From a virus: a DNA stretch of 40,292 nt. Under the pieces are notes generated by a model, which ran no database searches, had not been told where the DNA came from, and saw only the letters and a list, made by a program, of their open reading frames with translations. Shown in pieces: positions 1 through 40,292 of this stretch. The DNA lies in the IMG/VR virus record IMGVR_UViG_3300042465_007462, positions 1 to 40,292 of that record; one strand, given 5' to 3'. Within the stretch, counting starts at the first letter, position 1. The number at the start of each line of letters is the position of its first letter. The translations under genes and the position numbers were made by a program.

Positions 1-1554
1 ACGTCGTCGAGCTTCCTCTTCAGCAGCCCTACGAGCCTGCTCTTCAGCGGCTCTACGGGCGGCTTCTGCTTCTGCTGCACGTCTGGCGTCTTCTTCGGCC
101 TTACGACGAGCTTCCTCTTCCGCGGCTTTGCGGGCGGCTTCTTGTTCTGCTGCACGACGGGCTTCCTCCTCTGCTGCTCGGCGAGCAGCTTCTTCTTGCG
201 CACGACGATCGGCTTCCTCGTCATACGGGTTAAAACCACCGGGACGGCCTCCCGTCTTGCCCATGCCAGGGCGATCACCAATGCCGGAGTCAATCGGCCG
301 AACGTAAAGATCTTCCCTATCAAGGGCATCTTGCCGCCGATCGCCCGGCGCGAGTTGCGGACGAGCAGCCTGTTGCGCGGTTGCAAGACGGATGGCCTCT
401 TCTTCCTGCGCACGGACCGCGGCAATGCGAGCGGCTTCTTCCTGCTGCGCACGCTCGGCAGCAATACGCGCCGCTTCCTGCTGCGCACGCTCTTGCTGCG
501 CGGCATACGCCGCCGCTGCGGCATTGAGGTTCGTCGGCACCGAAGCAGGCGGCTGAGTGGCCTGTGGCTGCGTAGCCTCGGGCTGTGCGCCTTGCGCACC
601 CGAGAGCTGCTGAAGATCCGCCGCAGCAGATCCAGGCTGCGGACGAACCGGCTCGGACTCCGGCTCGATCTGAGCCTGTTCCGTGAACCGCGGTCCTTGA
701 GCATTGATCAACGCCGCAGCACGCTCGCGCTCCTGCGCACGCATCGCGGCTTCGGCTTGAAGACGCGCCTGTTCCTGGGCCGCGGCCCGCGCAGCGGCTT
801 CTTGTTGCGCACGCGCTTGGGCCTGTTGTTCTGCGGCTTGACGCGCGGCTTCCTGCTGCGCACGTTCCTCCGCAGCTTTTCGCGCGGCCTCTTGTTGTGC
901 ACGCTCTGTGGCGGATTTTCGCAAAGCTTCTTGTCGCGCACGCTCCTCTGCTAAACGGGCGGCCTCTTGCTGTGCGCGTTCTCTTGCTTGCTGTTCTGCT
1001 GCCTGACGGGCAGCCTCCTGTTGTGCACGCGCCTGCGCTTGACGGGCCGCTTCCTGTTGAGCCGCCTCTTGCTGCGCACGGATCTGAGCTTGACGCTCGG
1101 CTTCTCTTTGCGCAGCACTCGGGCCGGTAGAGGCCGTGTTGAACTGCTGCATGTCCGCCGCAGCCGAGCCACGGACCGGGGCGCGCTCTTCAGGTTCCGC
1201 TTGTCGCGTGACAGTGTCCGGGGCCATCGAAGAAGGCTGGAACGTCGAGGCAACAGAAAGCGGAGCAGGGCTCGCGGCAGGCACAACAGGTGTGGTGGGG
1301 GTAACCGGCGTGTTGCCAAAGAGCCCCATGGGCTCGGCTTGCTCTGCACGCGACTTCGCAAACTTCGCCGCCGCCCGGTATTCCCTCAATCCCGTCTTAG
1401 GGTTCTTGGTCCCCGCGCCGCCGAGCTTCTTCAGTAGATCCCGAGCACTGGCGCTGAGAAACGCCAACTCCGTGTCACCGCCACGGCCCGCGGACGCAAC
1501 CTTCTTGATAAACGATGCAATGTCTTTGTCCGCTAACTTCTTGGCTTTGGCCAT
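1..1554 (-). CDS. Gln/Ala/Arg/Glu-rich coiled-coil virion-type protein (3' end outside window)
   Basis: The frame is open for 518 codons from the ATG at 1554 to the window edge, so the C-terminus is missing. Residues 1-70 form a compact basic head. It includes a segment (residues 26-59) that also occurs in the structural protein at 33093-35402 and ends in the motif GGAGTKNPKTGL. Residues 70-145 are Pro/Thr/Ser-rich. The rest is dominated by short repeats of the type RAQQEAARQAAE and EEEARRAAE, with a Pro/Gln break in the middle; these predict long charged alpha-helix or coiled coil. It lies directly downstream of TerL, where portal or scaffold genes are often found. A scaffold, internal or tail-length structural role is possible but not shown. 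Confidence 0.8.
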   Translation of the reverse strand, partial: MAKAKKLADKDIASFIKKVASAGRGGDTELAFLSASARDLLKKLGGAGTKNPKTGLREYRAAAKFAKSRAEQAEPMGLFGNTPVTPTTPVVPAASPAPLSVASTFQPSSMAPDTVTRQAEPEERAPVRGSAAADMQQFNTASTGPSAAQREAERQAQIRAQQEAAQQEAARQAQARAQQEAARQAAEQQARERAQQEAARLAEERARQEALRKSATERAQQEAARKAAEERAQQEAARQAAEQQAQARAQQEAAARAAAQEQARLQAEAAMRAQERERAAALINAQGPRFTEQAQIEPESEPVRPQPGSAAADLQQLSGAQGAQPEATQPQATQPPASVPTNLNAAAAAYAAQQERAQQEAARIAAERAQQEEAARIAAVRAQEEEAIRLATAQQAARPQLAPGDRRQDALDREDLYVRPIDSGIGDRPGMGKTGGRPGGFNPYDEEADRRAQEEAARRAAEEEARRAAEQEAARKAAEEEARRKAEEDARRAAEAEAARRAAEEQARRAAEEEARRR

Positions 1555-1595
1555 GGCTCAAGGTCCCCAGAGGAGTGGCCTTGACATTCTAGGCC

Positions 1596-3059
1596 TCAGT
1601 AGTATTCAGGAGCAAGCGTGCGTCCAGACGGCTCCGGCTTCTCGTCCGTGTTCAACGTCACGAAGTTCCCTTGACGGAACCGCATCAGCGCCTGGGTCGT
1701 CGAGTCCACCATGTCGTCGTTGTCGCCGTTCGGGAACGCCGCGCACTCCTCGACCAGCTCTTCCGCCCAATCGGTGTCCGGGGCCCACACCATCCCCGAC
1801 TCCAAGATCGGCGCGACCGCGTTCGCGCGACTGATCTTGTCCGTTCCTGATCGCCTGCCGCCAGGTGTGTACATCGTGACAGGAATGCCAACACGCCGCA
1901 GCTCCTGCTGGAGCGTGACGCCCGTCGCCTTCGCTTCGATCAATACGTTATCAGGATTCCAGCGTTTGTACTCGTCCTTCGCGATCCGCTTCAATTCAGG
2001 AAAGTCCCACCGCCCGCGTACGACATCGAGCAGCACAATGTTGGGCCCTGAGTCTTGGTCCGGGTAAAACACACCCCAAGTCGTGATCACCGAGTAGTCG
2101 GCCGTCTCCTTTTTGCTGTACGCCGTGTCATAGCTCTGGATGATGTAGTTCACGATCGGCGGGGCCTCATGAGGCCAGATGCGCCACCACTCACGCTTGA
2201 GGATCGCGCCTTCGTCGTTCGTCGGCTGCTGCTGGTACATCGCGTTCCACTTCTGGACCGACAGCGATGCCTTGACAGCTTCTAGTTCCTCAAGCTTCCA
2301 GAACTCCGGCCACAGCGGCTTACCACTCGGCAAGATCGCCGGGAACTCAATTACTTCCCACTTATCCGCCCCGCGACTCGCCTGTGCCTTGAGCAAGCGG
2401 GCCGTTAGATCCTTCGTCCCCCAACGGGTCATGACGAGCACGATCGCACCGCCCGGCTGCAAACGGGTACGCGGACCGCCCTGATACCAGTCCCACGCGT
2501 TATCAAGCGCCAACTCCGACAGCGCATCCTGTTCCGAATGCGGGTCGTCAATGATCAAGATATCCGCACCGCGGCCGGTCACGGCACCGCCCACACCGAC
2601 GGCAAAGTAACTGCCGCCCGCGTTCGTGTCCCAACGGCCGGCTGCCTTGCTGTCCTGCTTCAGCACGACGTCCGGGAACAGTTCCTTGTAGCGATCAGAA
2701 TCCATCAGATCGCGGACTTTGCGGCCGAATTTGACGGCTAGTTCTGCCGTGTGTGTCGCTTCAAGGGCTTGGAGATTCGGGTTGCGGCCCATGAGATACG
2801 CCGGCAACAGATACGACGCGAACTCCGACTTCGTATGCCGGGGCGGCATGTTTACGATCAGCCGCTTCAGCGTCCCATTGGCAATGCGATCGAATGCACT
2901 CGCCATGCGGCGGTGGTGCTCACCGATGATCGCGGCCGGCCACACGTACCGCACGAAATCGATGAAGTTCTTGCGCGCCTTGTCCTGCGTCTCGAGCAGC
3001 ATCAGCCGGTATTCCAGCCGCAGACGCTCCTCCTCGATCTCCTTCGGAACGGCGCTCAT
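1596..3059 (-). CDS. terL: Terminase large subunit (TerL)
   Basis: This is the motor and nuclease that packages DNA into the procapsid. With the ATG at 3059 it has 487 residues, normal for TerL. The ATPase domain shows a Walker A-like loop MPPRHTKSE (71-79) and Walker B ILIIDDP (167-173). The RNase H-like nuclease has an acidic triad at D311 (QSYDTAY), E375 (LIEAKATG) and D449/D452 (DNDDMVD). A GTG at 3098 would add 13 residues but has no ribosome-binding site; GAAAAG lies upstream of 3059. The preceding ~850 bases hold no convincing gene, so it probably has its own transcription signal there. The matching small subunit is about 6.4 kb away. Confidence 0.95.
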   Translation of the reverse strand: MSAVPKEIEEERLRLEYRLMLLETQDKARKNFIDFVRYVWPAAIIGEHHRRMASAFDRIANGTLKRLIVNMPPRHTKSEFASYLLPAYLMGRNPNLQALEATHTAELAVKFGRKVRDLMDSDRYKELFPDVVLKQDSKAAGRWDTNAGGSYFAVGVGGAVTGRGADILIIDDPHSEQDALSELALDNAWDWYQGGPRTRLQPGGAIVLVMTRWGTKDLTARLLKAQASRGADKWEVIEFPAILPSGKPLWPEFWKLEELEAVKASLSVQKWNAMYQQQPTNDEGAILKREWWRIWPHEAPPIVNYIIQSYDTAYSKKETADYSVITTWGVFYPDQDSGPNIVLLDVVRGRWDFPELKRIAKDEYKRWNPDNVLIEAKATGVTLQQELRRVGIPVTMYTPGGRRSGTDKISRANAVAPILESGMVWAPDTDWAEELVEECAAFPNGDNDDMVDSTTQALMRFRQGNFVTLNTDEKPEPSGRTLAPEYY

Positions 3060-3083
3060 GGGGTCCAATTGCTTTTCATATGC

Positions 3084-3096
3084 GCAAAATTTTTGC
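3084..3096. promoter_or_regulatory. 13-bp palindrome upstream of terL
   Basis: GCAAAATTTTTGC is a 6+1+6 palindrome 24 bases before the terL ATG at 3059. A second dyad, GTTGACAAGTTGATCAAC (3101-3118), lies just beyond it. This is a candidate operator or promoter-proximal site for late transcription. Nothing in the sequence identifies the binding protein. Confidence 0.3.
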
Positions 3097-3298
3097 ACGA
3101 GTTGACAAGTTGATCAACCCGGGCCTGTTTTTCTACCGGGGTACCCCCCGTTCTCTTTGGCTGCACATTGGCTGTCTGAAATTTGGCATACGCCCGCGAA
3201 GCCAGCAAAGCGGCCTGTTTTTTGGCCCGAGTTTCGCGCGATTTCGCCTAGAGCGTAGCGCCGTGCACCGCGGCCCATTATCCCGGGAAAATGCGCAG

Positions 3299-3334
3299 AT
3301 AATCGCGGACATAATCGCCGTGATAATCGAAAAA
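3299..3334. repeat. Three tandem 12-bp repeats (ATAATCG)
   Basis: ATAATCGCGGAC, ATAATCGCCGTG and ATAATCGAAAAA follow each other at 3299, 3311 and 3323 with an exact 12-base period. They lie in non-coding DNA directly beside the four ATGACATACA repeats. The exact phasing, a little over one helical turn, resembles iterons or an array of activator sites. Whether they serve replication or terL transcription is unknown. Confidence 0.6.
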
Positions 3335-3423
3335 TGACATACATTTTTCGCCGGAATGACATACATGGAAACGAACAAAGGGCCCCGGCCGGGATGACAT
3401 ACACGGCCACGGAATGACATACA
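3334..3423. repeat. Four direct repeats of ATGACATACA
   Basis: Exact copies start at 3334, 3356, 3394 and 3414. The last three share a longer consensus close to GGRATGACATACAYGG. Centre spacings are 22, 38 and 20 bases, and all copies have the same orientation. They sit between the DUF932 cassette and terL. The likely role is as binding sites for a DNA-binding protein. Confidence 0.65.
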
Positions 3424-3857
3424 CGGCGCCCGGATCCCGGCCCGGCGCCGGGCACCTCGGGCCCCGGTCCGCGGCCCGCGGACCTCGAGCAGGGCTCCCG
3501 GATCCCGGCCCGCGGATCACGTACACCGGCCGGCGTCGACGACAACAGCTCACCGATCGCCGGTTGATCCCGGCCGGCGCACCTCGAGCTCGAGCACCAG
3601 GGCGAACGGCACGCGGACCACGTACCAGGGCGAAAGGGCCCCGGCGATCGATACCGCGGGCAGAGAATCACGGACCACGGGCCGGCGCCCGCCGGCCAGA
3701 CTCACGCCGGGGCGGCCCTCGAGCTCGAGCATGGGAGCCGGGCGAGCTCGAGCGTAGCGGGCCCGAGCTGGAAGGGCGGCCGGGCGATCGATACCACAGG
3801 GCCGGCGAGAGCTGGCCGGGCGGCCCCGGAAAGGGCGAGAGAGCGCCCCGAGCTGGC
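3424..3857. other. GC-rich, palindrome-rich non-coding stretch
   Basis: No frame here looks like a gene: all are low-complexity Arg/Pro/Gly translations. The DNA is packed with self-complementary hexamers such as CTCGAG, GAGCTC, CCGGCC, GGGCCC and CGATCG. It has a partial internal duplication in which GCGATCGATACC occurs near 3645 and again near 3784, each preceded by a CTCGAGCTCGAG block. It follows a strong minus-strand terminator and precedes the repeat arrays and terL. It may be a control region or decayed coding DNA. Confidence 0.5.
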
Positions 3858-3882
3858 AAAAAAAGGGCCCCGTGAGGGGCCC
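3858..3882 (-). terminator. Rho-independent terminator
   Basis: Read on the minus strand, GGGCCCC-TCAC-GGGGCCC forms a perfect 7-bp GC stem with a 4-base loop, followed at once by seven T. It lies 32 bases after the stop of the 57-residue gene (3915-4088) and so should end the DUF932 transcript. Confidence 0.85.
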
Positions 3883-3914
3883 TCGAGGGCGGCCGGCGGG
3901 AGCCGGGCCGCGGA

Positions 3915-4088
3915 CTAGTTCGCGGGCATCCGGTAGAGCTGGCCAGCTAGTACCAGCTCGAGAAGCTCGCCGTCGGGATCGGCCAGCATCCGCGCGAGTA
4001 TGGGATCCGGGAGCTCGGCGAGGAATCGATCGAGGGCGGCCGGGGCGGGCTCAAGCTCGAGCTCGAGCTGGATCGGGGCCGGGCTCAC
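3915..4088 (-). CDS. Small acidic hypothetical protein (57 aa, GTG start)
   Basis: The GTG start overlaps the TGA of the DUF932 gene as GTGA, the same coupling used throughout this genome. The product begins VSPAPIQLELELEP and continues with a Leu/Asp/Glu/Pro-rich helical stretch ending in GQLYRMPAN. A strong terminator follows its stop, as expected for the last gene of an operon. Codon use matches the DUF932 gene, with frequent GCC, GAG and CTC. It matches no family I recognise. A partner or modulator of the DUF932 protein is only an inference from coupling. Confidence 0.6.
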   Translation of the reverse strand: MSPAPIQLELELEPAPAALDRFLAELPDPILARMLADPDGELLELVLAGQLYRMPAN

Positions 4089-5179
4089 GCGGCCACCTCA
4101 TCGAGAAGGTCGCCGGCGAGCTCTTCGAATTCCACCCGCTCGGCGGTCCATGGAATCGAACGCGCGTACGCCGTCGCACCCGTCACGGCATCCCATACCG
4201 TCGCGATCGGCCGGCCCTCTTCGGCCACGTGTACCGCCTTGACGCGCTCGGCGACACGGGGCCCGAACCGCGACGATAGGAACGCGTCGACCTTGTCGAG
4301 CTTCGAAGCTTGCGCCGATCGGAGCACGTTGGACACGCTCGAGGCGCTCGCGCGCGAGTACTCGAGAAGCGCCGGGGCCGCTTCCTCGAGGAATCGATCG
4401 GGCGCGCTCGCCGTGTGGCGAATCGATATCTCCTCGAGCTCATGGGCGCCCCACACGATCCGGTTCGCGCACACGTAGTCAAAAAGAAAGGTTTTTATTT
4501 TTAGGGCGCTGGCGCCGGTTTCCGAATTGGTGACGAAAAACCCACGGGCGAGCTGGCCGGTCTGGCCGTCCCGGCGGCCCGGGAGCTCGATCCGATTTAC
4601 CTCATCGGCGAGAAAAACGAACATATCGCGATCGCCGGCGTATAGCGTGGTGTTCGCCGTCGTCACCTCGGCGAGCCCGCGGCCGAATTCGCCCGGCACC
4701 CGAAAGTCTCCCGTGACGCCGTCGCCGAAGCGCTCCTCGAGGGCGCGCACTACATCCACATTCCAAATGCGCCCATACCGCGGGCCGGTGGCGGCCCGGA
4801 GCTCGAGCCCCTCGGCGCCACGCGTAAGCAGGACGCCGGTATCGGTGGCGTCGCGCTCGACCTTCAACCCGTAGTTCAGACAATCCGCGGCCAACGGGGC
4901 CGGCAAGCTCCGAAGGTACGCGGCCGGGGCGCCCGAGAGCGTCGCGAGCTGGCCGAATGCCCAATTGGTCGGGGCGGCCGTATGGCCGCTCGGGCCCTCG
5001 ATCAGGATCCCGGCGTTGTCATCCGTGGGAATGACGCCGAGCTGGCGCGAACTAAAAACGGCCGCGCGGGAATTCGCGCGGAGCTGCTCGAGCTTCGCGC
5101 GCATGGCGGGCAAGCTGGTGAAGCGCTCCTCGGGCGGGCGGGTGGACCATTGCCGGGAAGCTTGCATGAGTGTGGACAT
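4085..5179 (-). CDS. DUF932 family phage/plasmid protein
   Basis: The 364-residue product matches the DUF932 pattern found in phages and plasmids: an N-terminal region with SSRQLGVIPTDDNAG, a central block with NTTLYAGDRDMFVFLADE, and the signature LFDYVCANRIVWGAH followed by a helical C-terminal part. The biochemical role of the family is not established; members often sit in mobile-element accessory regions. The ATG at 5179 has the phage's conserved 10-mer ribosome-binding element (5187-5196), a 5' hairpin and a possible promoter upstream. It heads a two-gene operon with 3915-4088. Confidence 0.85.
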   Translation of the reverse strand: MSTLMQASRQWSTRPPEERFTSLPAMRAKLEQLRANSRAAVFSSRQLGVIPTDDNAGILIEGPSGHTAAPTNWAFGQLATLSGAPAAYLRSLPAPLAADCLNYGLKVERDATDTGVLLTRGAEGLELRAATGPRYGRIWNVDVVRALEERFGDGVTGDFRVPGEFGRGLAEVTTANTTLYAGDRDMFVFLADEVNRIELPGRRDGQTGQLARGFFVTNSETGASALKIKTFLFDYVCANRIVWGAHELEEISIRHTASAPDRFLEEAAPALLEYSRASASSVSNVLRSAQASKLDKVDAFLSSRFGPRVAERVKAVHVAEEGRPIATVWDAVTGATAYARSIPWTAERVEFEELAGDLLDEVAA

Positions 5180-5186
5180 TGTCGAT

Positions 5187-5196
5187 TCTCCTTTCT
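5187..5196 (-). promoter_or_regulatory. Start-associated element AGAAAGGAGA (DUF932 gene)
   Basis: One of nine identical 10-mers, 7 bases before the ATG at 5179. A hairpin CGGGGC-AATTTC-GCCCCG (5207-5224) lies just upstream, and AGAAAGC is repeated between the two. Confidence 0.8.
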
Positions 5197-5230
5197 GCTT
5201 TCTGCTCGGGGCGAAATTGCCCCGGCCCCG

Positions 5231-5260
5231 ATACTAGCCTAAAAAATAAAAAGTAAACAA
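5231..5260 (-). promoter_or_regulatory. Possible sigma70-type promoter for the DUF932 operon
   Basis: On the minus strand, TTGTTT (5255-5260) and TAGTAT (5231-5236) are separated by 18 bases. The spacer contains TACTTTTTATTT, which also occurs upstream of the 6469 gene near 6530. The same T-rich tract may act as the tail of the preceding terminator hairpin, so the two signals overlap. Confidence 0.4.
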
Positions 5261-5282
5261 GGGCCCCTCACTCGGGGCGCCC
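5241..5282 (-). terminator. Terminator-like hairpin at the end of the 5960-5268 gene
   Basis: On the minus strand, GGGCGCCCC-GAGTGA-GGGGCCC folds with one bulged C and is followed by TTGTTTACTTTTTATTTTTT. The stop codon of the 5268-5960 gene lies inside the loop region. The T tract is interrupted, so termination may be partial. Confidence 0.55.
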
Positions 5283-5960
5283 GAGATCGCCGACCACGTG
5301 ATGACGCAGGAATGAGCCCGGCGGGAGCTCACGGGCGAACCGCTCGAGGGCGGCCACGTCGTCACGGGCCCCGCTCGAGCTGGTCCGATTCCATTGCAGC
5401 GCCACCGGGCCGCCGGCGCCATAGCACCCGCCCGCCTTATCGGTCCCGACTCGAGAAGCTTGCGCCCCGTGAGCTTCGAACACGACGACGAGCCGGCGAT
5501 CGGCACCTCGAGCGCACAAGGGCCGGCCATTGCCACACGTGGCGCAGTTGATCCGATCCGACACCTCAGCCGGGCAACGTACGAGCCGAACATCGCCGAC
5601 ACGAGCGGGCCACGTGGCGCCCTTCGCAACCGTGAGCACGGCCGCGCGCCCTTTCGCCGTGGCATCGATCGCGCCCTCGAGAGTGTCGGCGCTATGGTTT
5701 ATCACGGTTTCACCGGGAGCCGGCGCCGGGAGCTGCTCGGCGGGAAAATGCGAGTAGGTCCATGCGGTACCGTTACGCGGTACCGCTCGGCGTACCGCTT
5801 CGAGATACTCGGCGTCGATCGATTGCGCGCCCTTGTCGGGCCGCGGATTTAACGGGCACGTGGCCGGGCAAGTGTTGAAAACATTCGAAGCGCCCGCGCG
5901 ATATGTCACGGCGATCGGCCCGGTTTTTCGGTTTGCAGATTGGCGTACGGTTTTCAGCAT
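5268..5960 (-). CDS. Conserved phage hypothetical protein with Cys clusters
   Basis: The start chosen is the ATG at 5960 (MLKTVRQSANRKTG), because it overlaps the stop of the upstream gene as ATGCTGA; upstream extensions are Arg-rich and out of character. The 230-residue product has an NTCPATCPLNP motif near residue 30 and a CATCGNGRPLC cluster in its second half, suggesting metal or nucleotide-related binding. The N-terminal sequence is familiar from uncharacterised phage proteins, but I know no assigned function. It is co-transcribed with the gene at 5954-6469. Confidence 0.75.
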   Translation of the reverse strand: MLKTVRQSANRKTGPIAVTYRAGASNVFNTCPATCPLNPRPDKGAQSIDAEYLEAVRRAVPRNGTAWTYSHFPAEQLPAPAPGETVINHSADTLEGAIDATAKGRAAVLTVAKGATWPARVGDVRLVRCPAEVSDRINCATCGNGRPLCARGADRRLVVVFEAHGAQASRVGTDKAGGCYGAGGPVALQWNRTSSSGARDDVAALERFARELPPGSFLRHHVVGDLGRPE

Positions 5961-6469
5961 GACACGAACTCCGCGCGCGCGAGCTGGCCGGCCTTCATTC
6001 TGAATTGTTGGCCGTCCGAACGTGTGACGGTCCAGCCCCGGCGAGCGCCGGCGCGCTGCTCGAGCGTATAGGTCCAGTCGCAAAGCTTGACGACGAGCCC
6101 GGGCGCCGGTTTCGGTCGCGCCTTTTTCGTCGCGTGATACGCGCGGACACGCTCGCGCCATTGTGCGGCCCATCCCTCGAGCTTCACGTGTGGCGCGTCG
6201 AGGTACGAGATCGGGCAATCGACGGCGCACGGGCCGACGGTTTCGTCGAGGTCTTTATACCCCCAACCCATCCGACGACGGGCGGACGATAAAAGGTCGA
6301 GCCCGATCCAGTGCATCCCGCTCTCGCGGTGGCGGACTAAATACCAATGATGCGAGCCGACGACGCAAGCGCGGGCGAGCTCGAAATTCTCGCCGAAGCG
6401 CTCCGGGCGGCGCAGATGTGCGACAAGCTCGGCACGTGTAGTGCACTCGGGTAAAAACATCCAACCCAT
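5954..6469 (-). CDS. Conserved phage/plasmid hypothetical protein (DUF6927-like)
   Basis: The 171-residue product has the layout of a phage/plasmid family I associate with DUF6927: GWMF at the start, a HHWYLVRHRESGMHWIGLDL strand pair, then WGYKDLDETVGP and CPISYLDAP. The C-terminal third (LCDWTYTLEQRAGARRGW) resembles a small beta domain. Family assignment is from memory. The ATG at 6469 carries the conserved 10-mer, so it heads the two-gene operon with 5268-5960. No catalytic motif is evident. Confidence 0.75.
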   Translation of the reverse strand: MGWMFLPECTTRAELVAHLRRPERFGENFELARACVVGSHHWYLVRHRESGMHWIGLDLLSSARRRMGWGYKDLDETVGPCAVDCPISYLDAPHVKLEGWAAQWRERVRAYHATKKARPKPAPGLVVKLCDWTYTLEQRAGARRGWTVTRSDGQQFRMKAGQLARAEFVSC

Positions 6470-6477
6470 GATGACTT

Positions 6478-6487
6478 TCTCCTTTCT
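6478..6487 (-). promoter_or_regulatory. Start-associated element AGAAAGGAGA (6469 gene)
   Basis: Identical 10-mer 8 bases before the ATG at 6469. A perfect 7-bp hairpin, CGGGCCC with a 5-base loop and GGGCCCG (6492-6510), lies 4 bases upstream of it. A T-rich TACTTTTTATTT tract is found near 6530. Confidence 0.8.
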
Positions 6488-6558
6488 AGGGCGGGCCCGA
6501 TATGGGCCCGACGTCGCAATACTCCCACGAAATAAAAAGTACGCGCAAGCCCCCCGTG

Positions 6559-6915
6559 CTATCGATCGGGGCGCCCGATCGGCCCGCGCACCTCGAGCGT
6601 GACCGGATCGAGCTCGAAAACATCGCCGGCCGTGTCGACGCCGACGAACAGCACGAGCTCCTCACTCTCGAGACTCTCTCGCCGGGATTCCATCAACTCG
6701 GGGAGCTCTTCGGGGTCGACGTCTGCATCCATCGAGTACGCCTCGAGACAAGCGTCGATATATTGCGCGCGCTCGCCCTCGGCGTCTTCTTTGGTTTCAA
6801 AGATCAACGGCTCCATGTCTTCGGACGTGGTGCCCTCGAGGGAAACGTACAGGCCGGCCATTGTCTCGGTGATCGATGCCCAGCCGGTTTTCACGATCTG
6901 CGGGGCGGCGCTCAT
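6559..6915 (-). CDS. Acidic hypothetical protein (118 aa)
   Basis: The ATG at 6915 overlaps the stop of the upstream gene as ATGA, indicating coupled translation. The product is strongly acidic, with a central helical stretch rich in Glu and Asp (DADVDPEELPELMESRRESLE) followed by a strand-rich tail (LVLFVGVDTAGDVFELDP). I recognise no family. Small acidic phage proteins can be DNA mimics or inhibitors, but nothing specific supports that here. Confidence 0.7.
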   Translation of the reverse strand: MSAAPQIVKTGWASITETMAGLYVSLEGTTSEDMEPLIFETKEDAEGERAQYIDACLEAYSMDADVDPEELPELMESRRESLESEELVLFVGVDTAGDVFELDPVTLEVRGPIGRPDR

Positions 6916-7100
6916 TCTTCATTCTCAGCTTTCAGCGCCTCGAGCTCGGCGATCTCCGCATCGAGCTCTTCGTCGGTCATGTTATTAAAACCGACAAAGC
7001 CGGTGAGCAAGTAGTGCATGAGCAGCATATCTTCGGCACCCTCGAGGATCCGAGTCATCGATTCATCAACCAGAAAATCAACTTTTTCGTCGCGAGTCAT
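6912..7100 (-). CDS. Small acidic hypothetical protein (62 aa)
   Basis: The ATG at 7100 is preferred over the one at 7130 because a clean GGAGG lies 6 bases before it. The product starts MTRDEKVDFLVDE and ends in a Glu/Leu-rich helix (LDAEIAELEALKAENEE) typical of a short coiled coil. It overlaps the downstream acidic gene by four bases and follows the PP-loop gene closely. No family is recognised. Confidence 0.65.
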   Translation of the reverse strand: MTRDEKVDFLVDESMTRILEGAEDMLLMHYLLTGFVGFNNMTDEELDAEIAELEALKAENEE

Positions 7101-7122
7101 AAAGCCTCCAATTGTGAGTGAT

Positions 7123-7854
7123 TCAAACATTCGACCAGCTAAAAGTACGCCCGAGCCCCTTGATAGTTTTTAATCCGCGCTCATGTGCGAGCCGTTCCAT
7201 GTCGAGAGCTCGAGCGTACAAATCCGGGTGTCGTTCGCGCAGCTCGACGATCTCCTCGCGCTTCGACGCCGGGCAATGAAAGCAGCTTGATTTTGCCGGG
7301 ATCGGCAACCCAGCCGCGGCGATCTCGAGCTTGCATCGATCTCGATCCCATCCCCACTCGATCAGCGGGAATCGGTTTGCGTAACCGTCCGCGGCTTTTC
7401 CCTCTGCCTTAAATCGGCGAACGCTATCGCGAGGGCCGGCGTCATATCCGACACATTGCGTGACGGTCAGCCCTTGCGCCCATGCATCACGTGCCGGTTG
7501 CCAGTTCTTCACAAATTTCCTTTGCGGGTCTATTTTCCAAACGATCGAGCATTGATGTTGCCCATACGCGAGCGCAGGAAGTACGCGATTGCGCACACAA
7601 CTCTCCGACAAGCTCCGATCGTTTGATTTCGGCCGCGGATTCTTCACGACGGTGACGCGCGGGAATCCCACGCGATCGAGCCATCCATTGATGACCTCGA
7701 GGTACGCGTAGGTTTCCGGTTTTTCATCGCCGGTGTCGGCGAACAGGATCAGATCGGGCCGTTCGCCTCGTTGCCACAGGCCGACAAGCATGGCAGTCGA
7801 ATCAACGCCCATGCCGTAAGCCACCACTAGTGGATTTCGTGTAATCGGTTCCAA
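7123..7854 (-). CDS. PAPS-reductase-like PP-loop protein (adenine nucleotide alpha-hydrolase fold)
   Basis: The PP-loop YGMGVDST (13-20) and FADTGDEKPETYAYL (39-52) are characteristic of the PAPS reductase/adenylyl-transfer superfamily; C102 and a CFHC pair (191-194) may be redox or metal ligands. The open frame extends upstream, but the conserved 10-mer AGAAAGGAGA (7861-7870) lies 6 bases before a TTG at 7854, giving 243 residues that begin just before the PP-loop. Phage homologues are common and their substrates mostly unknown. Sulfur transfer or nucleotide modification are possibilities; a role in DNA modification is speculation. Confidence 0.8.
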   Translation of the reverse strand: MEPITRNPLVVAYGMGVDSTAMLVGLWQRGERPDLILFADTGDEKPETYAYLEVINGWLDRVGFPRVTVVKNPRPKSNDRSLSESCVRNRVLPALAYGQHQCSIVWKIDPQRKFVKNWQPARDAWAQGLTVTQCVGYDAGPRDSVRRFKAEGKAADGYANRFPLIEWGWDRDRCKLEIAAAGLPIPAKSSCFHCPASKREEIVELRERHPDLYARALDMERLAHERGLKTIKGLGRTFSWSNV

Positions 7855-7860
7855 GTCCTT

Positions 7861-7870
7861 TCTCCTTTCT
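7861..7870 (-). promoter_or_regulatory. Start-associated element AGAAAGGAGA (sets a TTG start)
   Basis: Identical 10-mer ending 6 bases before the TTG at 7854, which it defines as the start of the PP-loop gene. A short hairpin CGGCC-AGC-GGCCG (7872-7884) abuts it upstream, only one base away. Confidence 0.75.
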
Positions 7871-7919
7871 GCGGCCAGCGGCCGAATGAAATCCTCGTAC
7901 AACCGGGATGCCGTGTCAA

Positions 7920-8048
7920 CTACCTCCGACCCCTTCCATGCAGGATTGACTGCCAGAGCATAAACAGAAAAAACCGGATCATATGCTTCTTCGGCGGTGG
8001 ATCGGTCGGTAACTTCAACGGCCCCGGCGGGAATTGCTTTCGTTTCAT
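7920..8048 (-). CDS. Small putative membrane protein (42 aa)
   Basis: The ATG at 8048 overlaps the stop of the upstream gene as ATGA. The product has a basic, proline-rich N-terminus (MKRKQFPPGPLKLPTDPPPKKH) and one hydrophobic helix (MIRFFLFMLWQSIL) with a basic end, so it could insert once in the membrane. It is too small for family recognition. It sits between two hypothetical genes and the PP-loop gene. Confidence 0.5.
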   Translation of the reverse strand: MKRKQFPPGPLKLPTDPPPKKHMIRFFLFMLWQSILHGRGRR

Positions 8049-8254
8049 CCGCGGCGCTCCTTGTGCTCGAGGTCCGTCCCATCGAGCCACACTTCGCAAC
8101 CGTTGCGCCACGCAGAGTCAGATCCACGCTCAGTCTTGAACGTCTCGCACTTTGCGTGTTGATGCCACTCCTTGCCGGTCATTTTAAATTGTTTTTCTTT
8201 GTTGTAGTCCCAGCCCCAGAGCTTCGTCCGTGGCGGTAGTGTCATGGCTTTCAT
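8045..8254 (-). CDS. Hypothetical protein (69 aa)
   Basis: The ATG at 8254 overlaps the upstream stop as ATGA. The product is polar, with aromatic residues in its first half (LWGWDYNKEKQFKMTGKEWH) and two cysteines. It ends in EVWLDGTDLEHKERRG. No family is recognised. Coupling on both sides indicates it belongs to the same operon as its neighbours. Confidence 0.65.
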   Translation of the reverse strand: MKAMTLPPRTKLWGWDYNKEKQFKMTGKEWHQHAKCETFKTERGSDSAWRNGCEVWLDGTDLEHKERRG

Positions 8255-8457
8255 GCGGCCCCCTCGATCTTGTTGAACCCCTCATCCAACACGCCCACGT
8301 TTTGCAGGGCAACCTCGATGCTGAAAACAAAATCATTCAGCATCTTCGGCATATCGTTGTAGCCGTAGGCTTCGCGGATCGACTCAACCAAACGATAGGC
8401 GAACTCTGCATCGCCCTCGTAAGACAAGCCTCTTTCTTTTACTTTGATGATTGTCAT
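8251..8457 (-). CDS. Hypothetical protein (68 aa)
   Basis: The start overlaps the stop of the HTPGPW gene as ATGA, and its own stop overlaps the next start. The product opens MTIIKVKERGLSYEG and is mostly helical after that (AEFAYRLVESIREAYGYND). Its last residues KIEGAA repeat the ending of the upstream protein (RKIEGAAI), hinting at a local duplication of the gene junction. Function unknown. Confidence 0.65.
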   Translation of the reverse strand: MTIIKVKERGLSYEGDAEFAYRLVESIREAYGYNDMPKMLNDFVFSIEVALQNVGVLDEGFNKIEGAA

Positions 8458-8765
8458 ATTGCAGCCCCCTCAATCTTGCGGAGCACCCGCTCGAGCTCCG
8501 AACAAACCTCGTAGCTATCCCCCGCACCCGGAACCTTGAATCGGGGCGCGACGTTAAGTGCACGCAGGGCAAGCTGCGCGGCGTCCAATAACTCGGGAGC
8601 AGAGCGGATGAGACGGGCGTTTGCAGAGGCGTTGCCCGTTTCATCACACAACAGGGATGCGATGTCGTGCATCTCGCCGTCAATGTGAGTGCGGATAAAT
8701 TCCGGCGTATTGGTGGCATGGTCTAGTTCAACTGACCAAGGGCCCGGGGTGTGTTGAGTGTTCAT
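8454..8765 (-). CDS. HTPGPW-type phage protein (103 aa)
   Basis: It begins MNTQHTPGPWSVE and later has NARLIRSAPELLDA, the two hallmarks of a small protein family widespread in phages of Proteobacteria. Family function is unknown. It is translationally coupled at both ends. Between the motifs there is a cysteine (LLCDETGN) and a beta-rich segment. Confidence 0.8.
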   Translation of the reverse strand: MNTQHTPGPWSVELDHATNTPEFIRTHIDGEMHDIASLLCDETGNASANARLIRSAPELLDAAQLALRALNVAPRFKVPGAGDSYEVCSELERVLRKIEGAAI

Positions 8766-9001
8766 ACGCCCTCCCTCTGATTCAAAATGCTCAAGGCGAC
8801 AAGCGTCAGCGTCTTACTGTCTGATCGTATGAACTCCTTGTCTTCTGTGGCGCGTAATAGACCGTCGATGAGTTCGGCTTCTTTCTCGTCATTTGCGGTC
8901 AGTACGCAGTCAAGGCGAGTCAGAAACTCCACTTCTCTACGCTCCCCGTGGATTGTTGCGTAGTCGGACTCCATCGCGCCCACGTAAAATTTGGTCTTCA
9001 T
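8762..9001 (-). CDS. Hypothetical protein (79 aa), first gene of operon
   Basis: The ATG at 9001 has the conserved 10-mer 4 bases upstream and a possible promoter further up, so it probably leads the 9001-7920 operon. The product is acidic with alternating strand and helix (LDCVLTANDEKEAELIDGLL). It overlaps the HTPGPW gene by four bases. No family is recognised. Confidence 0.65.
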   Translation of the reverse strand: MKTKFYVGAMESDYATIHGERREVEFLTRLDCVLTANDEKEAELIDGLLRATEDKEFIRSDSKTLTLVALSILNQREGV

Positions 9002-9005
9002 GTTC

Positions 9006-9015
9006 TCTCCTTTCT
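9006..9015 (-). promoter_or_regulatory. Start-associated element AGAAAGGAGA (9001 gene)
   Basis: Identical 10-mer 4 bases before the ATG at 9001, preceded by a second partial copy TAGAAAGT. A hairpin GCTGG-6-CCAGC (9026-9041) lies upstream. Confidence 0.75.
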
Positions 9016-9049
9016 AACTTTCTACGCTGGAACATCCCAGCAACCCGAA

Positions 9050-9077
9050 TCTATACCAACGGCTCACGCCTCTGCAA
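9050..9077 (-). promoter_or_regulatory. Possible sigma70-type promoter for the 9001-7920 operon
   Basis: On the minus strand, TTGCAG (9072-9077) and TATAGA (9050-9055) are separated by 16 bases. The -35 hexamer lies in the last codons of the VRR-NUC-like gene. Transcription would start close to the hairpin at 9026-9041. Confidence 0.4.
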
Positions 9078-9486
9078 GTGTGTACATGAGCATATGCCAC
9101 GGGACCACGCCGTAGTGATAGCGCACGATCGGATCGGTGTCGATGCCCGACTTCGCGAGCTCGAGCACTTGCTTTCCAGAAAATAACAAGAGCTGCCCTT
9201 CCCTCGATGCGACCTTACCCGGTGGCACGTAAAGCACCAGAATGAACGTGCGCACTCCAAGCTCCGCATGGCGCGCATGGAAGGCGATCTGATGTGGCGA
9301 AAGCTTCACCTTGCGGCCGTGCTTCACCACCTTGAGCTCGACCGGGACGAACTCGCCTGTTTGCTTCAGCGCAATGAAACAGTCCGGGATGCCAAGATTT
9401 ACCCGCGACTCAATCCGGGTAATAAGGCAGTTTGGGAGGTTTTCCTTTAGGCGCTGGTACAGGCTCGTCTCTGGCTTCGCTGGCAT
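9064..9486 (-). CDS. VRR-NUC-like PD-(D/E)XK nuclease
   Basis: The 140-residue product contains the PD-(D/E)XK core as GIPDCFIAL (D35) and FVPVELKVV (E50, K52), followed by LSPHQIAFH with a conserved Gln. This fits small phage nucleases of the VRR-NUC or Holliday-junction-resolvase type, which cut branched or damaged DNA. The only ATG is at 9486 with AGAGGAA upstream, so the gene overlaps the terS C-terminus by 77 bases. The position next to terS suits a role in resolving DNA before packaging, but that is inference. Confidence 0.75.
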   Translation of the reverse strand: MPAKPETSLYQRLKENLPNCLITRIESRVNLGIPDCFIALKQTGEFVPVELKVVKHGRKVKLSPHQIAFHARHAELGVRTFILVLYVPPGKVASREGQLLLFSGKQVLELAKSGIDTDPIVRYHYGVVPWHMLMYTLAEA

Positions 9487-10147
9487 CTACTAGTTCCTCT
9501 GCCTCTTCGGCTTCCTCGATCTCGACATCTTCGGGCTCGTCGTGCTCAAGCTGGATCGGTTCCTCGAGACTCTCCTCGACTTGCTGCGGCGTCACGTCGA
9601 TGATCGGGCTGCCGTTGCCGTACAGCTTCTTGATCTCCTCGAGCTTGCGCATGACCTCTTCCTTGCTCATGGAATCGATCGTGCCGTGCCGAATCTCTTT
9701 GCGATCGATGTAGATCGTTCCAAGCGCTTGCCCTCGACGGTACTCCGCTTGCACCGCGGCGCCATACGCTCCCGCGGCCAGAGCCTGGTCACGAATGACC
9801 TGTAGGTCTCTCATGTGCCGCTCGTAGGTCGTGCCGTACTTCTCGGCCATCTCCGCTCGAGCCTTCTGAATGGCAGCGACGATATGCGGATTTTTGTCGG
9901 GGTTGGTCAGCGTCTCGGCCTTCGTGGCCGCGTTCTTCTCGGGCCACCCCGCACGGACCACGGCTTCCTTGAGCGTGACGTGTCCGTCCCCCGAGACAAA
10001 CTCGTTGACGAACTTCCATTCCTGCGTGGTCAGCTCACGGTTCTTGTGTGGCTTCACGGGCCGCGCGAGCTTCTCCAGCGTCTGCGGCTGGAGGCCCTTG
10101 CCGATCTTCTTGCCGAACTCCTTGTCAGCCTTGCTGCGTAGCTTCAC
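9410..10147 (-). CDS. terS: Terminase small subunit (TerS)
   Basis: TerS recognises phage DNA and feeds it to TerL. The GTG at 10147 is chosen because it overlaps the upstream stop as GTGA and has GGAGGG just before it; this gives 245 residues. The DNA-binding region (about residues 40-100) shows LTTQEWKFVNEFVSGDG and AGWPEKNAATKAETLTNP, the helix-turn-helix pattern of the terminase small-subunit family. A helical middle part would form the oligomer. The C-terminus is very acidic (EDVEIEEAEEAEELVD) and then Pro/Lys-rich. Confidence 0.85.
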   Translation of the reverse strand: MKLRSKADKEFGKKIGKGLQPQTLEKLARPVKPHKNRELTTQEWKFVNEFVSGDGHVTLKEAVVRAGWPEKNAATKAETLTNPDKNPHIVAAIQKARAEMAEKYGTTYERHMRDLQVIRDQALAAGAYGAAVQAEYRRGQALGTIYIDRKEIRHGTIDSMSKEEVMRKLEEIKKLYGNGSPIIDVTPQQVEESLEEPIQLEHDEPEDVEIEEAEEAEELVDASEARDEPVPAPKGKPPKLPYYPD

Positions 10148-10359
10148 GCAACCCTCCACACGCGCCAGCCGTCCTCGACCTTGCGGCATGAGAACTTCGT
10201 CCCGTGGCGCTTGGAAAACATCCACGCGGCGCTGCGGGCGTTCTTCGCCGACTCGGCATCGGCTAACAGGAAACTGTCCCCCACGGCCATGACCGGGAAG
10301 GGGTACTTCTCCCGCTGGGCTTCGGCGGGGATAGGGATGCCCGAATCAACTCTTAACAT
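10144..10359 (-). CDS. Small conserved phage protein (71 aa, DUF7303-like)
   Basis: The pattern GIPIP, then KYPFPVMAVGDSF, then a helix ending in KRHGTKFSCRKVEDGWRVWR is a recurrent small phage protein that I associate with DUF7303 from memory. The fold looks like a compact alpha/beta domain; function is not known. It is the first gene of the leftward run containing terS. No good ribosome-binding site is seen before the ATG at 10359, so translation may start on a short leader. Confidence 0.7.
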   Translation of the reverse strand: MLRVDSGIPIPAEAQREKYPFPVMAVGDSFLLADAESAKNARSAAWMFSKRHGTKFSCRKVEDGWRVWRVA

Positions 10360-10423
10360 GCCACTAGTCTACTCCGAGCAATTCGGGATCGTCCAGAGGC
10401 TAAATAGCGGTTTACTAGTACCT

Positions 10424-10438
10424 CAGAGGGGTCTACTA
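10424..10438 (+). repeat. Left arm of 15-bp inverted repeat
   Basis: CAGAGGGGTCTACTA, perfectly matched in reverse complement at 10599-10613. The arm lies within a weaker dyad (AGTACC to GGTCTACT), flanked by two TACTAGT copies. It is 65 bases upstream of the leftward gene starting at 10359. Candidate operator. Confidence 0.7.
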
Positions 10439-10598
10439 GTTTTTCAATTTCAAAAATTCATCCCGCGCGCGCACCCCAGAGAAATTACACCCACTGACCT
10501 CCTGTAATTCACCGTGTAGCTCTAACATACTGATTTACAAACCCTCTTACACCATTACGTCTATTACGCCATTTTTTGAAAAAAAAAAAACAAAAACA

Positions 10599-10613
10599 TA
10601 GTAGACCCCTCTG
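10599..10613 (-). repeat. Right arm of 15-bp inverted repeat
   Basis: Reverse complement of the arm at 10424-10438. It is also part of a local dyad, AGTAGACC to GTCCTACT (10600-10623). It follows the A-rich tract and lies about 150 bases upstream of the rightward promoter. Confidence 0.7.
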
Positions 10614-10760
10614 GAGTCCTACTACTGTGCGTTTTTGGCGCTTTTTGGCCATCAGCCGGTCATTTGCTGCCCCTTGGCCCGTGATCCATGTTGCACCAAA
10701 ACCACACCCCTCCCCAAAACCCAACAGCTTAACTCCTTGATTCTTAACAAGTTAATTTAG

Positions 10761-10789
10761 TTGACTCATTGACCAGTCTATGAGATAAT
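10761..10789 (+). promoter_or_regulatory. Sigma70-type promoter for the lone plus-strand gene
   Basis: TTGACT (10761-10766) and GATAAT (10784-10789) are separated by exactly 17 bases, within AT-rich DNA. Transcription would begin near 10796, giving a leader of about 50 bases with a weak CGGC/GCCG hairpin. This is the best promoter match seen in the window. Confidence 0.75.
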
Positions 10790-10830
10790 ATGTTGTCGGC
10801 CCTTCACGGTGCCGGCGTTCTTTAACAACC

Positions 10831-10840
10831 AGAAAGGAGA
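10831..10840 (+). promoter_or_regulatory. Start-associated element AGAAAGGAGA (plus strand)
   Basis: The only exact copy on the plus strand, 7 bases before the ATG at 10848. It shows that the element follows gene starts and not one strand. Confidence 0.8.
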
Positions 10841-10847
10841 AAGCCAC

Positions 10848-11183
10848 ATGGCTAATCAAGTGACTGTAGCCCAGAAGCTCTTTGAGAAGTTCGTCATGTT
10901 GAGCGCCAACGACGCTCGTCTGACGGTAGTCCTGGTCCGTGAGCCACGGCCCTCGGTGGTCGTAGCGTTGCAGGAGGACGATGGGGACTTGACCCCGCTC
11001 GCTCGACTCTTAACCAAGGAGGAGATCGACGGGATGGTCCCGGACTTCGACAAGACTCGGAAGCTGGCGTTAGCGTTCCGAGAGGCGCGGACCGTGGACA
11101 GTCGGACGCGATCGGAGGAGTTTGGGGACGGCAAGCCTCATCCGCTCTTCTCGATGGATGGTTTAGACCGGCTGGGTCTGTAA
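10848..11183 (+). CDS. Isolated hypothetical protein (111 aa) with its own promoter and terminator
   Basis: The ATG at 10848 (MANQVTVAQKLFEKFV) is set by the conserved 10-mer. The product has a helical start, two predicted strands (LTVVLVREP and SVVVALQED), an acidic linker and a second helical part (FDKTRKLALAFREA) ending LFSMDGLDRLGL. No family is recognised. A good sigma70-type promoter precedes it and a strong terminator follows within 10 bases, so it is expressed as a single gene against the surrounding leftward genes. This arrangement is typical of immediate-early regulators or moron genes; neither is proved. Confidence 0.75.
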   Translation: MANQVTVAQKLFEKFVMLSANDARLTVVLVREPRPSVVVALQEDDGDLTPLARLLTKEEIDGMVPDFDKTRKLALAFREARTVDSRTRSEEFGDGKPHPLFSMDGLDRLGL

Positions 11184-11189
11184 GACGAG

Positions 11190-11224
11190 GGCCCCGGGGA
11201 GTGATCCCCGGGGCCTTTTGCTTT
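11190..11224 (+). terminator. Rho-independent terminator for the lone gene
   Basis: GGCCCCGGGGA-GTGA-TCCCCGGGGCC is a perfect 11-bp stem (11190-11215) followed by TTTTGCTTT. It starts a few bases after the stop of 10848-11183. Confidence 0.9.
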
Positions 11225-11226
11225 GT

Positions 11227-11254
11227 AAAAACCCCCGGGTCTCTCGACCCGGGG
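11227..11254 (-). terminator. Rho-independent terminator for the leftward operon
   Basis: On the minus strand, CCCCGGGTC-GAGA-GACCCGGGG is a 9-bp stem followed by G and five T. It lies downstream of the gene ending at 11302 and abuts the opposite terminator, insulating the lone gene from leftward transcription. Confidence 0.85.
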
Positions 11255-11301
11255 TCCGCGGCAGGTGATGGCTGGAGTGCTGAAAAAGCGCCGCGACAAA
11301 C

Positions 11302-11544
11302 TTACTGGACACCCGCTCCCATAGCCTTCTTGAAGTCGCCTTCAAGCATACGGGCGGCGGTGCGGACGGTCATGATCTCGCCGAATTCGATCTCTGAGAC
11401 GTCGACCTCGAGGGGGCCGGGGATGAGTCCCGGAACAACGACCACGGGCCCGACGAGCCCGTAGCGCGTGCCGTTGATCGTGAGGGTGATCATCTGCACG
11501 AGGGAGGGCCGATCGTCGAGCTCGAGGTCGTCCATATCGTTCAT
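11302..11544 (-). CDS. Hypothetical protein (80 aa)
   Basis: The ATG at 11544 overlaps the upstream stop as ATGA and is preferred to a longer frame. The product begins MNDMDDLELDDRP and has a beta-rich centre (MITLTINGTRYGLVGPVVVV) and a helical end (VRTAARMLEGDFKKAMG). It is the last gene before the leftward terminator. No family is recognised. Confidence 0.65.
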   Translation of the reverse strand: MNDMDDLELDDRPSLVQMITLTINGTRYGLVGPVVVVPGLIPGPLEVDVSEIEFGEIMTVRTAARMLEGDFKKAMGAGVQ

Positions 11545-11777
11545 GCCTTCATGTTGCGCCCGGACTCGTACCAATGCAAATCGAGCAAGAGCCGTTCGAT
11601 ATGCGTGGCGAGGCCGTCGCGTTCTTGTTTAAGACCACGAACCTGTTCCGCGAGCGTCTCGAGGAGGACGTTCTGCACTTCGATCCGTCGTCGCAGCTCG
11701 AAAACGTACTCGCGGAGCTGAAGATCATGGATCGGGATGGGCGGATCGTCGGTGCTATTGATGGCCGGGCGCATCAT
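11541..11777 (-). CDS. Coiled-coil hypothetical protein (78 aa)
   Basis: The start overlaps the stop of the HTH/DUF6378 gene. After a short polar N-terminus the product is one long amphipathic helix (LRRRIEVQNVLLETLAEQV and on to LATHIERLLLDLHW) with a heptad-like Leu/Val spacing, predicted to dimerise. Coupled to both neighbours. Function unknown. Confidence 0.65.
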   Translation of the reverse strand: MMRPAINSTDDPPIPIHDLQLREYVFELRRRIEVQNVLLETLAEQVRGLKQERDGLATHIERLLLDLHWYESGRNMKA

Positions 11778-12301
11778 CTGACGACCCCCCGTATCCTATC
11801 GGATACAAGCTTGGCGTAGCCGGCGATGTCGTCCCACGAGTCGGCCTTGTTGGGGTTGCCGTTGACGATACGGGACATCTTGGTCGCGATCATCTCAAGG
11901 GCTTCCCATTGGTCGTCCGTGAACGTGCGGCCGTGATCTTCGGCATGCTCGGCCATGGCGCGCTTTAATGCCTGGGCGAGCCGGGCGTTATCCCCGAACG
12001 TGCCGTAGTCACTCGCGCGGGTGTCGAGGATGCCATCGAGAGCCGTGGTCCGTGCGTCTCGATCCGCGAACAGCGCATCCACTTCGGCATTCGTGAGAAG
12101 TGGCTTATCCATCTTCTCACGCCACGTGGGCGCGGCGACTTCAGCATTACCCGCGGCCTTCTCGCGAAGCTTGTAGGCGTAGGGAAGTGATATCCCAAAA
12201 CGCTTGGCCACCGAGGCGACCTTCGCGCCGGGGTTGTCGTGGAACCAGCCGAGGGCGCGTTGGGCGGAGTCGGACTTCTTGAGTTTCTTACGGAGCTTCA
12301 T
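11774..12301 (-). CDS. HTH protein with DUF6378-like C-terminal domain
   Basis: The ATG at 12301 has AGAAGGAA 8 bases upstream. The 175-residue product has a basic N-terminus and a helix-turn-helix-like segment (GAKVASVAKRFGISLPYAYKLRE, about 25-47). The C-terminal part matches the DUF6378 layout of phage proteins: ASDYGTFGDNARLA, an intermediate helix, then KMSRIVNGNPNKADSWDDIAGYAKL. DUF6378 is helical and lacks an assigned reaction. The fusion suggests a DNA- or RNA-binding regulator with a ligand or metal-binding helical domain. Confidence 0.7.
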   Translation of the reverse strand: MKLRKKLKKSDSAQRALGWFHDNPGAKVASVAKRFGISLPYAYKLREKAAGNAEVAAPTWREKMDKPLLTNAEVDALFADRDARTTALDGILDTRASDYGTFGDNARLAQALKRAMAEHAEDHGRTFTDDQWEALEMIATKMSRIVNGNPNKADSWDDIAGYAKLVSDRIRGVVR

Positions 12302-12518
12302 TGAACATTTCCTTCTGTTGGTAGAGGTAGGCGACGCAAGACGGCGGCAGGATCGTTTCGCTTGAGTCGTAGGCACACGCCGCAGCGATCGGATCGGAGG
12401 CGCTGCCGATGTACTCCGTTCTCAAGTGCAAGTCGTACGCGCAGTACGCGAACATGCCGAGAAGAATAGAGCCAAGTACGCTGCAAATAGCGACAAAGAA
12501 CTTCGTATCACTTTCCAT
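12288..12518 (-). CDS. Small membrane protein (76 aa)
   Basis: The ATG at 12518 follows the conserved 10-mer. One strong transmembrane helix lies at about residues 7-27 (FFVAICSVLGSILLGMFAYC), followed by a short exported or cytoplasmic tail with three cysteines (AACAYD and PPSCVAYLYQ). It overlaps the next gene by 14 bases. Small single-span phage proteins can be holin-like or accessory; no evidence decides. Confidence 0.65.
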   Translation of the reverse strand: MESDTKFFVAICSVLGSILLGMFAYCAYDLHLRTEYIGSASDPIAAACAYDSSETILPPSCVAYLYQQKEMFNEAP

Positions 12519-12523
12519 ATCAA

Positions 12524-12533
12524 TCTCCTTTCT
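12524..12533 (-). promoter_or_regulatory. Start-associated element AGAAAGGAGA (12518 gene)
   Basis: Identical 10-mer 5 bases before the ATG at 12518, with a second partial copy (TTAGAAAGCC) upstream that can pair with CTTTTAA to form a small hairpin. Confidence 0.75.
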
Positions 12534-12547
12534 AGGCTTTCTAACGA

Positions 12548-12703
12548 TTAAAAGTATTCTCTTCCGCCCCTCGCGCATCTCCAATTGGGTTTAGGAAGAT
12601 GCGGGTCGATGGGCCTGCGCCGATTGCGCAGAAACCAAGTTATACCTACGACTAGGCTAAAAAACAAGACTAAACCTAATCCAGACATGATGATCTCCTT
12701 CAT
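12548..12703 (-). CDS. Small membrane protein (51 aa)
   Basis: The ATG at 12703 overlaps the stop of the HNH gene as ATGA. One transmembrane helix (GLGLVLFFSLVVGITWFL) is followed by a basic, proline-containing tail (RNRRRPIDPHLPKP), so an N-out/C-in topology is likely. It precedes another single-span protein gene; the pair could act together at the membrane. No family recognised. Confidence 0.6.
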   Translation of the reverse strand: MKEIIMSGLGLVLFFSLVVGITWFLRNRRRPIDPHLPKPNWRCARGGREYF

Positions 12704-13074
12704 GCTTTCTTCTTTCTCCTCGCCTTTATAACCCGTCTTTCTTCGAAGTGCAAGATCCTGTGGCAATTGGCGCAGAGGGGGATGCACTTCTCCTCGGCCT
12801 CACGGATCGCCTCCTTGAGGTTGTTTTGCTTGAGGATGAGGTCGTTCACGGCGCGTTTGTTATGGCGGATCACGTGGTGGAAGTCGATCACCGCCGGGTG
12901 GGAGAAACCGCAGTGCGAACAGGACTGTTTGGAGCGGTAGTCGAGCCACGCCTTTTTGACCGAGGCGCGGCGGGTGCTGCTTTGTTTGATGGCGTGTTGG
13001 GCGTTCTTCAAATACCAGCGCCGCGAATACTCGCGTTGCCGTTCGCGGCGGACTGTCTCGTCCTTGAACGGCAC
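12700..13074 (-). CDS. HNH endonuclease
   Basis: The product (124 aa) has the zinc pair CSHC (52-55), the catalytic IDFHHV (63-68) and CANCHRILH (101-109), which together make a complete HNH site. A basic N-terminal helix (ETVRRERQREYSRRWYLKN) and C-terminal KARRKKK would bind DNA. It uses GTG at 13074, overlapping the GNAT stop by one base (TAGTG). It could be a free-standing homing-type or packaging-linked nuclease; its position away from terL favours the former. Confidence 0.85.
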   Translation of the reverse strand: MPFKDETVRRERQREYSRRWYLKNAQHAIKQSSTRRASVKKAWLDYRSKQSCSHCGFSHPAVIDFHHVIRHNKRAVNDLILKQNNLKEAIREAEEKCIPLCANCHRILHFEERRVIKARRKKKA

Positions 13075-13499
13075 TAGAGCCGTCGTTTCCAGTACAGGGC
13101 TCGTGCAAAGGAGTAGGGGATGGCGGGCTCGTAGAGCCGAAAGCCACAGGTGATGAGGTTATTGGCGCTTGGGACGTTATCTGTGGTGTCTGAAACAGCC
13201 CAGTTGTATCCCTGTCGTTTGGCCCAGAGGAGCCGAACGCGGATCAAGCGGCGTTGGATGCCGCCCCCTCGAGCGAGCGGTGTGACACCGCAGCGGCCGA
13301 GGTAGACCCCGTCGGGGATTTGTTGGGAAGGAGACAGACACGCGAACGCGACCGGCGTGCGGCGGTGATAAGCGATCCACCAGACCCCCTCTTCCGGGAA
13401 GTACAAAGCATCGTGCGGCAGACAAGCCCGTTGCAGCTCGATGAGTGTTTCTTCGACTTCCGGGTTCGAAGGATCGACCTTTTCACAGACGACCTTCAT
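13074..13499 (-). CDS. GNAT-family N-acetyltransferase
   Basis: The 141-residue product has the GNAT acetyl-CoA site near residues 70-90 as YLGRCGVTPLARGGGIQRRL (the R-x-x-G-x-G/A loop), with preceding strands AYHRRTPVAFACLS and a following SDTTDNVPSANNLITCGF that matches GNAT motif B. The substrate is unknown; phage GNAT proteins may modify host proteins or small molecules. It lies next to the HNH gene. A weak GGCGGCC precedes the ATG at 13499. Confidence 0.8.
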   Translation of the reverse strand: MKVVCEKVDPSNPEVEETLIELQRACLPHDALYFPEEGVWWIAYHRRTPVAFACLSPSQQIPDGVYLGRCGVTPLARGGGIQRRLIRVRLLWAKRQGYNWAVSDTTDNVPSANNLITCGFRLYEPAIPYSFARALYWKRRL

Positions 13500-13526
13500 A
13501 GGCCGCCAGTGTAAGAGAAATCTTTG

Positions 13527-13868
13527 TTATTTCAACGACGCGCCGTAATACTTTAAGACTGTTTCAAAGCAGAACAAATGACCTTCCATGGTCTTGATGT
13601 CGAGTTCCTTGTCAAGCTCGAAGATCGCCATGCCGTTGTCCTTCTTGCGGGCGGCGAGGTCCGTGGTCAGCGATTCGTGCGTCCTAATGAGTTCGGCAAC
13701 GACGATCTGATCGAGAAGGTCGGTGGGCAGTTCCAGCGTAATGGACTCTGATTTGGGCTGCTTGGCGAGGAAGCGCTTGGCGGCTTTCTTGCCGAGTGTG
13801 CGTTCGAGTACAGCTTTGCGGCTCATGTTAACCCCCGATAGTCGATCGGTAACTTTTCGCTTCTTCAT
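13527..13868 (-). CDS. Hypothetical protein (113 aa)
   Basis: The start overlaps the upstream stop as ATGA. The first 40 residues are basic (KKRKVTDRLSG and RTLGKKAAKRFLAKQ); the rest is a mixed helix with SITLELPTDLLDQIVVAEL, which resembles a short strand followed by helix as in ribbon-helix-helix proteins. The latter comparison is weak. An ATG at 13826 (MSRKAVLERTL) is a possible alternative start. Function unknown. Confidence 0.65.
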   Translation of the reverse strand: MKKRKVTDRLSGVNMSRKAVLERTLGKKAAKRFLAKQPKSESITLELPTDLLDQIVVAELIRTHESLTTDLAARKKDNGMAIFELDKELDIKTMEGHLFCFETVLKYYGASLK

Positions 13869-14050
13869 CTTTTGGACTTCCGTTCAGGCGGCGTTATTTT
13901 CCACCCTTGTGGCGTCTGTCGAAAGCCTACCGCATGAAGCGCCTCGACGGAGCGGCAAGCCCCGTCAACGCGCTTGTGGCTGCGGAAGCTTTCGGGCGTC
14001 GCGAAGACTTGTTTGCATTCGGCGCAGCGGCGGATCTTGGGGACGGTCAT
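13865..14050 (-). CDS. Zinc-finger-like protein (61 aa)
   Basis: C9, C12, H25 and C32 in CAECKQVFATPESFRSHKRV and GACRS form a C2HC-type finger, followed by a GF...GW tail. This layout is common in small phage zinc-finger proteins. It is coupled to both neighbours by 4-base overlaps. It probably binds nucleic acid or a protein partner; its target is unknown. Confidence 0.7.
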   Translation of the reverse strand: MTVPKIRRCAECKQVFATPESFRSHKRVDGACRSVEALHAVGFRQTPQGWKITPPERKSKR

Positions 14051-14247
14051 TGGTCGCGGGCCTCGAGCATTGTATCGGCCATCTCGTAGGCTTCATCGGC
14101 TACGGCTTTCGCGGAGTAAATCCCACGGGAAGTGGCCAAAAGCCCAACAAGTGCCTGTGCGGCGAAGTAGTCGCGTAGCGTGAGGCCGCCTTGGATCCGG
14201 GCGTCGCCTTCGTCGTTCACTACCCGATCGGGGAATACCTGGCTCAT
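14047..14247 (-). CDS. Small conserved phage protein with GLTLRDYFAAQAL motif (66 aa)
   Basis: GLTLRDYFAAQALVGLLA followed by AKAVADEAYEMADTMLEAR is a recurrent small protein of phages of Gram-negative hosts. It is helical and has no assigned function. It sits in a string of coupled genes with 4-base overlaps on each side. Confidence 0.8.
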   Translation of the reverse strand: MSQVFPDRVVNDEGDARIQGGLTLRDYFAAQALVGLLATSRGIYSAKAVADEAYEMADTMLEARDQ

Positions 14248-14489
14248 TCGAAGTCTCCGTCGTCTACGGTGAATTCATCGATGATCTGATCCTCGAGCAG
14301 GATGCGCTGAGATTCACTCAGCACCTTGAGTATGTTTACGCGAGAGACCTTGCCGTCTGGTTTCTCGAGCGACACATAAGCGGCTTGGATATCAATCATC
14401 GGAGGCAGCGTAATACCGTTGACGTCCATGGGTTTGAGTATCTCAAAAGTGAGTTCGACGTCGAGGCTGATCTGGGTTTGATGTTTCAC
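14244..14489 (-). CDS. Hypothetical protein (81 aa, GTG start)
   Basis: A GTG at 14489 (VKHQTQISLDVEL) is preferred because AGGAAGAAAG lies just upstream; the frame upstream is Arg-rich and overlaps the previous gene. The product is beta-rich in its first half (ISLDVELTFEILKP) and helical and acidic toward the end (DDGDFE). It overlaps the ribbon-helix-helix-like gene by 47 bases. No family recognised. Confidence 0.6.
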   Translation of the reverse strand: MKHQTQISLDVELTFEILKPMDVNGITLPPMIDIQAAYVSLEKPDGKVSRVNILKVLSESQRILLEDQIIDEFTVDDGDFE

Positions 14490-14916
14490 TGTCTTTCTTC
14501 CTGTTGGCCTCGATGCGGGCGAGAAGCTCCGCTTCCTTGTACGTCTTGTCAAAGAGCTCGTCGATGAGCGGGCGGATGATGGATCCCATCCCCGCCTTGT
14601 AGAACTTTTGAAGCTCTTTGATCTTTTGGTAGGTCTCCATGTGGATCATGATCGACCGGAACTTCGTGCCCTTGCGCTTCTCTGGAGAAAAGCGACCGGG
14701 GTAGCGGTACTTGCGCTTACGCCGATAGCGCCAGACGTGCTCCTTTAATGCGGCAAGCTTGGGCTCGGCGGACTTGTCTCCGGCCTCGACGCGCGCAGTC
14801 AAGCGCCTAATTCCAATGCGTGGAAAGCGCTTGTTGAAGTCGTCGTAACTCAAGTTGATCCACTTCAGACCTTTCGGCAAAGGCTTATCGTCCGGGGATC
14901 TTTTTGCTCGTGGCAT
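14443..14916 (-). CDS. Basic protein with ribbon-helix-helix-like domain
   Basis: The 157-residue product has a highly basic middle (WRYRRKRKYRYPGRFSPEKR) and then FRSIMIHMETYQKIKELQK with GMGSIIRPLIDELFDK (86-124), which fits a strand-helix-helix DNA-binding unit of the Arc/CopG type. The last 25 residues are charged. The ATG at 14916 carries the conserved 10-mer, so it starts a leftward operon just downstream of polA. A transcriptional regulator is the best guess. Confidence 0.6.
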   Translation of the reverse strand: MPRAKRSPDDKPLPKGLKWINLSYDDFNKRFPRIGIRRLTARVEAGDKSAEPKLAALKEHVWRYRRKRKYRYPGRFSPEKRKGTKFRSIMIHMETYQKIKELQKFYKAGMGSIIRPLIDELFDKTYKEAELLARIEANRKKDSETSNPDQPRRRTHF

Positions 14917-14921
14917 ACGGT

Positions 14922-14931
14922 TCTCCTTTCT
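14922..14931 (-). promoter_or_regulatory. Start-associated element AGAAAGGAGA (14916 gene)
   Basis: Identical 10-mer 5 bases before the ATG at 14916. No clear hairpin is seen upstream of this copy. Confidence 0.75.
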
Positions 14932-14968
14932 CGTCTACGACTCTACTCGCTCGATACCGCAAACGCAA

Positions 14969-16837
14969 CTATCCTTTTGCTTCTCCCCACGAAGGCCCAA
15001 GCTCAACGTCTACACGGGAGGGGACTTCAAGGGAGACGGCTTCGGCCATGATCCGTGCGGCTTCCTGCGCCTGTTCTTTGTTCTCGACGCTCACGGCGAT
15101 CTCATCGTGCACTTGCAAGAGAAGTCGGAAGCCGGCTTTGTTGAGCGCGACCATCGCGGCCTTGGTCTGATCCGCAGCCGAGCCTTGAATGAGGCGATTA
15201 AGCCCTTTGTACGTCATCGCACGCTTGATCCGTGGTCCGTATTCCACGACGGCTTGTTCGCGCGGCAGCGCCTTGTTGATGCCGTACTCGACGGGTTCCC
15301 AGAGCGGGAAGCGGCATTTGCGGCCAAGCAGCGTACGGATCGAGCCGTTTGATGCGGGGTGTTCGATGCGCTTCATCACGGCATTGACCGTGCCCTTCAA
15401 GAACGGGACGTTCATGTGGAAGCTACTGATCAGCTCCCCGGCTTCATCGAGCGGCAGGTCGAGGGAGTTGGCAAGCTTCTGCTTGCCCATCCCGTACATC
15501 AATCCAAGTCCGATGGTCTTTGCGGCTTTGCGTTGGATCCCCGCCATATCTGCCACCATTTGGTGGAAGTCGGTGTCTGGGTTGCTGCGATATGCCTCCG
15601 CCATGCGCTCCGCTCCTGGTAGATCGAGGAGGGTAGCGTAGTGGACGAGAAGCCGAGGCTCCTGTGAGCTGAAGTCGTTTGCCGCCCAAAGCTGTCCTTC
15701 TTCGGGGAGGAAAAGCGAGCGAACCATCGGGCCGATAATTTCATGACGCGCGGGTACCTGTTGTAGGTTGGGGTTGTTCATCGAGAGACGCCCGGTGACG
15801 GTACCACCGTCTTCGGATCGCATCTGGTTGATGTGCGGGTGGATGCGCCCATCGGCGGCGCTGTGATTCATGTAAGGCTCGAGGAAAGTGCCGTGGGTCT
15901 TGTTGAACTCACGGGCTTCGATGATGAGCTTGGCGATCTCGTGATCGTGGCCGTCGAGGAAGGTCTTGGTGAAGCTCGGCAGGCCCGTTGCGGTCTTGGG
16001 ATAAAGAATCCCGAGCTTGTCGAAGGCCTTGGCAATGCTCGCCGCGGCCCAGATGTCGACCTTCTCGCCAGAGAGGGCTTTGATCTGCTTGATGTGTTCG
16101 GCTTCCTTGCGCTTGAATTCGGCGATAAGTTGTTCGCACTTGTCGCGATTGAAGCGGATGCCTTGGAACGTGAGGTTGATCAGCACTGGCAGCAGCTCGG
16201 TCTCAAGCGTGAAGATCGACTCGACTTCTTCTTTCTTGATGAGCGTCTTGAGGTGGTGCCAGAGCTTGAGCGTGAGCGCCGCGTCTTGCTCGGCGTACTC
16301 GCCGACGTACATGGCGGGGAGCTTCCAAAGCTCTTTCTTGGCGTGCACGCCGAAGTCGGAGGCGGCGTCCTTCAAGCCCTGCTCTGACTTGACCTCTTTG
16401 AGGTAGTCGAAGCCGAGGCTGTTGAGGGCGTAGCTGAAGCGATTCTCGTCGATGAGAGGCGCCGCGAGCATGGTGTCGTAGACCGTGCCGTTGACCGTGA
16501 AGCCCGAGGCTCGAAGCCAGCCAAGATCGTAGGCGGCGTTGTGCATGATCTTGTCGCACGGCAGCTCGAGGACTTTCTTCATCCATCGATTAACGATGCG
16601 TTCGTCGAGATTGCCGCCGCCTTGATGGGCGATCGGGAAGTAACCCTTCCATCCGTCTACCGCGACGGCGTAGCCGACGATGTAACCGTCCTTCCGGGGC
16701 CATCCTGGCCCCATCGACTCCATGTGGGGGTCACACGTTTCAAGGTCGATCGCAATCTCCGTTGCGGCGGAAAGATCTGGAAAGCTGGCGGGCGGCACCC
16801 ACTCCGAGGGCCGCTGGAACATAGGCATGGTGCTCAA
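14969..16837 (-). CDS. polA: DNA polymerase, family A, with 3'-5' exonuclease
   Basis: Replicative polymerase (622 aa). The exonuclease domain is complete: D31/E33 (AIDLETCDP), N100-D104 (HNAAYDLGW) and Y181-D185 (YAEQD). The polymerase domain has TGRLS (348-352), motif A ANDFSSQEPR with D388, motif B RKAAKTIGLGLMYG (436-449) and motif C QVHDE (H577, D578, E579). The residue matching E. coli Phe762 is Leu444, a variant known in phage PolA. There is no 5'-3' exonuclease domain, as usual in phages. The TTG at 16837 overlaps the helicase stop and has AAGGGG upstream; ATG 16828 is the alternative. Confidence 0.95.
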   Translation of the reverse strand: MSTMPMFQRPSEWVPPASFPDLSAATEIAIDLETCDPHMESMGPGWPRKDGYIVGYAVAVDGWKGYFPIAHQGGGNLDERIVNRWMKKVLELPCDKIMHNAAYDLGWLRASGFTVNGTVYDTMLAAPLIDENRFSYALNSLGFDYLKEVKSEQGLKDAASDFGVHAKKELWKLPAMYVGEYAEQDAALTLKLWHHLKTLIKKEEVESIFTLETELLPVLINLTFQGIRFNRDKCEQLIAEFKRKEAEHIKQIKALSGEKVDIWAAASIAKAFDKLGILYPKTATGLPSFTKTFLDGHDHEIAKLIIEAREFNKTHGTFLEPYMNHSAADGRIHPHINQMRSEDGGTVTGRLSMNNPNLQQVPARHEIIGPMVRSLFLPEEGQLWAANDFSSQEPRLLVHYATLLDLPGAERMAEAYRSNPDTDFHQMVADMAGIQRKAAKTIGLGLMYGMGKQKLANSLDLPLDEAGELISSFHMNVPFLKGTVNAVMKRIEHPASNGSIRTLLGRKCRFPLWEPVEYGINKALPREQAVVEYGPRIKRAMTYKGLNRLIQGSAADQTKAAMVALNKAGFRLLLQVHDEIAVSVENKEQAQEAARIMAEAVSLEVPSRVDVELGPSWGEAKG

Positions 16838-18333
16838 AGTCGAAACCCCTTGTAAGAATTCTTGGGTAAAACAAAATGCAAAGACTGCTTGGCGCGAGTA
16901 ATGCCGACGTAGAGCAGCCGATTGATGTCATCGGAGTTCTTGTCGTACTCCTGCGCGAACTTGGTCGAAAGGTCGCCGATGAGGAGGACGTTGTCCGCCT
17001 CGCCGCCCTTGGCGCCGTGGATCGTGGACAGTTTGATCGGCACCTTGCCGGTGATCTTCATGCCGCGGCGAAGGATGGCAATGATGTAGTTACGCTTGTC
17101 CTCGCTGATTTTGGTCAGTGCTTCGTGCCAGATCGCATCGGTCTGTAGGCCATGGTCCTTGGTCAGCGAGGCGTGCGTATACAGCGCTTCTACGCTCGCC
17201 GTCTTCAGCCCTTTGTAGCCGCGTTTGATGGCACTTCCGTCGAGGTACTTGTAGATCAGTTTGACGGTCTCGAAGGGAACTTCCCCGCCCCTGCGCAGTC
17301 GTTCCCAGCCGCTGACGGCGTGGAGGACAGAATCGGGAATGCTCCGTTGTCCGTGGCGCTCGAAGAGTAGGCCTTGGGACTTGATCCACTCGTGCATCTC
17401 CGTGAGCAGGTAGTTCGTGGAGGCGAGCACGAGCCATTCGCCCTTGGTGATGTCGACGTGGTGGAAGTCGTTGTAATAGGCGATCGTGCCGCCTTCGGTG
17501 CGCGGCTTCCAAGTCTTCGGCTGGCGCTTGCGGATGCGGTTGACCACTTGATCAGCGAGCGCGTGGATCTTGGAGGGGACACGGTAGGATTGGTCGAGGA
17601 CGCGGATCTCCCCGTCGAGGGTGAGGAAGGAGTCTACGTCCGCACCGGCCCATGTGTAGACTGCCTGGTCGTCGTCGCCGGCGATGTAGGTACGCTCGGC
17701 TCGTTCAATAAGCTCTTTAACGAGACGCCACTGTAATTGCGATAAATCCTGAGCTTCGTCAATAATTAATGTTTTTAATGACGGAAGTCTTTCAGGTTCC
17801 TCAATAACTTTCTCCAACAGGTCCGTAAAGTCCAGGAGCCCGCGTGAGGCTTTGTAATGTCTGTAGGCCCGATCAACATACTCGAAGTGATGCCACTCGA
17901 TCGTCATCCGGCTCTCGTTGTAGTGCTGGCGAAGATCCTTGCCCTTGATCCGCGCGATGTTGACCTCGTTCAAGATCGGGTGGTCGGCCTTGATGGCAAA
18001 CTCCTCTTCACCCTTCTCCACGCCCAGCTCAATCCCCGCCTCTTTAGCGAACTCTGCGTAGTGCTCGGCGGCCATCATGTCCTTGCTGGTGATACCGAGG
18101 CAGCGGTAGGCGAGCGAGTGCAGGGTGCGGAACCACGGGAAGTCTAGGTCTTGGTTTAGTGCCGGGAACTTCTGGATCGCCCGGTCACGGGCTTCGGTCG
18201 CTGCCTTGCGGGTGAAGGCAAAGTAGCCGATCTGCGTCGGATGGACGTCCGCCGCAAGTTCGTTTTGTACCACCGAGAGCAGGTAAGTCGTCTTGCCTGC
18301 GCCCGGAGGACCGAAGACCTTCTCTACGCTCAT
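16834..18333 (-). CDS. UvrD/Rep-like superfamily 1 helicase
   Basis: An SF1A DNA helicase of 499 residues, shorter than UvrD. Motifs in order: I GPPGAGKT (8-15), Ia FAFTRKAATEARDR (39-52), II IIDEAQD (190-196), III AGDDDQAVYTWAGA (218-231), IV QSYRVP (248-253), V STIHGAKGGEADNV, VI LLYVGITRAK near the C-terminus. It lies between polA and primase, coupled to polA, so it probably unwinds ahead of or behind the fork, or acts in recombination. The start overlaps the upstream stop as ATGA. Confidence 0.93.
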   Translation of the reverse strand: MSVEKVFGPPGAGKTTYLLSVVQNELAADVHPTQIGYFAFTRKAATEARDRAIQKFPALNQDLDFPWFRTLHSLAYRCLGITSKDMMAAEHYAEFAKEAGIELGVEKGEEEFAIKADHPILNEVNIARIKGKDLRQHYNESRMTIEWHHFEYVDRAYRHYKASRGLLDFTDLLEKVIEEPERLPSLKTLIIDEAQDLSQLQWRLVKELIERAERTYIAGDDDQAVYTWAGADVDSFLTLDGEIRVLDQSYRVPSKIHALADQVVNRIRKRQPKTWKPRTEGGTIAYYNDFHHVDITKGEWLVLASTNYLLTEMHEWIKSQGLLFERHGQRSIPDSVLHAVSGWERLRRGGEVPFETVKLIYKYLDGSAIKRGYKGLKTASVEALYTHASLTKDHGLQTDAIWHEALTKISEDKRNYIIAILRRGMKITGKVPIKLSTIHGAKGGEADNVLLIGDLSTKFAQEYDKNSDDINRLLYVGITRAKQSLHFVLPKNSYKGFRL

Positions 18334-18506
18334 GGCTCGAGGAGCGGCGCCGGGAAGTAAGGGACGACTTGGATCGCGAACTGCTCGGGCTGCTCGGCTT
18401 GCTTGTCTTGCGCATCGCGGTAGTCGTCGTACACGCCGGCGATCGTTACAGGGCGATCGGGCTTGATCCAGTAGACAACAAACACCATGCGTTGGTGGTT
18501 ATTCAT
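18330..18506 (-). CDS. Small hypothetical protein (58 aa)
   Basis: The ATG at 18506 (MNNHQRMVFVVYW) overlaps the preceding stop by 8 bases; the longer upstream frame is Ser/Arg-rich and lies over the neighbouring gene. The product looks like a small strand-helix-strand domain: VFVVYWIKPDRPVTIAGVY, then DDYRDAQDKQAE, then FAIQVVPYFP. It is coupled to the helicase. Function unknown. Confidence 0.65.
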   Translation of the reverse strand: MNNHQRMVFVVYWIKPDRPVTIAGVYDDYRDAQDKQAEQPEQFAIQVVPYFPAPLLEP

Positions 18507-18798
18507 CGTCGATCCCTCGCAGTCCATCTTCCGCCTCGAGGATCTCCTCGACGCGATCCATCGAACACGGCCATACGATGATCGGGGTCGTCTCGCCGAT
18601 GTAGGCGTTCTCGATGTTGTAGCTGATGTACTCCTCCGCTTCGTCCTGCGAGAGCCCGGACTGATGCATGAGGATCGTGACGATGACATCGCCGTCGTAG
18701 ATCAGCGTATCGATGCGGCGTGCACCGCCGCCTTCTTCACGCTGCCACACAGTTGCCATGCCGATTAATGCACTGTCAAAACCGTCTATCTTTCTCAT
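18499..18798 (-). CDS. Conserved phage hypothetical protein (99 aa)
   Basis: GFDSALIGMA near the start, IDTLIYDGDVIVTILM in the middle and the segment SQDEAEEYISYNIENAYIGE with TTPIIVW are features of a small phage family found near replication genes. No function is assigned. The ATG at 18798 shares a base with the primase stop, so it is translated with the primase. Confidence 0.75.
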   Translation of the reverse strand: MRKIDGFDSALIGMATVWQREEGGGARRIDTLIYDGDVIVTILMHQSGLSQDEAEEYISYNIENAYIGETTPIIVWPCSMDRVEEILEAEDGLRGIDDE

Positions 18799-20330
18799 TA
18801 GAAGGGACTCCTGCTTTTCTTCTGTTCAGGGGTGTCAAACGGTGAATCTTGTCGCTCGAAGCGAGGGATGCGCCAGCACCGCGTCGCGCGGTTCTTGAGG
18901 AAGAGGCTGATGGGCTCACCGCCAAGGTCGCGCAGCCGCTGGGCCATCTTCGGCAGCGACATGCTCTTGAAGTTATTGCGAGTAAGGTGCGCCTCGAGAT
19001 CCTTCATGCGGAAGTACGTGCGAGCTTCTTCGTCACTCGTCCACGGCCTGCCGAGCAGGATCTCGTCGCGATCCATCGCCTGCTGCAAGTGCGTGCAGAA
19101 CTCCTCGAGGAGATCGTTGAAGCGGCCCGTGACCGTGGTGTCCTCACTTGCCGCGGTGATCTGCTCCGTCTCGACCATCTCCGTGAGCAATGCATTGAGA
19201 AGCTGCTCCCAGTCGGGCTTCTTCACCGCGGGCGGGAGGATGTTGAGCTTCTCGACGCAGGACTTTTGGAAGGCCATTTGGTTGAAGAGGCTTTCCGTGT
19301 CGAGTTCGATGCGCTTGCCGTTGACATCGAGGAACCAAAGCGGCGGCTCACTCGCGTACTTCGAGAGCGCAGAGAGCTGCGGAGAGTCTGGCCCGTGGGC
19401 CCCGATCCCAAACTTACGAGTCCTGCACAGGCCGCTGTTACAAAAGCTATTGAGCGGCGCGTCCTTGCACTTGTACTTGTACTCTTTTTTGCTGAGTTGT
19501 CTGATCAGCGTCTGAACTTCGTTGTTCGGGAGCGGTGGGCTCACGTACTTGTAGTTGTACTCAACCATCAAGTTGTCCCACGTCGCCGGGTGTGCGCGTT
19601 TCAAGTAGAGGCCGATGTTAAAGAGTGCATTGTTCCGTGTGCCTTCGGGAACGCCCTGTGCGCAGATCGCCTGCAAGCACGGTGGCCCGTCCTTGACCGG
19701 CGCGTCGGGAGCCTTCGGTTCCTCGGGGAACTTGAGGTCTTTCTCCTGCACGAACTGGTCGTACAGGGCGTAGAACTCTTCCATCGTCGCGGCTTTGCCA
19801 TCGTCTTTGAAGGCATAGCGCATCGTGTCGTCGCCGCCGAAGTACGGCAGGTTTAGGAAGTTGCCGGTATCGCCTCGCTCGACGAGGATCTCGGCTTGCT
19901 TCGGAAAGATTTCGCGACCAGCTTCACCAAGAAGGGCTGCGGAGGCTTTCAGATATCGCTGCATCTCGGCAGCGGGGATCGGTTCTTTGACGAACAAGAA
20001 TACGTGCGCGCCGCCTGACTTGCTGCGGCACACGACAAGGGGCAGCTCGAGGCTGCGAATCTTTTTGATCAACCCCGCGTGATCGAGAGGATACTGATCA
20101 ATATCAATACATCCCCAGATGCAGGAGTTATCGGCACGAATGGGGATGATGCCCAGCGACGGCTCAACGCCCTCGATGTGCTTCTGCCAAAGATCATCAG
20201 TCGGCGGCTTGCGAACGACAACGGCTTTACCGGCTTGCTTGCCATTACCTTTGTCGCCTTCGATCTTGTACGTCCCATAGGCAATATCCAAGCCCGAAAA
20301 AATTGCCTTGAAACGTGAAATATCGGTCAT
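18798..20330 (-). CDS. AEP-type DNA primase (no fused helicase)
   Basis: The N-terminal half is an archaeo-eukaryotic primase/polymerase domain: catalytic DIDQY (D76, D78), then CRSKSGGAHVFLF with His109, then FPKQAEILVERGDTGNFLNLPYFGG. This matches primases of the TOTE/phage type. A PriCT-like helical segment (about 215-285) is followed by a Cys cluster KCKDAPLNSFCNSGLCRTRK (288-306). There is no Walker A motif, so a helicase must be supplied separately; the UvrD-like and SNF2-like genes are the visible candidates. Length 510 aa. Confidence 0.88.
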   Translation of the reverse strand: MTDISRFKAIFSGLDIAYGTYKIEGDKGNGKQAGKAVVVRKPPTDDLWQKHIEGVEPSLGIIPIRADNSCIWGCIDIDQYPLDHAGLIKKIRSLELPLVVCRSKSGGAHVFLFVKEPIPAAEMQRYLKASAALLGEAGREIFPKQAEILVERGDTGNFLNLPYFGGDDTMRYAFKDDGKAATMEEFYALYDQFVQEKDLKFPEEPKAPDAPVKDGPPCLQAICAQGVPEGTRNNALFNIGLYLKRAHPATWDNLMVEYNYKYVSPPLPNNEVQTLIRQLSKKEYKYKCKDAPLNSFCNSGLCRTRKFGIGAHGPDSPQLSALSKYASEPPLWFLDVNGKRIELDTESLFNQMAFQKSCVEKLNILPPAVKKPDWEQLLNALLTEMVETEQITAASEDTTVTGRFNDLLEEFCTHLQQAMDRDEILLGRPWTSDEEARTYFRMKDLEAHLTRNNFKSMSLPKMAQRLRDLGGEPISLFLKNRATRCWRIPRFERQDSPFDTPEQKKSRSPF

Positions 20331-20406
20331 TTCTGCTTTCTCGAAAGATGGGGCCTACTTGCAACATGTAAGTGGGGGACAGCATTGCTTTCGGCCCCGG
20401 GAAACA
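20331..20406 (-). other. Short intergenic region with inverted repeats
   Basis: Between the ssDNA-binding candidate and the primase. GGGGCC and GGCCCC arms enclose an inner weak dyad ACTTACATGTTGCAAGT on the minus strand. A variant of the start element, AGAAAGCAGAA, precedes the primase ATG. It may be an attenuator or mRNA-processing structure. Confidence 0.35.
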
Positions 20407-21180
20407 TCAGAACGGTGTGGCGCCAGAGGCTCCTTCACCGTCGCTATCGTGCTTGGTCTTCACCGCACCGGATGACACCGATGCCGCAAAGCTCTTACAA
20501 ATAGCGTAAATGCTCTCGTCTTCGACAGTACCGATACGCTCGACTTCCCAGCCGAACCACTTGCCCTTGTCGTTCGACTCAGGCTGCGTGGAAAGCCGGT
20601 ACATCTGACTGTACATCGGGGGCGTGAACAGGCCGTTCTTACCCTGGAGCTTAACCCCTTGCATCATGCTGTTCCACTTGCGGCTCTTCTTGAGCTGCGT
20701 GGACTTCATCACGACGAGGGCCGGCGCGGGGGTGCCGTCTTCGCCAATGACCATGATGTAGTGGTTGGCCGTGTTTTCGATGTAATTACCGTTGTCCAAG
20801 TAGTCCTTGTTGTCACCGGGTTCCCGATGAGTTTTGGACAAGATGTCACTAGTTGCCGGATAGATATGAATGGGCGCGCCAGATCCGCTGCCCCGCGGAG
20901 CCCACTCGATGTACTGACGCACATAGGCGCACGGAACGACCGTGATGCCCTTCTTGCCGTCATAGAGTTGGTTCGTAACGGAGTTCAGGATCATGCCGGG
21001 CAGTGCTCCGTCGAGCTCACCGACTTCGGGTGAAGTATTGGTGAGCAAGCGCAGGAACGGCAGGGCGAAATCGTCCTGATTCATTCCCGCAAAGCTACTA
21101 CCGGCATCCTCCTCAAAAGCCGAGGCAATTGCCAAGGCGGTCGAGGCTTGGGATTTTTCTGCAAGTGCTGTTTTAGCCAT
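20407..21180 (-). CDS. Possible ssDNA-binding protein (257 aa)
   Basis: The ATG at 21180 follows AAAGGACC. The product has NQDDFALPFLRLLTNTSPEV, a beta-rich core (KKGITVVPCAYVRQYIEW; NHYIMVIGEDGTPAPALVVM) with several aromatic and basic residues, and an acidic, flexible C-terminus ending in DSDGEGASGATPF. A beta core plus acidic tail ending in Phe is what phage and bacterial ssDNA-binding proteins use to recruit partners. It lies directly before the primase in the replication operon. I do not recognise an OB-fold signature, so this is inference. Confidence 0.45.
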   Translation of the reverse strand: MAKTALAEKSQASTALAIASAFEEDAGSSFAGMNQDDFALPFLRLLTNTSPEVGELDGALPGMILNSVTNQLYDGKKGITVVPCAYVRQYIEWAPRGSGSGAPIHIYPATSDILSKTHREPGDNKDYLDNGNYIENTANHYIMVIGEDGTPAPALVVMKSTQLKKSRKWNSMMQGVKLQGKNGLFTPPMYSQMYRLSTQPESNDKGKWFGWEVERIGTVEDESIYAICKSFAASVSSGAVKTKHDSDGEGASGATPF

Positions 21181-21193
21181 TTTTCGTGGTCCT

Positions 21194-21745
21194 TTAAGAT
21201 TTAATCGAGGCCTTTTTGCCGATGTACGCGCCGAAGAGTTCCATCGGGAACTGCTCACCGCGTGTCACCCGCTCCTTGACCCAGGCCTTGAGGGTCGAAG
21301 GTTCTACTTTCTCGGACTGCTCGACAGGGAAACCCTGCTGACCGAGCATGCCAAGGAGTCTGTTGCACAACTCGTCTTCGCCGCGCCCGAAGCGCACGCT
21401 GACGGTGTTCTTGATGATGTCGTCAAAGCCGTGGTCCCTGAGCCATTGGAAGGCTTCAGCGCGTCGGGCTTCAGTAATCGAGGCGCTGTAGAAGGGCTTC
21501 ACCTCGATCGAGCTGCCGTCTTCCATACGGAATGACGACATTCCGAGCTCGGCCAGCGCTTCCGGGATCGTCTCCTCGGTCAGCTTTCGATACTGTTCCT
21601 TATGCCCTTTGAGGATGTCTTCCGCGTCGTCAATCTGCTTTTCCAGTGACTTGGCGCGACGGGCAAGGGCAGCTATTCCGGTGATCTGATCGTCATTGAC
21701 GCGCAGAGCATCGGCTTCGTTCTCAAATAAACTCGTTAGGCTCAT
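21194..21745 (-). CDS. Conserved phage hypothetical protein (183 aa)
   Basis: The ATG at 21745 has the conserved 10-mer 5 bases upstream. The N-terminal 70 residues form a coiled coil (LARRAKSLEKQIDDAEDILK); the remainder has SSIEVKPFYSASITEARR and an ending FPMELFGAYIGKKASIK. Proteins of this shape are common in phage replication modules next to the gene now at 20407-21180, with 13 bases between them. Function not established; a recombination or replication accessory role is plausible. Confidence 0.75.
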   Translation of the reverse strand: MSLTSLFENEADALRVNDDQITGIAALARRAKSLEKQIDDAEDILKGHKEQYRKLTEETIPEALAELGMSSFRMEDGSSIEVKPFYSASITEARRAEAFQWLRDHGFDDIIKNTVSVRFGRGEDELCNRLLGMLGQQGFPVEQSEKVEPSTLKAWVKERVTRGEQFPMELFGAYIGKKASIKS

Positions 21746-22067
21746 TGGATTCTCCTTTCTTGAAAAGATCAACCTCAAGGGGGATGTAGCGGCGTTCCCG
21801 CTTGTCCCACTTCAGGCACTTAAAGCGTCCATTGTTCTTGAACGCCGCCACCGCGCAACAGATACCTATTGCGGATGGATCGCCGATCAACAACAAATAG
21901 TCGTCATCGGTGAATTTGTCCAGTTTACGCTGGATTCGCCATACCGTTGGTACGACGGAAAACGCAATCTGCGCGTTGGGCGGCAGAATGGTCTCGATTT
22001 GGCCGTAATCCAAAGCACTTGCGATATTGTGCTGCAAGGTCTCGGAAACGACATACACTTTAGGCAC
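21723..22067 (-). CDS. Hypothetical protein (114 aa, GTG start)
   Basis: The start is the GTG at 22067, because the conserved 10-mer lies 8 bases upstream; an earlier TTG would place that element inside the gene. The product begins VPKVYVVSETLQHN, with strands AQIAFSVVPTVWRIQ and DDDYLLLIGDPSAIGICCAVAAF, then a basic end (KWDKRERRYIPLEVDLF). The core pattern is shared with other small phage proteins I cannot name. It starts the leftward replication operon, divergent from the SNF2 gene. Confidence 0.65.
   Translation of the reverse strand: MPKVYVVSETLQHNIASALDYGQIETILPPNAQIAFSVVPTVWRIQRKLDKFTDDDYLLLIGDPSAIGICCAVAAFKNNGRFKCLKWDKRERRYIPLEVDLFKKGESNEPNEFI
21751..21760 (-). promoter_or_regulatory. 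Start-associated element AGAAAGGAGA (21745 gene)
   Basis: Identical 10-mer 5 bases before the ATG at 21745. It lies within the C-terminal codons of the upstream gene, so it also encodes protein. Confidence 0.8.
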
Positions 22068-22075
22068 GGGACAGT

Positions 22076-22085
22076 TCTCCTTTCT
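22076..22085 (-). promoter_or_regulatory. Start-associated element AGAAAGGAGA (sets a GTG start)
   Basis: Identical 10-mer 8 bases before the GTG at 22067. It lies in the short divergent gap between leftward and rightward genes. Confidence 0.75.
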
Positions 22086-22116
22086 CAAGTTCTGGGACTA
22101 GTGTAGACTCGCGCTT

Positions 22117-22134
22117 CAGGGATTGCAAGCCCTG
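22117..22134. promoter_or_regulatory. 18-bp dyad in the divergent SNF2 control region
   Basis: CAGGGATTGCAAGCCCTG is symmetrical except for one base pair. It lies 18 bases before the SNF2 ATG and 50 bases before the divergent GTG at 22067, a good place for an operator controlling both. It could alternatively fold as a 5' mRNA hairpin. Confidence 0.45.
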
Positions 22135-22152
22135 CTAGAAAGCGAGATCAAC

Positions 22153-23604
22153 ATGAGCCAATTCTTACAGACTTATCGATTCAAAAACAAGCCGTTTGCG
22201 CATCAGGCCGCATACCTTCAACGATTTTGGGACCACCAAGTCGCTGCATTGTTTGCGGACATGGGCACGGGCAAGAGCTTCATGCTCATCAACAACATTG
22301 CGATGTTGTACGACCAAGGCCGCATCAACGCAGCTTTGATCGTCGCGCCAAAGGGCGTGTACCGCAACTGGGTGGATACGGAAATACCGAAGCACATGCC
22401 CGAGCATGTGATCCACCGTGTAGCGCTGTGGTCAGCAGCGCCACGCAAGGCGGAAGAGCAGGCCCTTGATTCGTTGTTCGAGATCACTGAAGACTTGAAG
22501 ATCCTCGTGATGAACATCGAGGCGTTCTCGACACCGAAGGGCACGAAGTTTGCTCAAAGATTCCTGTTTGTGCACAACGCGATGATGGCGATCGATGAGT
22601 CGACGACGATCAAGACGCCAAATAGCAAACGCAGCAAAAACACTGAAAAAACAGGCAAAATGGCGAAGTATCGTCGCATTATGACAGGCTCGCCGGTGAC
22701 GAAATCACCGCTCGACCTGTATCAGCAGTGCGCGTTCCTGTCAGAAGCCTGTCTTGACTCCCCGTCCTACTATGCATTCCAAGCGCGCTACGCCGTGACC
22801 TTCGAGCGACGTGTGGCGACGCACAGCTTCAAGCAGATCGTGGGATATCGAAAGTTAGACGAGCTCAAAGAAAAGCTCGATCGCTTCAGCTTCCGCGTCA
22901 AGAAAGAAGAGTGCCTCGATCTGCCCGACAAGCTCTACGTCAAACGCGAAGTTGACCTGACTGACGAGCAAGTCAAGGCATACAACGAGATGAAGACGAT
23001 GGCACTGGCACAGTTCAACGAAGGACTGATGTCTACAGTGAACGCACTGACGCAGTTGATGCGGTTGCATCAGATCGTATGCGGACATGTCAAGTTGGAC
23101 AGTGGCGCCGTGTTGCCGTTGCCGAATAAACGGATTGACGAGCTGATGTCGATCGTCGAGGAGACGGACGGCAAGATGATCATTTGGGCCACCTACCGGC
23201 ATGACATCGACGCCATCAAGAAAGCCCTTCAGACCGAATACGGCATGGAGAGCGTCGGCACGTACTACGGGGACACCGAGACGGACGAGCGTCAGCGGGT
23301 GGTTGCGGAGTTCCAGAACCCTGAGAGCAAACTGCGCTTTTTCGTAGGCAATCCGAGCACCGGCGGCTATGGCCTGACGCTGACCGCGGCCAATGTGGTC
23401 GTGTACTACAGCAATAGCTTCGACCTCGAGAAGCGATTGCAGTCCGAGGATCGTGCGCACCGTATCGGGCAGACCAAGAACGTGACGTACATCGATCTGA
23501 TCACCCCTAAGACGGTGGACGAGAAGATCGTCAAGGCCCTGCGAGACAAGATCAACATCGCGACCCAGGTGATGGGCGAAGAGGTGATGAAATGGTTGAT
23601 TTGA
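22153..23604 (+). CDS. SNF2-like superfamily 2 DNA helicase/translocase
   Basis: A phage SF2 ATPase of 483 residues. The first RecA-like domain has HQ at 17-18, ADMGTGKS (35-42, Walker A), LIVAPKGVYRNW (62-73), DEST (148-151, motif II) and MTGSPVTKSPLDLY (motif III). The second has MIIWATYRHDI, STGGYGLTL and EDRAHRIGQ (motif VI). The ATG at 22153 has AGAAAGCGAGA upstream, a variant of the conserved element. It is the first of two plus-strand genes and overlaps the nuclease by 13 bases. It probably remodels recombination or fork structures. Confidence 0.93.
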   Translation: MSQFLQTYRFKNKPFAHQAAYLQRFWDHQVAALFADMGTGKSFMLINNIAMLYDQGRINAALIVAPKGVYRNWVDTEIPKHMPEHVIHRVALWSAAPRKAEEQALDSLFEITEDLKILVMNIEAFSTPKGTKFAQRFLFVHNAMMAIDESTTIKTPNSKRSKNTEKTGKMAKYRRIMTGSPVTKSPLDLYQQCAFLSEACLDSPSYYAFQARYAVTFERRVATHSFKQIVGYRKLDELKEKLDRFSFRVKKEECLDLPDKLYVKREVDLTDEQVKAYNEMKTMALAQFNEGLMSTVNALTQLMRLHQIVCGHVKLDSGAVLPLPNKRIDELMSIVEETDGKMIIWATYRHDIDAIKKALQTEYGMESVGTYYGDTETDERQRVVAEFQNPESKLRFFVGNPSTGGYGLTLTAANVVVYYSNSFDLEKRLQSEDRAHRIGQTKNVTYIDLITPKTVDEKIVKALRDKINIATQVMGEEVMKWLI

Positions 23605-24311
23605 TCCCGATTAGAAAGCTCTATCAGTACGAAAAGCTCAAGCGCATCGACTCGCCAGAGGGTCGGCGGTACGTCGACGGTAATGCAAACGCCTTACCGA
23701 GCGTCACCACGATCCTTTCAGGCACGAAGGACAAGGCCGCCCTTGACGCGTGGGCCGCGAGGGTTGGTGAGGCAGAAGCGAACCGGATCAAAAACGAAGC
23801 GGCCACGGTCGGCACGCACATGCACGCGGTGATCGAGCGGATGATCGCGTATCGGGATCTGCCGCGCCCTACCAATTGGCTCATGGTCAAGGGCTATGAG
23901 ATGGGCTATCGGCTCGTGAACGAGTACTTTTTGAACTTAAACGAGATTTGGGGGTCAGAGGTGCCTCTCTACTACCCCGGCAAGTACGCAGGAACGACCG
24001 ATCTGGTCGGCGTCTACCGCGGCAACCCCGCAATCATCGACTTCAAACAGTCGTTAAAGCCAAAGAAGCACGAGTGGATTCAAGACTACTTCCACCAGCT
24101 CGCAGCGTACGCACTCGCGCACGATGTGGTGCATGGCACCACAATCAAACACGGCTACGTACTGATTGCGCTACAGACGGGCGGCACGCAGGAGTTCAGC
24201 ACCAGCGGTGCTGAGTTTGAGCGTTACAAGGCAGCGTGGCTCGAGCGAGTGGATCGCTTTCTTAGCCAGGCATCGGCGGAACTCCCGCCTGCATCGCAGC
24301 CGCCCCCGTAA
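23592..24311 (+). CDS. Cas4/RecB-like PD-(D/E)XK exonuclease
   Basis: The 239-residue product has LPSVTTIL (35-42), GTHMHAVIE with His78 (74-82), YAGTTDLVGVYRG with D137 and AIIDFKQS (D150, K152), then a QLAAYALAH helix. These match RecB/Cas4-type phage nucleases that process DNA ends for recombination. Translation is coupled to the SNF2 helicase by a 13-base overlap, so the two probably act together. The Pro-rich C-terminus overlaps a convergent virion gene by 50 bases. Confidence 0.88.
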   Translation: MVDLIPIRKLYQYEKLKRIDSPEGRRYVDGNANALPSVTTILSGTKDKAALDAWAARVGEAEANRIKNEAATVGTHMHAVIERMIAYRDLPRPTNWLMVKGYEMGYRLVNEYFLNLNEIWGSEVPLYYPGKYAGTTDLVGVYRGNPAIIDFKQSLKPKKHEWIQDYFHQLAAYALAHDVVHGTTIKHGYVLIALQTGGTQEFSTSGAEFERYKAAWLERVDRFLSQASAELPPASQPPP

Positions 24312-27300
24312 TCGCGTCGTTCGGGAAGAGCTGCTGGAGCATCATCCGGCTTTGCGAAGACTGCGGACCCCCGCTGGTTGGCGGAGGACCACCGGGCGCA
24401 GGAGCGCCTCCCCCTGAAGGCAAGCCCGGCATGCCGCGCGTCGTTGGCGCGGGAGGCTTCATACGATTGCGCCGCGCTTCTTCGCGACGACGCTCTACGT
24501 CCCGCTGCCGCTCTTCCGTGACGTTGAGGGCAGGGATCGTGCCGCGTTGAGCCGTTTGCATGAGGATGCCGGCACCACTTAAGCGTTCGCGAGCTTCTCT
24601 AAGGAAGGTCAGCTTTTCTTCGTCCGTGCGGCCTTTTCGCAGCAATGCGGCCATCATTTTAGGATCCAACGCTACTTCTTTTAAGCCCGCCAAGGCATTG
24701 AGCCGTGGCATTTGATTAAAGAGCTGCTGGGCCGTGTTAGACACAGCACTGGCCGCGGCGAGCGAGCCTGGACCGCTTGGAATCGCATTGGAACCAAGAT
24801 GCAGGGCAAGGAAACGCACGGCAAAAGCGTCAAGCGGACTGCCGTTGGCTAAAACATTTTCCAAGAACGCACGATTGTCCTTTGCGTCTTGAATTCGGCG
24901 AGTTGTGGCAAGGATCGTGCGAATGTTTTTGACCTCATCAGAGGTCATCATTCCTTGGGTACGTAGTATGTTAATAATTGACGGTTGCCCAGGGGCCAAT
25001 GGCTTGAAAAGATTATCGTCGAATGCTTTGGCGCTGAACTGATTTCCAGTTCCGCCGGCCTTGGTATAGGCCCACGTAAGAATAGAGGACTTAAGCCCTT
25101 GGACTGCGGAGTCTCCGCCCAATTGTGCCGTTTCGAGTAGTTTACGGACATCCTTAACAGGAGTGCGGCTCATCAGAGCATCTGACACTGCGGCGATTGG
25201 ATTTTCCCCGCCAACAAGTACGGAGGAAAATGCCTGTTCGTCTCGAAGTTGACGCGCTGCGGCGGAGCTTGGATCGTTAAGGGCAGCAAACGCCGTTTCT
25301 GCATCAAGGGCATTGGTAAGATCATTCTTCAGCGAGCCAAACTTGTTCAGTATGGACTCATTTCGAGCCATCCAGTTAGCCAGCTCCTGCGCGTTAACTC
25401 GCCCCGTCTGTGGGTTAACGATCTTCGGATCGGTCATCGCCAGACGAATCACACGCTCCATCGCACCTGTAACAGACACTACGCCTTCTTTAGATGCCTG
25501 GGCCAATGGCTCCATGTCTTTAAGCTGCTGTCGAACGATCGCGATCTGTGACGGTGGCGCTTTGGCCGCGCGAAGCTGCGCGAGCTGCTTGGTCAACGCG
25601 TCGTATTGCTGGCTAAAGAGGCCTACTGCATCTTCAATTTGCTCTATACGTGCGAAAGTGAGGTCACTGTCGCGACCGAACATGCGGTTGGCGACTATTT
25701 CCGGCGGGAGGCGCTCGGCACCGGCTTTGGTGACGGCCGACATTTCACGGGCATAACTGCGCGTAAAGTTGTCGTTCAACGAGCGTGAGAACATGCGCGC
25801 ACGATCGTAGGCTTTGGTGTTGAGCTGTGAGAAGTCATCGAGGATGGACTCTGCCAACATGCCAAACATGCGGGCGTCCTGCGGAGAACGTTGGTTTGTA
25901 CTCGAAGCGGCATCTCTTGCCCAACCAAGAAGATCACTGCGGATGCGAAAAAGCTCGTCTACCGGAGTCTTCTTGCCGAGCGGATCGTAAATCGTTTTTC
26001 CACCGCGGCCCGGTCGGAATCCTCCAATCAAGAACTCTTCTGGAACTTTTCCGGTTTCGAAATATTCGGGGGTGCGCATGCCGCGCTGATACGACGCAAT
26101 CGCGGTTTCGTTGATGCCAAGACGACCCATGATCGAGCGAAGCTCATCGGGCAGTTTTAGATAACGCTCCGGCGTCATCTTTGACGCCATATCAAGAAAC
26201 GTCGTCAAGGTTTTCTTGGGCACGACTTCCTTGGGAACAATTTCGCCTTTTCGCACACGCATGCTTTGTTGAAATGCCGCATCCCAAAGCTTCTTTTCAT
26301 AACTGCGAGCGTCATCCAACGCCTGATTAACATTTCGTTTGATGATGTCGCCGATCATAAGGCGATTAGCCGGTGTATCCGTTGAGATACGCGCCACCGC
26401 ATCTTTTGCAGTGCGCTCTGCAATACCAATGCGGCCCAGGATCATGCTGTCGTACATTTGTGCTTGCATTTCAGCAGCCACACGCAGCGCAGCAGGGCTG
26501 CCGACATTTTGCAAAGACTGAATCAACGACTGCTGCGCGCGCATGGCGAGCAGTGCCTGGTTTTCCACCTTCGACTTGAACATCGGATCGCCGCGGGCGA
26601 GGCTCAATTCAAGGATCGAAAGGCCCGGATCGCCTGTTGCTTGAGCCGCGGTCGGTTTTGCATCAGGCGGGAAGTCCGCCTCAAGCTGTTTGATGAGGTT
26701 CTTGTAGTAGCGCTCACGCAAGAACGAGGCCTGTTGTAGAGCCTCTGGCGTACCAAGTTGCTCAAGCTCACGGATCGGGGCGGATTCCTTGAGGACGCCG
26801 TCCAGGATCCCATACAGACGATTGGCGCGCGCCTGATCGACAACGCCTTCGTTGAACTGTCGGGCGACAATGTTCTTAACGGTGTTGTAGCCGACATTGA
26901 TGCCGTTAAGCAGCAGTTTGCCCGGGGTAAACACACTTGCGCCGAATTCAGAAGCAAAACGCATCCCGGCTTCACCGGGATAAAACGCCTCGGCCGCTCC
27001 GCCTGCCAGACCAGCAGAGCCTGCGGTCAATGCTTCAATGCCGAGATAGGTCTTTGGGTTGCGGCGGGCGAACTCCGGCGTGTAATTAATGAGCTTGTGT
27101 ATTCGTGAACCGAGATTGTTTCCAACATAGACCGTGGAAGGGGCTCGAACTAAAAGCGAAGAAGGCGTTGCTCCGAGAACACCTCCTGCTGTAATGGCTC
27201 CTTCTCGATAAGGGACCAGGTCTTCTCTCGGGGGCGCCGGGAAGAAGTCAGCCAGCGTGTCGCTTAACAAATACGTACCGCCATAAGCTCCGGCGGCTGC

Positions 27301-27921
27301 AATGATTGGGATGGCATAGGCCTGTGGCACGGGCACCATCGCGGCATAGGGTGCGGTCGCCGTAAATGCAGCGGCCGCAGCAGCAGCCGGAGTACCGTAA
27401 CGCACAGCACCTTCGGTAAGCCCCAGCCCAACTTGGGTCGCTTTTTCCCCTACCGTGGGGCCTAGCGGCCTAAGAGAAGGGGGTAACGGAGGCGTTGTTT
27501 CTCGTAATGGATCAAAAATCACGCCCATTAACGACTCAGTTCCCGTCTCAGTTATTGGGCGAAGACTTGGAGGGAGGGGTGGAACGGATGACGCAGATGC
27601 TTCGCTGGGGGCAGCCTGCGCCAACAAGGCGCCCACGGGGTATGCTGCGGCAATCGCTGCCTCATCCAGCATTGAAGGATTTTGTTCTAACTGTCGATCG
27701 CCAATGCGCGTTACCGTGACATCAGGCTGCGCCTGTTGGGCAGCGATACGCGGCAACTGAGCAAACAGCGCTTCTCGCTTGTCTACAGGTAACGTATTGA
27801 ACGTCTTTGGATCCATGGCAAACCGAGGATCAAGCCCAAGGCTCTGCATGGATCCACGAACAGAAGAAACCTGCTCTGGGGTCAGGTTCTCAAACCGAAA
27901 ACGATCGCTAGGGGTTGCCAT
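24262..27921 (-). CDS. Large putative internal virion/ejection protein (1219 aa)
   Basis: No enzymatic motif is visible. Residues 113-152 carry two copies of PPLPPSLRP separated by about 30 residues. A hydrophobic Ala/Tyr/Pro-rich region (178-219; TPAAAAAAAFTATAP and IPIIAAAGAYGGTYLLS) could insert in a membrane. The long middle is helical with many Gln and Arg, and the last 60 residues are Pro/Gly-rich. Size, hydrophobic segment and location at the end of the virion operon fit an internal protein ejected with the DNA in podoviruses. The ATG at 27921 has AAGGCC upstream. Confidence 0.75.
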   Translation of the reverse strand: MATPSDRFRFENLTPEQVSSVRGSMQSLGLDPRFAMDPKTFNTLPVDKREALFAQLPRIAAQQAQPDVTVTRIGDRQLEQNPSMLDEAAIAAAYPVGALLAQAAPSEASASSVPPLPPSLRPITETGTESLMGVIFDPLRETTPPLPPSLRPLGPTVGEKATQVGLGLTEGAVRYGTPAAAAAAAFTATAPYAAMVPVPQAYAIPIIAAAGAYGGTYLLSDTLADFFPAPPREDLVPYREGAITAGGVLGATPSSLLVRAPSTVYVGNNLGSRIHKLINYTPEFARRNPKTYLGIEALTAGSAGLAGGAAEAFYPGEAGMRFASEFGASVFTPGKLLLNGINVGYNTVKNIVARQFNEGVVDQARANRLYGILDGVLKESAPIRELEQLGTPEALQQASFLRERYYKNLIKQLEADFPPDAKPTAAQATGDPGLSILELSLARGDPMFKSKVENQALLAMRAQQSLIQSLQNVGSPAALRVAAEMQAQMYDSMILGRIGIAERTAKDAVARISTDTPANRLMIGDIIKRNVNQALDDARSYEKKLWDAAFQQSMRVRKGEIVPKEVVPKKTLTTFLDMASKMTPERYLKLPDELRSIMGRLGINETAIASYQRGMRTPEYFETGKVPEEFLIGGFRPGRGGKTIYDPLGKKTPVDELFRIRSDLLGWARDAASSTNQRSPQDARMFGMLAESILDDFSQLNTKAYDRARMFSRSLNDNFTRSYAREMSAVTKAGAERLPPEIVANRMFGRDSDLTFARIEQIEDAVGLFSQQYDALTKQLAQLRAAKAPPSQIAIVRQQLKDMEPLAQASKEGVVSVTGAMERVIRLAMTDPKIVNPQTGRVNAQELANWMARNESILNKFGSLKNDLTNALDAETAFAALNDPSSAAARQLRDEQAFSSVLVGGENPIAAVSDALMSRTPVKDVRKLLETAQLGGDSAVQGLKSSILTWAYTKAGGTGNQFSAKAFDDNLFKPLAPGQPSIINILRTQGMMTSDEVKNIRTILATTRRIQDAKDNRAFLENVLANGSPLDAFAVRFLALHLGSNAIPSGPGSLAAASAVSNTAQQLFNQMPRLNALAGLKEVALDPKMMAALLRKGRTDEEKLTFLREARERLSGAGILMQTAQRGTIPALNVTEERQRDVERRREEARRNRMKPPAPTTRGMPGLPSGGGAPAPGGPPPTSGGPQSSQSRMMLQQLFPNDAITGAAAMQAGVPPMPG

Positions 27922-27923
27922 GC

Positions 27924-30071
27924 TTATCGGCCTTCAATCTCTGCCGGAGTGATTCCGTACCACAGAACCTCTTTGACATTAGGCGGAAGTCTAGCCGCCT
28001 CCTCTTCGCTATACACTGTTGGAGGAAGCCCAAAATTGTTACGAACGCGCTCGAGCAACGATACTTTAGCACGTGCTTCCGTGCGTTGCCCCGGAGACAG
28101 CGTCGCCCCTAATGTACCAGGGCGATCGTCGGCTTTTTTACGATAATCTGCGAGTACTTGGTCCATGATGGTTGCAAGACCAATTAGCTGCGTGCCGTAA
28201 ACTTCAGGATCTTTAATAGCCGCTGGCCTAAGTTGAAGTACGGACTGCAACATTTTCTGCTCCGTCACGCTGTTCTGCGCGCTCTTGAGGAACGCTTCAA
28301 CCACCTCTTCCGACACAAGTTCTGCTTGCGAACGAGCGAGGGTAATGTCTTTCATTGGATCGCCAAGGCCAGGCGTCTTTGAGAGGTTTGCGTAGATAGA
28401 CGCAAAAGGTCCGGCAATCTTTGCCCGATCGCGCCACAGAGATACCGGAGCGGCCATTGCCACCTCACGCGGCAAACGTGCAGGCTCGTCCGCAGGACGA
28501 TCCGATGCACGCGCCGTCCCCGCCTCAGTCGACTGTTCGCCACCTGGCGAAAGCAACGGAGCAGGGGCTTCGACCATCTCTCCTGGAGATGCCTGATCAC
28601 GGGAAGGAGCTTCCGTCGTCGGCTCACGGTTGAGCGTCACTTGTGTGCCCGTAGCAGCGCCGCTCTTACGTAAGTTTTGTGCCTCAAGAATGAACTGCGG
28701 CAGCTTCTTACCCGGAAGCGTCTGATACTGCCCAGTAGGTAGCCGTGAATCAGGGTCGAGGACAGGCTGATATCGCGGCTCGGTGTAGCTCGTGATCGCC
28801 GACGCAAGGAGGTTGTTCTCTTGCGGCGTCGTTTGTCCCGCGGCATACCGCTCGGCAAGCCCCGGCGTATTGAAGACGTTCATCTCCCAATCGCTCTTGG
28901 CAAACGGGCTTCCTGCACCGCGACGTTCTGCGGCCTTGAAACGAGCGTCCGCCTGAAGAATTGTGTTGAGCACCGAACGCTTCTCAGCAGCAAGCTTGGT
29001 GTTGATCTGCTGGATCTCATCACGGTCCTTCTCGCCTGCCTGCAATGCCAAGAGTTTGAGCTGACGCTGAGTCGTCTCGATGTCATTGACGCGCTTCTGA
29101 ATAGCGGCCGGAAGATTGCTAAATGCACCAGCCAAACGCGACATCGGCGAACCACGAAGGACTTCGCCCCGTGGGCCGCGGTTCGAGGCAAAATTGAGTG
29201 CAGCTCCGGCAATGTCAAACAGCATGTTTGCCTTCGTGGCCTCGCGATCCGGGCCGAGCAACCGTTCGTATTCCGGCAGACGCGACTGCATGGCCTCTTG
29301 TAGCGACGGAACTTTTTGCGAGGGGGCAAACAGCGACTGCAATGCCGACGTCTGTGCCAGATTGACCATCTCAGGAGAGTAGAGCATGCCCGCAGCAGTG
29401 CTCCTTTCGTCATCCGGGGTCACGCCCTCCTCATCGGACCCGTCTTGAAAACGCTGGACAAGACCGCCGTCCTTCATCCGAATCGGCGGCAATCCTTCCG
29501 GCGGAATCGGCTGTCCGTCCGGGCCAATCATCGGGCCTCCAGGAGGCGGCCCGCCCATCGGCGGACCTCCGGGTGCCCCTCCGCCCCCAGGGGGAGGACC
29601 GGCAGCAGCGAGAAGAGCGGCCATATCGCCGCCAGGAGGCGGCGCGGCTCCACCAGGAGGAAGCGGCGGAGCACCGGGAGGCGGAGCTCCCATGGCTCCC
29701 CCCGGGGGCGGCGGCATTGGAGGTTGTGGCCCTTGGGCCATGGGCCCTGATTGGGGCAGCGCGCCGATCCCACCGCCCTGTGCGAGCACCGGCTGGAGCA
29801 TCGCAAGGACAGAATCGGGAGTCTCGGACGCGGCCTCGTAGCCTACCAAATCCGCAAGCTCTTCGCGACGCGCATCGACCGAGCGCATGTCGCCACGAAG
29901 GTTGTTCATGAGGATTTCAGGCGAGTCGACGCGGCGATTGAGCATTTTCGCAGAAACCGCATCGTCGGAGTTTTCCTCCTCTTCGAGCTCGTCCTCTTCC
30001 TCGCCAACGTCGTCGAGGAAACCCTGCATAATGCCGACGTTTTCGTAGTCGTCCATCATCTTGTCTTTCAT
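27924..30071 (-). CDS. Large Pro/Gly-rich virion protein (715 aa)
   Basis: A highly acidic start (GEEEDELEEEENSDDA, 23-38) is followed by a Pro/Gly/Met-rich segment at about 107-195 made of PPPGG and GAPP units. Then comes IRMKDGGLVQRFQDG, related to the GG-L motif of other virion proteins here, and a long helical region with coiled-coil character (LKLLALQAGEKDRDEIQQIN). AGGATAATC precedes the ATG at 30071; further ATGs at 30059 and 30056 are possible. Only 2 bases separate it from the 1219-residue gene. Probably an internal or tail-associated structural protein; exact role unknown. Confidence 0.75.
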   Translation of the reverse strand: MKDKMMDDYENVGIMQGFLDDVGEEEDELEEEENSDDAVSAKMLNRRVDSPEILMNNLRGDMRSVDARREELADLVGYEAASETPDSVLAMLQPVLAQGGGIGALPQSGPMAQGPQPPMPPPPGGAMGAPPPGAPPLPPGGAAPPPGGDMAALLAAAGPPPGGGGAPGGPPMGGPPPGGPMIGPDGQPIPPEGLPPIRMKDGGLVQRFQDGSDEEGVTPDDERSTAAGMLYSPEMVNLAQTSALQSLFAPSQKVPSLQEAMQSRLPEYERLLGPDREATKANMLFDIAGAALNFASNRGPRGEVLRGSPMSRLAGAFSNLPAAIQKRVNDIETTQRQLKLLALQAGEKDRDEIQQINTKLAAEKRSVLNTILQADARFKAAERRGAGSPFAKSDWEMNVFNTPGLAERYAAGQTTPQENNLLASAITSYTEPRYQPVLDPDSRLPTGQYQTLPGKKLPQFILEAQNLRKSGAATGTQVTLNREPTTEAPSRDQASPGEMVEAPAPLLSPGGEQSTEAGTARASDRPADEPARLPREVAMAAPVSLWRDRAKIAGPFASIYANLSKTPGLGDPMKDITLARSQAELVSEEVVEAFLKSAQNSVTEQKMLQSVLQLRPAAIKDPEVYGTQLIGLATIMDQVLADYRKKADDRPGTLGATLSPGQRTEARAKVSLLERVRNNFGLPPTVYSEEEAARLPPNVKEVLWYGITPAEIEGR

Positions 30072-30086
30072 GATTATCCTGGCCCC

Positions 30087-33000
30087 TTAAAAGAGTCCGG
30101 CTGTTTTTGCGCCCGCCGCTGCCGTCAAACCTGCCAATCCGATACCTGCCGCCTGTTGGAACGGGCTTGCCGAAGGCTGGCTGACCGCGGTCGTCGCCAT
30201 CTGCGAAGACGGCGCACCGCGGTAAATGTCGGAGAGGAACCCGGCCTGCTGATACGGCGCATAGAGACGCTGCATCTGCGTTGCGCGCTGCGCATCGAGT
30301 TCTTGCTGCTTGAACGCCTGTTGCGACTGTCCGACGTTGTAGAGGAAGTTGATGTCCGACTGCTGCATGCCCTGCGCGGCTTGGCCGATGCCGAGCTGCT
30401 GCAAGCCTTGCTGGCCGTACTGCTGGCCCAACTGCCCAAGGCCCTGCGCCGTCTGCTGGCCGATGCCAAACTGTTGGCCCGCCAGTGCGCCAATGCCTTG
30501 TGCAATGTTTTGGAACTGCCCCGACTGCTGACCGTAGATGCCGGCGAGGGCTTGCGCAGCGGCCGTTCGGCCCGCTCCCTGCTGCATGAGCAGATTGGAG
30601 ATGTTCTGCTGGATGTTGGACTCTTGTCCAGCGAGTGCGCCTTGCTGAGAGGCCAGGTTGCCGTAGCCCTGCGCGGCCTGCTGGTAGATGTTCGCCGCAG
30701 ACTGGCCCAAACGAGCCTGTTCCACGCCGAGCTGACCAAGGCCCTGACCCGCAGCGATCTGTTGCTGCGAGAGATTGCCGTAAAGGCCCGCAGCGGACTG
30801 TCCAAGCTGCGCTTGTTGCGCGGCCTGCTGACCAACCGTCTGGCCGATGTTGGCGATCTGTCCGGCAGCGGCTTGTTCGGCTGCCGCGCGCTGCGCTTCG
30901 AGCGAGCCCATGGTCTGACCGGCCTGTACGCCAAGGCCTGCCTGCTGTGCGGCAAGTTGTGCCGCCGTCTGTCCAAGCTGCGCTTGCTGTCCGGCAAGCT
31001 GACCCTGAAGGCCACCGATGCCTTGATAGAGACCGGCTTGCTGCGCCGCCTGTTGCTGCTGCGTCTGCTCGAGCTGCGCCATCTGCATGGCGGTGTTGGC
31101 ATCAAATCCCGCCTGTTGGAAGCGCTGCTGCGCTGCCTGCAACTGAAGCTGTGCCTGCTGTCCAGTGAGCTGCCCTTGGAGACCTGCCTGCTGGGCCGCG
31201 AGCCGTGCGGCTTCCTGCCCGAGCTGTGCCTGCTGCGCACCGGCGCTGATCGCTCCGGTACCCGCCTGTTGCAGCATCTGTGCGGCCTGCTGTCCGAGAC
31301 CCGCGCGCTGCGCTGCGGCAGCGATATCGCCCTGTGCCGCGGCCTGCTGCATCCCAGCAGCCTGCAAGCCAAGCCCCGCTTGCTGCCCCGCGACAGACGT
31401 CTGAAGCTGACCGGCCTGTGCTAACTGCTGGGCCGCCTGCTGACTCAGCCCCGCTTGCTGCGCCGCGACCGAAGCCTGCTGCGCACCCAACTGGCCGATG
31501 TTCTGGCCCGCGGCCATCTGACGCTGCTGTTGCTGCTCAAAGGTCGCCATCGCATTGGCTTGAGCCTGCGAGTAGCCTTGGCTAAGTAAGTTAGCTATGG
31601 TGTTCGACTTCTGCTCGAGCAGTCCACGCTCCATCTCGGCGCGCTGCACGCCTTCGCGCTCGCCACCGAACGCGCCCGCGCGTACGGCCTGTGCAGACAG
31701 CCCCTGCTGTGCAATCGCGCCCTGCCGGTTGATCTGACGCATAGCTTCGTCGATCACCTGCTGGCGATACGGATCCATGAACGCCTGCGTTGCAGCGCCA
31801 GGCTGGAAGCCCTGCGTCGCACCACCGATCGTGCCAATGCCCTGCGCTAAAGCGCTCTGAGCCGCGGCAAACCCCGGCTGCGCCGCAGCCTGTCGAGCCT
31901 GTTCAGCGGCACTCAGTGCCGTGCCAATGCCCTGTTGGAATCCCGGCTGGCCAGTCGCCGCAGCGCCTTGGGCCGCAGCGCCATACAGGCCAGAAACCCC
32001 CCTCTCAAACCCCGGCTGCCCCGTGGCGGCCTGCGCCTGCTGTGCGCCTTGAAACAGCGCGCCAATGCCTTGTTGAATGGCCGGCTGTGCCGCCGCCTGC
32101 TGCGCCATGGCAATGGCCTGCTGGCCCTGCCCGATCGCCTGACCAAATCCCGGCTGCTGTGCCGCTTGGGCCGCGAGCCGTGAAGCATCTGCCGCGGTAT
32201 AGCCCGCGCCCTGAAGACGTGCGACTTCGGCATTGAAATCAGAAGGGCCTGCACGGCCCGCGGCGCCCATGGCAGCGCCAAGTGCCTGCTGCGCGGCGCC
32301 AAACCCCGGCTGCTGCGCCGCCTGTTGGGCCATGAGGATGGCTTGCTGTCCCGTGCCGAGGCCTTGCGAAACAGCCTGCTGCGCACCGCCCATTTGCGGC
32401 ACGCCCGCGGCTCCCGCAGCGCGTTGAGCAGCGTTTTGTAGAAGCTGCTGCGAGCCGGAGAAATCCGCGCCGACGGCACCGGCGGCCATACGCTGCGCAT
32501 CGGTAATACCACGCATGCCCTGGCCAATCGCAGCGGTCGCCGGCGTGAGATCCGCCTGCGAAGAGCGTGCAGCCATGTTCTGCGACGTCGCAAGGGCATT
32601 GATGCCTGTGCCGATGTCTTGATACGCCGCACCGAAGCGGCCTGTCGTATCGGCCGCCAATGCACGCTGGCCGGCCAGATCCATGTAGCCAAGGCCGGTG
32701 TTGATCTGGTTGATCCCACCGCCCATGCCAACCGCAGCCGTGCCGGCCTGCCGCATCGCAGCCTGAGCATCGGCGAACTGCCCGCGAGTGTCTGCGCCAC
32801 GAAGAACGTCCGCCGCTTCGCGAGTGAGGCCCATGCCACCGGCTAGACCTTGATTTGCAGCGGTTACATAGGGGCTAAACGCGCCCACGCCCTGTTGTTC
32901 GGCAGCGCGCATTGCGGCAAGCTGTGCCGGGGAGAAGCCGGCAACCTGATATCCGGGAAGTTGATCGGCAAATCCCGGTTGCGTGGCGATATCTCGCGCC

Positions 33001-33092
33001 TGACGCATCAAATCAAGCTTGAGTGCCTCGATTTCCGGGGCTTCCCGGACAATTTGTTGCTGGATTGAGGTATCGCCTGCTACGGATGCCAT
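30087..33092 (-). CDS. Giant Gln/Ala repeat virion protein (1001 aa)
   Basis: The N-terminal 240 residues contain FSPAQLAAMRAAEQQG and Gly/Ala-rich turns. Residues 258-410 have spaced QPGF motifs (QPGFGAAQQ, QPGFGQAI, QPGFERGV, QPGFQQGI, QPGFAAAQ). A conserved-looking domain follows, FMDPYRQQVIDEAMRQINRQ to AGAFGGEREGV (438-481), of a type common in environmental phage virion proteins. Residues 540-910 are continuous Gln/Ala/Gly repeats such as QQAGLGQQAA. The ATG directly follows the upstream stop. A role in the internal core or tail channel is likely but not shown. Confidence 0.8.
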   Translation of the reverse strand: MASVAGDTSIQQQIVREAPEIEALKLDLMRQARDIATQPGFADQLPGYQVAGFSPAQLAAMRAAEQQGVGAFSPYVTAANQGLAGGMGLTREAADVLRGADTRGQFADAQAAMRQAGTAAVGMGGGINQINTGLGYMDLAGQRALAADTTGRFGAAYQDIGTGINALATSQNMAARSSQADLTPATAAIGQGMRGITDAQRMAAGAVGADFSGSQQLLQNAAQRAAGAAGVPQMGGAQQAVSQGLGTGQQAILMAQQAAQQPGFGAAQQALGAAMGAAGRAGPSDFNAEVARLQGAGYTAADASRLAAQAAQQPGFGQAIGQGQQAIAMAQQAAAQPAIQQGIGALFQGAQQAQAATGQPGFERGVSGLYGAAAQGAAATGQPGFQQGIGTALSAAEQARQAAAQPGFAAAQSALAQGIGTIGGATQGFQPGAATQAFMDPYRQQVIDEAMRQINRQGAIAQQGLSAQAVRAGAFGGEREGVQRAEMERGLLEQKSNTIANLLSQGYSQAQANAMATFEQQQQRQMAAGQNIGQLGAQQASVAAQQAGLSQQAAQQLAQAGQLQTSVAGQQAGLGLQAAGMQQAAAQGDIAAAAQRAGLGQQAAQMLQQAGTGAISAGAQQAQLGQEAARLAAQQAGLQGQLTGQQAQLQLQAAQQRFQQAGFDANTAMQMAQLEQTQQQQAAQQAGLYQGIGGLQGQLAGQQAQLGQTAAQLAAQQAGLGVQAGQTMGSLEAQRAAAEQAAAGQIANIGQTVGQQAAQQAQLGQSAAGLYGNLSQQQIAAGQGLGQLGVEQARLGQSAANIYQQAAQGYGNLASQQGALAGQESNIQQNISNLLMQQGAGRTAAAQALAGIYGQQSGQFQNIAQGIGALAGQQFGIGQQTAQGLGQLGQQYGQQGLQQLGIGQAAQGMQQSDINFLYNVGQSQQAFKQQELDAQRATQMQRLYAPYQQAGFLSDIYRGAPSSQMATTAVSQPSASPFQQAAGIGLAGLTAAAGAKTAGLF

Positions 33093-35402
33093 TTATTTGC
33101 CCTCGACCTTGCCGCCTTCCAGCATTTTCATCAGTTTGTACATGCGCCGCGCGCCTTTGCGGCGACTTCCGCCGCCGGCATTGCGAACAGCACGTGCGGT
33201 GAACACAAATTCACCGTCCGAAAGCATCGCGGGGATGGAATCCGACGTTCCCGTGCCGGGGCCGTTGATCGGACCCGTTTTACGCGGGAAATGCGTCGGT
33301 TGACCGCCCTTGCGGAGCCCTTGAGCGGCCATAATGCCTTGGTTGTTTTGTCTAGTCAGCGCCTGAACGGCCTGCCCCGCCGCTTGCGCGGCCTGCGGAC
33401 CGCTGTAGAGCAGTCCTTCGGTCTGCGCGACCTGAACAGGATCCTGTGCCGCTTGTCTGACCGCGTTGTTTACTGCGCCTCCCTGCCGATAGCCCGGCGG
33501 ACGCGCCGCTTGGACAGGGTTTCCGTACAACAACGGCACGCCATAGAGCCCCGAGACGTTATACGGCTGCGGAATGCCCTGCGGCATGTTCGTTGGTGAG
33601 CTGCTCGGCGCGTAATACGTCGGAGTGGGGCTTACGGGCATCGTTGAAAAAGATCCGGGGGCCGTGGTGCTTGGTCCAGCGCCCGTGCTTGACGGACCAA
33701 GGCCATACGACGGGGTTTCAACGACCGGATTGTAGGGCTTTAACGTGGTAGTGGGCTGAATTCGGTTCTTAAAGAGTTCCGGGTTGTCGCGGATGTAGTC
33801 TTCGCCCGTGTAATCCCGATCAAAAAGCGGATTTTCGTCGACTTTTCCTGCCTTAAACCCGCCGGCTAGGCCAGTCACGGCGAGCGCCGTTGCAACGCCC
33901 GGTACGTATCGGCCAAGTTTGCCCTCGAGCTTGGGGTCATCGTTGATAAGAAACGCGTTCTTAAACTTATCGAACGTCGGCGCTTCTCCGCCCGGAGCAA
34001 GCGATTTGATGTAATCCGCCATACGGCCGAAAGTGGTGTCTCCCGGAGCGGCCCCCGGAGTTGAAGGTGTCGCTGTTGCCGTCGGTTTACCCGTTGCGGA
34101 CGCTTGCGGCGTTGCCGTTGCAGCTTGCGTCACCGGACCTTGAGCCCCCGCACGAACCGCAGCAAATTCGTCAGGCTGGTAGCCCATGCCGAACAACTGA
34201 GCATCCGTCATAGAAGCAGGCGAACCTGCCGCGGGAGCGGTGGGGGCAGGAGCTCGGGCTCCCGACATGTCTCCCCCCATACCAGAGGCCACATCTGGCG
34301 GAGCTTCAGGGGCTGTCGAGGGCGCGACCTGGGGCTTGTAGGTCACGCCGGTCATGATGCCTTGTTGGAGGCCCATCCCAAGGGCTTCTTGCGTACTGAG
34401 GCCAGCAGCTTTTCCTACCGCGGCACTCGTTAAGCCTGCGCCGATACCTTGAGCAACTTTGCCACCTTCGGTGACACCGGGGAGCTTGCCCGCATACTTT
34501 GCGATGCTTGAAACAGGGTTGACGCCGCCGATCGTACCGCCCGCACCGAAGTAACTCGTCGCCGCGTTGATTAGCAGGCTCTTGGCGTTGAGCTTTTCCC
34601 CGGCTGCTGCACTGACCGCCGCCGAAGCAGCCACTGAGCCGACCGCCGTAGCCGCTGCGGTAGACAAGCCATACCCCGCGGCAATGGGCCCTAGCGTTGC
34701 AGCAAGTGCAACGGTCGCAATGACACGTACGATCGGGTTCTTGAGCAGTTTCTTAACGGCTTTCTTGACGCCCTTAAAGAGCTTCTTCAAGAAGAACTCG
34801 GGCAGGCCTGTTTGCGGGTTGATCGTGCCCGAGCCGCCCATCGCTTTGAGAAGGCGCGCTTCGGCCGGGGTAATGTGAGCAAGGATCGAGTCGCCGTTGC
34901 GGCCCTGCGAGGCGAGATACTTAGCCACATCGGCTAGTCCACCTTCGGCCATGGCCATCGGCTCGAGGCCTTCGACGACCGGCGACATCTCCATCGGCGC
35001 CTGTGCGCCCTGCGCACCGGCAGCCTTGTATTCGTTAAGCGCCATGATGGCGAGACCAATGAAGGCCGGATCGTATTCTTCCGGCAGGTCATCGCTGTCC
35101 ATCATCCCTGAATCGATCAGGCGCTGGCGAAGTGCCGGGTATTCGTCCGGCCGCTGCGACATGTACTCAAGGACTTCGAGTAACGCCGAAACCTCAGTCG
35201 GGCTGAGGTCAAGCTCGTCAATGCTTTCGCGGACCGCCTGACGGACGGCCTCTGCCTGTGCAGGGTCGCCCGAGGACATGCCCAATGCCGTCAGAGCAGC
35301 GTCATAAGTGTCCGCGCTCGAGACGTAAATCGGCTGGTCCGGGGGCCTTGGATTTTGCATGTCCTGCCCTGCGGGCAGGCCCATGATGCCTTCATTTTCC
35401 AT
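33093..35402 (-). CDS. GGL-type virion structural protein (769 aa)
   Basis: The ATG at 35402 follows GGAAAGGACACCT. Residues 152-157 (MAEGGL) lead into a segment at 170-203 ending GGSGTINPQTGLPEF, also found in the protein at 1-1554. A basic helix (FKGVKKAVKKLLKNP) and a hydrophobic Ala-rich stretch follow (VIATVALAATLGPIAAGYGL), which could contact membrane. The C-terminus has GPGTGTSDSIPAMLSDGEF and FTARAVRNAGGG, a signature of environmental phage virion proteins. A tail or internal component, probably membrane-active, is inferred. Confidence 0.8.
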   Translation of the reverse strand: MENEGIMGLPAGQDMQNPRPPDQPIYVSSADTYDAALTALGMSSGDPAQAEAVRQAVRESIDELDLSPTEVSALLEVLEYMSQRPDEYPALRQRLIDSGMMDSDDLPEEYDPAFIGLAIMALNEYKAAGAQGAQAPMEMSPVVEGLEPMAMAEGGLADVAKYLASQGRNGDSILAHITPAEARLLKAMGGSGTINPQTGLPEFFLKKLFKGVKKAVKKLLKNPIVRVIATVALAATLGPIAAGYGLSTAAATAVGSVAASAAVSAAAGEKLNAKSLLINAATSYFGAGGTIGGVNPVSSIAKYAGKLPGVTEGGKVAQGIGAGLTSAAVGKAAGLSTQEALGMGLQQGIMTGVTYKPQVAPSTAPEAPPDVASGMGGDMSGARAPAPTAPAAGSPASMTDAQLFGMGYQPDEFAAVRAGAQGPVTQAATATPQASATGKPTATATPSTPGAAPGDTTFGRMADYIKSLAPGGEAPTFDKFKNAFLINDDPKLEGKLGRYVPGVATALAVTGLAGGFKAGKVDENPLFDRDYTGEDYIRDNPELFKNRIQPTTTLKPYNPVVETPSYGLGPSSTGAGPSTTAPGSFSTMPVSPTPTYYAPSSSPTNMPQGIPQPYNVSGLYGVPLLYGNPVQAARPPGYRQGGAVNNAVRQAAQDPVQVAQTEGLLYSGPQAAQAAGQAVQALTRQNNQGIMAAQGLRKGGQPTHFPRKTGPINGPGTGTSDSIPAMLSDGEFVFTARAVRNAGGGSRRKGARRMYKLMKMLEGGKVEGK

Positions 35403-35510
35403 AGGTGTCCTTTCCAGTTTGTGCCAATGACCCAACAAGGGGTCGCGCGCCGGGAAAGGACGCGAAGATGGCTCTGATTATGGGGTAAGTTGTCAAGGGT
35501 TGTCCACTTG
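35403..35510 (-). promoter_or_regulatory. Intergenic region with a possible promoter
   Basis: On the minus strand, TGGACA and CATAAT are separated by 18 bases upstream of the 769-residue gene. A TTGACAACTT lies between them, similar to the TTGACAAGTT dyad near terL. No gene is seen in this ~108-base gap. Confidence 0.35.
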
Positions 35511-35837
35511 TCACGAGCGGTCGATTTCTAGGTAAGAGAGGTAGAAGTGGACCGTGGCAATGCTGGCCTCGATCTGAAGTGAATCCCCCGCCTCGAGCAC
35601 GCATGGGATGCCGTTAAAGACATCAAACGTGCAGTTCACAGAGAGGGATCTTGCCTTTTGCAAGTAGTACGTCGTGCCCGTTCCGATATGCGTCACCGTG
35701 ATCGCGGCGACCCCGGTTCCCGCGTTCGTAACACGCAGCGAGCGGATGATCGCAGCATTGGCCGCCGGAACGGTGTACAGCGTCGTCGGGGTAGCGGCGA
35801 CGGGGATGCTGACTTTTCTAAAATACTTGTTGGCCAT
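35511..35837 (-). CDS. Small beta-rich virion protein (108 aa)
   Basis: The product is nearly all short strands: FRKVSIPVAATPTTLYTVPA, AAIIRSLRVTNAGTG, AAITVTHIGTGTTYYLQKA, then ATVHFYLSYLEIDRS. This is the look of a beta-sandwich decoration or tail-knob protein. TAGGGATACGCC precedes the ATG. It lies between the larger fibre-like gene and the GGL protein. A head-decoration or tail accessory role is inferred from shape and position. Confidence 0.7.
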   Translation of the reverse strand: MANKYFRKVSIPVAATPTTLYTVPAANAAIIRSLRVTNAGTGVAAITVTHIGTGTTYYLQKARSLSVNCTFDVFNGIPCVLEAGDSLQIEASIATVHFYLSYLEIDRS

Positions 35838-35846
35838 GGCGTATCC

Positions 35847-37256
35847 CTACTGCGTGAGATCGTAGAAGGACAGCGAGCCGACCGCATCGCCCGTTGTGGC
35901 GCCAGAGACCGTGCGAATCGCCACCGTGTAGATGTCACTCACGCCTGCAATCGTCGCGCCTAACTGCAAGTCAAAGTTATACGCTGCCGGAAATGCCGTA
36001 TTCGAAACACCTGACGATCCAGAAGCCGTGACGTAATCTGTCTGCACAATAGAGCCGCCCGTCGTTGCCGTGGCGGCAACATCAAACTCGACGTTAGCGT
36101 CCGTGGCTACCGCCGACCAAGACGCCCCGGTCAGTGTTGGGTTCTTGATCAGCGCCACTTCGTAGTTCTGGCTTGTGGTGGGCAGCACTTGAACACGGTT
36201 GGGCAGCACAACAGCGCCGAGTGCGGTAGAGGCCAGTCGAATCGACACCAGCGGCAAGAACGTGCTGCCAATAGTGCCAAGCACTGTGGTGCGACGCGCC
36301 ACATGGTCAATCGACGTCTGCTCAAAGCCGCCTTCTGATATTACGGTGATGCATATCGACTTCATGCTCGCCGCCACCGCAGAGGTAGCCGACGAGATCT
36401 CATAGCGAACGGGCAACGTGGCGGTGGTCATGTATACCGAACTGCCGAAGACGTTGGCTGTGTTGAACGTATGACAGACGATGTATTCGCCGTTAATGAT
36501 GAACCCACAACGCACCGATCCCACACCGAGCCATTCAAAATCCATCCACAGAATCTGTGGCTTGGTGAGGTCCAGCGTGAGCCCGCTCGCGCCAGTGCCG
36601 TTGAGCTTGTCACCGTTCCAGTCGGCCTGGTTCGCGAACCGTGCGTCGGATGGCGAACCTGACGTAGAGGAGCGCATGACGAAGGACAGCGTTGAGCCGT
36701 TCTTCTTGAAGAACACGCCGTTACTTGCGTTGAAGTACCCCACCTGTTGAGTGAGGTTGGCGCTCGTGCTGCTGTCCATGACGAACGTCGCAAGGACCAA
36801 AAGACCCTTACCCGGTTGATACGGGAACGAGCGGTAAGACTGACGGACCACGGAGCCCACACCGGCCCCAGTAACCTCCATCTTCACAGCGGCTTCATTG
36901 GATAAGAACGTCGTCGTGCCCGTTCCAGTAAGTGAAACGTCAAACTGATTGTCTGCCGCATAGCGATTTTGGCTATCAAACAGCGTGTATGGCTGACTAA
37001 CGCGCAAGCGGCCGAAGGCGTCGACGTTTGTTCCGCCAATGGAAACAGGGGTTGGGGTGCCGCTCATGTCTATCGATCCTCCACCATCCCCATGCCACGC
37101 GTACGCTGAATCTTTGTCTTCCGTAACCGCAGGGGAATAGGTGTTATTAAGCTGAAAAATAACCTGTTCTAGCGAACGAACTAACTGGTCAAACTGCTCC
37201 TGACTGTAATTAACGGCCGCTGCGTTAGGCAGACGGACGTTGAAAATCTTACTCAT
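35847..37256 (-). CDS. Putative tail fibre / receptor-binding virion protein (469 aa)
   Basis: A short helical N-terminus (SQEQFDQLVRSLEQVIFQL, 18-36) that could form a trimeric stalk is followed by a conserved-looking TNVDAFGRLRVSQPYTLFDS and then Ser/Thr/Gly-rich beta sequence to the end. This matches structural proteins found next to gp10-like genes in environmental podoviruses. The ATG at 37256 overlaps the upstream stop as ATGA. Receptor binding is a likely but unproven role. Confidence 0.7.
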   Translation of the reverse strand: MSKIFNVRLPNAAAVNYSQEQFDQLVRSLEQVIFQLNNTYSPAVTEDKDSAYAWHGDGGGSIDMSGTPTPVSIGGTNVDAFGRLRVSQPYTLFDSQNRYAADNQFDVSLTGTGTTTFLSNEAAVKMEVTGAGVGSVVRQSYRSFPYQPGKGLLVLATFVMDSSTSANLTQQVGYFNASNGVFFKKNGSTLSFVMRSSTSGSPSDARFANQADWNGDKLNGTGASGLTLDLTKPQILWMDFEWLGVGSVRCGFIINGEYIVCHTFNTANVFGSSVYMTTATLPVRYEISSATSAVAASMKSICITVISEGGFEQTSIDHVARRTTVLGTIGSTFLPLVSIRLASTALGAVVLPNRVQVLPTTSQNYEVALIKNPTLTGASWSAVATDANVEFDVAATATTGGSIVQTDYVTASGSSGVSNTAFPAAYNFDLQLGATIAGVSDIYTVAIRTVSGATTGDAVGSLSFYDLTQ

Positions 37257-39106
37257 CTCAAGCCATCCGGCTGGATATCGACACGCATCGTGCCGAAGCG
37301 CCAGTTGGTATCAATCTCAGAGCTCTCAATCTGCAACGCAATTTGTCGCCCGCGCGCACGCGTGTCCACTTTGTCCGTGCCCGGTGCGATAACGTACGGA
37401 TCGAGCGAGCTTGGCGTCGCGGAGACCTGTGGGTACAAGCGCAGCAACAACCGCACCGTGAGATTGCCCTCTTGATTCTTGAAGTCCGGGATAAAGCGCT
37501 TCATGAAAAGCACCTGATCGCCATCGCCGATGTCGAAGTACCCCGACTTGACGTACGCCAGGATCGGATCGCCGTTGCCGTTCTTGCCAAACTCCTGGTT
37601 GTAGAGCACCGCACGGCCCGCCGTGAGTCCGTAGATCGTGCTAATCGTCGACTCCGTGCTGTCAACGTCGTACTTGGTCGCCATCGGATACGCGTAAGTG
37701 CCCAGGTCCACCCAAGCGGAGCGAGGCATAGTGCCCACGGACCACACTTGCTCGAGGTAGTTGTAAGTCACGAAGCGATCGATGTAGTCGTTATCCGCTG
37801 TGCAGTACCACCAGGTCACTTCGTTGAACTGCGTGTTGATTCCTACGTGCACTTTTTGCGCTTGCGTGAAGTTCAAGTCCTTGAACACGTAGTCCTGCAC
37901 CGTGCAGGGAAGCTTCTTGACCACACCGTCGAATACGAAGAAGGCGTCTTTGCTCATCCAATACGCCACACCGTTCACATCGGCCGACGCATGTGGGCCA
38001 ATCAAGCCACAGTTAGCTCCGAGCTGCTGGAAACCGAAGGTATACGGCGGCCCGAGGTACTGCATGCCGTGCAGCGACGTATCCGTCCAGATCAGGATCT
38101 GTCCGCGCGAGCGAAGCGCCGAAACAATGTAGTTTCCGTCCGTCAAACGCTGGCCACCGGCCGTATTGGTCGCTGTCGCGACAAACGTGTTGATATCTTC
38201 TTGGTTTGAGAAGCGCACAAACATCGGATCCTGGGACGAAGGCGTCCCAATGGTTGATTCCGTGCCAAAACAGATTAAATGCCGGTCAGGTGTCGACACC
38301 AACGCGTACTTGCTTTTGGTCGGCGCACCAGAAATAGCGGTCGCACGCACACCAATGCCCGTACTCGGCAGCCACTCATAAATGCCGCCGTCAACGACCT
38401 GCATGATGAGGTTTTCGCCGTAGTTATCGAACTGCCAGACGCGGGAGAAGAGAGCAACTGAGGCAGAGGGCGGTCGCGGAGTGCCCCAAGTGCTCAAGCC
38501 CCACGTTCCAGTGCCCCAGCCGAAGTCCGAGTAGCTTACATCCGACCCCGTGTTGATCTGGTAGGTCGCCGTGGCCGTGCCTGCCGCCGTGGCGGTCGAG
38601 GTCGCGCTGGTCGGCGCTTCGATGGCGTACTCATTGGCGTTTAGAACCTCAATAATCTCAAACTCATTGTTCAAATCTGCGTTCGGAATGCCGCCCGGGT
38701 TGCCGGACGTCGCGGAAAACGTGACAAAATCGCCTGTAATCGCCCCGTGGCTGGTGTCGTTGACTACAACACGGGTCAATCCGTTCGTCGTGTCAAAGGT
38801 CACGCCCGTGTTGGTGTCCCGAATAGGCGTAATGTCCGCCCAAGTGCCACCGTAGTAGACGTAAACCTTCTTGTTTGTGCCGACGGCAACGTACGGTGAG
38901 CCCTCGAGGTCTGTCCAGGTAAAGACTTCACTCGGCATCCCTACCAAATAGGTGGTTGTTTCGCCAAACGGGGCCCATCCACCAACCTTTTCAGGCAGCC
39001 CATAGCGAAAACGGACGTAATCGGAGTCGATCCATCCGCCTTCCGCGCCGTATTCGGTGTTTTGCTTATCTACACCCGGCTTTAAGAACAGTCTGAGTAG
39101 TGGCAT
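37253..39106 (-). CDS. P22 gp10-like DNA-stabilisation/head-closure protein (617 aa)
   Basis: It begins MPLLRLFLKPGVDKQNTEYG and has KVGGWAPF, many Trp/Tyr-rich propeller-like repeats (WTDLEGSPYVAVGTNKKVYV; DPMFVRFSNQEDINTF; QILIWTDTSLHGMQYLG) and a C-terminus GRQIALQIESSEIDTNWRFG with RVDIQPDG. This is the pattern of the phage stabilisation family (P22 gp10), which closes the portal after packaging. It supports a podovirus-like tail. AGGATGCGCCC precedes the ATG. Confidence 0.75.
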   Translation of the reverse strand: MPLLRLFLKPGVDKQNTEYGAEGGWIDSDYVRFRYGLPEKVGGWAPFGETTTYLVGMPSEVFTWTDLEGSPYVAVGTNKKVYVYYGGTWADITPIRDTNTGVTFDTTNGLTRVVVNDTSHGAITGDFVTFSATSGNPGGIPNADLNNEFEIIEVLNANEYAIEAPTSATSTATAAGTATATYQINTGSDVSYSDFGWGTGTWGLSTWGTPRPPSASVALFSRVWQFDNYGENLIMQVVDGGIYEWLPSTGIGVRATAISGAPTKSKYALVSTPDRHLICFGTESTIGTPSSQDPMFVRFSNQEDINTFVATATNTAGGQRLTDGNYIVSALRSRGQILIWTDTSLHGMQYLGPPYTFGFQQLGANCGLIGPHASADVNGVAYWMSKDAFFVFDGVVKKLPCTVQDYVFKDLNFTQAQKVHVGINTQFNEVTWWYCTADNDYIDRFVTYNYLEQVWSVGTMPRSAWVDLGTYAYPMATKYDVDSTESTISTIYGLTAGRAVLYNQEFGKNGNGDPILAYVKSGYFDIGDGDQVLFMKRFIPDFKNQEGNLTVRLLLRLYPQVSATPSSLDPYVIAPGTDKVDTRARGRQIALQIESSEIDTNWRFGTMRVDIQPDGLR

Positions 39107-39115
39107 GGGCGCATC

Positions 39116-39559
39116 CTACTTGATTGGACCGCCGACGAGCCATGCGTCACAGGTCCGATCGCCAGCGCACTTGAAGTGAAAGAGTTCGCAGTAGCCGAGA
39201 TTGGCCGCCGCGACCACATCCGGGGCGTAGTTCTCGTGCTCCATCTCCTCGTCGTAGTCATGGATGCCCTTTTCGATACAGGCAATCATCTCCGGGGTCT
39301 GGATGAACGCCGCGCAGTTGCCACAGCGGGCCTTCTTGGCCTCTCGCACCGTGGTCTGCCACAGCTCGGCCTTCTTATCCCAAAAAGCACGCGACTCGGA
39401 CTCCGGGTTCAACGGCCCGTAGCCATACTCCTCGATCGCATTGTTGCGATTCTTGAGGTTGACATGGATATCCATCGTCGCTTCCGGGCAACCCTTCTGC
39501 CCCCGCTCGTACGACTTACGAATCTCCTGTCCAATCGCGTCCTTTTTGACACTCGCCAT
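39116..39559 (-). CDS. Cys-rich conserved virion-region protein (147 aa)
   Basis: A helical, charged N-terminus is followed by CGNCAAFI (C79, C82), C94, and then LGYCELFHFKCAGDRTCDAW (C124, C131, C137), ending in LVGGPIK. The spacing of six Cys in the C-terminal half suggests a metal or Fe-S site. The same pattern recurs in environmental phage proteins near tail genes; no function is assigned. AGGTGAAGC precedes the ATG. Confidence 0.75.
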   Translation of the reverse strand: MASVKKDAIGQEIRKSYERGQKGCPEATMDIHVNLKNRNNAIEEYGYGPLNPESESRAFWDKKAELWQTTVREAKKARCGNCAAFIQTPEMIACIEKGIHDYDEEMEHENYAPDVVAAANLGYCELFHFKCAGDRTCDAWLVGGPIK

Positions 39560-39562
39560 GCT

Positions 39563-39796
39563 TCACCTGTACTGCGCCGTCTTGCGAGCGATCGCCTTCG
39601 GCTGCTTTACAAACTGTTTGCCTTTCGCTTTGCCCTTGCGCTTGGCCGCGGTCGTGCGCGCGTACTCCTGCGGGGACAACGCTTTAATCGCGGCCTCGGG
39701 CAAGTACCGCTCGCCCGTCTTGCTCGAGGGCTTGCCGGACTTCGTACGCCATTTCTGGGCCGTCCAATTCTTCAATGACTGCTGCGGTGCGCGCAT
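39563..39796 (-). CDS. Small basic DUF5872-like protein (77 aa)
   Basis: NWTAQKWRTKSGKPSSKTG, RYLPEAAIKALSPQEYART and KQFVKQPKAIARKT form the DUF5872-type pattern of small basic proteins found in phages and other large viruses. It is rich in Lys and Arg and could bind nucleic acid. Family name is from memory; function is unknown. CAGGGATTAAT precedes the ATG at 39796. Confidence 0.8.
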   Translation of the reverse strand: MRAPQQSLKNWTAQKWRTKSGKPSSKTGERYLPEAAIKALSPQEYARTTAAKRKGKAKGKQFVKQPKAIARKTAQYR

Positions 39797-39797
39797 A

Positions 39798-39986
39798 TTA
39801 ATCCCTGTATCCGCCGCCAGCGGCCTTATAGCGTTTCGCCAAGAGCTGTGCCTTGCGCGCGCTCCAGCGCCCTGCGCCAGTGCCCTGCGTGTTCGCGGCC
39901 TTGATCGAATTGAACAAGCGCTTACGCAGCTCAGGCTTCGTATAGTTACCCGCTGCGTTGACCTTACTCTTGGCTTTCTTCCTCAC
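39798..39986 (-). CDS. Small basic protein (62 aa, GTG start)
   Basis: The GTG at 39986 overlaps the upstream stop as GTGA and has GGAGGAA before it. The product (VRKKAKSKVNAAGNYTKPEL, then RLFNSIKAANTQGTGAG and RWSARKAQLLAKRYKAAGGG) is a recurrent small basic phage protein, often adjacent to the DUF5872-like gene as here. It may bind DNA or RNA; no known role. Confidence 0.75.
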   Translation of the reverse strand: MRKKAKSKVNAAGNYTKPELRKRLFNSIKAANTQGTGAGRWSARKAQLLAKRYKAAGGGYRD

Positions 39987-40198
39987 GGCAAAGTTCCTCC
40001 GCTTGCTGCCGGCATGGTCGTCACTTGGATCGACACATGTTGTTTCAAATTCAACTCCTGCCCGCAATCCGAGCAGGTATCTGCATTAAGCTCCGCCTCA
40101 TCGAGGTCGTAACCACAGGCATCGCAATAGACTTCGATCACGTGCGCGGGCTCGACCAGGCCTTGGCCCGTGGTCCGCGGTTCGAGTGCAATTCGCAT
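39983..40198 (-). CDS. Zinc-ribbon protein (71 aa)
   Basis: C25, C28, C42 and C45 (VYCDACGYDLDEAELNADTC and SDCGQEL) form a zinc-ribbon. A Thr/Ser/Gly-rich tail follows. The ATG at 40198 has GCAGGAGT upstream and shares its A with the upstream stop. It begins MRIALEPRTTGQG. Possibly a structural or regulatory accessory of the virion module. Confidence 0.75.
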   Translation of the reverse strand: MRIALEPRTTGQGLVEPAHVIEVYCDACGYDLDEAELNADTCSDCGQELNLKQHVSIQVTTMPAASGGTLP

Positions 40199-40292
40199 TA
40201 GGCTACTCCTGCAAGGTACATGGCCCGCTCGTCGTTTCGGCGCTTGACCAAGCCTGGCAGCACACGGCCCGCGGCCTTGGTCCATTTTAGAA
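40198..40292 (-). CDS. C-terminal part of a hypothetical protein (5' end outside window)
   Basis: The open frame from the window edge ends in TAA at 40198-40200, giving KWTKAAGRVLPGLVKRRNDE and RAMYLAGVA. Its stop overlaps the next start as TAATG, the same coupling seen elsewhere. Only about 30 residues are visible, so nothing can be said of its function. Confidence 0.6.
   Translation of the reverse strand, partial: LKWTKAAGRVLPGLVKRRNDERAMYLAGVA

Follow-up and report, generated by a model that had tools for sequence, protein, structure and literature searches.

Comparison with related phages gives good support to a variable slot, in a virus record of 40,292 bases, that holds a cassette in which the open reading frame (ORF) is exchanged. 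We interpret this arrangement as an exchangeable single-gene cassette of the moron type in a fixed slot, probably gated by host Nus factors, and on balance we consider that reading probable, if not strongly so. Neither the exchange of the ORF nor the leader of hairpin and boxA described below was part of the preliminary description of the region.

The stretch analyzed, which we call the window, is the whole of this IMG/VR virus record. In its family-A DNA polymerase, it shares 78% identity with phage DSL-LC04 (Dishui Lake) and 53% with pelagiphage HTVC023P; judged by sequence, the group to which the phage belongs is a family of uncultured, DSL-LC04-like phages. Pseudomonas is a predicted host of DSL-LC04, and described only as such (PMC10611076). 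Most long ORFs of the window run leftward, and the SNF2-type helicase at 22123 runs rightward. The gene of interest, which together with its homologs we call family A, is also rightward and is flanked by TerS-side genes and by a leftward operon whose last gene occupies 11302-11574 (Table 1). Part of the slot (10413-10625) is largely kept also in slots that lack the family A gene; it contains repeats resembling TTACACCATTACGTCTATTACGCC and, around AGTAGACCCCTC, an inverted repeat, and in sequence it looks like an origin or an operator.

Table 1. Features of the slot and its surroundings, in positions of the window
Feature	Position	Strand	Remarks
TerS-side gene	9410-10225	.	weak terminase small subunit match
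Second TerS-side gene (g10144)	10144-10359	leftward	
Variable slot between g10144 (TerS side) and g11302 (end of leftward replication-side operon)	10360-11301	.	80 distinct slot sequences including the window, 71 typed
Sigma70-type promoter TTGACT-17-GATAAT, TG extended -10	10761-10789	+	hexamers 10761-10766 and 10784-10789, 10/12 match
Hairpin at predicted transcript 5' end, abutting boxA	10794-10816	+	-11.6 kcal/mol, p 0.015 versus shuffles
boxA-like GTTCTTTAACA, perfect match to GYTCTTTAANA	10817-10827	+	sole match in window, 0.05 expected
Shine-Dalgarno AAGGAG	10834-10839	+	6 nt past boxA, 8 nt ahead of ATG 10848
Family A gene, 111 aa, exchangeable passenger	10848-11183	+	ATG 10848, stop 11181-11183
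Strong rightward intrinsic terminator, part of cassette	11187-11218	+	stem 11-12 bp; same after ORF exchange
Leftward terminator of neighboring operon, outside cassette	11233-11254	-	9 bp and T run; counterparts in HNH slots

The preliminary description had proposed that a near-consensus sigma70-type promoter, an 11-bp-stem terminator behind the gene, and an opposed terminator insulate a single gene from all other transcription. The promoter and the terminator behind the gene were both borne out, and the insulation holds in terms of sequence features, that is, of a promoter and a terminator belonging to the unit itself. Transcription is predicted to start at about 10796; the "start element" also mentioned earlier was left undefined there, and we took it as this predicted start or as the ribosome site. 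Among sites with at least 10/12 matches and the TG, the promoter is the only one in the 40,292-base window (mean of 0.025 over 40 shuffles). When the TG criterion was dropped, the window contained 2 sites of at least 10/12, against 1.3 by chance; thus, the hexamers alone are unremarkable. Both slot terminators are among the three strong terminators of the window, and each of 5 shuffles yielded 0. The opposed terminator exists as proposed but is not a member of the unit. By eye, a counterpart is present in 4 of 5 aligned slots without a gene (L016, L126, L138, and L139, where L numbers denote loci) and is not evident in L135, indicating that this terminator ends the neighboring leftward operon and is not an element of the cassette.

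To compare slots, we fetched loci by two proteins, taking the best 80 of 596 confirmed for the DNA polymerase and the best 80 of 541 for the TerS-like protein, a sampling that is blind to slot content but weighted to near relatives. Family A loci were also fetched by their own protein, and both distinct A slots other than that of the window (L088 and L105) recur via TerS. Nine of the 80 distinct slots were open-ended and without a known family and were dropped (L054, L066, L067, L071, L077, L078, L083, L087, and L096); L087 is DSL-LC04 itself, for which a rightward "HNH endonuclease" and an "ATP-dependent protease" are annotated that the profiles used here missed. The 71 typed slots from these best-80 sets comprised 3 of family A, 5 of family B, 7 of family D, 33 with an HNH gene, and 23 with none of these families. 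This last class is not uniformly empty, since L159 holds another ORF of 119 aa. In two slots counted as B, out-of-frame ORFs in the leader matched the A profile, and the profiles of A, B, and D showed no cross-match other than through such leader letters. The three distinct A slots known are all near-identical.

Slots with A, B, or D genes shared their regulatory elements. A perfect boxA was found in 15/15 of them, in every case as GTTCTTTAACA ahead of the ribosome site and behind a hairpin; with both strands considered, it was found in 0/33 HNH and 0/23 other slots. A terminator within 75 nt behind the ORF was likewise present in 15/15 and in 0/33 HNH slots, with the 23 other slots left unscored. 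By script, a promoter of at least 10/12 was detected in 13/15, compared with 0/33 HNH slots and 0/23 others (a 300-nt stretch only in this last class). One of the two misses, L060, has an 8/12 promoter; for the other, L149, the script chose the wrong start, and the boxA leader there has a 12/12 match. Two HNH-type proteins were scanned, of which one scored above and one below the HNH_3 cutoff. Several slots of the HNH type (e.g., L061, L165, and L162) have another common leader, made up of GCGCAAAGCCC, a hairpin, a GGGCTTCACTTCCC-like element, an ACGAC stretch, and the ATG.

Close relatives that differ in the slot revealed the exchange itself. Locus L011 (family A) and locus L009 (family B) align in four pieces, separated by three breaks, with 98.3% identity over 14.6 kb. 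At one break, both ends agree with those of the slot ORF to within 2-4 nt; the other two correspond to an extra ~300 nt in L009 and an extra ~860 nt in L011. When L004, from the same contig as L011, was set against L009, the promoter, leader, and terminator were alike around both ORFs. The window and L004 are 97.5-100% identical over 10551-11225, versus 74-91% in the stretches measured on either side, and 86/87 positions are identical over 10761-10847. This pattern points to a recent exchange of the cassette together with the part upstream of it, although it could alternatively reflect strong constraint. Between L009 (B) and L008 (HNH), nearly the whole slot differs and the remainder is 88-96% identical. 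As a separate oddity, the B-type cassette at L170:740-1110 has an in-frame stop, and ~29 nt of the slot promoter lie inverted just before its terminator, which could reflect a rearrangement or an assembly error.

The preliminary description had offered an immediate-early takeover protein, a repressor, or a moron as roles for the gene, and the moron-like reading is the best supported of these because relatives carry unrelated genes, or none, at the same site. Phage morons are genes with their own promoter and terminator. The window unit has both and is variably present at one site among relatives; like morons, it consists of a promoter, one gene, and a terminator placed between operons and absent in relatives. 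It differs from them in that the regulatory shell stays at one site while the inner ORF is exchanged, and in that the shell includes a boxA.

The passengers themselves gave few clues to function. An alternative in-frame GTG at 10809 would extend the family A protein to 124 aa; we prefer the ATG at 10848 because of its strong ribosome site. The protein had no tblastn match at an E value of 10 among 50,697 phage records, nothing above the Pfam cutoff, a best E value of 0.22 in PHROGs, and nothing convincing in PADLOC. Five IMG/VR loci, one of them partial, encode it at 97-99% identity. The earlier view of a 111-residue orphan thus stands for its length and for phage records, Pfam, and PHROGs, but not for IMG/VR. 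Among 84,980 species genomes, 166 pattern stretches included 0 relatives. Matches to DrmC (E value of 0.017), DUF6054 (0.035), and a PDB dehydrogenase (0.48) were treated as chance. Unlike other slot occupants, the protein has no HNH motif in Pfam or PHROGs searches, and its structure, predicted without relatives, was too poor to use (mean pLDDT of 44.8). Family D falls within phrog_12905, with relatives in Caulobacter phages. Its fold, predicted from 18 sequences, was good (85.9) and had no PDB match at an E value of ≤0.001 (best, 1.3); in a viral library there was a single match at that threshold, to the nameless protein K4JSY8 (E value of 6.9e-9). A relative of family B was found in Stenotrophomonas phage DLP5, where the gene is preceded by a -10-like CATAAT, then a hairpin, a boxA that deviates from the consensus at one position, and a Shine-Dalgarno sequence. 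Insulation, a small size, turnover, and a promoter that is strong and of the host type are all compatible with takeover or anti-defense genes, and the promoter and turnover suggest that the passengers are probably host-interaction proteins of such kinds. A strong promoter of the host type also suits early expression.

The leader is the most constant part of the cassette. A GYTCTTTAANA motif within 50 bp of a start codon has been used to define putative gamma-proteobacterial boxA sites, of which 407 were predicted in 314 genomes (PMC5725501). The boxA of the window lies 20 nt before the ATG, inside that distance, and is separated from the Shine-Dalgarno sequence by 6 nt; the consensus applied is the gamma-proteobacterial one. 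Across 162 sources (1.70 Mb in overlapping loci, window included), boxA occurred in 14 distinct contexts, and in 11 of these an A, B, or D gene follows; permuted boxA motifs (n = 20) gave a mean of 0.1 such cases in the same sources. The hairpin next to it was assessed in 35 leaders, chosen because they have a boxA and a promoter that scores 8/12 or better, and including the window (L001) as well as four probable chance matches to the pattern (L191, L231, L268, and L270). Thirty of the 35 folded better than shuffles at a P value of ≤0.05; the exceptions were L191, L268, L270, L259 (0.07), and L206 (0.07). Of the 19 D leaders, 12 share the same length; in these, 99% of cells preserve the helix, and one pair is double-changed in three sequences. 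Their covariation score was reached by 1/500 shuffles, with the count of double-change pairs (309/500) and the pair types (447/500) lying within the shuffle range, and covariation support for the D-leader hairpin is therefore modest. When 38 nt of coding sequence were added to the window leader, folding was no better than that of shuffles (z of 0.28), and the predicted fold paired boxA with the ribosome site. We judge it somewhat more probable than not that this boxA is a real Nus site.

A close precedent is suhB, in which a boxA lies 6 nt from the Shine-Dalgarno sequence and Nus factors repress translation; the Citrobacter koseri gene for a ParE-like toxin (CKO_00699) is likewise Nus repressed, and repression survives inserts of up to 100 nt (PMC5725501). 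The Escherichia coli suhB leader reads GTTCTTTAACA followed by TCCAGTGAGAGAG, and thus shares with the window the same boxA, the 6-nt spacing, and a similar purine-rich ribosome site; the boxA of E. coli rrnB reads GCTCTTTAACA. Unlike the phage cassette, the suhB leader showed no hairpin in the short stretch folded (13 nt before boxA). The phage genes, in turn, are unrelated to suhB and exchangeable, and their Nus dependence would be by analogy.

We propose that host RNA polymerase reads the cassette from its strong promoter, which would allow expression soon after DNA entry, and that the transcript presents, in order, the hairpin, boxA, a ribosome site 6 nt on, the gene, and its own terminator. 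The coding sequence would be swapped, presumably by recombination in conserved flanks, with promoter, leader, and terminator retained. By analogy with suhB, boxA probably binds host NusB/S10 and gates translation of any passenger. On the same analogy, passenger translation would be weak while Nus factors are free and higher when they are occupied, although this direction is uncertain. A more specific version, put forward only tentatively, is that a suhB-like leader has been turned into a portable phage shell for unrelated anti-host genes, with host Nus factors and rRNA synthesis timing translation of the passenger. One point against repression is that, for a takeover gene, it would seem wasteful to combine a strong promoter with an element that represses.

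It is possible, although we find it rather doubtful, that boxA in the same cassette acts positively, with NusB/S10 producing a Rho-resistant RNA polymerase or a free ribosome site and so full expression. The hairpin-then-boxA order echoes the boxB-then-boxA order of rRNA leaders. Since boxA and the ribosome site pair in the predicted structure, NusB could also activate, and antitermination fits as well for Pseudomonas phage AF and Bordetella phage BB8, in which a perfect boxA lies far from any gene (>100 nt from the next one). A positive role of boxA has its precedent in rRNA leaders (PMC4807359, PMC10250234), but both tested cases of boxA before a coding gene, suhB and CKO_00699, proved to be repressed (PMC5725501). 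The unit, moreover, is only ~430 nt long and ends in a strong terminator. A leader that is no Nus site at all, in which the hairpin, a pyrimidine-rich stretch, and the Shine-Dalgarno sequence form a stable and efficient translation leader kept for swapped genes, seems unlikely. Hairpins at the predicted 5' end, as in stabilized mRNAs, are found in the A, B, and D leaders and agree with this idea. It does not account well for 11 boxA letters that are invariant in the 15 typed A, B, and D slots while hairpin letters and spacing drift (an invariance that rests on slot comparison and typing, as the 35 folded leaders were preselected for those letters), nor for an exact match to the boxA consensus that is rare elsewhere in the 1.70 Mb.

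The other explanations concern the slot or the gene. With an HNH_3-like profile gene in 33/71 typed slots, the site might be one of HNH nuclease homing, at which A, B, and D arrived later as passengers or took the place of the nuclease gene. HNH slots, however, have a different leader and lack both boxA and the rightward terminator, which argues that the A, B, and D cassettes are not HNH cassettes with the ORF alone replaced; we regard this account as decidedly unlikely, although HNH homing could be a route that brings variation into the slot. A short, abundant boxA transcript might also act as an RNA decoy that titrates NusB/S10 off host rRNA synthesis, leaving the ORF secondary. The constant boxA near the 5' end, the strong promoter, and the variable ORF would suit a decoy, yet an ORF with a terminator behind it is present in 15/15 typed boxA slots, and boxA is missing from 56/71 typed slots, making it very unlikely in our estimation. 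Least credible is the repressor suggested earlier, here acting divergently on the leftward operon next to it: the gene is placed divergently beside an operator-like inverted repeat, but relatives in which much of the flanking region is kept lack it or have another gene in its place, and Pfam and PHROGs searches assigned the protein to no DNA-binding family.

In lambda nut sites and in the boxB-boxA of rRNA leaders, a hairpin and boxA lie near the transcript start, as in the phage cassette; here, unlike in those leaders, boxA sits right at the ribosome site, and the unit is short and terminated. Among coding genes outside rRNA, Nus control has been demonstrated for suhB and for a single toxin gene of C. 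koseri (PMC5725501); in the phage cassette, whose ORF is exchanged, the Nus signal would be the part that stays constant. Among the matches listed in a search of open-access titles and abstract openings, we found no report of a boxA that immediately precedes the ribosome site of a phage cargo gene. In archaeal viruses, anti-defense genes were found via a common early promoter, which is similar in that one conserved strong regulatory sequence precedes many virus genes (PMC11065993). That case differs in concerning archaeal viruses, with an abstract that does not mention boxA, whereas ours involves one slot in bacterial phages and a merely possible anti-defense role. If Nus gating is correct, phage gene expression would be tied to host ribosome synthesis, and a short signature would point to small uncharacterized genes of phages, which form a large class that offers no other handle. 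If the shell is portable as well, the boxA leader could serve as a query for finding host-takeover and anti-defense genes in virus genomes.

A pattern search of virus contigs returned 101 stretches, many of them without a promoter or an ORF. In three loci (L199, L204, and L206), promoter, boxA, and Shine-Dalgarno sequence precede a family of 81 aa, beside TerS-side genes but in a different slot. In two distant phages (L211 and L259, the latter with a polymerase at 55%), such a unit with a 495-aa protein, which has a subthreshold HATPase match, lies divergently beside a TerS-like gene. These five loci were found via the leader pattern, so only their position and passengers count as independent evidence. 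Searches farther afield gave matches that we attribute to chance: short D-leader matches in four records of enterobacteria and Actinobacillus phages were on the strand opposite to genes (E value of ~6), and a leader and -10 pattern matched 9 times in 84,980 species genomes, in other bacterial groups and an archaeon by organism name. Two of these 9 were folded and had no hairpin at a P value of ≤0.05. On one contig, two small boxA-led genes stand in tandem (L225:5191 and 5465). In phages AF and BB8 (L286:1001-1018 and L287:1001-1027), the perfect boxA is followed by ACCAG and is untranslated. Elsewhere in the window, positions 1-1100 hold an array of related 24- and 27-nt repeats, possibly a repetitive coding stretch, and the minus strand at 7123-8127 carries a phosphoadenosine phosphosulfate reductase-like gene.
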